Assembly: GCA_905250025.1 (NCBI GenBank)
Contig: CAJNOJ010000030.1
Location: forward strand, 248,001 to 312,000
DNA: 64,000 bases
Source of the DNA: Adineta ricciae
Taxonomy: Eukaryota > Rotifera > Eurotatoria > Adinetida > Adinetidae
Direction: 5' to 3'
Shown: piece by piece, positions 1 to 64,000 of the stretch
How the letters are laid out: every line of letters starts with the position of its first letter
How positions within the stretch are numbered: position 1 is the stretch's first letter
Made by a program: the position numbers and the translations under genes
Notes under the pieces: generated by a model
Seen by the model: only the letters and a program-made list of their open reading frames with translations
What the model was told of the DNA's origin: nothing
Databases searched by the model: none

Positions 1-2618
1 TTAGAAAAAACAACGGCAGGTAAACGACAAAAGACTGCATGCGGATGTGCATTTTTACAACAAGATCGTGTAGAATGCTTATCAAACGACATTCTCGTAA
101 GAAAGAAAAGTTAGTTCTTGTCTAATCTATTCTAATTTTTCTTCAGACTGAAGCTCAAGATATTGAAGATGTTGTTAAACTCGGTCGTGAATTGAATTCG
201 TGTCCGTACTATGCAACACGAGCGGCTATCGCTGCCGCTCATCTTGTCGTTTTACCCTATCAAACATTAATGCATAAGTCCACGCGTGAAGCATGTGGGA
301 TCGAAATGCGTGGCAATGTTGTTATTATTGATGAAGCTCATAATCTACCGGACGCGATTTGCTCCATGCATTCGAATGAAATAAGTGGAAATCAGGTAGA
401 GAACACTAAAATAGATACAATTTTCGTACTGAAAATAGATGTTTTAGTTAATTGACTCGTATGGACAATTGTCTCGTTATCATGAAAAGTATAAAGCACG
501 ACTAACAGCGAAGAATTTGTTATCAATCAAACAGTTACTTGACGTCCAAATGAATCTTCTGAAAACATTATGCGGTAAATAAATCGAACGATTCGAAATA
601 TTCCGAGATTTGGAGTTTTATTTCAGCCAAAGAAAATCTTCCTTCGATATACGATAGTGACAAATGGAGTAATCTCGTTGTTTCATCGAAACCAACAGGT
701 AACAAATGAGAATCATCAAATTCATTTTTTTAAAACAAAACATTTGCTGTAGAGACTTCGTCAACATTTGATTTGATTGATTATCTATGCGATGCAGGAA
801 TTCATGTTAATCTATTCCAACTGATCGATTATATAAAAGCCAATGAATTGACCAAAAAGGTTTGGAGAATACTTGTTTGCTCATCCCTAAAAATGAACTC
901 TTCCTTTCGTCAGTTACATGGATTCATGTCAAAGTATCCTGTCAACAGGGAGCAAACAGTCGATGGTAAGCAAATCCGTGCTTTGCAAAGTCGAAACTAT
1001 CGTCACGGAAGTCGTTATAGAAAAGAAAACAAATGAAAGTGCACTACAGAAACTGTTGCAGAAAAAGAATGCACAAAAACAAGCAAAGGCAAATACTACG
1101 GAAGAAGAACAGTCAAATAAAGGTGAAGGAAGTATATTTCGAGTATTTGTCGAATTTAAAATACATGTATAGAATCAGTGGAATATCGAGTATCCAATTC
1201 ATTTGCTATCTTTGCACAATTTCTCGAAGCATTGACTAACCCACGCGACGATGGCAAAGTTATTATTATCACCAAAGGTTTACCTCTGATTTTTCTTAGT
1301 TTTGTTGTCATACTATCGTTGTTTAGAAATGCTCGGTCAATGTTCAATAAAATATTTTGCATTGAGAACTTCTTCATTCTTTCATGAGATTGTCAACGAA
1401 GCTCGATCGGTTATTGTTGCTGGTAAGATTCATACGAGTGTATCGACAAATATTCACTTCTTTTCTAGGTGGAACAATGCGACCAGTAATTAATGAAAAC
1501 ATATCTCTATCTCTTCGTCACGCTTAGCAATTCTCTTTCTAGATCAGCGAATTTATTGATCATCTCTTTTTAGCTTGTGGCCAACCAGAAGAGAAGATTT
1601 GTCAATTATCATGCAGTATACTTCTTCAATGTAACATTCTCTAGTGTGATATCCTTCTTATTTAGATCATATTGTTTCTTCTGATAATGTCTTGGCGATT
1701 GCTCTACCATCAGGTCCACAAGATATTCAATTTGAGTTCACTGCTGCCAATCGTTCAAACACCGCTATGGTAAATTCAAAGTTCTTTTTGTCGTAGTAGA
1801 TTGTATTAGTTATGATTTAGATGGACGAATTAGGTCGAGTTCTTTTATCAATGTGTTCGACAATACCGGACGGTCTTGTCGTATTCTTCTGTTCCTATGA
1901 CCATTTACAAAAAACGTATGCTTATTTTGAAAAGACTTCTGTCTTGAGTAAAATTGCAGCAAAAAAGAAGGTTTGAGAATGAAAAAGTTCCATCTATCTC
2001 TTTACCGGATTATGTGTTTGAAATATAGATATTCATGGAGCCAAAACGTACGAGTGATGTTGATAGTATTCTTGGCAATTATACTAAATCAATTAAAGTA
2101 CTACTCAAATGTTTTTTGCTGAAAATTCAGAGCTTTATTTCTAGAATGGTCTTGGTGGTTTACTTTTTTCCATTGTCGGCGGTAAAATGAGCGAAGGCAT
2201 CAACTTTTCGGATGAACTGGCACGATGCGTTTGTGTTGTCGGTATGCCATATCCAAATATTGGCTCGGCGGAAATTATCGAAAAGATGCGTTATTTGGAT
2301 TCCATGAAAGTCAAATCTTCTACATCAGGTGACAATACAGGTCGTGCTTATTACGAAAATACATGTTGGAAGGCGATTAACCAAAGCATTGGACGAGCTA
2401 TTCGACATCGCGGTGATTATGCTTGTCTTCTTCTCATTGACAAACGATATAGTAAAGCAAATATTCCAACGAAACTACCACATTGGTTGGCAAATAGCTT
2501 CCGACAAATGAGTCATTTCCATGAAGCATCAAATTCAATTGAGCAGGTTTGATTCTTTGATTTGATAGAAAAATATTCTCTCGATTGTTTGTAGTTCTTT
2601 GCTCGACGTTCCAAATAA
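1..2618 (+). CDS. DDX11: DDX11/CHL1-family iron-sulfur DNA helicase (5' end outside the window)
   Basis: Superfamily 2 XPD/FANCJ-type 5'-3' DNA helicase used in sister-chromatid cohesion and replication-fork repair. The frame is open from base 1, so the Walker A part lies upstream. Visible in order: the cysteine segment CGCAFLQ (1-110), then SCPYYATRAAIAAAHLVVLP and the DEAH box in VIIDEAHNLPD (exon from 147), which match vertebrate DDX11 almost residue for residue. Around 1690-2090 comes the DDX11-like stretch ending in KKIFMEPKR, then motif V (GGKMSEGINFSDELARC, 2180-2240) and motif VI (QSIGRAIRHRGDYACLLLID, 2380-2450). About a dozen introns of 50-60 bases split it. A last intron (2549-2594) leads to the short terminal exon FFARRSK and stop. 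No frame break seen. Family assignment is firm; the exact edges of middle exons are by eye. Confidence 0.93.
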
Positions 2619-2716
2619 ACAATCTCCAATAGTTTCTCTTGCCTATCGAATTAAATTCTGTTTTTATTCAATACTTTTACACACGCACAATAAACAAAGA
2701 AATGCTTTCTTAAAAC

Positions 2717-4984
2717 TTAAACTCGTCCAATGGATCCTGATGTTTTCGTCCATTGTTGATATTTTTTGTTCGCTATGTCAATCAGATCTTCCATGTGACC
2801 GGCCAACTAAAAATGAAATTCGATTGTATAGTTTTAGTTCATTTCCATTGCTGAATGACTTACATGAAAGTCCGTCAGAAGATCGGTTGAGACTTTTTCT
2901 TTGAAAGTATTCACTTGCGTGTCGCGAAAACGTTCAATTGTCTCATGAACACGATGAATCTAATTGAACAACCGATGGAGAGTGTTTCGAAAAGATTCTT
3001 TCTATCAACGTACTTTTTCTTCGATTGCAGGTGAGCTCGGTGGAAATGATGACCAAAAATGACGAAGAAGTTCACTCAGTGATATATAGATCGTCTGCAT
3101 CTCTTCTTGAATAGTCTGCGGAACGATTTCTAAACATTAATCATGAACTTTTGTTGAATTCGAGTGAAATTCTTACGCGACAATGTCTGTGCTGTAGTTC
3201 CGTGCATCAGAGCCCCGCCAGGTGTTAGGTCTTTGACAATTCGATGCGCTAGATGTGAGTTTAAACTCTAAAATAATCGATAAATATCCAATTTCGACGA
3301 GAAAGCAACGAACTAATTCGGTATTTGCACTCCAGTTGTTCATTTCTTGTTTGAAACCTTTCACATTTATTGGAACTTGTGCAGTGGAAGTTTTTTGTGA
3401 CCGATCAGTTGTCGGGGCCCGAAGATACCGTTCTGGATTGACTAATCTTAATGCTTGATTTTCGTCGGGTTGTTCTGTTCGTAAATCTTCTAGATCATCA
3501 TCGGGTTTAAACTAAATGAGAAAACACAAAATCAAAGATTCGATTCATGCTTGATATGTTCTTAAGCGTCCTACCCTCTTCGCAACATCGTCATCATCAC
3601 CGTCTTCTTCCGCGGGCTCTGCGCGACTTGCTGCAGATGACTCGTTATTGACTTCTGTGCCAAGCGTACTTTTTAAAATCATTGTAGAATGAAAATTGAA
3701 CCGTTTAATGAGATTTTTATTCAAATCATTTTTCCCCGAAGTATCCTCAGCGTGTTCATTAACACCATAACCAATCTGTATGAAAATAGAAGAGTAACAT
3801 CCAGCTACAGAAGAACGCGGACTTACTTCGCTTGTTTCATTCGTTTCTGGAGCAATAACTGCCATAGCTTTTCGACTAGCTCGTTCAGCTTCATGAAGCA
3901 TCTCTATTTCACAAAAACAATGAGGAGTGTTTTCGAAACACGAAATCAACTGTCTTACTTTCATCATCCCGCTTCACACAATCATTGAAAATATCACGTG
4001 AATGTGATGGATTCAGTCGATCCATAGTAAAATAATGCGATTGGAAAAACGTGCGCCAAAAATCAGCTTCAGTCATCTTACGCGTATGCACATTTTGTTC
4101 ATATTTCTCTCGAACTAGTTCCGATTGAACTCATCAAGAGCATTTCTAATATATTCAAGAGACATACTTGCTGGATAAGTACGAAAAATTGACATGACTG
4201 TGTCGGTATTGAGTTTATAGATAATACCACCGTTGTCACCCGATTCCGGACGAATATTTGACTAAAGCAAAAGAAGCCGAACTAGAACTGAATTTAGCTC
4301 GGGCGGAATAACCTACTAAGAAGGCACCGGACACACCAGTATCTTGTTTTTTTGTACTTTCAGTTAATTTATCGAACTAGAATAACGATATGTTTGTGAT
4401 CGTTGAACTTTTTTCGATTTCTATTCTTACATCAACATATTTATTCCAAAAATCATCGGCTGGCACTAAGCCACTTATGACTAGATCTTTGTACAATTGA
4501 TAAACCGTTTTATTTTCATTTAAAATTCTAAATAGAACAAAGAATTAGCTAATTGGAGATTTATCAAGAAAAATTGGTTTTACTTCGTTTTGATTTCCAG
4601 AGCTTGATCCATCATTGATCTAAATTTTGGTAGAAGTAGTTTGAGTAACTCCGAAACATCATCACGATCCTTTTTCTGAGCATCGAGTCCGTTTGGATTG
4701 CAAAAATGGAATGTTGTCATTGTTTCATTATAACAAACAATTTGTAGACGGATTTTTGACTTCTCATCCGATGAGATTCGCTGCGCTGAACAGAACCAAT
4801 GTAAATGAAAGTACCAGACCAAAATTCACTTACATTTTATATCACAATAATCGAACGATAGTGTTATGTCACCTTTATGTTTCGGCATCCAACCCATTCG
4901 TTCACTCATCATATACAAAGTACCCTCGACCTTTTTACTCTTAACATGATTCACTTTCAGTCGAACGTCTTCTCCATTCGCCAT
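2717..4984 (-). CDS. GTF2H1: TFIIH core subunit p62 (GTF2H1/TFB1)
   Basis: p62 is a structural subunit of TFIIH, acting in RNA polymerase II initiation and nucleotide excision repair in the nucleus. The start at 4984 reads MANGEDVRLKVNHVKSKKVE and opens the N-terminal PH domain, whose later part (TTFHFCNPNGLDAQKKDRDD, LLKLLLPKFRS) lies at 4580-4780. A BSD-domain signature follows at 3950-4090 (KMTEADFWRTFFQSHYFTMD), close to vertebrate p62. The C-terminus (YQQWTKTSGSIGRV, stop 2717-2719) aligns with the p62 helical tail. Numerous short introns. The middle contains an acidic low-complexity run (EPAEEDGDDDD, about 3600). It is convergent with DDX11, the stops being about 100 bases apart, so 3' UTRs probably overlap. 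p62 contacts XPD within TFIIH, but its lying beside an XPD-family helicase may be chance. Confidence 0.92.
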
Positions 4985-5172
4985 CTAGAAAGAATCGAAA
5001 TTTAAACACAAATTCAATTCTTTATCTCTCAGATCGATCTCAGATGACTTTTCCTCTCTCTCCTTCGAAGATAGTGTTTTTTTTTATTTAGTTGATGTTT
5101 CTAAAGAAAGACATATACATAGGATAAGCAACAGTAACAGATAGATAGGAATAAACTTGTTTAGAAGTTTTC

Positions 5173-6080
5173 TTAATCTTTGATAACTGGTCGTGTTGTT
5201 GTTGTCGTTCCTCCAGCACTACTTGGAATAACCGAACTGGAGTTCGATTGTTTGAAGTTCGAAGCTGCTTGATATTGTAATTGATATGCCATTGAATGAA
5301 TTTTGAAGCCGTAAAGTCGAGCAACAAATTGATTTGTTGGTCGTTTAGGTCGATATTCGGGATGAACCATAAATAACATATGAGGAAAACCTGTACTGAA
5401 GTACGCACCATCAGTATGATGATGTCGTGAGCTTTTCGGTGTATAGACATCCATACATTTTGGGCAATAAAGTTTAACCATAGCTTCGCCAGGCACTTCC
5501 GATAAGCCAATCTAAAATAAACAGGTAGAAACTTTAGAAGAGAAACTTCAGTTGATCTCTTACAGGTAACATTGGTTGGTTGTCACAGTAGATACGAGGA
5601 CAAAGACCAAAGTCGCCATTTTGAAACTTTTCAAGCATTTGGGCGATACCATTATTCGTTAATATATAACGAGCATGAATGAGACCTTTAAAGGAACAGA
5701 ATAAGCGAAGGTTAAGACATATCTCGACTTACCATAAAGCATTTCAGCAGCTTGTTCAATTAGATCCGATTGATTTGGATTGTCTTGATTGTCCAGATCA
5801 TCATCCGGCTCGAGATCAAGAATCATATCAAGTGCTTGTCGATAGTGTGGTACTTGTTCATTGAGACCAGTCTACGAAATGAATAATGCTATCTTCTGTT
5901 TGAATCCATTTGTTGAACTTACTAGATTAAATTTATCTTGTATATAGTCTTCATCAACTTCACAAAAGAATTCGTTGCCACGAAGGCCACAGAACCATGA
6001 AATCCACGAAACTAAATAGAGCATACAGATCTCATTTTTGATGTTCAATTTTGAATTGTACCTTCTTCTGATGAACTCAT
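5173..6080 (-). CDS. CSNK2B: Casein kinase II regulatory subunit beta
   Basis: Regulatory subunit of the CK2 holoenzyme: it dimerises through a zinc finger and docks two catalytic alpha subunits. The start at 6080 gives [20 protein letters not shown], identical to the animal N-terminus once the intron after GAAGAAG (donor at 6061) is removed. The acidic loop ([12 protein letters not shown]), the zinc-ligand cysteines (CPRIYC and [12 protein letters not shown]) and the dimer segment [20 protein letters not shown] are all present. The C-terminal tail is Ser/Thr-rich and ends VIKD at 5173. At least four short introns. The frame stays open upstream of the chosen ATG (to about 6180) without another in-frame ATG, so a longer start from an upstream exon is possible but not needed. 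Intact and strongly conserved. Confidence 0.96.
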
Positions 6081-6505
6081 CGAACTCGATTTTGATTTAC
6101 TACCAGCAGCAGACGATGATGAGTGATCGTCCTTTATTATAGCTCCAGCTCCAGTCGCGGCCAGAACAATAACAAAAAATCTGAAAAAAAAAGAAGAGCA
6201 AATAACAAATATTTTAGCCTAATAAAATATTCATATCTCCAAAGAGACACACGAAATGTTGTTTGAGTTTTTTTTTCTATTTGTAACATGGATATATATG
6301 TATGTAATTCTACTATATAAACCGACAGTAAGCATCATCTGACTAACATAAGGTTGAGGTTCTAGCGTAAGAACATACTACTACAAAAGTTATCATTCGC
6401 CGATGGAAGCAAAGAACAGAAAGATGATAGATGTGTTTAAACATAAACTATGTAAAACAGAAACAAGAACAAAAAAACACAAAACAAATTTGGATTTTAT
6501 TCAAA
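6081..6505. other. Intergenic: 5' region of CSNK2B and 3' region of the egghead gene
   Basis: No gene seen. A reverse-strand AATAAA (plus-strand tttatt at 6496-6501) lies five bases beyond the egghead stop and is its likely poly(A) signal. The CK2-beta 5' UTR and promoter must also lie here; an acceptor-like polypyrimidine-CAG just 5' of the CSNK2B first coding exon (about 6180-6192, minus strand) hints at a 5' UTR intron. Confidence 0.5.
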
Positions 6506-7984
6506 TTAAACATTAACCATTGGTCCTAATTGTTTATCGACTATGTAAAATTTGCCTTTGTCACTAAATAAGCCCCAGAGAACGGCCATTATTTCGCAAA
6601 CAATGACAAAGGGAATTGTTGCTACAGTACCAAAAATTCTCAATGCAAATTGTGCATAACCTAGACGAATTAGTGAAAACGATCGAACGGCGCCTATGAT
6701 ATATAAATAAATGTTAACAGCGCCGATGTAACCGATCAAAAAATTTAATGTCCAATGTAGTGGAATCGGACAGAGTGGAGTAAGAATGACATTCAATGAT
6801 GTTAATGGTAATGTAATCCAGGAATAGAGCGCAATACCTAATCCAATTCGAACACGAATTGGTAAACGTGCATCATGAACCACTAACAAGATGCCTTGTA
6901 GCCATCGTTTACGTTGTTTGATAAAATCTGTTAATGTAAATGGACTTTTTTCCCACATTTCTCCTGAAAAGAAATCAATTATATTTATGCCACAAAACAA
7001 AACTTTGTTTCTCAACAAACCTTCAACCCATCCAAATTTCTTATTTTTTGACATTGCTAACATTGCGAAATATGTATCTTCAGCAATGGAACCAGCTCGT
7101 CCATTATCGAATGTTACTTCGAATTCGCATGCAGCTCGACACACAACGAACGATCCTTTGAATAAAAACGGTGGCCGATGTAATTTCTTCAAACAAAATC
7201 GTAAACATCCAAGATCCACTCCGACACGCATACTATCAGCTAACGTCGTAATATGATTGACGATTGTTTCATTTGCATAAGTAATCAAACCTTGGCCAAT
7301 GTCATATTCGCCTGAATTAATAAAATTTAGTATACCACGAACGGAGTTTTCCGTTAGTAGAGTTTCTTCATCTAAATGAACAATATAATCATCGGGTGAT
7401 AGTTGATTGATATCTGGTTCGAGAGCATATTGCAATGCACGAGATTTGTATAGTGATCCGGTTTTTGTTCGATAATCATGTGGAATAACAATTTGCCGAA
7501 CCATATTTAATGGTAATCCAGTTGTATTGATGGGTTTATCAGTGACAATTTCAAGATGGAAGTTACTCAAACCGACTTTGGCACATGTGTCAAGATTTCT
7601 CTTGACATTTGTTCGTACTAGATCCGGATAGTCACCGCGCGTCACCACCCGAATGCAAATTTTCGGACTCAACAAAGGCGAATTTTGTAATTCAGGTCGA
7701 TCAGGAAAAATATTGTACAGAACTAAGCCACAGGTGTGACATATTACTAAGGGTAACGGTAATAGGGATAACAAACGAATAAAATAAATAAGTATTGCAG
7801 CAAATAATCCATAATGTTCAATCGGATTTTCAACGGCATTATTGGAAGATATTGATTGTATGGAGGGAAGAACAATTCCACCAGCAACTATTTCGAATAT
7901 GAAAATAAATATTGAAAAACAACAGATGTGAATTATATGACGACGATATGATGATAATGTTGGAAGTTTGGATTTCAAATTCAT
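6506..7984 (-). CDS. egh: Beta-1,4-mannosyltransferase egghead/BRE-3-like, GT2 family
   Basis: Golgi/ER membrane glycosyltransferase that adds mannose to glucosylceramide in arthro-series glycolipid synthesis (Drosophila egh, C. elegans bre-3). A single uninterrupted 492-codon frame, in contrast to its intron-rich neighbours. Two N-terminal membrane segments (about residues 15-37 and 60-90) precede the catalytic part. The segment KICIRVVTRGDYPDLV opens the GT2 fold, HLDEETLL carries the acidic metal-binding motif, and QRKRWLQG is the (Q/R)xxRW motif. Three to four hydrophobic helices follow (residues about 385-480). Length fits the family. A poly(A) signal sits immediately after the stop. No sign of damage. 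Absence of introns could be loss or retrocopying; no flanking poly(A) remnant or repeat was noticed. Confidence 0.93.
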   Translation of the reverse strand: MNLKSKLPTLSSYRRHIIHICCFSIFIFIFEIVAGGIVLPSIQSISSNNAVENPIEHYGLFAAILIYFIRLLSLLPLPLVICHTCGLVLYNIFPDRPELQNSPLLSPKICIRVVTRGDYPDLVRTNVKRNLDTCAKVGLSNFHLEIVTDKPINTTGLPLNMVRQIVIPHDYRTKTGSLYKSRALQYALEPDINQLSPDDYIVHLDEETLLTENSVRGILNFINSGEYDIGQGLITYANETIVNHITTLADSMRVGVDLGCLRFCLKKLHRPPFLFKGSFVVCRAACEFEVTFDNGRAGSIAEDTYFAMLAMSKNKKFGWVEGLLRNKVLFCGINIIDFFSGEMWEKSPFTLTDFIKQRKRWLQGILLVVHDARLPIRVRIGLGIALYSWITLPLTSLNVILTPLCPIPLHWTLNFLIGYIGAVNIYLYIIGAVRSFSLIRLGYAQFALRIFGTVATIPFVIVCEIMAVLWGLFSDKGKFYIVDKQLGPMVNV

Positions 7985-10133
7985 CTTGTTTGTCTAGAAA
8001 ACGAAAAAAATGTATTCAAATAAAAAACATCAAGGACGAAAAATTTCCTTTCTCGAAAATATTCTCAGTTATAGTCATACATTTACTCGCAAAGGTATAC
8101 AGTTATGTCTCGAATAAAAAGAAATATGAGTGTTATATGCATATTCTTGTCGTCGTTCGTCTTCCTCTTTGACATAAATGTAATAAAATTACTCGAGTCA
8201 TTTGTATATGAAGCGTCGATATTTACATCTATGCACATACGGAAGACTTTGACCTCTTCGCTTTATTATTATCATTCTCGGGGCATTGCAGAAAAGCAAA
8301 TAAGATAACAAGAAACGAAGGAAAAAAAAGTACACTGACACGCTTCTTTTTCTGATAGAAAGAAAGTGTTTGAGCAGACTTAATATTGATTTTATAAACT
8401 AAATAGACTGTCAACATTCTTTTGTATTCGAAAAACAAAGCAAATGCGGGTGAGGGTGGTAAGGGTAGTGAGTAAGGACGACTTGTTTGACCTCAACAGC
8501 TACAAGTATCAGATGGTATATCGTCATTTTTCCTTTATGTCTGCGATTGTAACAATCGAAGATGGAAGAAAAACAACTGATCAATAGGAACAGAAAGAAA
8601 CCTAATGATCAATTATTAATTCTTATCGTTTTTGTACAGAGAAGAAAGAGAAAAGAGAAAGGCTGGTGAATGCATCGGATTCAACCACATGAAACAAGTC
8701 GTACGGTGAATATGGGCGAACGACGCTCGATAACGTATATCAAATGGTACGAACGATATGCATCAATACTTCTATTTGGCCTCGAATCACTTCCTATTCA
8801 TAGTAATTTTTCAAAAAAAAATCAATCAACTCCTCATCTCCGTTCTCTTTCACTTCATTATAAACAGAAATTAGCATGATTAATCTCCCACATTTTTGTT
8901 TATGACTCAAAAGGATGAATTTAGCTCTCGATGAATCACATACCATGTTGAAGGTCTAAGTACATATGAATGATTCATCATTTTCGCGTGGCGTTGGTTT
9001 GGCCAACGATATCAGACGAGATGCACGTTTTTCTCATCTAAAGAGTATAAAATATTTAGAATCATCATAGAAGTAAAAATTTTTTTTGAAGGATTTAAGA
9101 AATGACGGTTTTTCTCACCAAGAGAATAGAGTCTAACTTCATAAAATAAAGATTATTAATCACGCTTATGACGAAAGCAATGTCCTGTGCGCATTTTACT
9201 CGTGAGAATGGTGACTTACCTATCGTCCTCAGCACACAGAAATATGCAATCGAAAAAAAAATGATATTTTTCTAAACTGTACTCGTTATTTATCTTAATA
9301 ATAATATAGAAAGGCGAAAGAATGTCTATTTCAAATACTTTATCTGCAGTTAAGCACTTTTAAAATAAATAATGGAGTATCAATTCGTGTCCCTGTGAAT
9401 AGGAGAGCTTCAACAAAACAAGGTAGACCACGTCAACAAATGAACAATTTGTCGGCTTTGCTGTGATGACGAACGTCAGAGTATATTAGATCCAGTTTAA
9501 TACTTGGCTTCTTAAATGCAATTATCTATGATCAACGCGTCTGGATAGAAAACGTTATTTGGTGTGATGAAAAAAATGTAGCGTGCGGGAAGCTAGTAGT
9601 GAGGGTGATGATGATGACGGCAAGAGGGAGGGAAAAAACATAGTTGTTTATTGTGGGTATACTGAACCAATAACAATAGCTTCGCTACATCAAGTGCCAT
9701 CTTCATTTTCATGAAAATAGAGAAATTTTTTATTTGAAAAATGTGAACATGAACATTCGAATTTTTAATTCTTTCATTAAACGACTAATTTGAAAGTAAT
9801 TGTTAAAACTGAAGTCGTGAGAAAGATGGCGCTAGTAGTTCGTATCTACCGGTTAATGAACCGCAGGATATATATCATCGTCTTACACAGATGGCATCAG
9901 TGATGAACCTTCGATAATTATCGAAATTTGGTGATATTTATGATTATTTATCCCGGTTACCAGAATTGGTCGACCGTCTCACCATTTGGATGCTGATGAG
10001 AATTGAAGCAATAAAAGAATTTCCAAACCATTGCGAGTTGCCAAGAAACAAACAAAATCAAATGAGTAAAATGGCGACTTCAAAGTTTTGATATATTTTG
10101 CAAGCTCATTGCAGCTCAAATTTGTTTCTAAGA
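7985..10133. other. Long non-coding stretch between egghead and CFAP210
   Basis: About 2.1 kb with only short, shadow-like frames and no recognisable protein. It must hold the egghead upstream region (left) and the CFAP210 upstream region (right). Purine runs (8550-8660, 9600-9640) and AT-rich tracts are present. One AAGATGGCGCT element at 9823-9832 resembles the YY1/Pho core and recurs elsewhere in the window. No tRNA, tandem array or transposon ends were recognised. Confidence 0.5.
9823..9832 (+). promoter_or_regulatory. YY1-like AAGATGGCG element upstream of CFAP210
   Basis: The string aagatggcgct matches the core of the metazoan YY1/Pho site. It lies about 300 bases 5' of the CFAP210 start. 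Similar strings occur at 12759, 16800, 46680 and 58036, mostly near gene starts. Function is inferred from motif identity only. Confidence 0.3.
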
Positions 10134-12369
10134 ATGGTTATCAAAACTTTACCTGAGCCTAACGCGAGATCAAATGGTGGCGCATTCTTAAAAGCACAAA
10201 AAGAAAGACGCAGTGTTTCTGGTTTGTAATCCCTTTTTCTAACCTAACTTACCATTCATTCATTCATTCATTATAGCCACTCACCCATCCATCGACCGAT
10301 TAGGTGTAACTCAACCACGTCGTTTACCAGATCATGCTGATTTCAGTCGAATGTGTATCATGACTAGCAGTGATTTGAATCGCATCTATGACAACCTAGA
10401 ACGTCGTCAACGTGATAAAGATGCGATTGAACAAGAGATTGCTCGAAAGAACGAAATGGCCGAACGATCTGCTCAAATAACTAAACATTGGCCGAATACG
10501 ATCGCTGTATAGAGAAAAAGAAGGATTTTATTGAAATAACGGTTTTGTTTGTGATTTCTTTTAGGGTGCACGTGAACGTAAACTCGAATTGAAGAAGATT
10601 CGTGAACAAGAAGAGGAAGAACGAAGAAAGCAATTAGATCTTGAAGAAGAGAAACTCGCTGCTGAACGTCGCCGAGAACAAATCGAAAAGGCGAAAAAAT
10701 TGAAATACTACGAAACCGATCGTGTGAAGACATTTCACGTAAATCTGAGCTTCATAATGATCCCAGTTGTTAGATCTGTTCTTATATTTTATAGAGTGCT
10801 CTTCTTCTGACTGAGGTCTTGAAAGAACGTGATTTACAAATTGAAATGAAAAAACGTATCGAACAATTTCGGCAGACAGATGCCGAAGAAGAGCGACAAC
10901 GCTTTCAAACATCTCAAAATGAAATCAATAAAGCCGAACAAGAAAAGCGTGAGAAGAAAGCTCAGTAAGTTGTTTCCAAAATTTTCTGTTCCATTGTCCA
11001 ATATATTTGTGCAATCTAGAGAACGAGCTGAACTAACTCAATATCAATTAGCACAGTAAGTCTAAATATCCGTCAGTTCTTCGCTAAAGATGAGTTTTTT
11101 TCGAAGAATCGAACGAAAGAGAGCACAAACCGCTCTCGAGAAACAACAGGATCGACAAGAAGGTGAAGCTTATCGAAATCTAGCCGAACAATATGCACGC
11201 GAGCAAATGGAATTAGAACATTATCGTAAATTAACGCAAAAAGACGTTAAACACATGTACGACAAAGCTGTTGACGATAAACGTAAAGTTAAACAGATGG
11301 AGCAACAAATGGATGAGGTATATCATTTTTCATTGATACATCTTTTTACGATCTTCTCTGCGCATTTAGGATGAAGATGACGAACTTCGTATATATGCTG
11401 AAGCAAAGAAGAAGATTGCTCGAATAAGACGTGAAAAAGAAATTCAAGCTCATCAGTAACTAATTCATTCGATTTCTTCGATAGATTTTTCTCTCGTTTT
11501 TTTTTCTTTGCAGAGAAAAGCAAGACGCACGCGACCATATGACAGGCTACTTAGGTACATTGCAGAAACGAGCCGAGGCTGATTATGACACGCAAATCTT
11601 CCGTGCACAGGCACAACGAGAAGCAAAGGAATTTCGTGAAGAACAAGAAAAACACGACCGACAGCAAAAAATGCAAGAATCGATCACTAAGCATCGAATA
11701 GAAACAGTATGAACTTTGCGTTGAATTCGTGCATGGATCGGCGATTGTGTTTTCTTTTGTTTAGATGAAACGACGTGAAGCCGAAAAGGAAATGGAACAA
11801 CGCGCAGAAGCCGAAATCAACAAGAAAAAAGGCGAAGCTGACCAACAGTTTCTATTATACCAACAAGAAAAAGATAAAAAACGTAGTCAAGATGCTCATG
11901 AACTTTCTCAACTTCATCTTCAACAAGCGGTGAGATCCTAGCAATCGACCAAAATCATATCCATACATAACTTTGTTTTCTAGCAAGAAAGAAAGGATCG
12001 TGAACGTGGATTAAAGACCGGCGAAGTTGACGAAGTTCAAGTAGAGAAACAAATGAATGAAATCGAAAGAGAACAATTCCAAGATTATGCTGGTCGCGTT
12101 ATTTCGTATATGGAAGAAAATGGGCGCAACACGTACCCATTGAAAAAAGTAGCAATTTGATTTGATTTGCTTTTGAAAATGAAAAAAAAACATTTGAATT
12201 TCAGGTCTATGCCGATGAAATGAAACGATTTGATGAGTGGAGTCAAGGCTATCGAAAAACGGACACTTCGAATAGTAATGGTGAAAGAAAACCACGCAGT
12301 CAAGACAAGAAATCATTCGATACGACGAAGAAAAACTTAGGCTTTCAATGGGAAATACCTCAAAAATAA
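10134..12369 (+). CDS. CFAP210: Cilia- and flagella-associated protein 210 (CCDC173-like, TPH-domain coiled coil)
   Basis: Microtubule inner protein of ciliary doublets (CFAP210/CCDC173 family). The start at 10134 (MVIKTLPEPN) is followed by a first intron (10222-10276) and an exon containing TSSDLNRIYDNLERRQRDKD and the family-like ITKHWPNTIAG. Then comes an almost continuous charged helix rich in E, K, R and Q, including YYETDRVKTFHSALLLTEVLKERD, a segment I recall as characteristic of CCDC173. The repeated glutamate/arginine pattern (RKQLDLEEEKLAAERRREQ and later) is the trichohyalin/plectin-homology type. It ends GFQWEIPQK, stop at 12369, with AATAAA at 12501. Roughly 590 residues after removing about eight short introns, near the vertebrate length. 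Implies motile cilia, fitting a ciliated animal. Other TPH proteins (CFAP45, CFAP53) are the main alternatives. Confidence 0.82.
10254..10273 (+). repeat. (ATTC)n microsatellite in CFAP210 intron 1
   Basis: Five copies of a tetranucleotide, lying entirely inside the first intron just before the acceptor ATAG. Confidence 0.85.
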
Positions 12370-12913
12370 TCAGAACGAACTTTTTATGTTTTTTCATGCA
12401 CACATTTCTAATCATTACTACCTAAATGGTTTCGAAATCGTTGTATAAAAAGCCCCTATTTTTAATCATTTCTATGCGCTCAGTATACTTTAAACTGACC
12501 AATAAATCTTCTCGACGTTAAGCTATCGATTCTTCAATACTGAAAAAATAAGTTTGTGAGAGAGAAATTATTTTCCATGGTACATAAAGCGATATATCTT
12601 CTTCGCATACTCTCAAGAATTTATCTGATTTGAACGTATTGAATTTTTAGAATAATGTGGCTGAGAATGAATGTTTGAGCATTTCCTCATCGCTCTCACC
12701 CTGTTTTCTCGTCCACTATTCGAAAAACTCAAATTGAAATCGAAAAATGTCACCGTCTAGCGCCATCTTGTCACAATTAACCTGAACGTAAAAAGCTATT
12801 TGTGCGTATGCATTCATCAATAAGCGATAAAATAAAAAAAATCGCTGAGTGAAACGTAAAGAAAAGTGAAAACCAGTTACCATCACGCAAGTGTTCTTGG
12901 ATTGATCATCAAA
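12370..12913. other. Intergenic region between CFAP210 and the GALNT gene
   Basis: Holds the CFAP210 poly(A) signal (AATAAA at 12501-12506) and the GALNT upstream region. It carries a YY1-like element in reverse orientation (agcgccatctt at 12759-12769), about 150 bases before the GALNT ATG. No gene seen. Confidence 0.5.
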
Positions 12914-15602
12914 ATGCGAATTCGAATAGGACGAGCACTTCGTTTAGTAATTGCTCTTATTATACTTATTCTAATGATTCCATTGTTGATGTACAAACTC
13001 GAACCAGCAAATGAACAATCATTTATTGAAAACGTTGTGGTTGATAAGACAGAAGTAAGATCAAAACATGACAATTGTGTTTAGGTTTCACTTGTCTTTT
13101 TGACGATTGATTAGCCTTTGAAAATCGAGGCTGTCATACGAAAAATTCGGAAATATCCAAATAATTTGAATGGCACAAACTTACAACCGATCATGAGTGG
13201 TTCAATGGGAAATTATGAACCGAGAGATTTACCGGAGCGAACAGGCCCAGGAGAAGACGGTTAGATCTGAGAGTGTTTGGATGATTTACTATCTTCCTAG
13301 TTTAGGTGTGCCCGTGCAACTTACACCTGCAGAAGAAAAAGCAGCTGAGCAGACAATACAAGAATTTGGCTTTAATATGGTGGCTTCAGATAAGATATCA
13401 TTGGATAGACGAATTAAAGATACGCGACCAGCAGAGTATTGAGTTATGCAAATTATTGCACACCGATACTGATCGTTTGTTATCTATTACGTAGATGTAA
13501 AAACTGGATCTATCCCAGTGATGAATATTTACCAACCGCTTCCGTCATATTAGTCTTTTATGATGAAGGTTGGAGTGTATTATTGCGTACTGTTCATAGT
13601 GTTATCAATACATCGCCACCTGAATTATTAAAAGAGATTGTTCTCGTTGACGATGGTAGTACTGTTGGTAAATATTGAAAACGATGATTATTGTCTGCAA
13701 TAAGTACTGAAAATTACGTCTTTTAGCCTCTTTGAAAGAACCGTTAGAGAAGTACATAACACGTTGGAATGGTCTTGTAAAACTTTATCGTACTGGAAAA
13801 CGTGTCGGTCTCATTGAAGCACGGACACTTGGTGCACAAAAATCAACAGGTGATGCAATTGTTATTTTGGATGCGCACTGCGAATGTGTAAGTACGGATT
13901 GGCGGAAGAGATGTGCGGGTCAACGATCTGATTTCTAGGTTACAAATTGGTTACCACCACTGTTAACACGTCTTGCATTGAACCGGAAAGCGTTGGCTAT
14001 TCCAATTGTTGATGGAATTGAATGGAAAACTTTAGAACATAGAAATATTTATGGTTCATCGAATTTTCGTGGCATTTGGGAATGGGGATTTTTGTACAAA
14101 GAAACGCAAGTACCTGACCGAGAATTATACAAACGGAAATATACATCTGAGCCCTACTGGTAAATCATTATTATCTTTGGCATGTTTTTCATATTCTGAG
14201 TTCTATCAGGTCTCCAACACATGCTGGTGGCTTACTAGCAATTGATCGTCAATGGTTTTTTGAATTAGGTGCTTATGACCCTGAGATTCGCGTATGGGGT
14301 GCTGAACAGTATGCTTGTTGATTCGGAGAGCATGTATTTCCATAGTTACAAGTCTATATTTAGATACGAACTTTCGTTTAAAGTTTGGCAATGTGGAGGT
14401 GTCGTCGAATGGGTACCATGTTCACATGTTGCACATGCATATCGTGGTCCTCGTCAACATTTTTCTTACGTACCTGGCGCTCATCCGTATCAAACAATAG
14501 TAAATCATTTGCGTGTTGCGCACGTTTGGATGGATGATTATGTTGAATATTATTACCGACGTGAACCGGCGATCACGTCAGTGAATTATGGTGATGTATC
14601 CGAAAGAAAAAAGATTCGTGAGAAACTGCAGTGTAAACCATTTAAATGGTTCATGGACAATATCGCTTATGATGTTCTACAAAAATTTCCACCGCCGTCG
14701 AAAAATGTGGTATGGGGCGAAGTAAGTTCCAAAGGAAACTTGCATCGTAACCTAGAGAGACGAAGATCACATTTTTAGTGCCAAAATGTCGAACATTCCG
14801 TTTGTCTGGGACACGATAGTGCCAGTTTTGGCGAGCCAATCACTGTTGGTTCTTGTTACACACAGGTATGATTTGATAGTGAGGAAGATAAGTAATAGAA
14901 ACACCCGCTCTATATGGTATTCTAGAAATGGATAAATAGGATACGTGATCCATATATGACAGGATTGGTGAATAAGTTGATTTGCTTTCTTCTCAGTTTG
15001 CAGTTGAAAATAACTTCAGAGTGTGCTCGTACCAAACGAGAAAGAAAGCAAACAAAAATGTAATTATTTCGAGATCGGCAGACATATTCCACACACCATT
15101 GCTCTTACAGAACTAGTCTCATACCAAATCCGATGATTATTGTTTGTAATACATCCGAGTCATGACATTTTTGCTTGCCTTTTTTCTGTTTCTTCTCAGA
15201 TCGATGTAGTTTGTGTATTATTTGCTCACCTTCATGCTTGATCATTCTTCGATAGGAGAAAGTCTAACTATTTGTTATAGAGTATTTGGCGTTTGAACGA
15301 ACAAGGTGAACTTGCAGTTGGTGAGAATTGTTTCGTCTCCGATGGCAGTATCATCAAGAAGAAGTTTTGCTTGGATTCCAATGGCCGATGGAATCCAGTT
15401 GGTGAATGGGAATGGAATAATGTAAGCAAGACAATGGAATGAAAGTATTAACTGAATGTTCTTCTCAATTTAGTCGACAAAACAAATTCAAAGTAACAAA
15501 AATAACTTATGCATGGAAACCGATAGTGATATTCTCAGATTAGCAAAATGTGACGAGAAAAAACAGTCACAAAAATGGACATGGAATTCACGTAAATACT
15601 GA
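12914..15602 (+). CDS. Polypeptide N-acetylgalactosaminyltransferase, GALNT7-like (GT27)
   Basis: Golgi type II enzyme that transfers GalNAc to Ser/Thr in mucin-type O-glycosylation. A short cytoplasmic tail and one membrane segment (about residues 8-28) are followed by a stem and the GT-A domain. The start of the fold reads [20 protein letters not shown] and [11 protein letters not shown]. The metal-binding DxH is in ILDAHCEC. The Gal/GalNAc motif reads [19 protein letters not shown], where most family members have WGGEN. Also conserved is [15 protein letters not shown], closest to GALNT7, an enzyme that prefers already glycosylated substrates. A C-terminal ricin-type lectin domain follows ([17 protein letters not shown]). 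All introns are about 50-60 bases except one of 415 bases (14866-15280), just before the lectin part. AATAAA at 15727. The start is the ATG before the membrane segment. Subtype assignment is less certain than the family. Confidence 0.9.
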
Positions 15603-15787
15603 TAGTTTGTTCGCATTTATCTATATGTTTATGCATCGTGGAAACAAAACGATCTTATATACATCGATATCAGAATTTTCATTTCAATTTCCGTTATTTA
15701 TTGTTCTTTTTAGTACAAATTTTTTAAATAAAGCTTTATTTAATAATACATCGCTGTAATTTTTGAAAGATCTCGTTACATTAAACA

Positions 15788-16561
15788 ATGAATCGATCTT
15801 CAATGACTGGTGGTTGGCTAGAAGACAACGATTATATACATTTTACTTGTAGCAAAGAACGAATGGATACGTGCGGAAAAATTCTCTGTAGTGTATATCG
15901 AAAAATAGCGCGTTCGTCATTCTATCTCTACACGTGTACGAAAATAGTCGATAAATAACATGTGTCTAGCTCGACAGGCAAGACAAATATTCATTAACTA
16001 TTTTAGATGATTGTTATCGGTGACTCCCTTTTACACCATATTCGTAAACCTAGTACTACACCACGGGAATCTGTCGAAACGTATGTCGAATCCATTGGTG
16101 GTTGTACAATTGATCGCTTGACAGCGTTAATCAAGCAGAACCATTTTAGTGAACTGTTTTTAAATCAAAAGCATTTGATTATCATGATTGGAACAAATAA
16201 TTTAGCACGTGAAAAATCCCAACCAACTATTGTCAAATTTGAAAAACTACTTCAGTTAATTCATCGAATGTATTCATCTTTACGAACGATCGCTGTGTGT
16301 ACCGTGCCAACACGTACGAAAAGAAGCATTTTTTATCGAACATACGGTGATAATGGTGGAAAGTCAATACGTAAACGTATTAAAAGTTATAATCGAAAAT
16401 TAAAACGTTTAAGTAGAAAACAAACTTCATCAAAATGTTTTGAAATTATCAAATTAAATTTTGATTTGACAATACATGTCTCAAAGGACGGCTTGCATCC
16501 AAATGCAGCTGGTATAGAGCATATATCGAATGTTTTACAAGCGTATGCCGACTCTCTTTAA
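15788..16561 (+). CDS. SGNH-fold hydrolase/esterase-like protein (two exons)
   Basis: Contains the SGNH/GDSL hydrolase blocks: block I VIGDSLL with the nucleophilic serine, a glycine after SIGG (block II), GTNN (block III) and DGLHPNAAG supplying the Asp-His pair (block V). The main exon (16007-16561) begins with ATG directly after an acceptor. A 35-codon upstream exon (15788-15892, MNRSSMTGGWLEDNDYIHFT) joins in phase through an intron at 15893-16006, so I include it; translation from 16007 alone is the alternative. No signal peptide, so probably cytosolic. The basic stretch before block V (KSIRKRIKSYNRKLKRLSRK) is unusual. Substrate unknown. Similar stand-alone SGNH modules occur near mobile elements in some animals, but no transposon gene is seen here. 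AATAAA at 16613. Confidence 0.65.
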
Positions 16562-16840
16562 TTGGATTTTGTTTCGTATTTTATATGTCATGTACGTCTG
16601 ATACAAATGAAAAATAAAATTTTTTTTTGTTAACTTTATTCGTATATCTATGCTATATGAAAAACAGCTGATTTTTAATAAGTCATGAAATTATGTGTAT
16701 AGTGATGGGTCCGAGCAGTAACACACAGAGTGCGATGTAACCAATAAAATGGAAGTTTCTACGGTTCTGTTTTGTCATGTCTGTCTACTGTTGTGAACAC
16801 GATGGCGAAACTATAAGTTTGCATGTTTTAGATACACAAA

Positions 16841-19800
16841 ATGGCCACATCAAACTCATTTTTGATGGATTCACTTAGTGATTCGTTAATAGCCGCAGTT
16901 ACAGAAACATCTTTCAACGTACCCAGTCATCCACCTATCGCGGGTAAATTTTCTGTGTAAATACAACAATAAAATAGAACAATATCTTTATATTTTTAGA
17001 AAAACCTGTCAAACCTCTTGCGGAACTGAATTTACCACCAGCAGTCGTTGCTTGTTATCAACGTGCGGGTATCTCACATCTGTTTGCTTGGCAAGCTGAC
17101 TGTCTGGAGAAAGCCAGTTCAAGTGGTGAATATTTCCATTACTATTGATCATAGTCTAGTGACTGATTTTATTCTTTTTGTTTATGACCAGGAAAACGTA
17201 ATTTCATCTTCTCTGCGCCAGGTTCGTTCGGATGAAAATGTGACACTCATTCAACGTGAGGTTTTTGTCATTTAGCTTCAGCAGGAAAAACGATCGTCTC
17301 CGAGTTATTGCTCATTAAATCAGTACTTGAAACCAAACGAAAAGCTTTGTTTATCGAACCATATGTTAGTATTGTTCAAGAAAAAGCTGCTTATTTTCGA
17401 GTAAAGTTCTGTTCTCTCTTGCAATATTAGCTAACGCTTTGAAACAAATTTAGAGACTTTTTTCGTCGCTTCATCTACGCATCGCATCCTTTGCTGGTGC
17501 TAGTGATTCTCATAATTCATTTTCGAACAGTCATATTATCATGTGCACGATCGAAAAGGCAAATAGTATAATCAATCGTTTATTATCGAACCGTGATGAT
17601 TTGAGTGAAATCGGTATTGTAATTGTCGACGAATTACATTGGATAGGCGAAACAAATCGTGGATACTTGCTTGAATTGTTATTAAGTAAAATAATATATT
17701 ATAATCAATTAAAAACTACAAACAATCCTGTTCAAATCATTGGTATGAGTGCGACAATACCGAATTTAAATCAATTAGCACAATGGTTACATGCTGAAAC
17801 CTTTGAAACCATGTTTCGTCCTATTCCATTAGAGGAATATATTAAAGTTGATTCCGTTTTGTACAATAAACAATTTATGCCCATTCGTCAACTTCATCTC
17901 TCCGAACGATGGAATCAAGGTGACAGCGAGGGCGTAACGGAAATTGTCTGGAGTGTTATTGAACATAATTGCCGAAGTGTCTTAGTTTTCTGTGCTACGA
18001 AACATTGGTGTGAAGTTTTAGCAAAGTTGCTAGCGAAAAACTTTCGATGCATCATGGAAGACAAACAAATAAATGCATTCGACGCGGCGAAACTAGAAGA
18101 TGTACTAGAACAACTACGTCGAACTGTAGGTCGAATTAATGAAAACAAGTTTTGGATACTATATAGATTATTTTTCCTTGCAGCCCGCTGGCCTTGATGC
18201 CGATCTTGCTTGTTCGATACCAATGGGTATTGCATTTCATCATGCAGGTTGAAGAAGCATTTACATTGTCTATGCTGATTTGATGATTCGTATGATTATC
18301 CTCTTAGGTTTGACGATCGATGAACGAGAAATTATTGAAAATGCATACCGAGCCAACATCCTTCGTGTTATTGTTTGTACAAGCACATTATCTAGCGGAG
18401 TAAGTAATTACGAAATGAGGTAGTTTTGAACGAGTATTGGAAATAATTCACGTAGGTCAATCTACCTGCTCGTCTAGTTATTATTCGAAGTCCACTTCAA
18501 AATGGTCGATGTATTGATCTAAGTGCTTATCTTCAAATGGTAAGACGAAGATGGATATGTGTTCATTAAAAAATGTGATTATTCCTTTCAGGTTGGTCGA
18601 GCTGGTCGAAAAGGTTATGATGATTATGGTAAGACCTACGCACATCCTGTTATTGGGGTGATTATCATTGTAAGTTTATTTAGCCGAGAGTATTCTGATT
18701 TGTTCCAAGAAGGAAGTTGATCTGGTACAGAAAATGTTTGAACAAGAAAAGACAAAAGCTGTGAATAGTTGCTTTTTCGAAGCAGAAACACATACGAGCT
18801 TGAAACGGGCTTTACTTGAAATTATTGCTAGTGGAAAAGCAAACACCAAAGAACAAATTATTTCCTATATTAAATCGACATTTTTTTATATTTGTACAAA
18901 TTCGGACAAATCGATCCTGGATGAGCAATCAACCATCGATAAATGTCTTAGTTGGTTATGCCATAATGAACTCATCCGTTATGATGAAAAAGAAAATCTT
19001 GCTGATGAGAACGATTTGCGTTATGAACCAACGCAACTTGCTCTAGCAGTCATCAGTTCGTCAATAAATCCAGATGATGGTCTCAAACTTGTTGTTGAGC
19101 TAACTAAAAGAAATATTCAAAAATCAAATAATCATCAGCGGATATATAAATAGTTGATATGTGACATAGGTAATCAGAATAGAGACACACATATGCAACA
19201 CTACAAACTGACATCTTTAGTAGGGGTGCACTATAGTACACGTTCTAGAGGAGGACGAATGCCTGTTTTGCCCAAAGTGTTTTCGTTCACAGAATAGAAT
19301 AACTATAAGCTTGCAATACAACCTACAATATCATTTAACTAAGAATTCATTATCCATTCGCTTTGCATGAAACTACTTTTTTCCTTAGAAAATCATCACT
19401 GTGCTACAAAACATTAGGTATTATTATTGACCAATGGGCAACTAGCTCAGCACAACGTGGACCGAATTGATCATTGAATTTGAAACGTACCTCTTCCAAA
19501 TTGTTGATATTCTGCTATCAATTCATAACATCCTCTTTGTCGAAACAATTTACATCGTTATTATCAATTTTCTTGTCATACAACCCGTCAAAAAATTTAA
19601 GGGGCAATTGTTTTACTACCTCAGTGTCGACGAATCCCACACCTACACCCTCATAGCAAACAAACAGCTGGTGTTCCCAGTATTACATAAACTTGCCTTC
19701 CCGACTCGCTCTGACGTTATGATCTATTAAATGCTTCCAAACTACCAAGTGATACATGAACCTATATCTGAGACGGATCCAGTCAATGTTTTTCCGAATG

Positions 19801-22800
19801 TCGTAAACTGAGAGGAGATTTATAAATCAACCATTATAGACTCACAGAAGAGCTGTTTCACGTATAGATCAATATAGCAAGATTTGAGTAGAAACCCAAG
19901 CACGAACAAGTAGCTAATCAACGTATTATAATTAGTGTCAATAAACACGCCGCTCAAACGAATGAAGTGTTAAATTAAAACAGCCCGAAACATTATCTAA
20001 CAATAGCAATATCGAGATTGACAATCGATACATCTCATCGTCAAAAAAGTTAACATCGGAATTAAAATGTTTTGCGAAAATTTATATACCAATTAACTTA
20101 CACATAAAGAAGTACGTCACCCAGTCTGTGTGGCACAAGAAATTATTATAATGCGAAAGACGGTGACAATCGGATTGCTTTCATTATACTTTTCTAAACG
20201 AGAGCAAAACTTTATATCGAAACCGGAATAAAAACTTCTACTCTTATTCAAGTGCTTATAGCCTTAACAATGAATCCGCTGAACTGAATATGACGCACCG
20301 CATAAAAATGTCGAATAGATAAATACATCGGTATCAAAGAATTTAATCTATATAAATATACATTTGTTTATTATACTTATTTTGTTGTTTTTACCTAATA
20401 CTAAAGATCACTTGTTGATAAAATTCCAAAAATATTTTGCTCATTCTACAGATTTTCTCACAGATGTGTAACGATGATGAGTGCATATACAATTCTTATA
20501 TATTTAAGAAATGAAACAATGTAATATCTGAATAGCAGTTAAGCGCAACGGAACTTATGCCTTGAAAATGATTTACATCTCGTCTATCTTGTAAGTTCTC
20601 TTATCTCAAAAATTATGTTTCTTCTGTCTAATAAATTCGAATTCAGATCATCCCTCAACATTTGGTTGCGTTGATACAGACAGCACTCGATTGGAATGTA
20701 TTTCATACTGTTTGGCCAACGGGTGCTGTAGAACAGCATGTCGCACATTTAGTTGGTGTTAATGGTATGATTGTTTATAAGAAAGCAGCGTCATTACGAA
20801 TAGAAAAACGGGAATTTGAAGAAAAACTCGACGGTCCACGTTACGCACGGTTTTTCATTGCACTTATACTCAATGATTTACTGAACGAAAAGAGTATGTG
20901 CGATGTTATACGGAAGTATGAATGTACGAAAAGCTTTGTTCAACAATTACAATCGACAACGGCAACATTTACTTGTATCGTGCAAACATTTGCTGAACGT
21001 CTTTCATGGAATAACCTTAAGCAATTACTAAATGGCTTTCAATCCAGATTGAACTTTGGTGTCAAACAAGTACAAAATTTATTTGAAAAGAGAGAAGAAG
21101 ACACTACTTATGAGTTTTGAATTTCTAGGAATTGTGTGAACTTGTAAGACTCTCACTGGTAAATGCTTGCCGTGCAAGACAATTGCACTCAGACGGATTT
21201 ACTACGATTGCCTCCTTGGCGAATGGTGATGTTCATGAGATTGAAAGAAGTATCCAAAAAGCAGTACCGTTTCAAACGTAACAAAGCGAGATTATTTCTT
21301 TTATTTCTCAATAGATTTATTGATATGACGTTTGTCTTTGCAGAGGGGCACAGCAATTGGCTGATGAACGTGTGGGCCAAAAACGAAGAGATCAATATTG
21401 CATTTTCGTACCAGGACGACCGCCACTCACAAATGCTCAAGCAGCACAAGAAATTGTCGAGGAAGCAAAAGTATTGCTACAACAAGATTTACAAGTCATG
21501 GGATTCGGAATTGTTATTCAAAAGGCACCAGCTGATCGTAAAAGTAGTTGTTTCCTATGTTATAGTATTTTCCGCTGAAAGCGTTTGCTTTTAGATGAGC
21601 ACGTTTCAGATTCTGAGACCGATTCTGATGAAGATGAAGATGATTGTGAGAGCGAGATTCCCTCTCCATTACTATCTTCGACTATCCAGTTTCCATCGTT
21701 ACTTGATGATAAAAATATAATTGTCAAAAATGCCTATGTCGCTGGAAAACATATCTGCTCAGAGTTTATTTTGATGATTGAACATAAAGAAACATTTGCA
21801 CTTAGCTGTTTTACCAAAAAGGCAACAAAATCAATCTCAGGTACAAAGATTGAAAGAGTTCAACCACGAATCATACTTGTTCTCCTTTCTATCTTCATAG
21901 ATCCCGGCGTGTTTCATATAAACAACCAACAAGAACTATATCTACAATACGTAGCTTGTGCATTCAGTATACATAAAGTATACATCATCGATATCACCGA
22001 GGATGAACAATGTAAGAGTCGCATATATTCTGAACGACGTGAAATCAGAGGACTACAAATAGTGTTCTACGAAACATCGCTTCAAAAATATAAAAATAAT
22101 TTTCGTTTTAGACTTTCAACAACATCGAATGTCAGCTCTTATTCATGTACGTGAAAAGTTACTACATCGAAAACATAATGTAATTGTATTCAATGCATTA
22201 CACACATTATTCATGCTTTCATCTTATTTGTCCATTCCAAAAGTAAATGGTCAGTAATTTCTATCTTAATTTTTCTTACAAATGAATGCAAAGAGAAGTT
22301 TTTATTCAGCACGAATTATCGATCTACAAATTTGTGCGTGGATCAAACAACATCCCATTGATTCTGATCGAATTTCCACGTGGATCGAGACGCATCATAG
22401 TGTAATACAATTCGACGGTAAGGCTAACCATAGAAACTATGCACACCATTATTTCACCATTTATCGTAATAGCAAGTCTGAATGAATATAGAGACGGTCA
22501 CCATCGTGAAACGGCATGTTTAAAAGTAGCTGGTGAAGTGTTACTCTATGCATCAATTGTTCCATTGATTGAACAGCAAATGAATAAAACTGACTTATGG
22601 AATTACTATATCAATGTGGAAATGCCAGCTTTGAGAACTATGCTGCACGTGCTATTGAATGGAGTACTGATCGATCATGAAGAACTAGCAAATATTCGAG
22701 AAGATCTTCTTGTAAATTGTTTTTGTTTACAAATTTCAAGCATTTGACGTTTATGCATCAATTTAGACAACAATGAATCAACTTGAATTGCAAGCATATC

Positions 22801-24247
22801 GTCTAGTGAAGCGTCGCTTCAAACTCAATCGCCAAAAGGATCTCATTAAAGTACGGACCACTAAATGCTTTCATACGTTTTCGCCTTCAGCTGTTATACG
22901 TAAATAGATTCTTTATGGTGAACTTCATCTACCGATGCAACGTACACCGCATGGTCGTGTATGTTTGAAAAAATCTTATCTGAACGTTCTGGCTGATAAG
23001 CATCCATTGCCTAAATTAATTACTGAATATCGACAAGTTCAGAGTGCACTTGATCGATGCATTGACCATTTCGAACAATACATCAATCAGCCAACAAAAC
23101 CGCAGTCGCTCCAACGTTTACGGCGAGAAGCTTCATGGCAAATGGAACGTTTTTACCCATATTGTCACTTTTTCACAGCCACCGGTCGAATGATTGTTAC
23201 TAATCCACCATTGCAACATGTTCCAAAACGATTCGTTATCGAATCATTAAAAGAAAAAACCGTGGTTCAATTGAGACAAATGATCATTGCTCGAACAGGT
23301 AAGTGTTGTATATAAAGATTGATACAAGTAGAAATGTTACAATTCTTCATAGGTTTTCAACTAGTTTCATTCGATTATTCTCAGTTAGAACTACGTGTTC
23401 TTGCTCATCTGTCCAACGACGAGAAATTGATAGCACGTCTATCTAATAAAGCAGACTTTTTCATATCGCTCGCTGCAGATCTACTAAGAAAAGATGAAAA
23501 TGAAATTACCCATGAACAACGGCAGAATGCTAAACAAGTATCAATTTGTCTAAAATAATCTGTGATGTTTGTCAGTCCTATTTAGGTCTGCTATGGTATT
23601 CTCTATGGTATGTCAAAAGAAACGTTTGCTCGTGAAACACGTATGAATCTCAATGAAGCAGAGGATTTCATGACGAATTTTTATAAAACATTTCCTACTA
23701 TGACTCAATATCTCAACGATATAAAACAACGAGTTGCTGAAACAGGTTATGTGCATAGTGTTTATGAACGTCCTTTATATTTTGATATAAGTCGTACGGC
23801 AACGAATCCAGTGAACAAAGCTCGAGTAATTAAAAAGTCATTCTCTAAGTTCAGAATAACAAATGTTTGTTTTCAAAAGATGGATCGACAAGCAATCAAT
23901 TTCACCATTCAAGCATCTGCATGCGATATAATGAAAGTGGCCTTAGAACATATTAATCTAGCATTGGATCGAATATTTCCTTTTGATTTTAAAAGTACAT
24001 ATCTTTTCTTTAGACCATCAGCGAAATATCTTTGTTCTGTTTAGCTCGTCCGACTCCGATTCGACCAGTTTATCTTGTTTTGCAGATTCATGATGAACTA
24101 ATTTTTGAAATCGAGACAAGTTCTCGAACGAATGAAATAATCAAAATCATCCGTCAAGAAATGGAAAGAAATGATGAGTTACACTTGGTATTACCGGTAA
24201 AGGTCAAATCTGGTCAAAATTGGGAATCGATGACATCCGTTGTATAA
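16841..24247 (+). CDS. POLQ: DNA polymerase theta (helicase plus A-family polymerase), interrupted by a 1.4 kb segment
   Basis: Enzyme of theta-mediated (microhomology) end joining. N-terminal helicase: Walker A SAPASAGKT, box II in VIVDELHWIG, GMSATIPN, TSTLSSGVNLPARLVI and QMVGRAGRKG. After the helicase C-terminal part (ELCELVRLSLVNACRARQLH) only an acidic linker (SDSETDSDEDEDD, about 21610) separates it from a vestigial exonuclease-like domain and the polymerase. Polymerase motifs: TATGRMIVTNPPLQHVP, motif A FDYSQLELRVLAHLS, O-helix RQNAKQVCYGILYGMS and motif C LQIHDELIFE. Roughly 1,500 residues against about 2,590 in human, mainly through loss of the disordered centre. About 25 introns of 50-60 bases. 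At 19109-20542 a segment breaks the helicase region between ELTK and AQRNLCLENDLHLVYL, which are adjacent in homologues, with no GT donor in phase; see findings. A YY1-like string lies just before the ATG. Confidence 0.9.
19109..20542 (+). other. 1,434-base segment interrupting the POLQ coding sequence
   Basis: Left flank codes ...VVELTK and right flank AQRNLCLENDLHLVYL; human POLQ aligns across the join without a gap. Reading through the left edge gives 14 foreign codons and a TAG at 19151-19153. The only acceptor that avoids the TAA at 20540-20542 is the AG at 20542-20543, and no GT in matching phase precedes the TAG except a weak one inside conserved codons (GATGGTCTC). The segment is AT-rich with no clear inverted termini, target duplication or recognisable protein. 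A frame at 19467-19730 is open but unidentified. It could be an inserted element, a non-canonical intron or an assembly fault. Confidence 0.6.
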
Positions 24248-24515
24248 ATGAATCGATGTTTTCTGTGAAAGATATAAAATCTGTTTTATTCGATAGTTTC
24301 CTACAGATGTTTAAAATATAAGTTAATATTATATCTATCCGAACAAGAGATAAAGATTCTCTTAAAATTACACATTCGTACCCAAGTAGGAAATCGTTCG
24401 AGTTCGAGAAGTGTTGCTATCCATTCACGTAGAATGGATATACTTTTTCGTTCATTTATTTTCGTTCCAAAAACTACTATAAAAAGTCTTATGAAATGTT
24501 CATTCCATTGGTTCT

Positions 24516-25859
24516 TCAAGGTAAATTATTAGCAACTAAGATACTTGGTTTCGAAGCGACTTCTAGAGAATTTCCGTTTAAATGATTATTGGTAATTGTA
24601 ACCTGATCTGCGCCTAGTGATACATTCATAGCTTTACCAATTTTATCACTGAAATAGTTATTATTGATCATTGCGCGTCCAGCTTGAATTTCAATCGCTG
24701 GTGATGTTTTATTCCAATTATTAAACAATGAATCACTAATTGATATTAAACCAACATGTGACCAAGACAAATGCTTTTGAAACAGTCCCCAAAATGACGC
24801 ACCACGCACAACGACAGCAGCATCTGTTGGTCGCGTGCCATTTACTGCACGTCCTAAGATTCCAATACGATTTGAACCACCACCAGCATTAGCTAAATTT
24901 AAATTGGAAAATAAAATTCCCCACGTTTGAGTATATGAAACATCAATTCCAATGTCAACGTTATCAAAATTAATATCAGTAAATTGTCCATTGCAAGCTC
25001 CATATGAGCTTGTACGAAACGCCATGCCGGTTTGATAACCCCAACTGAAGACATCTTCAACAATTTCCCAATCTGTTCGTTGGAAGAGAAATGTAATAGC
25101 ATTGTTATTAACCCAATCCCATAATGCTTGTTCGCTTGACCAAAATGGCCAAAAATGGATATGATTAATTCGTCCAATGTCGTAGCACTGATCAACAGCT
25201 ATACCAATCGATAATGGTTGACCATAGATATTTTCGAACCAATGTCGAGGTGCTTGATTTGTTGCGGCATCGATACCTTTCCATGGATTGACTAAAAGGA
25301 CATTTTTGACAAAATTATCTTCAATGCTCAATCCTTTTTGTCCACATCGAATCGTCCATGGGTAGGAAATGGGCGGATTTTTCGCGACTTGATTAGGATA
25401 AAAGATTTGTAAGCCTTCAATGCCACTGCTATCACCAACTAAAGAAATGAATGGTAGACCGTTTTCATTTCCAGCATCGGCGATAGCTAATAAAGTGGTT
25501 CCAAATACAGTTTTCGTACTTGGATTACCCCAATGCCGTTGAACATGTGAAGCTACGCCTTTCAATACTGTTGCAGCTGGAACAGTTAATTGACTAGCAA
25601 TTAAATAATTTCCCTCAGGCGCAAATACAATGCCACCACCCATGTTACCAGCGTCGTTCAAAGCTTTTTGAAATGCATTTGTATCATCAGTAACTCCATC
25701 ACCTGTGGCATTGTATGGAGGAGCGCGTACATTGATATAACCCAGATGTGGATCACCAGTAACTTGCATGATTTTAACACTAGGTGGAGAAAACTTCCGA
25801 CTGTGAACAGTGAATATTTGAGAAGATATAATCATGATTAAAAATGTCAATGAAACCAT
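24516..25859 (-). CDS. Secreted right-handed beta-helix protein, pectate-lyase-3/rhamnogalacturonase-like; probable acquired gene
   Basis: A single 447-codon frame without introns. A hydrophobic N-terminal signal (residues 1-20, ending near TVHSRK) indicates secretion. The domain start has the hallmark of the pectate-lyase-3 superfamily: INVRAPPYNATGDGVTDDTN, then FQKALNDAGNMGGGIVFAPE, typical of GH28/GH55 and epimerase-type beta-helix proteins. Later Asn/Gly-rich turns (NRIGILGRAVNGT, ITNNHLNGNSLEV) fit beta-helix coils. Substrate is probably a polysaccharide, but catalytic residues cannot be assigned by eye. Such proteins are common in bacteria and fungi and rare in animals, and the lack of introns contrasts with neighbours, so horizontal acquisition is likely. 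A reverse-strand AATAAA (plus tttatt, 24455-24460) follows the stop. The ATG at 25859 is the natural start because the signal peptide begins there. Confidence 0.85.
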   Translation of the reverse strand: MVSLTFLIMIISSQIFTVHSRKFSPPSVKIMQVTGDPHLGYINVRAPPYNATGDGVTDDTNAFQKALNDAGNMGGGIVFAPEGNYLIASQLTVPAATVLKGVASHVQRHWGNPSTKTVFGTTLLAIADAGNENGLPFISLVGDSSGIEGLQIFYPNQVAKNPPISYPWTIRCGQKGLSIEDNFVKNVLLVNPWKGIDAATNQAPRHWFENIYGQPLSIGIAVDQCYDIGRINHIHFWPFWSSEQALWDWVNNNAITFLFQRTDWEIVEDVFSWGYQTGMAFRTSSYGACNGQFTDINFDNVDIGIDVSYTQTWGILFSNLNLANAGGGSNRIGILGRAVNGTRPTDAAVVVRGASFWGLFQKHLSWSHVGLISISDSLFNNWNKTSPAIEIQAGRAMINNNYFSDKIGKAMNVSLGADQVTITNNHLNGNSLEVASKPSILVANNLP

Positions 25860-26543
25860 TGTGCTCCTTCTCTGTGTATATCACTTTACAATGATGTATA
25901 AAAGAACAAATATTGTTGAGACAAGAAACACCGAACTCTTACAAACACAATGAATATTATGTGGTGTGTCGGACCACTGTAGTATTGACACTACCTCTTA
26001 TGAATCTTTGTGTGAAGATAGCGTTTATTGACATGATCAAAGGTAAAAATATCCACAAAGCTCTCTTAGCATTGTTTTCATATGATAAACACATACTACC
26101 AATTCTTTATGTGTTTATCTATTTCTTTCACAACGTTTATTTTAACATGGAATTATCGACAGTGCTATTGTATGTAGTACATAGGATTAATGCACGATTG
26201 TTTTTTCATTTTTACTTACTCCACTCTGTTTTTTGTGTGCCAATCAATTAATAACAAAGAGAGAGAATTAAAATTCATAATGATGCTTATATCAAGGTCA
26301 TTATGTCACTAGTACAGTTGCGCTATGCTTTACAGCAAGGTGAAATACGACAACGTATTAGTTCTATATGTATTTGTTATAACATCTCTCTTTTATTGAT
26401 TTCTAATATAAAAAAAAACAAGACAGCGTGAATAATAATAATAATAATGATTGGAGTACACAGTAATAACTAGCGTGGCTGTGTTGTGATCACTCTGAAT
26501 AGAAATCTGAAAGTTTACACAACTAGATAACTTCAATTTTAAC
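25860..26543. other. Intergenic region upstream of the beta-helix gene
   Basis: AT-rich, with no supported gene. A plus-strand frame at 25913-26251 lacks an ATG start and looks compositional. An (AAT)n run lies at 26431-26448. Confidence 0.45.
26431..26448 (+). repeat. (AAT)n microsatellite
   Basis: Six copies of the trinucleotide, about 100 bases downstream of the stop codon of the small cysteine-rich gene. Confidence 0.85.
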
Positions 26544-26703
26544 TCACCCGCCATTACCACCGGTGCCACAGCATGGACAGCAACAATCGAGTGGAATGCA
26601 TACACAACAATCCACGGGTCCACAATCACAACAAAGCTAAAATATAGTTGTATTGAACTTATCAAAATCTTGTATAGAACTGAGTGCTCACTGGTAAACA
26701 CAT
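26544..26703 (-). CDS. Small cysteine-rich protein, 34 residues, two exons
   Basis: Not a recognised family. Exon 1 (26692-26703) codes only MCLP. A canonical intron (GTGAGC...TTTTAG, 26637-26691, 55 bases) leads in phase to exon 2 (26544-26636), which reads LCCDCGPVDCCVCIPLDCCC and ends PCCGTGGNGG. Twelve of the 34 residues are cysteine, mostly as CC pairs. There is no signal peptide, so a metal-binding or membrane-associated cytosolic role (as for metallothionein-like or CYSTM-type peptides) is more likely than a secreted toxin, but this is a guess. A TATA box (plus tttata, 26751-26756) lies 48 bases upstream of the ATG, matching the promoter style of the two small genes nearby. The start, intron, stop and TATA agree well enough to call a gene. 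Confidence 0.6.
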
Positions 26704-27652
26704 TGTAGATCGATATAGCCGTAGATATAATGTCAACTAGTAAACAAAACTTTATACTCGATGGAACATAGAATCATTTATCTGTTCTTCGTCTTCTCTG
26801 ACGCAGAATTCGTATAGACGATTTCGTCCATTCTTGTTAAGACAACTAAATCTTACTGTTCTTCGTACATATTTGTTAATTCTATATTTGAGATCCCGAA
26901 AATGATCATAGGACGAAAGGACACTTGATATTTATCAAAAGACAATGTGCAATTTTTCTGTGTGCTTGTTATGACGACGTACGTAGTGCGTAATTTCTAA
27001 TTTAGTGACGAGAATCAATTAAGCAAATGAAATATTGCCCTTGTAGTAACACAATGTCAATGAAAAGCTTCGATATAGTTTAATGAAGTAGTGATACTGA
27101 TATCATACTTTCAATGATAGTATATCAATGCTGTTTTACGCTTCGTTATACTTCAAAACGAAATAGATCATATGTTTGAGTAATAGTCATACGAATGATA
27201 ATCAAGAAGGTCTTGTGTTTTTTTCTTAAGGATACCAGTAGACGACACGTTCGACGTCGACAGTCTCACATCAGTCATTCAAGAGATTTTTATCAAAAAA
27301 TCCATTCAATGAATAAGTGGAATATGATTGATTTTAACATTTCGACTTCTTTATTTCTAAAATATGTACGCTAACAGAAAAATACTATACGTTACCGATA
27401 GACAAGATTCAACGAGAAGAAGAAATATAATGAAATGAATAGTTTTGTTTGTTGTCTACATTAAAATATCATCAGTGTCAAAGAGCCCCGAAGAGCATAG
27501 TTTTTTTTTGTATAAAATCTTCCTCCCATTATTTGAAATGTGCAAAAAAGTGAAAGTATTGATATGGGTTGAGAGTCAAATGAAAAGAGTTGAGCGATAT
27601 CTGATTCCAATTGTATCAAGATGAAAAAGAGGAGAAGAAGCACACATTGACA
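26704..27652. other. Intergenic region between small genes
   Basis: Apart from the TATA box above, nothing recognisable; AT-rich, only short unsupported frames. Confidence 0.4.
26751..26756 (-). promoter_or_regulatory. TATA box of the cysteine-rich gene
   Basis: Reads TATAAA on the minus strand, 48 bases from the start codon. Confidence 0.5.
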
Positions 27653-27898
27653 TTACAAATAAGAATCTACCGCTTTCCCAACACGATAACCCAGATTCAC
27701 AAAGCTGTTTGGCAAACCAATCGAATGTAAACCACCAGCAAAACGATTGCCGAGGCTTGTATAATGATGAAACGACGGATGATACGTATTTCCTTGGAAA
27801 CCATCACGTCCCGTATAAGAACTATATGCCGAAGCAGCCACGTAGTTGTTCATAGCTTTTGCAACACGATGGAAATGGTTGAGCGTGGAGACATCCAT
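27653..27898 (-). CDS. Small protein of unknown family, paralogue of the gene at 29841
   Basis: 81 codons from the ATG at 27898 (MDVSTLNHFHRVAKAMNNYV...); an in-frame ATG at 27913 would add MHGTG. I prefer 27898 because the paralogue at 29841-30020 starts at exactly this position. Shared core: HF-x-RVAKAMNNYVAASAY, 17 near-identical residues next to the N-terminus. The remainder differs (Tyr/Gly/Ser/His-rich, e.g. YSSYTGRDGFQGNTYHP) and ends GYRVGKAVDSYL. No signal peptide or membrane segment. A TATA-rich promoter (tatatatata, 27972-27981) lies about 75 bases upstream, the same spacing as in the paralogue. Function unknown; the amphipathic helix AKAMNNYVAASAY could be a binding or membrane-contact element. 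Confidence 0.65.
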   Translation of the reverse strand: MDVSTLNHFHRVAKAMNNYVAASAYSSYTGRDGFQGNTYHPSFHHYTSLGNRFAGGLHSIGLPNSFVNLGYRVGKAVDSYL

Positions 27899-27971
27899 AC
27901 CAGTGCCGTGCATGATAGTGAAACTCAAGTTGGTACTCAAGGTCAATGAAGCGAATGTGTGAATTCACATC

Positions 27972-27981
27972 TATATATATA
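27972..27981 (-). promoter_or_regulatory. TATA box of the small gene at 27653-27898
   Basis: Alternating TA run 74-83 bases upstream of the start codon, mirrored in the paralogous gene. Confidence 0.5.
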
Positions 27982-29840
27982 CCCGACGAGTTGTTTATAT
28001 ATATGAGTAAGAGAAATTACGAAGGAAGCAAACCCAAAATATGTAAACATATTCAATGAAACGTTTCAACGGTGTCTGTCCTCTTGTTTCGTCCAACCAC
28101 ACTTAGCGAACGCAAAAATACATCGATTCTATTGACTAATTTTCCTCATGTCCTTCGCATTCATATGGAAAAAAAAGTCATGCATTTTAGCGAAAAGAAA
28201 GGGAATGTGTTTACAAGCCAGTCGAGAAGATGAAATACGCATTTAGTGATAAGAAATACTGACTTTTCTTTCGTTTTCTATTGTCAAAAAAAGAAAACAA
28301 TACATTTCTCTTCTATTGCTTTGACATGAGATCAGTCGTACGTGACATTGCATGTGCGTAGATTAAACAAACGATTTTGTTATTTTTATCTTTATTGGTA
28401 AATCATTCATATCTATCAGGGCAATCAGGGCATCTTCTGAAGATGGATTTGAACATCTTTTAGTGAAGAAAACAAAACAAATTGGATGTTTATCATTTCC
28501 ATTTCGATTGATGAGCGTAACAACACATAAACAATAAACATCTCACTAAAATAATTATATACAGCAACATATTTTGTCACAATATTTTCCTTCTCCTAGA
28601 CATGTTTTGCTTACAAGAACATAAAATGAGAAACAAAATATTGTTGTCAACAATTCAAATCGGACCATAGTGTGTTTTAGTTCGAAGAACCAATTAAGTC
28701 GAAACATAATTATTCGATTTTTTCATAAACATCTAAACTATTCATTTGCGGTCGATCATTCGGCAGTAATAGGTAGTCTTGTCTGCTGTGCAAGAACGAT
28801 AGATCACACACGTCTTTCTCATATGAACAAGCTCATTTATCATAAAGTAAGACCAAACAGTCATTTGTGGTCTATTTCATACCATTATTATCTTTTGTAG
28901 AAATAAGCTGCCGAAAAGGATTGACCATAAGTTCAGTATGTCAGACATTTTTACCGTAGAATGAATGATAGCATTCATTTTGTTTACATGTGTACTCTTA
29001 ATTCAAGATACGTGTGTGTTTCAGAAAACTATTCATTTGTATTAACGATATAATTACGTTTCGATCCTTGACAAATGGTAGAACGTTCCAAATCGTATCT
29101 GTACATTATATTTTGTAGTAATTAGTTGTACATTTTGCTAGTCATGCATGGATATCGTATTTTACTTAATTCCATTAATTTCATGGTAGGTTTGTTCTAT
29201 ATATTCGATTGTGAATGAGCTGAATCGAGAATGGAGTCTACTTCCGTGATATGAAATTCACTGGAAGTAAAACTGATTCTCAAATCATGTGCATAACTCT
29301 GTCATTTTTGAATTTTTAATTCAGATGTTGTAGAAACAATAAAGAATAACAAAATACAATTCCGATCAATCACTCTTCGCTCTAGTGTTTCATTTCAAAC
29401 ATGCTCTTATACGATATTCATGAATTCTATTGAATAATAGCACGTAAAATAGATGAAAATCAGTCACGACTAATCGGACACACTCTCAGAATCACTAACA
29501 AGCACAACTAATTAGAAAAATCAGGTAGATGTATCGTTCAAATCTTATTCAGTTACTGCCTCGAATATTTATTTCTTATTTCAAATTAGTAAAAACATAA
29601 AAGAAAAATGGGAAAATTCAAGAAGAAGATAATCTATACAAACAGTTGTTAATATTTTGTATAGATATGGTACATGTTGTATAGTCTTCTTCTTAATGTA
29701 CAGAAATTACACACAAGGTCTTGTTGATTACATACATAAAATTCTTCCGTAATATTTAAAGTATAGTCTGACTCGAATTATTTCATAATAATAAATTAAT
29801 ATAATCACCGAACTTAAGATTAGTATTTGACTTAGGAGAG
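27982..29840. other. Gene-poor stretch between the two paralogous small genes
   Basis: About 1.9 kb, AT-rich, with only short frames of low-complexity composition. No second exon, tRNA, tandem array or transposon feature was recognised. Confidence 0.45.
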
Positions 29841-30020
29841 TTAATACATCCGACCGGGAGCTCGGTGAACGACGTTTCCGTTTCGATGATACATCGGTGT
29901 TGCATGAGCACGCATTGAATAGCCTTGTCGTGCTTGACGAAAATTGTATGCTGATGCTGCAACATAGTTGTTCATTGCTTTCGCGACGCGTTGGAAATGC
30001 TGTAATGTTTGGAGATTCAT
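29841..30020 (-). CDS. Small 59-residue protein, paralogue of the gene at 27653
   Basis: Single exon, ATG at 30018-30020, stop at 29841-29843. It begins MNLQTLQHFQRVAKAMNNYV and shares the RVAKAMNNYVAASAY core with the gene 2 kb downstream. The C-terminal half is Arg/Met/His-rich (RQARQGYSMRAHATPMYHRN, ending RAPGRMY) and basic, unlike the Gly/Ser/Tyr-rich tail of its partner. No hydrophobic segment. A TATATAAA box (30098-30105) lies 78-85 bases upstream. The pair looks like an old tandem duplication in which only the N-terminal helix is constrained. Family not recognised. Confidence 0.65.
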   Translation of the reverse strand: MNLQTLQHFQRVAKAMNNYVAASAYNFRQARQGYSMRAHATPMYHRNGNVVHRAPGRMY

Positions 30021-30097
30021 TATATTGTGCTGTTCGTCGAATATGTGAAGTGAATGTTGAGTTGTGATCGATGCAATTCGATCGATTGCGCAGTGTA

Positions 30098-30105
30098 TTT
30101 ATATA
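30098..30105 (-). promoter_or_regulatory. TATA box of the small gene at 29841-30020
   Basis: TATATAAA on the minus strand at nearly the same distance from the ATG as in the paralogous gene. Confidence 0.55.
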
Positions 30106-31220
30106 GGCCGCAATTTCAATAAATATTAAGAATCAAAGTACACGAAATGTAACACTTGCAAAAACATGTAACGATAATTACCGGAACGTTTCAAATATTC
30201 AATGTTTGCTTGTCAAAGCGTGATTATTAAACGAAAAAAAAAATGAATGAATGCTTCATCACTTATTTACCTATGCCTTCTAGTTTATTGCCCAAGTCAC
30301 GCAATTAAAGTCCGAATAGGAATGTTTTCAAACGAATACATCAGATAGAAGAGATATCGCATCGAAAAAAAATTGTATGACATAACTATCTTATATCATC
30401 GATCAACGGAAATATTACCTGGATTTTTCTGGAAGAACAACGATTGATTTTTGGCAAGAAAACATACCGTCATCATTTAACAAATTTCTCTCGCAATAAA
30501 TATCTATTATAGTGATACATGTAACATTCTTGTTAACATAGACATTTCACATGTACATTCGCCTTTTTTTCCTAAACTACATGCTTGATTAACCTTTTCA
30601 CAGGTTAGAAATCGTGTGTTTATCTTTACAATCATTCGGTTGATTAGCATAACAATACGGGGGTAAGAAATATTCAGTTCGAGAAGAAACGACGCAACAA
30701 GAATCTAAATGACTGAAATCCAATAAGATTGAATTTCTGGATCTCTGTTGATCTTTTGCCGCGAATGATAATGATGCAAAATTGTAATTCATGTGTAACA
30801 TCTCACTTGGTATCACGTACGTGGTCTAGGCGAAGCAACGTCAAGTAGAAGAGCTGTTCGAGGAATTATGTGTGAAAAAAGAAGGAACGGTGAATATAAA
30901 GCTAAAGAAAGTAAAAAGATAAAGAAGAAAAGGAAAAGAATGAAGCCAGAGAAACAGGAAAAAAAAAGTAATTTTGTAGTTTCTATCTAGTCATTTTCCG
31001 TATATCCCTACCATAGATTTAAATTTCTTCAGAAAGTAAGAGAGATGAAACATTAATCTCATAAAACGACACACAACGCAACATTTCTTTCTTCTCTCTT
31101 CAACTGTCACCTGTCTCATTGGTAGTAAATCTTATCCCGAAATGATTTTTACGAACTGAACCTTCTTCGGATATTTCAATTAGTTAATACGATTATTAGC
31201 TAATCGATTTCCAAACAAAA
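30106..31220. other. Intergenic region upstream of the A4GALT-like gene
   Basis: No supported gene. A purine-rich run lies at 30880-30965. A minus-strand frame at 30598-30816 is considered and rejected. Confidence 0.4.
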
Positions 31221-33033
31221 ATGAACCTATTGAAAGCAAAGTAAGTTTTTGCGTTCGATTTCTCAACTTGAAATAAAATCGAGTGGATTGTTTGATTGAG
31301 AAAAAATTTCATTTCCTTCCTTAATAATGATAAATTCCTACGAAACGTTCTTGTCAAAAAAGAGTAACTTGCTTATTTTCTTTTTAATCATCTCCATTAA
31401 TCATTAAGAAAATGGAACGCATTTTTGACAGTAAGTAGTAGAGCAAGATTAATAATCCCAACATAAATGTCCTACAGAAGAACATTTCTAAAAACTATCG
31501 ATATAAATTAACCAAGCATCATCGAAATTAAGTTTTTGTAGTACCATCTCGAATGGGTACTGTGTTTTTTTTACTCTAAATCTTCAGAAATGTGTCATTT
31601 ATCTTTATTATCTCTTTCCATGCAAAGACACGTATGATTCTATCGTGAGAGCCAGTTTTATCGTTAGTATATAGTCAGCAATTAAACATTTCTTCTTTTC
31701 TAGTGGTCGACTAAAATGGTCCATGGCGTTTATGCGTAAGTTTCTATGACGCATTTGTTTCTCGAATAATCCTTTCCTATTTCATCTAGTTATATTTATT
31801 ATTGTTTACCTATTTGTTATTTGTCTCTCAAAAGCTAGTCTGTACGGTGTCTTGAATGTCTTTACAGTAGATTTTAATGACATTCCAACGGAGAATATAC
31901 TTGAAGACTCACCAGATCATTTATTTTTACAAAATTTCTCGCAAAAGCATTCCGAATTAACCAGCAAGGCTTTAAAGATCTTCTTCGTACAAACATCGGA
32001 AAACGTCGATATTCTCTCCCGACACGCTTGCTCAATCGAATCAGCTGCTCGTCTACATCCGGATGGTTTCATCTTCGTCCTCATGCGTAGTCAGTACGTT
32101 CTCGTCAAATCCAGTGCATACATACATCTACACTCTTATTCCAACATACATATCGTTCATTTTACTGAAGAAGATGTTTACTCAGATACAGCATTGACTC
32201 GACTAAATCAAACCAAACGTAAACAATATATTCGTTATTTTTCTATTTCGCACATGAGTGATTTCATTCGTACAGCACTATTGTACAAATATGGTGGAAT
32301 TTATTTTGACCTCGATGTTATACCAATAAAGAAATTTCATCATTTTCGTAATACGGTCGCGCTCGAAACAACCGATGGTGTCAACGTTGCTGTTTTGGCA
32401 TTCGAAAAACATCATCTGGCGTTAAACTTGCAAATGAACATTCAATTACAGACAATTTCCAAACAATTTCATGCTCTGTGTTGGAATTGCCTTGGACCAA
32501 AAGCGTTAACCGATGCCTTAAAGAACGTTTGCGATCAACAACGCCTAATTGTCCATCAACAAGATAAATGCCATCAAATTGACATTCAACCGTCGTATGT
32601 ATTTTATCCAATTGCCTATCAAGTAAGTTTCACATCGATTAAAACTAATTTAACTCGATTTTTCTAGAATATTCCACAATTTTTCTGGCGTTCATCTGAT
32701 AGTATCGACTTTCTAATGAAAAACTCAAGTATCTATTCCATACATTATTTTCATCATATGACAATGAATATTCCAATTGAACATCAGTCACCATTTGCTC
32801 AAATAGCCGAATTCTTTTGTCCGAATGTTTATCAGCAATTAATGAATGAGAATCAGCCGACTCAATCGGCGAATTATTTCTTTACAGATATACGTACCTT
32901 TCTCTTCTGTTTAACTATATCCTTCTTCTGTCTTTTTCTACTGTTTCTAGTCACTCATTTTACGGCATGTTTGTGTAATATGAGAGGAAGTTTCTTTGTT
33001 AGGTCATTTAGGTTGCATAAAAGACACCTATAA
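31221..33033 (+). CDS. Alpha-1,4-galactosyl/GlcNAc-transferase-like Golgi enzyme (A4GALT family, DxD sugar-binding domain)
   Basis: Type II membrane glycosyltransferase related to Gb3 synthase. Three small 5' exons join in frame (31221-31240, then 31705-31731 and from about 31790) to give MNLLKANGRLKWSMAFM followed by a membrane anchor (IFIIVYLFVICLSKA). The luminal domain starts KIFFVQTSENVDILSRHAC, and the DxD motif lies in TALLYKYGGIYFDLDVIPIK (about 32270-32330), the A4GALT/OCH1 hallmark. WNCLGPKALTDAL is also typical. One 3' intron lies before NIPQFFWRSSD. Unusually, a second strongly hydrophobic segment (FLFCLTISFFCLFLLFLVTH) near the C-terminus would make a second membrane span. AATAAA at 33133. 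It probably extends glycolipid or glycoprotein chains; the acceptor is unknown. The start rests on in-phase splicing of the short exons. Confidence 0.83.
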
Positions 33034-33181
33034 TAATGAGTGAAGTCAAATGTCGATTGTTGTAACAGAATTTCTTCGACATATTGATCGTGAATCCAAA
33101 TACTCATGTTCGTTTTGATCTTTTTATTGAAAAATAAAAGAGAATTATATACAAAAACAAAACAGCATATCAGAAACTGAA

Positions 33182-34103
33182 TCATTTTACATTTGCCGAG
33201 CGTTTGCCGACTTGAGCTTGGAAACCAGATTGAATAGCTTGTACAGCATATTCAGAGTTACAAGATAGACATTTGACCATCGTTAGACGTTTGGATTTGC
33301 CCATAAGCGTATTACGTTTACGGCATGATTGGCAAGTGACATAATTCCCTAGAAGAAAAACATTTTGCGTATGTATTTTCACTATGCTATCAATAGTTGA
33401 GCTTACTAATAAATGAAAGAAGTACGTTTTCCATTTGCGAGATTGTAAAACGTCCTTGAAGGATTAAAGAATGATTCTTGTCAATCGATGTTCTAAAAAC
33501 ACATTTGACACGAAGTAGTTCGCATATATACATATCAAAATAATTTACTTACGGCACACCTAACTCAACGGTGTAATAATCCTGAAGTTGTTTTTCTTCT
33601 CGTTGAAGTCTAGAAAGAGATATAATAGTTGTTTTATTTATAGCTTTCTTTCTAATCAGAGTACTTACACTTTGCATAATGTACCAAAATTAACGAATGA
33701 TGTTCGCTTTGTTCCAATTCGTGCTCCTTGCACCGCAGGAATATGCATTTCTGTCCTATGCTGAACCATTACATGGCTTAATCGTGAAATCAACTATTGG
33801 AAAAGAAAGTAAATGAGCACTTGCTGTATTTTCAAGGCAATGGTTATAGAGAAGTAGACTTACATAATCATAAGAGTAATCAGAATCATTGGTTTTTTCA
33901 TTTTTTGTTGTATCGGGAATAGAGTTCTCAGCTGGGACAGCTGTATTTGTAGTTTCAGCTAACGCATCACCATGAATTCGTTTTTTACTCTTCTTTTTTC
34001 TGGTGGCGTCAAAAGAAGGCTGAAAAACGAGCCGAAAAAATTAACACAAAACAATTTGTCACTGACTTACCTCATCGAAAGCGTTTTCGTTTGTATTCAT
34101 CAT
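33182..34103 (-). CDS. EIF2S2: Translation initiation factor eIF2 subunit beta
   Basis: Part of the eIF2 ternary complex that delivers initiator tRNA. The C-terminal domain is clear: HMVQHRTEM...ARIGTKRTSFVNF (about 33690-33760), HSLILQGRFTISQMENVLL, and the zinc finger YVTCQSCRKRNTLMGKSKRL with its second pair CLSC, then SGFQAQVGKRSANVK. Start at 34103 (MMNTNENAFDE) with a short first exon. The N-terminal region is only about 75 residues and shows one lysine cluster (RKKKSKKRIH); animal eIF2-beta normally has three poly-lysine K-boxes that bind eIF5 and eIF2B-epsilon. Five or so short introns. Convergent with the A4GALT-like gene: its AATAAA (plus tttatt, 33123-33128) nearly abuts the opposite-strand signal, so the transcripts overlap. 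Confidence 0.92.
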
Positions 34104-34751
34104 TGTGTTGTATCGCAATCTTTTTTTAAAATTTATTTAACTGATTCAAACCATCGAATTTATACGGTAATCTCAATGTACATGTCATCACTTTCTCGTG
34201 CAATGTACCAGGGAAAATTTCATTCAGCGTCATAAGGTAAGATTGTCTTCGATAGATACCGACCTCTATCATTCGAAAAATTCGCCGGATGTTTTTTGTT
34301 TTATCTGAAATGAAATAAATCCTAAAACACGTTCTTCTCATGTTTCTGCATAAATACGAAATTCTTTTATTCGATGTATCTACGTAATCTACACCAATAA
34401 ATTGATTTGTTTATTTTCTTAATCGATATCGTAGACATTTTTGTTTATTTGCTTATATCAATAAATCTGATTTTCTTCCTCCTGTTGTGTAGACAAGACG
34501 TGATTCTATTCATTTCATAATTCATACATATATTTTCCACTTGATTAAATCAAGTATCTCATACCTATACAGGTGATTTACTCGCAGACAAAAGCATACG
34601 ATTTTCATCTTGTACGAATAAATTTTTGTTCTGTTCTTTTTTCAGTTGAATGTATATTCATGTGATTAACACTTTCTACTTTTTTTGCCATTGATGGTGC
34701 TTTGAAATAGCAGAAAGAAGAAAAAACATACACATACATACGAATTATTCA
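34104..34751. other. Intergenic region between divergent eIF2-beta and R3H genes
   Basis: Shared upstream region of two divergently transcribed genes. AT-rich; only short unsupported frames. No specific element recognised. Confidence 0.45.
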
Positions 34752-36755
<2,004 letters not shown>

Positions 36756-37358
36756 TACAATATGCCATCGAAAACTAAATCTCCCTAGTCAATCAATTTT
36801 GTTCTCTTTTTTTTTCATGGTCATCTCAGGGTTCGATTTGTCTACGTGTGCGAATCTCGATTGTATCCATCTATAAATTTTGGCTCGTATTACTCTGTAA
36901 TCAACGACAAAAAGCAAAGTCAAAGAGAAAATTTTGTAAACTTAGTGTAATTTGTTCGTCTACTTTTTACATAAATATGAAAGAGTTAAAGGAAAAATAT
37001 ACACAAATGTAATGATACGGACTGAATTCGCCGTTAATATTAGGCCGGCTTCATACCGATAAGTTCCGAACGAGAAAAGTAAAGTAAAATATATCAACGC
37101 CTGTCTCTAAGAAAAATATTGATCGAAGTATTTCTCTCTTCTTCGTCTTTTTATATATTCTCAGTTGATTTTTTTGCTATCGAGTTATGTCAATAGCCAC
37201 TATTGAATTGACATAACGCTACTGCTATAGACGATAAAGGATAAAAAAGAATCGTCTGACGTCAAATCGGATAGAACATATTGAAGAAGCACAAAGAAAA
37301 AATAAAACTAAAACCAAGAAGGTTGACGTGTCATTTACGAGGATTTATTGGACGCTCT
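36756..37358. other. Intergenic region
   Basis: 3' UTR of the R3H gene and upstream region of the PPxY membrane-protein gene. An inverted pair around gttatgtcaatagccac/gaattgacataacg (37186-37218) may form a weak hairpin. No gene seen. Confidence 0.35.
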
Positions 37359-37853
37359 ATGCTTTATCAAAATCAACTCGTGTACTTATTTCTGATTTCA
37401 ATTACAGAAATAATCTCACTACCGACTCAAATATTACCATGCGAAGATTCACCGGAAGATTGTCTACAGAGTCAACAGCACCTATTCGATTCGCTATCAA
37501 CAACGAATTCAACATATGTATCAACAACGAGGTTCTACGCTAAACGAAGTCCAACCAGTTTTAATCTTAACCGTTTTGCCATCATAATCGCGTGCACTGT
37601 TCTCGTCATAGGAGCTGTTCGTATATGCTTTCTATTATGCAAGCAGTCAGCTCGTTGTACTACTCCTCGTCGTCGAAGCACGATTCGTCCAGAAATATCG
37701 ACAATTGAAGAAAGTCAATTCAAGCCAGATCTACCTCCGGCATATGCCGCAGCAATAGAAAATCATGATTCAAATGAAAATAAACTACCGTCGTACGATG
37801 AAGTGAATAGCGTACAACAACATTCACATAATACAGTACGAGCGCAAATGTAA
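37359..37853 (+). CDS. Single-pass membrane protein with cytoplasmic PPxY-type motifs, unknown family
   Basis: 164 codons from the ATG at 37359, chosen because it starts a signal peptide (MLYQNQLVYLFLISITEIIS). The short extracellular part has two cysteines (LPCEDSPEDCLQ) and an N-glycosylation site (NST). One membrane segment (FAIIIACTVLVIGAVRICFLLC) is followed by an Arg-rich stop-transfer (RCTTPRRRSTIRP). The tail has LPPAYAAA and LPSYDEV, the PPxY/PSY pattern bound by WW domains of Nedd4-type ubiquitin ligases, as in WBP1, VOPP1 and similar adaptors. No intron. A plausible role is a ligase adaptor or sorting receptor; this is inferred from layout, not homology. It is convergent with the giant minus-strand gene, whose end is 200 bases away. 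Confidence 0.6.
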   Translation: MLYQNQLVYLFLISITEIISLPTQILPCEDSPEDCLQSQQHLFDSLSTTNSTYVSTTRFYAKRSPTSFNLNRFAIIIACTVLVIGAVRICFLLCKQSARCTTPRRRSTIRPEISTIEESQFKPDLPPAYAAAIENHDSNENKLPSYDEVNSVQQHSHNTVRAQM

Positions 37854-38050
37854 TCGCTTTTTTGTTATTTTTATGGAATTCTTTTCAAATACACAGGAAG
37901 AAGTGCTGATGAATAGTTCAATAATTAAGACATAAGAATCAGTTCGTTTCTTTCCAAGTATGATTGGGAGCAGTTTAGTATGCATCCATTAGAATACTTC
38001 TTTCGAATGATGTAATAAGATTTTATATTTGCATTATTTTTGTTTTCAGG

Positions 38051-41000
38051 TCAAACAAATCGCGATATAAACTCTTTTTCAATGCTAGAATTTGTTCGAG
38101 TTTGTTTCGGAATTGATACTAATGGTAGTGATTGTCGGTGAGATGTGTTGAAGAAAATTGATCTTGCTCGTTTTTTGTCAGAAGATTTGTTTTTAGGTGA
38201 TATTGGAGGTAATTTGATAGGCTAAATGAGACAAAAAAAGACGAAGTTCGTATCCCGTGCCGATGCGAACATTACTTTCGCCACCGGCTTAGGTTGATTT
38301 GCCGACGACGATATCGATTCGTCAGTGTGAACGACGGTAATTTTGTACCGGCGACGTTCAACCGGACGTGGTTGTTTATCATCAACTAGTGAATTAGTTA
38401 AGTGTCTAACCGATTTGGATGAGATCCTAGTTGAGCTTGTTTGACAATGAACACTTATTTTATGCAAAAGGACTCCAGTGGATTGATTTTGTGAGAATGA
38501 CCGTATTGAAGATGCATGATTGGATAGCAGAGGAAGAGTATCATGACTTGTCACACTTGGTTGTTCGGATGTTATTGGTGTACCGCTTACCTCCGAGTCA
38601 TTTGGACTATGGTTACTGTGCATACTATTGAATGATGAACGTAAACCTACTCGAAGAAAATTAATTAATTCAATTCAGTGTGAATTGTTGTTTTACCGAA
38701 ATGAAAACTCTGTTGCTCATGTTCCTCCATATCAGTATCATTTAGTTCGGTTGTTGTCGGTACTGCTGATGGTGATGCAATCGAAATACTGGGATATAAT
38801 CCAGACGAGCGTTGACGCTCTTTTCGTCGTAACTCATGTAGTTTGTCACTCAGCCGTTTGAAAATGTCCTTTCGATTCGATAAGTTCGAATGTAAATAAG
38901 AGTTGAGTACGATGAGAAAGATCTCTTGCCAATGAGTCTTACTCATTGGATGTTTGTCGAGATTTTCTTGAGAAAACAACTCATCTAATGCTTCGAGTAA
39001 GTTCGTCTTCTGTGAACTTGCCATCGTATTCATGATTAGTTCAGTAACCTTGAGTGCATTCGAAAATTTTGATGTTCACATATGAAACAAAAGGATTTTT
39101 ACTGTTTGTGTAGTTGATGAGGAGTCTGCTGATTGATTATCAAATGTAGGTTGATCGAATGGTTCGAGAAAATCATGTTCAAACGTCGCCTGATCCGCAT
39201 CCGGAACTATCGATTCCGATTGATCAGCAAATGACATATTTCGATATTCAGCACGTTTCGCTGGTGTTAGAACTATTCGACGACCCGTGTGACAATAAAC
39301 AATCGATGGTTGATAACCACTTGGGATTTGGGCATGTACTTGAACATTTCTTTGAATACATTCTTCATACCATTCGAGTGTTTCGGGCGAATCACACATC
39401 TGATGTTGGATAAGGGCTGATAATGCACATTAACACTTTAGAGCATTTACCTGTGTTTGATCATTTTCCATATTAACAATTTCCGACTCGTAGGTAATCA
39501 GTGGTTCTATTATATCTTCGTAAGCACGCGATGGAACGATAAAATGCTAGGAAAGAGGACAACGTATATCAATCAACGACGAAGTTCTATTGTAAACTTA
39601 CAGTAGCATCGTTAATTATTGGTATGTGAAACAACTGAGAAACGAATTCGCCCATCGTTTTGATTATACGAGGAGTAGGTAATCGATCGAAAATTGACTC
39701 ACCTCGATAGATTCGATTTGCTATGACTTATCCGAATAGAAAGTATTTTGCTGATAATCTCTAGACATCTATTACTAATTTACTTTGTGATTGATCATCG
39801 GCGTATTGTTCAGGAATGCCAACCACATATGTTTGTGCTTTGTGCTTTACATTAATCATCAACGGTCTTTCTTCTCGTAGTCCTAACTCGGGATAAGATG
39901 CACTTTTGAATAATGTCCAACCTAAGTAAAGATCTTCATCAGTATGAGAATGTACTGTGCGTTGTTGAGCGATGCTTAATTTGTTATCATTTGATTTCAT
40001 TACTGGCTGCTGTAGAGATGCTAGTTCATTCGTCAAATCGGATAGCCAAGCTAGTGTTGTTTGATTGTTGATGAATTTTTCATCTATACCAACAAAGAAT
40101 GTAAACTGAATGTTTAACAATGATAAAAATAAAGATGAGTACCTTTCTTTGCAGATCGTTCGCGAAATTTGTTGATTGCATCGGTGATTGTCGATATATC
40201 TTCGATATGCTCTTTATCAGCGACATGTTCAACAACACGTACTGGTGTTTCAAATGCTTTCTCTCGTTCAATTTGATCCACAGAAATATCTGACTGTGAT
40301 AATGATTTCTCTCGATTTTTTGGCAAATCAGCAGATGTTTGATCTATGTTTTCAATATCTAGTACTTTTTGTTGCGTGGATGTGACTGGCTTAGATGCAT
40401 CTAATCGACGCTGATCCAATTGTTCAATCAATCGAGCAGTAATCCTTCGTGTTCGTTTATAATTATCATCATATTGTATTCTCCAACGCTTTAAAACATC
40501 TTCGAATTCTGCTAGTGAACTATCATATTCGCCAGATAAAATATTTCGCATTTGTTCGTCTGTTAATAACGTATCGAATCTCTTTTCGATTGTTTTATAT
40601 TGAGCATCAAGTAACGTGATTAACTCTTGCTCATTTAATTTCCGTTGGAGGATATATTCAAGCTCATCGAGAACATTAGCGTATTTCACATGAGCCTGTA
40701 AGATATTCCTTTGCAGATGATACTTTTCTTCCAATGTCAGAGAATGTTCGAGAATTGGCTCAATTTTATCATAATGACCAGAAGCTAAATCTCGAATATG
40801 TTCTGATTCAATACGGCCAGTGAATAATCTTAACACTAATTGAAAACGATCTTCAGCAAAGCGAAGCAATTCGTCACGAGATAGTTGGCGATCTAGATCT
40901 GTACAATGAATATATCACTATGATAAGTTTTAGAAACGTACGAAGAATATGTTCAAAGAATTGTAAACGTTTGATTGATAGTTGTCTCAATTCTTCCTCT

Positions 41001-44000
41001 TTTTGCTTATCTAATATGTTGTTGATTGTTTCGCTGATCCGGCCATATTTTCCGAACAAGAGGTCGTTCAATTCTTCTTGTGTTAAAGATCGTTGAAGAA
41101 TTGCAGTGAGTTCACCATAACGATCACCTGCTCGTTTAGTTAATTCTTCAAATGTTAAGTTAGATTCGATTTCAGTCGAAGAATATGTAGTAGGCTGTGT
41201 TGATATGAAACCAAAAATTGAAAAATTATCTTCAGAGTCCAATGTATGTAGTCGATCGCTTCCTTTTGAATTCAACACCAGATTCTTCCTCAGTTCATTT
41301 TCCTAAGGCTCTGAAGTAGTATTAGCGATATTCAAATTTGTATTACCTGATCTTGTGTTGGTGTTAGATTATTCTCGAAATCATCAGTTGCTGCATGGGT
41401 CAACTGGCCATCAGTAAGAGTAGATCGTGGTGGCCCAGATGCTTTATATGCCTGTCGCTCAGCAGGAGTCTAAGAGAAGATATAGAAACAGTCATTTTTA
41501 TAGTGCTTATTTCTCATCAGTATGAAAAGGAAGAGTACCAGTTGTCTGCCGAGTTCTTGCTCAATATCACTGAAATGACCAATGAGGATATCACGAATTT
41601 CGTTTTCTGTTAAGTGTCGTTGCAATTCGCTAGTAAGAGTGACAAATCGATCGTCATACAATGATTTTATTGTTTCTCTTGGTATTGATTTTTCAAGTTT
41701 CTTTTCCAGTTCAACAACATCGCCATTTACAAGCATTTCTATCTCTTCTTTTGTTAATGAGTGAGCCAGATCTGTTTGTAGTCGTTCAAGATTTTCAACG
41801 AAACTTGTTTTCTGTGTATTCTGTGCCAGGTAAAGAACTGGCGTAGTTATCGGAGAAGATTCTTCGATCGAACTTTGGAATTCTCTTATCTTCTGGATAA
41901 TTGAATAATCATTATGGACTAAACGTTTCTTTTCATCAAGAGTTAGCGGACGACCGAGTTGGTCTTCGATAACTTTTATCGACGGAGTAATCAAATGCAT
42001 GATTTCATATTGATCGATTAGCTCGGCCCGTTTTCTTAGTACCTATATGTAAGAATGGAGTTACAAGTTTGTTCAAGCTAATGCTAAGTTGTTCTACTTC
42101 TTCTAATTGTTCATAGCTCGGGTTTATATTTTGCTGTTTCAAACTTTCCCAAACGTTTTTCGAAGAAATAGAAAGAATGCCACGATAAGGTAGAAACATT
42201 AAATCTTCCTGTTCTGTATATTCATCGTTGGTCAGAGAACGATGAAACAGCTCTTTTTCGAAATATTCGATGCATGAATTTGCCTGAAATAGCTGTCGGT
42301 ATTCTAGTTCAGTTAGAGGACGAGCCATCACGCGCTCGAGCGATGCGAAACGATTCATGAATATGACGCGGAAGTCATTCACTGTTAACTGAAGGTTTGT
42401 CAGCTGCTCAAATTGTGGGATGTTTTCGAAGACAATAGCTGTATATTCTTCTAAATTCATTGGACCTATATGAAAAGACGAAAAACATATTCTTTCTCTT
42501 TCATTTGAAAATCAAAGTAATATACGATTCAATCTATTATTTTCGATATGCTGTTGCCAAAGATGTAACATTTGAATCCGTTCATTGATTCTACTGAGTC
42601 TATGTTGTATATTGTCTTCGATCAATTGTTTTGTCTTATTAATGTCTGCGAATGATTGATCAAATAAGTTGTTCGAATGCCCGTTGAAAACGTTAAGCAC
42701 ATCGACTTCATCAATTGGTCGACCAAGTAAGCGTTTGATATCTTCTGCTACTGGTTTGGTTTGAAGTTCATTAATAATATCACATATTGACGAGTTGCCT
42801 AATAAAGAATATAGGGAGAACAAAGTAGTGGTAATAATAAATTACCTTTTGTAGGCTCTAATCCATATTCTTTCTTGAGCTCCAGTAACTGAGTCTTGAG
42901 ACGCTCGCTGAGCTCCTGTAAAATCTGTTGTCGATCTACTATTGATTCAGGATAAAGAGCTATTGGATCTGACTGTTTAGTTTGATCTACCGTAACTATT
43001 TAAAAACAAAGAAATACGATTGACGTTTCTATATCAGTATTTAAATGATTTCTTGCAAATACCATTGCTTTCCGGTTGCACATTGCCATTTGAAATAGTA
43101 TTCTCACTTGTAGCCTGGCGTTCGATGGATCTTAGGGAACTATCGAGTTGTGAAATCGATGGTGCTCGGTAATAAGATAAAGTCTTCAGTTGTCCTGCTA
43201 TCGTTTGAACGTTTTTAATCATTTGTAGTGGAGATTGACTTTTATATGCATCAAGAATACGTTCGGAGAGGTGACCAAAGCGTAATGCATCTAGAAGAAG
43301 GAATTGAATTGATACGTTTAGCTTCTCGACGAACACAACGTAATACGTTACCAATCAATTTTGGTGTAAGTAGATGCCTTTGGAGTTTCTGAATTTGCGG
43401 AAGCGTGAGTTGGTGTACTTGTATACTTTCAATAATCGCTTTATTTGAATCATCAACTGTATCTGCAGCCGTTGCCTCGTGCTTGATTGTTTGGTATGTA
43501 TCTTCTGTTACCGTATTCAGTTTGAGTAGATCAAGTATAAACGACGGAATAGTTTCTGTTTTAGTTGATATACTATCGATGGAACGTAAACTAACTTCAT
43601 TAATAAGATTGAGTATATTCTCAAGCTGGTTGTGCTTTACTAATGAATCTGACACAACCTTCACTGCAGCAGTTTGAGCTTCTAAGCTTGATTGCAGTCG
43701 TGCATACATTGTTGCTAGTTCATTATGAAATGAAATAGATAGCCGATTTCGCACAGCGGGTATGTTGCTAACAGACTCATTCACTTCAGCGGATAGACGA
43801 AGTGTAGTAGTTGAACTAAGCAGAATACTGAATTGTTCATCAGTGAGAATAAATTGAGAACGTATATCGGACAAAGATTCGGTGTATTCAAGTTCATCGA
43901 ATGAAATGTTACTGCCCTGCCATAATGTAACAAGTTGTTCTGGCTCGAAACGCAAATCTGTCGTCTATTAAAAAGAAACGGTGATTAAACGAAAAATTAT

Positions 44001-45179
44001 ATGTAATGTAGACGAACATCACTAAGGTCCGTTGAGCAGATCGTTAACTGATCAAGCGAGATATTAGCTTGCTGAATAAGAGAGAACACTTGATGAGCAT
44101 TCAAATAAATACGTGGTAGAGTGTGATTGATGACGTTTTGCAATGATATCAGTTGATCGTGTTGACTAATTAAACTACAAAGTTGTGCAATAGTTAATAC
44201 CTTTGTTTTTTCGATATTTTGATGTGATAGAATTTGTGTTGGAGTTATTTGATTTTCTAATGTAATTTGCAGTAATTGATAATACGACAATTGTAGAAGT
44301 TTTTCAGACGGCGACAATGTTCGAAGATGATCCAATGACATGTCTATTATCGAAAAAAGCAGATCTGTGAGATTCAATGAAGATAGGTCTTTACTTTGCA
44401 TTCGAGCTAATTGTTCGATTTGCTGATGCATAAGTGTCAGAGAAGATTGGTTCAATAAGTACAAGGCTATGAACTGACTGGCGGAAAGTCCATCAGTTGT
44501 CCGATTCTGACTAACACGACGATTGTGAAATAAATAGGCTAGTTGTGGTTCATTCAAACGAAACTGTCGAGATTGCGTCTGCTGTTCTTTCTTCATATTT
44601 CGTTCTATGATTGATAACTGTTCCATATTCAAATGATTCTTATTGATTAAATGTGTCAATTGCACTGGTGAGAGACAGAATTTTAATTTTGGATCATTGA
44701 GTGATACTGGTGATAACGTTGGTAAAAACGGTTTATGTTTAAGATCTAGTTCGATTTTCTGTAGGCTGCATAATTCAATCAATTGGTGAAGATTTAACAC
44801 GAGTGGTAATCGTAACTCTCTATTTGTTGATGTATTTACCAGGTCATTTTGATAGATCAAACACTGAATTTGATTCTCCGTCAAGAGAATATTCTCATAT
44901 GATGCTTCGTTGAAATTGTCTGTAAGAGAAAACGATAAAAATTAGCTGCTTTCCTGTACTCGGACTTAATGTCTCTATGATTATTTGTGTAATGAGCGAT
45001 AGAAACTCAACAACTCATAATAAGCTCAAAATATATATACTGTATTGATGCATACCATCAGTAAATTGAATGCTATCTTCGATTGCAATTTGTACCAACT
45101 GCTCTTCGGTCAACTGAAAACGTTCTGGTATTTCTATTGTTCTCATCAATCTCTCTAGGTATAGACCAGGTGCGTCCAT
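38051..45179 (-). CDS. Very large unrecognised protein with tandem 24-residue helical repeats (giant gene, downstream part)
   Basis: Not a family I recognise. About 20 exons read in phase on the minus strand, giving roughly 1,950 residues if it starts at MDAPGLYLERLMRTIEIPER (45179). The N-terminal half has loose LxxxQLxxLI units (LTEEQLVQIAIED, LTENQIQCLIYQN, LSPVQLTHLIN). From about 42,450 to 40,500 they become regular: units begin LT-x-E-E-[IL] and recur every 24 residues, e.g. LTKEEIEMLVNGDVVELE, IPRETIKSLYDDRFVTLT, LTENEIRDILIGHFSDIE back to back (41,520-41,790). A frame stop at 39761 lies inside a plausible intron (39721-39775); an 18-base exon (39703-39720) then links to LFHIPIINDATHF and on to ISRFV at 38051. 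A separate gene starting at 39655 is the alternative. Upstream, phase also permits fusion with the gene at 46805 across a 1.6 kb intron. No signal peptide or membrane span. Confidence 0.6.
40490..42460 (-). repeat. Protein-level tandem repeats, 24-residue period
   Basis: At least ten units with first residues LTVNDF, LTLDEK, LTKEEI, IPRETI, LTENEI, LTFEEL, LTQEEL, LSRDEL, IESEHI, LNEQEL and LTDEQM. Several neighbours are exactly 24 residues apart. Pattern: [LI]-[TSN]-x-E-x-[ILM]-x-x-[LI]-x4-[YF]-x-x-[LI]-x3-[LF], suggesting one amphipathic helix plus turn and second helix per unit. DNA copies are diverged, so the array is old. Confidence 0.7.
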
Positions 45180-45206
45180 AGTTAGATTTTGTTTCAGACA
45201 TATTCT

Positions 45207-46806
45207 ATAAAAAAAAATCAAGTATTTCTTTTCATTTTGACAATATTTAACAAAGGTATATTAGGTTTTACATTTTATATCAGTATATCAAAACTATTAT
45301 GAGCGAACAAAAAATTATAAAGCTTTATAGACACAATATAAAATAGCAACAAGAAAATAAATCAGTGGTACGTTCATCATAATCGAAACACCTCAGAGTT
45401 TGATCATTTTTATTATTACTAGTAAGAGTAATCCCGTTGACCATGTTATTTCTATATAGAAGTAATTGAGCATGAGCTATGTATTGCTGTTTGTAAAGGA
45501 TACCGATAAGAATGCAAACGTGAAATATAAGAATTTAATACACGCTCTTGGGGGATAGCTAATTTTATGTCATTTGCTGTGCAAAATTAATTGGTGCGCA
45601 TCTATTCTTACGGCGTCATAGGCATCTGTCACCAGCTGTGAATTAGTAAAGACACTCTTGTTCTTGTATTGAAAATGGATGTAGATGTGTTTGTATATAA
45701 AATAACGAGCTAGAAATACGAGTGGATCATCGCTTACAATGTTACCATTCGAATTCTAGGAAAACTGACGAAGTGACAGCATGCATTCCAACAATAATAG
45801 AGCCGAGTAGTACTGCACACTGCAATAACTAAGTGGTGCCGATAGGTATTCTTTAGTGAGTATTCATCCATACGACTTGTAGCCACGTGCTGCACAAAAT
45901 ATGGAATGTGAAGTACTCAATTTGTTGATGTATAGGATATTGCTAAAATTTGGATGGTCAGCTTCGATATTATTTTGTCTACTATGTTTATCAAATACCA
46001 AACAAATATAATTACGTAATGACGATTGCATATTTTGTTTGCATTAAACCACACAACTGACAGTATATGTATACAATAATTTTATGTTGAAATAGAGTTT
46101 TGGCATACTTTACCAAAACTGTTTCTCTTGAAGTAGCTAAATAATTTTAACTTGCTTGCGACTGGCTAAAATTTTTCTTAATACGGTATTATACCAAAAT
46201 AAATTCTTTTCTTGCAATACAGTTAAAATCTTATGTACATGGACTGTACGGCGTAAAGTTTTTGTGGGTTAAAATGCATCGCCCACAGACTAGTCCGTTT
46301 AGTTCAAATTTGTGTTGTGTTGAAATATGATGTTATCAATGATGGTGTATTATAATATTCTGTCATTTTGATTAACTAATTATGTTCCTTGTTAACATGA
46401 TTGGTACAAATAAAAATACGAATGTCAGACTCAGTATATTTACGTATAGGTCACAGTATATCTCTCATGTTGTGTAGTAGAATGCATTCAAACGATACAA
46501 TCAAATAGAACTAGAACTCTTTTATATCGTAGTATTAGTCATACGAAGTGGGTAAATTTTGAAATCTGTTGCAATGTGAAATAGTATCGAACCATACGAT
46601 TGTCAATGAACAAATAGATCGATTTTAGTACAAATCATTCCACTCTTATTATAAAAGACGAATAGTTTGTGTTTACTGACGCCATCTTCTGATGACTTTA
46701 TCGATTAGTATCGGGGTGAGCGAGCGAAGAAAGGGAAATTAAAACATTTCAACTTTGTATACAAAGTCACAGCAAACTCTAGCATCAGCAGCTGTAGAAA
46801 TAACTT
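45207..46806. other. 1.6 kb spacer: long intron or intergenic gap within the giant locus
   Basis: On the minus strand it begins with a strong donor (CA|GTAAGT, which automatically creates a TAA) and ends with TTTTTTTTATAG. The flanking phases match (GAA CA + A ATA TGT), so it can be one intron. All other introns in this locus are about 50-70 bases, so it may instead separate two genes. It contains a YY1-like AAGATGGCG on the minus strand (46680-46688). No coding sequence recognised. Confidence 0.55.
46680..46688 (-). promoter_or_regulatory. YY1-like AAGATGGCG element in the spacer of the giant locus
   Basis: Reads AAGATGGCGTC on the minus strand, 117 bases past the end of the upstream coding part. 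If functional it would favour a separate promoter for the repeat-protein gene. Confidence 0.25.
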
Positions 46807-49800
46807 ACTGTTCAAGTTGAAAACTTGTCAATTTCAGTGGCATTCGACCTGGTAGAGTCGCAAGAACAACTAGTTGAGCTATACTGAGGCCCATTTCTAC
46901 GGAATGATCTCTGTTAGGATCGTCTACTGATTCTTGCAACAGATGCTTTGATTCCATTGTTTCATTGATTATTGGCATAGTTTGCCGTTGCTGATCCATC
47001 ATATTTGTTGACACTGCAAATGAGATAGAATGTCTCTACTATCCTACTAATTATTGGCCTTACGTATTTCTTCGGATTTCAAAGATTTCTTTTCTTCCGT
47101 TTTCTTTCTGACTATTCTCGTCATCATTTCTGGGTCACCGTCTGCTGCTGTTAGCAGCGTTTCTAGCGTGTGTATAAAACGAATTGTTTGCTTTGATTTT
47201 TGTGACGAACCATGCTGGTTCAAGCGACCTTTTAGTATGCTCACGGCAAGTGGTATGTACTTCTTCGGATCATTCGAGCGTAGTTTGGCAATTTTTAGTA
47301 CATCATCCAGAAGGCGGACCTTTTGTTAACGAATAGTGAATGACTCAGACTCGTACGAGAATGATACTCACTCCACGTTGGCCGCTGTATTTGAAAAATT
47401 CAGTCAAGCGATCATTGATTGTTTTCTTATTTTGTAATTTTCGTTCGCCAATATTGTTCTCTCGATCAAATTTTTCGACTGCTTCAACAGCATCTTGAAC
47501 CAGTCGAGCAACATCTTCTTCCGATAATCCATCATAGTAATCGTGTGTACTTTGCGTCGCAACGCTGTTTTCGACAGTCCCGTACTTTTTTATCATGTCG
47601 ACTAGCATCATTCGTACTTCCACGGGAAGATTGTTCATTTTTGCAGTTTTGTCATCTTCATTGAATTGATACGAATCTTCTTGTACATTGTCTTTACCAG
47701 TAGGCGATTTCTGTGCATTCCAACGTCGTTTATATTGAGCTAAGATCCAGGGTGATGGATTTAATACACGAAGATGTCGACGTTCTATTAAATCGTTAAC
47801 ACTCAGTGGTATGTAAGATTTCTCGACTGATTTAATATTCTATGAAATACAGTTAAGACAGCAATTGACTTATAGACATAGCGATAGAAATATTTACACG
47901 TTTCGGAATATCAAGTAAAACGAGATCTTTCAAAGCTTCAATGTTACCATTCAGTTGTTCTTCGTTTCCAAGATGAAATCGTTTGAATGCATGATCAGAA
48001 AAGAATTTTGGTGCTTGGTTCAAATCGATAACATGTAAAAGACATCTGGTATCCGGAAGTGCTTGAGAAACATTCTTCTCAATAAAATCTCCTAGATCAT
48101 GGATAATATCGATTTTATGAAAGTAGGATACTAATAGATATTCGAATTTTGTATAATCAGCTAAATAATCATCACTCATTTGATCAAATAGATCGTTTGT
48201 CAGTAAACAAATAGTTTTGATTAGAATATCTATTTAACAAAAGGACAAAATCCTATACCGTAGAAGTGTAAACGTTGTCATTACTAGTAGAAAACCAAAC
48301 GCACGGATTATAACCGATGGGTGGTGATGGCTGATATTCAGTGGAGTTCAGTTCTTGAAGTAGATTCTCTGTCGTGTATTTCTTTAGAACATGCATCAAA
48401 GCGATGTTTTCTAGCAATTGAGAATTGATTAGTTGAAGACGATGAAATAAGTTTTCAAGCGACTTTTTCAGAAATTCTTCGATAAAAATAGTTTCGATAT
48501 GTTGCTTCGTCTCCGAATCATTACAGTAATCGACACACCATTTCAAATGGAAATATGTTTGAAAGACACTATCTTCACTGTAACAAAAAAAACTGTTAGT
48601 TTACTCAGAGAGAAACCAATTTCTTGTTCAACTCACATCAGATCAAGAAGCAAAGCCGTACAAAATTCTAAAGCATGACTAGTAATTGGTGTACCTTTTC
48701 AAGAAGAATCACATATTTTTGTTGAAAATGAAATGAAAATTCGTTCTACCATTTTGTAGAAATGTTTTCGTAATATAATTGAATATTCTCCAATCAACGT
48801 TTGATAGATAGGTAGATATACGATTCATTATACATTGAGAGTTAGAATTGTGTAAATTTCTGCTTCTGTTGTCGGAAGTAAATATATCATCATCATCGTT
48901 TACAGTACTGTCCTCTTCACTCAACGTTATGTCGCTATTTTCAATGGATATCACTCCAGAACTAATTGATCTGTCATCAGCAACCGAAACATCATCTTCA
49001 TAGTTCATAGTATTCGATGCTGTTGTGTATTGTTGTGGATTGCGAAGTAAATGCTGACGAGCATTGATAATTGCTGAAGCAACTTCATGGGCACGATCTT
49101 TTTTCATATGAAGAAAGTTAATGAAACTGTGAGCTAAATCTAATGATGCTCTAGGAAGATATCTCATTTATTTTTAGCCATATTTCGCTTTCAGTTACAT
49201 ACATAAGCTGAGCCGGCTTCGATTCATACATTCTATGCACTTGCGTCATTACGGACGATAATGAACCATAGAGTGAAGATAGATAATCTTCACCATCATA
49301 ATACTGTTCACTGTCTTCGAAGTCGTCGTCATCGAAATCTTCTTTTCAACAAGGTGCATTTAAATGTTTATTCTATGCGATTCAAGGTGATCTACCTTTG
49401 TCTTGAAATCCTTCATTTTGAATGTCTATTTCCTCTATTGATGCTTCACTTTCCTCGAGTTTATTATATTCACTGTACTTATCGTTGATCTACATAAACA
49501 AGACATCAGTCGAATATCACCGTACCAAGTCGAGTAGTCACTTTATGATCAATAGGACCTTCTTCGTTTATCGAAGAAATCATCGGCAGTTCATCATAGA
49601 TAAGTTTGTTACTCACTAGACGATAGAAAAGTATAATAAACCCGAACACAATCTTTTGTATAATGAGATCAAATATCGGTGATGAAGAATTCCATCCGAT
49701 ATTGATTTCTAGCACTGACGTTTCGAAAATAAACCAGTTCTTACTCAGTAAACGTTCAGTTGAGTCAGCGATCGAATATTTCTTGATTGCATTAAAATTG

Positions 49801-52455
49801 GTATCAGCTGACGGTGGCAACTGTTGATGATTACTCTTGTCACGTAATAAGAATAGGTTCTTCAAAAACGAACATCTCATATTTCCGATGTTCGTTGAGG
49901 CTTTTGGTGTACGTTGATAACGTGAATGTCTTTTCCGTTTTACTTTGTGTTTACCGTATTCAGCGGGTGATCGAGATGCTCTTCGTTTTATTCTTTGTTG
50001 ATACATCTGTAAGATCACCAGTAGTCTTTTTTATAAATGAAATGTAACTGAAGTACTTTTTCGGCTTGTGCTGATGTGTTGTAGCTTTTTGTGTTTATTG
50101 AAGCTGTATCCAATGTTTCCAAACTATGATTGTCTGTTTCAAAATCATGTGATGTCAACTTCTTTTTTCTTTGTTCTTGATTGCATGCGACGGGGAACGA
50201 CGGATGTGCTTGGTTTTCTTTTGGTGAGATTTTACTATGTGAACTGTTGCCAAGTAGAATCATGCTACTGTCTTGCTGCGCATCAACTAGATGTTTTCGT
50301 TGTTGTCGTCGTGTGACAATTGTCAACGAATCGGTACTCATTGGTAATCGATCGAAACTGCTCGGTCCACCGTCAATTTCTTCATGAACGATAACACCAC
50401 TCTCATGACGACTGAAACCCAGAATGATAAGACACTGTGGAAAAAGTCGTCTTACTGAGTATCTTTCAATTTAATCGGACCAGTATGAGAATTAGACCGA
50501 GCAATGAAAATCTCTCGATGATGATCGTGTATCATGACTTCTTTTACTAGAGAATGAGTGTCTACAATAGAAAGAATTCGGTATATATTCATAATGAAAA
50601 ATATAACGTACCTTTCTTCATCGGTGGTCCAATCAGAAGAATTTTAGCTGTTTCTTCAGCCTTCTGAAAAAATCTTTTTCTGTAATTGAGTAACTTAATT
50701 TCATAAATCATACCAGACGATGGTCTATTTGAAGACGCAAACGTATTCGTATATCATCCATTATAGTTTGCATCTGTTCACTGCTGATTGATTGACTGCC
50801 ATTGGCATCCAGTTTATCCAACAGGTCATCAAAATGATATTGAATCGCAATTCGCATAGATTCTTCTCGTGAGTAAGCAGAGAAGAAATTGTTGACATAT
50901 GCATGAAACATTTTCCGTAGGCTATCAATAGTATCACGTTCCATGTTCGATGCCAGTTGTGAATATGTATCATGATGCTGTGGAGAGTATCGTTTCGCGA
51001 AAAGTTCTTCGAGTTTATGTTGAACAGAGTGAAGAATATGTCTTTCGTTAATTCCTTGTAAAAAGTAAAGTTCTTGTTGGAAGTCAGCATCGAAAAGTCT
51101 TGGCTCTTGCTCTTGTGTGATTTCGAATGTTAGATCTTCAAGATTTTCATCATCGGTTAGTAAATGAACAATCACGCGATGTTTGTCGGTTAATGATTCT
51201 AATTCGATCTGTACACGGCGTATTTCATCGATTGAAGAATCGTGATGTGTTTGAAAATATTCGTGAACATGTTCAAGAACAATTTGCTCAAGTGTTGATC
51301 GCTACAGAATAAAAATTGATATATAAATCGATTTCTGTGGACAACTTGTGCATAAATGACTTCGAATGAGAACACCTACTTGGCTAGTGTGAACCGTGTT
51401 GTCTGGTGGATCTGTATCCACTTGTGCAAATTTGACATGCGAATGGTGTACCGACGCTAGTAGTAAAATCAACTTATCATTATTGATTCGAATGACATGA
51501 CCTTCATAAAGATCGCCAAAGGTTGATGTTAAATCGAACATTTTAATCTCATGTTTTGATAGTTCATTCTAAACGTATGGCGAAAAGATTACGGACGATT
51601 AAAGAAAGAAGAACAAATACTGGATGTAGAATAAAATGGCCAATAATTTCGATCTTTAGTTCAGTATTCAATGCTGTTTTGATAAAATCTTTCAATATAT
51701 GTTCACGGAGATGTTGTTTCAACTAAATAGATGAATTTGAAGAAGTTCAATTAGAAGTTCATTGTCAAAGGCTGTTACGAGATACTTCCGGTGAAAGAAG
51801 GTTTTGAATGTAGCTTCGACTTTTGATCCTTCGAAGCAAGCTGCTTGATGAAAATCGATATGAAGAGCATCCTGTGGTCGACGTGACATTGGAATCGGTC
51901 GATTAGGATACGGTGTTCTATCTAATCGAAACAAATCTTCTTTCTCAGCATGCGATCGTACGTATCGTGTAAGCTCCTGTCGTCGTAAATATTCTTCATC
52001 CAGCGATTGACTTCTACTAGTGACATTCACTCGAGCGATTTTTGTGTTTAGTGATTGCTTTTTTTTCCTATTCCATCGATGTTCTCGTTTGATTGATTCT
52101 TTCCAAGTTGTATGTCCTAATCCAAAATGTTCGAAATCAATAAAGATGCGAAATCCTTTTTCATTGAAAAGTCTCTCCGGAGGATATTTGTAGGTTAATG
52201 TTGTGTAGTGACATCCATTTTCACATGGATATTTACAATCGATTTTAGTCGATTGTGTAACATGAGATTTTCGTTGTGTGTGATGATCAAGTGATTTCCA
52301 AAATACAGGTGGATGAATTTTCTCTAATCTAGCATCTAATCGAACGAAGTCATAAATAGAATTTGATGGTAAAGATCTATACTTGACTGCCAGAACTTCC
52401 AAATCGGATCACGCTGATAACGAGGTATGCAAAGTTTTTCGATCCGAGGATTCAT
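46805..52455 (-). CDS. Very large unrecognised protein (giant gene, upstream part)
   Basis: About 15 exons in consistent phase, roughly 1,600 residues, no homologue I can name. The first coding segment (MNPRIEKLCIPRYQRDPIWK, from 52455) is in a different frame from the next (LAVKYRSLPSNSIYDFVRLD, from about 52400) with no room for an intron, suggesting a one-base deletion or a sequencing error. Then come a Cys/Arg-rich basic region (CKYPCENGCHYTTLTYKYPP, REHRWNRKKKQ), FDLTSTFGDLYEGHVIRI, an alpha-helical region (51300-50700), disordered Ser/Gln/Lys stretches, an acidic run (FDDDDFEDSE, 49320) and helical segments to SIAQLVVLATLPGRMPLKL. It ends LEQ-TAA at 46805, where the stop is also a strong splice donor. 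No signal peptide; probably intracellular. It may form one protein with the repeat region downstream. Confidence 0.55.
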
Positions 52456-52650
52456 TTTCTAACTAATGTAAATAACGCGCCAAGTATTTCTCTGTGCATT
52501 CAGAAAGAAAAGAAGATGTTTTTACGACTTTAACATGATTTTATTAACTAGAGTAAGAAACTTATTGAGCTATGAGAAATCACACAGAAAAACCAGTGAA
52601 AATTAAAACTAAAATAAATCATTAGTCTAATTATCTTTGCAAAGCGAAGT

Positions 52651-53798
52651 TTATAATCCTGCTATTGTATCACACCAACTTGACGCTTGACATCCTAATG
52701 TTGTGCTACAAGAAGAGAACGAAATACATTATTTGATCGGATGAAAATCGTCACAAACCGAAAGTGAGGTGGATCCGTACATAAGCGTGTAACCGAATAA
52801 CCATAGTTTTCTCTCAATTTAGCTATGATACCTGTCGGACTCATCAAATGCACTAGAAGAAAACGAATAGATTCAATTCAGAACAAAAAACAAATCGTTT
52901 GTTTTTGTTTGCCACTTACTGAAACCTACTGCAAAGAAGTATCGTTTATCGGTCGAATTTTCTTTGAGTAAACTATTAATTTTTGCTGTCATTAGAGTAT
53001 CACGACGTCCAACAATTTCCTCTAGACGTTGTTTGAATGCCAACAAAGCTTTATCTTCTATCTGAACTGTTGATGGTGCCAGAAGTTCTTGTGGAAGATT
53101 TATATCACAATTGTATACGCGTTTGATTTCCATATTGCTCTGTTCATTGGGAAACGATTGCTGTGCTGAATTACCTGGAATATTAGTATTCGAAAAACTC
53201 TCCATTTGAAACTTTGTAAACTAGTTGATGATGAATAGAATGAACAATGACACACCCTCTTCTTATTATTTTCAAATTACTTCACAGTAGATATCAGCAG
53301 TCTCCAGTGAATCGACATTCTTTCCTTCACGACGAGCTTCCATCGCTAGATAAATGTCAAGAAGTGGTGCTTGAGGTCCGTGTTGATTCATCGTTCCTAA
53401 TATTCAAAATAGATTACATCGAGCGCGAAGAGAAATAACTATTGTGACAAACCTGACGGTGGTGGTGCGGGTGGTTGTCCTCTTCCTTTTGATGACATAT
53501 ACGAATTCATACACATTCTTACTCGAGCAAATGAGAAGAAATTTGTGACGTCGAATTCAGGAAGAAAATGTGTACTATTCTCAAATGCAGATTTCACTGT
53601 ATTCGAAAGTGACGACCAAATTTCCGGTTGAGGTAAGTGAATCGTTCCGAAAAGATACGCTGGAGGATTTGTGTTAATTCTCCATAATATCGTTGTCTCA
53701 TACGTCTAGATTCATATTACTGATCGAATATATCGAAATCAAATTGAACCTACCGATAAGCATGAAAGGAGAGTAAAAAGAATGATGAAAAATTTCAT
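52651..53798 (-). CDS. TIKI-type metalloprotease (TraB/TIKI family Wnt protease), compact
   Basis: TIKI proteins are membrane-tethered metalloproteases that clip the Wnt N-terminus. The start at 53798 encodes a signal peptide (MKFFIILFTLLSCLS). One intron then leads to TTILWRINTNPPAYLFGTIH, with the metal-binding GxxH, then TVKSAFENSTHFLPEFDVTN. After a proline-rich piece (GQPPAPPPSG) comes APLLDIYLAMEARREGKNV, matching the family LDLFLAQEA segment. The last two exons carry FFAVGFMHLMSPTGIIAKLR, corresponding to the second histidine motif (FGAGHFMG) in vertebrate TIKI, and end DTIAGL. About 290 residues against about 500 in human: much of the middle and the C-terminal membrane anchor are missing, so it may be secreted. 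Catalytic Gly-His motifs are kept. Exon joins are all in phase. Confidence 0.72.
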
Positions 53799-54366
53799 TT
53801 TTGCAGCTGAAAAGGAATGAAGTACAGATGTTTGAAAGTGCTTTTATCAATGCAATGACATTGTATTTATACTGACTATAAATACGTTAGATTAAACAAC
53901 AGTATCCGTACAAGAGAGTAAAAAGCCTTGAGTTGTTCATAATAAAAACAGTGAATTTTGTCAAGGGCATCTACAAAAATGTTCGATTCCTTTCTCCCTC
54001 CTTCTCCATCTTTCAAGGTTGAAAACCAAAACGTACCTACGCTGAAATGGCAAGAGGACATTCACTCGCATTTAAACAACTACTATTTCGCTTCTTCTAT
54101 ACGCATATAAACACGTTCGAATCAATCGACATCGGTATCATATTTTTCTCTGTCTATCTCCAATGACCGATCGTATGTGCAATTTAATCTTAACAAATTA
54201 ATTGCAGTCTGCCGATTAAAATAAATTCATTTATTTTTCTCATTTCACCGAACAACAATGAAAAACAGAAAATAATAATATATTCTAATTTGACCCGTAC
54301 CCAAATATTTGTTTTCGAATAACACGAGCAAAATAAATATTGAGTTTTGAATTTTAATTTTCACAG
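53799..54366. other. Intergenic region between TIKI and HIP1-like genes
   Basis: AT-rich, no supported gene. It contains the TIKI upstream region and the HIP1-like 3' UTR (a tttatt at 54230 is a possible reverse poly(A) signal). Confidence 0.4.
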
Positions 54367-57300
54367 TTATGTCGATGCACCCTAAAAATAGATGAATGCT
54401 ACATGAAGTTAATCGACGTACGCAATATACTTTTTTTCTTTTCTCAATCAATGAATTCAAACGTTCAATTAATTCCTTGCTTTGCTTTTCGATCTCATTT
54501 CCTGCTGAAGCTAGAACAGAACACAACAACAACTTCTCGAACAAGCAAATCAATCATTCGGTACGAACGTGTTTGATAAGTGTTATAAAGATCAATGCAA
54601 CTCAAAGTAACATCCCGACAAGCATTGCCAAAATGTAAATCTGAAGTACTATTCGCAATAACTTTTCCATGCAGAACTATTTCAACCATCGAATTCGATA
54701 AGGCAATGCATTCGTTCAAGAATGATAACGTCATAGCTAAAAGATAAATGTTATTACAAATGAAAGAGTCAATGTATTTCACTCGCTTTCATCGGAATCA
54801 TTTTGTTTCTTCCAAAGATCAAGCATTTTCTTTACACTTCCATTCGCTAATTGTATTTTCGTTTGAAGATAATCTGACGAATGTTTTCCATTGAATAATT
54901 CCAGATTCTTCGTCCGTTCGATTCCGTCATGCATTTGATTGATACAATATGTTAATATCGTATCTAGAGAACGAATAAGGAATGAATTGCTTTAGTTTTC
55001 TCAGATTACGACGTACGCTTATACTGCCGTTTGAGATTATTAACGAGTTTTTCGTGATTAGCTTGGATAAGCTTTTGTTTATCGGTTGTATCCAAATATC
55101 TTTGTGCCCATTCTCGTATCGTCTCTTCGAGATCGATGATTTTCAGTTCGAGAATTTCTTTATCGTGAATTAGATCAATAAGATTTTCTTCGTGTTCCTA
55201 AAATTAGTTTCATACCAATGAAAGTTCTGAAAGATGAGATGAAATGTGAATGTTTTACTCGATTTTTGTAAAATAAATCTTGTCGTGCTCCTTCCGTTTG
55301 ATTTAATTTTTGTTCGAATGTTGACTTATCCTGATTAAGGCGTGTTTTATCACTTTCTAGTTGTTTGAAACGTTCTTCTACATTCTGAAATACGTCTGAC
55401 ATGTAGAATCCTTTTGAAATTCTTTGATGCTTCTACTTGTTTAGCATTTTCAATCTGTTGCAGACGTTCCTTCGCACTTATTGTCATCGACTGATAATCG
55501 TTACGTTCGGTTGTCAAGATTTGAATTCGATCTTGTAATTCCTACGTGATAAATGATATTTCTGCCGTAAGATTTGCTCACTGTTCACAAAGACTATTTG
55601 CCTACATTGTTTGTTTGCCGTAATTGTACTATTTCATTGTTCAATTTCTCGTAATTCTGGTTGAATTCTTCTTCTTTTTTCTAAAAAGCGGATGAATTAA
55701 TGGTTAAGATCGAAATAAATCGTACTTTATATTCGTCTTTTAATTGCTCATGTTGTTGATTCAGATCTGTTAATTGCTTTTTATTTTCTCCTTCCTAAAT
55801 CAAAAGAATTATTCGAGGCAAATAGCGAATTTCGTATTCATACACGTCGTAGGACAACCACATGTTCCTCACGTAATTTATTGTATGTTTCCAGTAGTTT
55901 GTTGAACTTTTCATTGGAATTCTCTTAAGAAACGAATCAATGAAGAGCAGAAGTCAAACACAGGTACATACTGTCCATAGCTTGTATTTCATCGATACGC
56001 TGTCTATTATCCAATTGTTGACGAAGTTGTTCTTCAAGCTGTGAACGATGCTAAAGACGAAAAGAAAAGTTCAATATAGGTAAAGGAACGTTTTCAAATA
56101 GGATACATTTTTTTCAGCGAGTAATTCCGCATCTTTGGCAGCAATCGTTCGATGCAAGTCATCAGTTTCTGAACGATTTTGTTTCAGCATTGCATCGTAC
56201 TAAGTTCCTATGTGCAGAAACACTTCTTTTGAAGATTATGTCATCTATACCTGCATGACTCGTTGTTCCAAATCCGATATTTCCTTGGAACTATTAGGAT
56301 ACATGTAAACGACAGTAATTCATCGAAGAGACATACCGATTGAACATGGAATCTTCACTGACAGTCGATTTCAGAGCAACCTTGTTCTAAAGAATACACA
56401 GATTGTGATCTGTTTACACTAGTGAATATATTACATCATCGGATGTGTCAATCAAAATGTCGTCTGTTGTTGATGTAGTTACAATCGGTACTGGACTTGT
56501 ATAGTTTTTCATGTCATCTTTTATATTGAAATTCGGTGGATTCTTTGAATAAAAAGAAGCATCAATAGGAAAGTCGAAAGTCAAGTCGAACTGTACTTCA
56601 GGTAAAATAGGAACTTTGATAAGATTTCGAAAATACTGTAAAGTTGATGTTTGACTATAAAACCGCTTTAATCTTCGGAAATGATCTGATAATTTCACTC
56701 GATGGCTTTGTAATGTATCTCCAGCCAAACCTATATTTTCCTCAATCGTGAGTCAGTTGAATGACAGAGCAATTTTCTCGTTACCTTCGTGAAGTTTGAA
56801 CAGCACCTTAACAATGTAATCGTAGAGAAGACTCGAATCTTGTACGCAAGCAATTAACGGATTTAGACGACATTGTCCTGTAGCGGTCATTGAATTTGTA
56901 CGTGATTGATCAAGTGATGAAAATATGACTTGAACAAGATTTAATATCTCTTCCATATACTCAAGTAACTCGAGACACAGTTGAGAATATAAGCTGTAAT
57001 TATCATTAAGCAAACGGCGAACGTCGTTATTTTCATCGATGGTTAAATTTCCTGTAAATTTTGGATTACGCACGTGAAATTTCAGTTTTGACACTAATAA
57101 ATGACAATAACGATAGGATAGCAGACCATAACCGTGTTGAACACCACTCTTGAACATCCAATTGATGTATACATGTCAATCTGTAATACGATGAACTTAC
57201 CCAGTATTTGCATAGTTGATCGAAATACGGTGTTAGTATAATACAATCGTGAATAACCTAAAGGGAGTAACGTATCGACATAGACTATTTTATAGATTAT

Positions 57301-57779
57301 TTCTTTCAAATGACTTACATGCCTATGTCCATCTTTTAACAGACGATGGATAACATAACAGAATTTCCAACAAGTAATCGGATGGGAATCAATTTGAAGT
57401 CGGATGACCATTGACCAAAATAATCGTGAACCATCGAGTCGGAACGTCCCAATAATAAGATCTAAAGTCAATAAATCCTTATTTCACCTATCATTTCTCC
57501 ATTGCCCATTTTCTTACTCCGAATGTGCTTCTCTTTAGCCGGTACTTCGACATTGTTGATAGCCTTTGTCGTACTTTGCCACTAGATCAAAGTGCACTGT
57601 TTACCGAGAAGAAAATGGGAAATTCTGTCGTTACGTACCTGATCCCATTCAAATTTATCTCGATTATCCTGTTCAGTTAATTTCCTTCGTATAGGAATAT
57701 TCAGCACTAACTGATTCAAATTGACTAAAGTTGAACGGTTTTTGTTGACACTCATCTTCAACAGAATATTAAAACTCAT
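54367..57779 (-). CDS. HIP1/HIP1R/Sla2-type endocytic adaptor lacking the THATCH actin-binding domain
   Basis: Clathrin adaptor family linking PIP2 membranes, clathrin and actin. The N-terminal ANTH domain is well conserved: TTKAINNVEVPAKEKHIR, LFWSMVIRLQ, CWKFCYVIHRLLKDGHRH, TATGQCRLNPLIACVQDSSL and LYDYIVKVLFKLHEG, each matching vertebrate HIP1. The linker has DILIDTSDD. Then coiled coil from about 56350 to 55100 in many short exons. The final part (LNECIALSNSMVEIVLHGKV, SDLHFGNACRDVTLSCIDLY) corresponds to the region before the I/LWEQ module and ends EKRKKGAST at 54367; no THATCH core follows before the TIKI gene. The junctions around 54560 and 54780 do not join cleanly with standard donors, so the 3' end may be decayed. 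Start 57779 (MSFNILLKMSVNKN); 57755 is an in-frame alternative. Confidence 0.82.
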
Positions 57780-58329
57780 GAAGGAAAAAGAATTTCAAAT
57801 GACAATAGCTAGCAACAGATGGTTTCCATCTGGTTGAAAATAAACCATCGTCTGTCTTGCACATCATCGATGGTGCATTCAAGAAAAACTTCCGACGAAA
57901 TAAATCTAGTAGGTGAATCGAACGTTTCATCTTCAACAGCAAAAAAATAACACCGGAAACGCTCAAGTGGTTAGTAACAGAAAGGGAATTATTAAGTTAA
58001 ATATCATTATGTTTGCTGGAAACTGTCAAAAACGGTAGATGGCGTTCATTACCGAATAAACTTTAATAATATCAATCGATCTTTCAATCAAATGTGTCAA
58101 AATGTTTTCTCTTTCATTTTCTCGATATATGTGAAACACGTACATTAAGATGTCTGTCTCAATCAACATCATCTGTTAGTTTCCTTCGCAAGTGTTAGTT
58201 CATGATTGATATATTTCTTTCATAGACTAGAAAAACAACAGAACCGGGACAAGAAAGCTAGAAGACTAACACATACATCTGACATTTAGAAAAGACAAAT
58301 CAAGAATTCGAACGATTGCCAGCGAGTTT
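57780..58329. other. Intergenic region between HIP1-like and GPCR genes
   Basis: Upstream region of the HIP1-like gene and 3' region of the GPCR. A TAGATGGCG string (58036-58044) resembles the YY1-like elements elsewhere. A minus-strand frame at 57769-57966 is unconvincing. Confidence 0.4.
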
Positions 58330-61300
58330 TTAACGTAGATCGGTGTGTCCTTTACTAATTGCTGAAAATTTGCGCCCAGCGGACATTGTCATTGAATGAC
58401 CAGCAGATGGACTGAACATTTGAGATGATGGACGTGGATGAATAGTTTTTCTACATGTTAGAATATTGACGAACGTTTGCCGAAATGTTCGACTAAAAAT
58501 TGTATAAATAATTGGATTGGCACAGGATGAGCAATAGCCAAGCCATGTGGCCACTGCCGCTAAAAGTGGATGAATATCCGAAACGAAGCAAGAGATAAGA
58601 TTAATAACAAAAAACGGTGTCCATAAAATAACAAAGATAGAAAAAATAATAAGTAATACACGCATTGCTTTACGTTCATTGGTTGCACACTTTTTCACAG
58701 AACTTTTAAATCGTTGACGTTTTTTTCGCTGACGATTTGTTATTGTATTTGCCGTACCTGCTATAGCAGATTGAAGTTGAGCGGAGTGATAGGTGAGACT
58801 AGATGTGCACGACGATGTGTCGTCGGTGTCTAGTGAAACCATTTGGAAGCTAACTTGGGAGACGATATCTTTCAGGCGGGGATGAGCGCGACGTATAGTT
58901 CCTTGAAGGGATGATGAACCTAAGGAAGATGACGTACTTGGCCGATTATATCGAGAAGAACGAGACGCTAAGATTGATGATGTTAAAGAATAAATACTTG
59001 CACGTTTACCAACAGCGAAGTGTTGCACAGATGGTACGTGATCGTCGACAAGTAAATGTTGCTGCGGTTGGAATGTGGTATTTGGTGTTGATGTCTGACC
59101 ATACAGTTGTTCGATACGAGGGAAATGTTTTTTAAGACGAGTTAAGGGTGGAAAATTTTGCTTTGGACCATTTAATATTGGAGTATTTTCAGTGATATTG
59201 ATAGCTGATGCACACCGTAGAGGAATTTGTGTTTGATGTAGATTATTCAGAGTAGTTGACGATGCTGTTGTGATGATCCAATCTTTAATACGTTGACACG
59301 TTACATCAATGGTCGAATGATGCTTTTTGCATTCCGAGTGATCATTCGACAGGCTAGTATGAGGACTGTCATGTGTAACGAGAAGATTTGGTACAGGTAA
59401 ATTCGATGTCGATGTTTTCCTCTCATTGGTATCAAATATTGGTAATCGAATATCAGCACTATTTCTATACGGAAGAGGAAATATTCTTCTTTTATTTCGC
59501 AAGTTAATGAACTTACGATCGTCGACGTCGTTTGGGGTTAACAGTGAGAAAAGACGTGGGAATAACAATCGGTTGATTGACACTTGCTTCCGCAAGTAAT
59601 TGAGCTATAGTTGGTGTTTCTTTATCTGTTCGATCATAAGGCGCCGGAACTGAAAGTGAAGCTCGTTTACTAGAAGGATCAGCATTGGATGCAGATGCTG
59701 ATAATTGAGCAGTTAGATTAGCTAATTCTTCACTGATTTTCGCCGAATTACGACGGATTTGCAAGAGTGTATGTACAGACGAACTCCGCCGTCGATTTTT
59801 ACGCGCATTTTTCGCATCCAAGAATGGCGTACACGAATGCGAACGTCGTGTAGGTGTTTGTAAGTTATTCGGAGTACTCACATTTAGATGTTGATTTGAC
59901 ATTTGATCAGCTACAAAGAAAAACAGAATGCATTTTCTAGTTTTTCGATGCCTATTTTAAGATCTATGCTAATAGAGCTTATTCCTTTCTCACTCAGACC
60001 ATATCGGAAATGTCTGTCCCGGAACGATTTTGTTAATAGATTTCTAATGTTTTCTTCTATTCTTACGAGATTTCTCTCGACGCATATGGATTCGCAACGA
60101 TGGAGCACGTTGCGGATATTCATCTAGACGTTGATGAGAAATAAATATTGATTTTTTTGGTTGTTCAGCCATCAATAGCGACGATGAACGTTTTCGTTGA
60201 TAATTTACTGGTAATTCCTTTTCTACTGCTACCGATCCATGATTTGAATTCGTCGTTGACAAAGACGGTTTGTCGTCTGGTATCTCGACTGCATTCACTG
60301 CTCGTTTCCATTTGACAGCCATGGCAGCGAGATTAACTACAGCACGAATCTTTTTTCGTCGTTTAGTACGCTCTCGTTTGGTCGTATGAGCTTGCTGCAA
60401 CGCTGTCATTGTCAATGCATATGTTACAATCATGATAATCAATGGAATGAAAAAAGCAACAAATGAACCATAGATTTTGAATGTTCGATGAGTAGGAAAG
60501 CACGCGCGTGTCTTTTCATTATACACATTCGATGAATCGATTAGAGCCAAAATAAATAATGGCAGACATATTGCAAATGATATTATCCAAATTGTAATGA
60601 TCTTATATGTCACTAAACTCCGACGTTTATTTCGTCCGTATTTCAACGGATATCGTAGTGTTTGATAGCGATTCAATGACATAACACTAAGCAACAAGAA
60701 ATCAGATTTCATTAATAACAAATGACTTACAAAATCAAGTTTGTTGGTTACCTCATATGCCATATCGATGATGTACAACAGCAAACATCAAACGTCAACC
60801 AAATATTACATGTTAAAGAGTCAAATGGAAAATATCCGATAAATTCCACAGCGACAGCAATTGGCATAACAAGACATGCAACGAGACAGTCAGTGATTGC
60901 AAGTGACGTTAAAAAATAATTAGTTGTATTTTGTAAATGTCTTTCACGTAGAACAGCTATACAAACAAGACTATTACCACCGACAGTGAATATAATAACT
61001 AGAAGAGAAGCATAACATAAAAAAGAGAGTTATTTTCTTTGATTTGATTAGATTAGATCTCTGCAAATGATCGGACATTCCTTTGAATGAAAGTTACAAA
61101 TCTTATGTGAACTTTCCGGGATGGGAGAGTTAGTTTAATAACTAATATGATGTTCATATCAATCTTTTCCTTTATACAATAATCATGATTATTTCAAAAA
61201 GCAGACATGGCCTTCAGGCTTTGAAGATATTTACGTATGACATTTCTTATCCTTTTCCATTCTTATTATTATGAAGACATTTGCTATTTTTTCTCGAAAA

Positions 61301-61483
61301 TTGTTCTCTGATCTCAAATGTTTTTTGTTGATGAACTTGAAATACACTCGGACGACACGCATACTCACTGCTAATTAAGGATAAACTAATCCATATTGGT
61401 TGAAATTCTTGTGAGAAATCGGACGAGTTTCTCGTTCTATTGTCAATATCAGATAAGTTCGAATGATCACTTGTGATTAACAT
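58330..61483 (-). CDS. Class A aminergic G-protein-coupled receptor, serotonin 5-HT2-like
   Basis: Seven-helix receptor. Exon 1 (61483 to about 61370) codes an extracellular N-terminus with glycosylation sites (NLSD, NRTR, NSSD) and the start of TM1. After a roughly 360-base intron: TVGGNSLVCIAVL (TM1), TSLAITDCLVACLVMPIAVA (TM2), LTFDVCCCTSSIWHM with the amine-binding Asp of TM3, then NRY instead of DRY (SLNRYQTLRYPLKYGR). TM5 (YGSFVAFFIPLIIMIVTYAL) is very close to 5-HT2. The third loop is huge, about 500 residues across three exons, Ser/Arg-rich. TM6 has RVLLIIFSIFVILWTPFF and TM7 CANPIIYTIFSRTFRQTFV. The short tail ends ISKGHTDLR at 58330. Ligand is predicted as serotonin or a related amine and coupling as Gq, by similarity. 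Octopamine- or dopamine-type receptors are the alternative. Confidence 0.87.
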
Positions 61484-61814
61484 TCTAGAAAAAGAAAACA
61501 ACAAATCAAATTCAATCAGTCGACGAGAATTTACTCGTAGAGCTATCATATATCATTCTTGTTGACAATTAGGAAGTGTTGCATGCGTACGAAACATTTT
61601 CTAATTGTTTCTTATTTATAGAAGTCAAAATGAATCGAGAGTATTAAACATGGTAACGTGCCGTTGTCCAATCTACTCGGTTTTTGATAGTGTGTCGTTT
61701 ATGTCAAGAATATTTACTGATAGCATGTATTGAAACATCGGCAAATTATCTTCTATTTTCTTCTCTCTTTCATTCACAATGCAACGGAAAAGAGAAAGAG
61801 AAGGAGGAAGAACA

Positions 61815-61833
61815 AGAGAGAGAGAGAGAGAGA
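61815..61833 (+). repeat. (AG)n microsatellite
   Basis: Nine to ten dinucleotide copies inside a longer purine-rich tract (61785-61840). Confidence 0.85.
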
Positions 61834-62725
61834 AACTAGAGCAACGGGATGATCATTTTCTTCTTCTTGCATAAAAAATAGAAGGATTTCCTTGGGTAAA
61901 ACAAGCGAATCGAATTGAAACAAAACAAAAAGAAATATTTGCGTGAGAAAGAAAAAATATTTCTATATTAATCTGATTGTCTAACACTATCAATCAAAAT
62001 CAACATATTCTCAAACACTAACACAATTCATGTGAATGAAATCGCTTCTCATTGGTCAGTCGATTCGATTGTCCAGTGAGTTTCATCGAATTTACTATTT
62101 GAGATGCATATCTATGCAAAAATTTCATCAATATCCATCCCGTTTGTTTATTATTATCTATTCCATACTGCTTAAAGGCAGGGAGAAAAAAAAACTGACA
62201 AATGATGAATACTCTTTCCATATCGTAATTATATAGATGAAGTTGAAGATTAACGTACGAACTTTCCTCGATAATAATACGTGTCAAGTGCATAATTCTT
62301 ATACATATCTATCGATATAAATAGTGTGGGAAGAAGAAAGATACCAACCGTAAATGTCATATATAAAGTCCAGAATTTCAAGAGACGATCAATTTAGCGA
62401 CAAGCTACGACCTGACTAGAATGCAATGAACTAGAAGGGCAAAATTAGAGGAAAAATCCAGCTAATTCTCGTGATAGATAATAAACACAGACGATGTCTA
62501 ATCAAAGTGTATTTTTTCATCTAACAATATACTTGTCTTGTTCAATGACAGTTGACAGACGTGATGATAGAAAGAAAAATGATCGAGTCTTGAAACCCAT
62601 CTGAATTAGTCCGATGAAAAGGAAAGAACATTAGAAATGACATTGACAATAATAAAACGAAAAATACTCACTGTTTATTCTTAGTCAAGGTTCTTGACTA
62701 AACTGATAATACATCGAGCAAAGGA

Positions 62726-62742
62726 TATGTATGTATGTATGT
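62726..62742 (+). repeat. (TATG)n microsatellite
   Basis: Four tetranucleotide copies in non-coding DNA. Confidence 0.8.
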
Positions 62743-63403
62743 TTCTTATCGATATTTAACTGCACAGATGATCTGTAAACATCGATACCGATCGATGATA
62801 ACAACATGCAACTGTTATGTTCGAGCAACTGAAGTAATTGTTAGAGCACGAGAGACGCTCAAATGCACATTCGAAGAACAAACGACACGAGAATGAGAAT
62901 AGTATTTTTACTCGTGGTTGTCTTTTTCTCCTCCTCCTTCTCATCTTCCCGCTGTTGATCTTTAAATTTTGAGCATACACGCACGGAAAAGACCTGCTCT
63001 CGTGTCATCCCTCTATTTCCTTTGTTTGATGATACGCATACATACATGTAAATACCATTCTAAATTATAGTAATATGCTCATTTTTATCTTTGTTTGATC
63101 TCGGCGTATTTCTATTGGAAAAACTCAGAAGAAACAAAAAAAAAGAACGATGACAAATGTCGATGATATAGTACATGCATAATAATTACTAATATAATGT
63201 TTTTTTCATAAATAGCTAGTGAAACTCAGAATGATTATATGGTAACATAAGAATGTATCATCGCATTCAATTTCATAACTGTATTTATGCTTTGATTTAT
63301 ATACAAAACAATTGAACAGAAACGTTCTTTGATCGAATATCGAACAAGATATCTATTCATGACGAAGTGATGTTCTACATAGAAATATGAAAATGAACAA
63401 GAT

Positions 63404-64000
63404 TTAGGCAGTACGTATAAGAGGACCAACGATAGTTTCGCTGGTTAAATTGACAATTGGTTTGAAAGGTGGACCAACAGGTTCTCCGAATCGATAATAA
63501 GCAGGTGGTGCACTATGTATAACAGGCACACCTGTCGCACGAACAATAGATGGTTGCGGTAGTGCACCGACGATTCGAAGTGTGGACGGTGGTCGATCGT
63601 ATGGTATTACACGTTGAGTGAGATATTGCGAAAGCAAAGATGGTTCTGTTCGAGGACTGTACGGTACCGGTGGTAGAACTGGTGGTCGGAATCCGTATGC
63701 TGGTCCGAGCATTCGTTGACCACCAATAATTGGATTTCGCATGTTTATTGTTTTGCTGCTGAGATTAGTTCCTATATTACCGTAGCCAGACTTCCTATAT
63801 AACAAAGCGGCACCTAGAAATAGAAGCGCTGCTAAAAATTCTAAGATTATTGTTGGTACCATAAGCCAAAAACCATAACGTTTATTGTAATAATAATCTC
63901 CTCGTACATTCGAATAGTCATTCGATTGTCGCCCGAATATTGGTAAACCAATAACAAGAAAAATAAATGCCATTATAGCTAGAGCTGCTGCTAAGTACGC
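63404..64000 (-). CDS. Multi-pass membrane protein with proline-rich PPxY tail (5' part outside the window)
   Basis: The frame is open to the window edge (AYLAAALAIMAFIFLVIGLP), so the start lies beyond 64000. Two membrane segments are visible (IMAFIFLVIGLPIF and FWLMVPTIILEFLAALLFLGA), separated by a short Tyr-rich loop (RGDYYYNKRYG). This resembles the last two helices of a tetraspan protein of the claudin/MARVEL type. The cytoplasmic tail of about 125 residues is rich in Pro, Arg and Tyr (PPVLPPVPYSPRTEPSL) and contains APPAYYRFGEP, a PPxY WW-domain ligand. The stop is at 63404 after GPLIRTA. No introns in the visible part. Family not assignable without the missing half. Confidence 0.6.
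   Translation of the reverse strand, partial: AYLAAALAIMAFIFLVIGLPIFGRQSNDYSNVRGDYYYNKRYGFWLMVPTIILEFLAALLFLGAALLYRKSGYGNIGTNLSSKTINMRNPIIGGQRMLGPAYGFRPPVLPPVPYSPRTEPSLLSQYLTQRVIPYDRPPSTLRIVGALPQPSIVRATGVPVIHSAPPAYYRFGEPVGPPFKPIVNLTSETIVGPLIRTA

What the first reader, a model, noticed from the sequence alone, without database searches (positions are those of the whole stretch)
40490..42460. Undescribed tandem 24-residue helical repeat in a giant protein
The translated exons contain at least ten units starting [LI][TSN]xE, with several consecutive units exactly 24 residues long (LTKEEI, IPRETI, LTENEI; LTFEEL, LTQEEL; LNEQEL, LTDEQM). Each has a conserved Tyr/Phe near position 14 and Leu/Ile at positions 1, 6, 9, 17 and 21, as for a two-helix solenoid unit. 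I know of no named repeat (HEAT, TPR, ankyrin, pumilio, annexin) with this period and signature. DNA copies are diverged, so the repeat is maintained at protein level.
Basis: partly seen in the sequence, partly recalled or inferred. Interest (0 to 1): 0.78.

Follow-up and report, generated by a model that had tools for sequence, protein, structure and literature searches.

The report
Rotifer giant protein with helical repeats
A very large protein, found so far only in bdelloid rotifers, contains an old chain of 24-amino-acid helix-pair repeats that fits no catalogued repeat family well and probably serves as a scaffold for binding other molecules.

Summary
A deposited 3,604-aa Adineta ricciae protein maps to this gene (3,526 of 3,604 residues exact). 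Residues 2335-2917 (window 42460-40495) hold 12 units, consensus L[TN]xEELxxLxxGxFxxIExxLxRx, with six steps of exactly 24 residues; shuffles do not reproduce this. Register and spacers recur in other bdelloid orthologues. Orthologous units are 61% identical, units within one protein 21%, so units are old and individually constrained. AlphaFold models are all-helical; 8 of 11 modelled units show two helices, 3 of 11 one long helix; overall shape is not established. No Pfam family passes its cut-off in the seven orthologues scanned. The unit resembles 24-residue leucine-rich repeats by sequence, but only 2 of 50 units carry the defining motif. Best reading: a bdelloid-specific alpha-hairpin repeat family used as a scaffold; the scaffold role is inferred.

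The parts
38051..52333 (-). Gene of the giant protein, from P0001 residue 26 to the stop; about 40 exons in my model of this stretch; residues 1-25 and 674-722 of P0001 were not placed
43818..46888 (-). Upstream array, P0001 1552-1960: 14-15 units of L[TSN]xxQLxxL at irregular steps (31 residues frequent)
   Evidence: 15 pattern matches against a shuffle mean of 1.9, maximum 7
42389..42460 (-). 24-residue unit 1 (P0001 2335-2358)
42317..42388 (-). 24-residue unit 2 (2359-2382)
42236..42316 (-). Length-variant unit, 27 residues (2383-2409), called by eye
   Evidence: two helices in the Rotaria Silwood2 model
41875..41946 (-). 24-residue unit 3 (2488-2511), isolated
41686..41757 (-). 24-residue unit 4 (2551-2574)
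41614..41685 (-). 24-residue unit 5 (2575-2598)
41542..41613 (-). 24-residue unit 6 (2599-2622); an exon ends just after it
41087..41158 (-). 24-residue unit 7 (2713-2736); the 75 residues present before it in A. steineri are missing in both A. ricciae proteins
41015..41086 (-). 24-residue unit 8 (2737-2760)
40885..41014 (-). Length-variant unit, 27 residues (2761-2787), interrupted by an intron, called by eye
40813..40884 (-). 24-residue unit 9 (2788-2811)
40741..40812 (-). 24-residue unit 10 (2812-2835)
40639..40740 (-). Length-variant unit, 34 residues (2836-2869), called by eye
40567..40638 (-). 24-residue unit 11 (2870-2893)
40495..40566 (-). 24-residue unit 12 (2894-2917)

Best explanation
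Residues 2335-2917 of a 3,604-residue bdelloid-specific protein are a chain of alpha-hairpins. Each unit is about 24 residues: helix A starts after a Thr/Ser/Asn cap at position 2 and runs to about position 10, a turn sits near Gly/Asp 12, and helix B runs from about 14 to 22. Residues 1, 6, 9, 10, 14, 17 and 21 form the core that lets hairpins pack on each other; units of 23, 27 and 34 residues punctuate the later half. Shown: repetition, register, conservation, helical character by prediction, and in-frame absence of 75 and 44 residues in two species. Inferred: that the hairpins stack into a rod or superhelix, and that this is a binding scaffold whose specificity comes from positions that differ between units but are kept between orthologues.
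For: Repetition beyond shuffles. The 24-residue steps and the 47, 51 and 58 spacers recur: all three in P0008, P0009 and P0004, the last two in P0001, P0002 and P0003. Strongest hydrophobic moment at 110 degrees in both halves of the average unit (1.15 and 1.28; at 160-180 degrees 0.20-0.22 and 0.20-0.70). Both AlphaFold2 models list helices only; 8 of 11 units have two helices at about positions 3-10 and 15-21. Orthologous units 61% identical (114 pairs), units of one protein 21% (369 pairs), in five orthologues. Positions 8, 14, 7, 5 and 12 show the largest excess of between-species over within-protein identity.
Against: The models are weak: mean pLDDT 60.2 (the other four models 41-45) and 55.7, pTM 0.48 and 0.26; 3 of 11 units are drawn as one long helix. 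Foldseek and VIA-align found no convincing match. By sequence the profile finds leucine-rich repeats, which are beta-containing. Nothing tested bears on binding or location in the cell. About half of the units fail strict cross-validation on their own.
Confidence: 0.62

Rival explanations
1. The units are diverged typical-class (24-residue) leucine-rich repeats that kept the L..G.F..L positions and lost the beta-strand segment, or still fold as leucine-rich repeats.
For: Array and unit-pair profiles find LRRTM in the PDB at E 2e-6, 1.2e-9 and 3.2e-4, and VLRs at 0.005-0.01, always in one phase. In the whole-array profile the best single stretch has i-Evalue 0.0028. 0 of 300 and 0 of 300 column-permuted decoys reach the score (the target was chosen after the fact). 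hhalign probability 37%, with 1 of 100 decoys reaching its score.
Against: With the unit-pair profile none of the 8 listed chains has a stretch that passes 0.02 on its own (best printed i-Evalue 0.064). LxxLxLxxNxL in phase: 2 of 50 units, Asn at its place in 6 of 50. No leucine-rich-repeat family was listed at E <= 1 for the seven orthologues scanned. Both models are all-helical, and the average unit lacks the alternation of a strand.
Confidence: 0.1
2. The region is not a packed solenoid but a set of separate helical hairpins, or a flexible or coiled-coil rod, in which the 24-residue period only spaces interaction sites.
For: Low pTM; 3 of 11 units modelled as one continuous helix and a long helix after the last unit; acidic and charged composition (71 K+R, 107 D+E in 596 residues); gaps of 63 and more between some units.
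Against: Conserved hydrophobic positions at 1, 6, 9, 14, 17 and 21 across units suit packing; the later spacers are themselves unit-like; fixed spacing across genera.
Confidence: 0.22
3. The repeat is an artefact of gene modelling or of chance composition.
For: Several units are weak; 27 of 50 pass the strict cross-validated threshold.
Against: Shuffles, separate deposited annotations in several genomes and conserved spacings.
Confidence: 0.02

Closest known systems
Typical-class leucine-rich repeat (LRRTM, VLR)
   Same: 24-residue period; hydrophobics at positions 1, 6, 9, 17, aromatic at 14 and often Gly at 12 in the same phase
   Different: The LxxLxLxxNxL segment is absent in 48 of 50 units; predicted helical rather than strand-containing
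DUF7602 (PF24549)
   Same: Best Pfam hit on the units: E 4.6e-4 on one exon; 2 of 19 two-unit pieces, best 1.9e-4
   Different: 20.5 bits against a cut-off of 27; E 0.014 and 0.006 on the two whole A. ricciae proteins and not listed for the other five orthologues
LRV and other short alpha-solenoid repeats such as DUF4116 (recalled, from no call)
   Same: About 24 residues and helical, as recalled
   Different: Not listed by Pfam at E <= 1 for the orthologues; no direct comparison was made
TAL-effector-type helical repeats (upstream array only)
   Same: The first-helix profile of the upstream array matches 12-13 columns of them in the PDB by summed score
   Different: No stretch passes alone; the upstream steps are irregular, from 14 to 41 residues; not compared further

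Membership tests
Leucine-rich repeat | LxxLxLxxNxL in each unit (definition from PMC2946307, abstract and passages) | tested here: not met
   2 of 50 units in phase, mean 2.14 of 5 positions
Leucine-rich repeat | Short beta strand per unit | tested here: inconclusive
   No strand listed in either AlphaFold2 model, but the models are weak
Leucine-rich repeat | Recognised by a Pfam LRR model | tested here: not met
   None at E <= 1 in seven orthologues
DUF7602 | Score above the curated cut-off of 27 bits | tested here: not met
   20.5 bits at most on window exons; 20.7 in the genome search
HEAT, TPR, ankyrin, pumilio, annexin, LRV | Recognised by the Pfam model of the family | tested here: not met
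   None listed at E <= 1 for whole orthologues; one TPR_12 match of 13.3 bits, cut-off 30.1, on a single exon
Alpha-solenoid repeats as a kind | Tandem units each made of two helices | tested here: met
   Repetition shown; two helices in 8 of 11 modelled units
Alpha-solenoid repeats as a kind | Regular stacking into a superhelix | tested here: inconclusive
EF-hand (the name UniRef gives P0001) | EF-hand match within the repeat units | tested here: not met
   The one EF-hand_1 match is near the N-terminus, outside the array: 11.6 bits, cut-off 25.4

The most novel reading that the evidence does not exclude
The upstream array (about 14 units, L[TSN]xxQLxxL) and the 24-residue array descend from one ancestral hairpin, so that residues 1552-2917 hold a single expanded alpha-repeat region of nearly 1,400 residues: a new repeat superfamily that arose in bdelloids, with a per-unit recognition code at positions 7, 8 and 11-13, evolving by loss of hairpin blocks.
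Probability: 0.3. Interest if true: 0.5.

Novelty: new variant of a known kind. Interest (0 to 1): 0.36.

Why it matters
Short two-helix repeats are informative for protein evolution and useful as building blocks. This one is old (present in Adineta, Rotaria and Didymodactylos), constrained unit by unit, and varies by whole blocks in frame, so it could show how such a chain grows and shrinks. It also marks a large conserved bdelloid gene with no assigned function.

Tried and rejected
DUF7602 as the family: below its cut-off, in A. ricciae only, and other places in the genome score nearly as well (4 places at E <= 1, the best 20.7 and the next 18.8 bits, none over the cut-off).

A second genomic copy: one exon (266-aa frame) searched in the own genome gave only itself. 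The unit profile could not be run there.

Relatives outside bdelloids: the three protein searches listed 5, 2 and 5 proteins, all from named bdelloids except one unnamed JGI protein. They need shared 5-residue words, and two of them scored only the candidates sharing most words. Scans of prokaryote genomes and viral contigs used two short patterns each and confirmed nothing. Distant relatives may be missed.

Three-unit module: units of the first and second kind in each group differ on average, but label permutation gives 2, 6 and 4 of 70 sets (P0008, P0004, P0009), 1 of 35 (P0005) and 6 of 20 twice (P0003, P0001); in P0009 and P0005 the second-kind units are no more alike than unlike kinds, in P0003 and P0001 the first-kind units are not; and the species are not independent. 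Suggestive only.

Papers: searches for DUF7602 (0 papers), I4U23 (0), bdelloid with solenoid (2), Adineta / tandem repeat / 24-residue (48 with two of the three terms, 20 listed), alpha solenoid / 24-residue / repeat / helical hairpin (3) and bdelloid / lineage-specific / orphan gene / repeat protein (36, 10 listed) showed no title on this protein. Two searches for LRV gave nothing useful. Only PMC2946307 was opened (abstract and passages); of the others I saw listings only.
Full report
What was checked. The window is part of a 130-Mb assembly in 1,033 contigs. A simple gene model on the minus strand and a protein search show that the finding lies in a gene whose deposited product in Adineta ricciae, P0001, has 3,604 residues; 3,526 of them map in exact blocks to the window model, so the window is A. 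ricciae or something very near it (inference). Orthologues were listed only from bdelloid rotifers: a second A. ricciae protein (P0002), A. vaga (P0003), A. steineri (P0008), Rotaria socialis (P0009), Rotaria sp. Silwood1 (P0004) and Silwood2 (P0006, partial) and Didymodactylos carnosus (P0005, partial), plus one unnamed JGI protein (P0007).

The repeat. A self-trained 24-position matrix finds 13, 14, 14 and 12 units in P0001, P0003, P0004 and P0005. I dropped the isolated N-terminal ones in P0001 and P0003 (residues 136 and 139) and one in P0005 (1940) before later counts, leaving 50. In P0001 the 12 units lie at 2335-2917, window 42460-40495. Six steps are exactly 24 residues. The consensus is L-[TN]-x-[ED]-[EQ]-[LI]-x-x-[LI]-[AL]-x-[GDEN]-x-[FY]-x-x-[IL]-E-x-x-L-x-[RK]-x. 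Shuffle tests, cross-validation between the two halves of the array (27 of 50 units above the threshold and no other position in the tested stretches) and two orthologues outside the training set speak against chance. No 72-nt DNA repeat remains.

In A. steineri the later part reads, without gaps, as units of 24, 24, 23, 24, 24, 27, 24, 24, 34, 24 and 24 residues (the 23, 27 and 34 were delimited by eye between called units). The distance between the first units of successive groups is 71, 75 and 82 residues in A. steineri, R. socialis and Rotaria sp. Silwood1; A. vaga and A. ricciae show 75 and 82; the partial Didymodactylos protein shows 71, 54 and 82. A three-unit module copied four times is a natural reading, but the similarity test is only suggestive. 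Both A. ricciae proteins lack 75 residues that A. steineri has here, and A. vaga lacks 44; the two Rotaria proteins and Didymodactylos lack none. The 75 are one three-unit group plus a few residues. Loss in Adineta is the simpler reading, since the outer genera have the stretch. In A. ricciae the junction lies inside one exon of my model, so it is a difference of DNA rather than of annotation.

Age and constraint. In five orthologues, units at the same place in different species are 61% identical (114 pairs) and units of one protein 21% (369 pairs). The units therefore diverged before Adineta and Rotaria split, and each is held in place (inference). The excess of between-species over within-protein identity is largest at positions 8, 14, 7, 5 and 12; the exposed ones among them are candidates for binding (inference).

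Fold. The average hydrophobicity of both halves of the unit has its strongest moment at 110 degrees (1.15 and 1.28), against 0.20-0.22 and 0.20-0.70 at 160-180 degrees, as expected of two amphipathic helices. AlphaFold2 models of one A. ricciae exon (250 residues, 5 sequences; pLDDT 60.2, the other four models 41-45; pTM 0.48) and of the Rotaria Silwood2 piece (458 residues, 7 sequences; pLDDT 55.7, pTM 0.26) list helices and no strands, with block pLDDT of about 55-86 in the units. Of the 11 called units in them, 8 have two helices, at about positions 3-10 and 15-21, and 3 are drawn as one helix from 3 to 21. Their overall arrangement should not be used. Foldseek and VIA-align gave no convincing match.

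Resemblance to leucine-rich repeats. Profiles of the array, of unit pairs and of the whole protein find leucine-rich-repeat chains in the PDB: LRRTM with E 2e-6, 1.2e-9 and 3.2e-4, and several VLRs at 0.005-0.01. The phase is constant. Permuting the columns destroys the match (0 of 300 and 0 of 300 decoys), and a profile-profile comparison gives 37% probability, with 1 of 100 decoys reaching its score. This speaks for a real likeness of pattern. Against membership: the low E-values come mainly from summing many short matches (best single stretch i-Evalue 0.0028 for the array profile; none under 0.02 for unit pairs), the target was chosen after the fact, the defining LxxLxLxxNxL (PMC2946307, passages) is met by 2 of 50 units, no LRR family is listed by Pfam for the seven orthologues scanned, and the predicted structure is helical. 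I treat it as a rival with low probability.

Upstream array. P0001 1552 to about 1970 (window from 46888 to about 43818) holds 15 matches of [LIFVM]xxxQ[LIVMF]xx[LIFMA], against a shuffle mean of 1.9 and a maximum of 7 in 1,000; A. vaga has 14, A. steineri 16 and R. socialis 12, each with a shuffle maximum of 7 or 8. Steps are irregular, with 31 frequent. Its first-helix profile resembles that of the 24-residue unit (hhalign probability 49%, score 11.6; 0 of 100 decoys reach it). The units were gathered by a pattern that fixes Gln 5 and hydrophobic positions, which favours this match. In the PDB its profile matches mostly TAL-effector-named chains (29 sequences at E <= 1) by summed score over 10-13 columns, with no stretch passing alone, which I read as a generic capped helix.

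Mechanism. The best-supported reading is a chain of alpha-hairpins in a giant protein, acting as a scaffold that binds partners along its length. Repetition, register, conservation and (by prediction) helical character are shown; stacking and the scaffold role are inferred. No tool result bears on partners or location.

Novelty. It is a new repeat family of a known kind, as far as these libraries show.

Noticed in passing
43818-46888 (-): A second array of 14-15 L[TSN]xxQLxxL units at irregular steps in the same protein, with a first helix like that of the 24-residue unit.
   Followed up: partly
P0001 residues about 760-810: A hydrophobic stretch of P0001 that A. vaga P0003 seems to lack (by eye); it may be a retained intron in the annotation.
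   Followed up: no
P0001 residues 1401-1500 and 3301-3400: The best conserved parts outside the arrays (46% and 48% identical to Didymodactylos), without a Pfam match at cut-off; probably globular domains of unknown kind.
   Followed up: no
56753-60787 (-): Upstream genes that my crude model fused to this one: a rhodopsin-family receptor (7tm_1, E 3.8e-20 and 1.6e-15) and an ANTH-domain protein (E 6.3e-19).
   Followed up: partly
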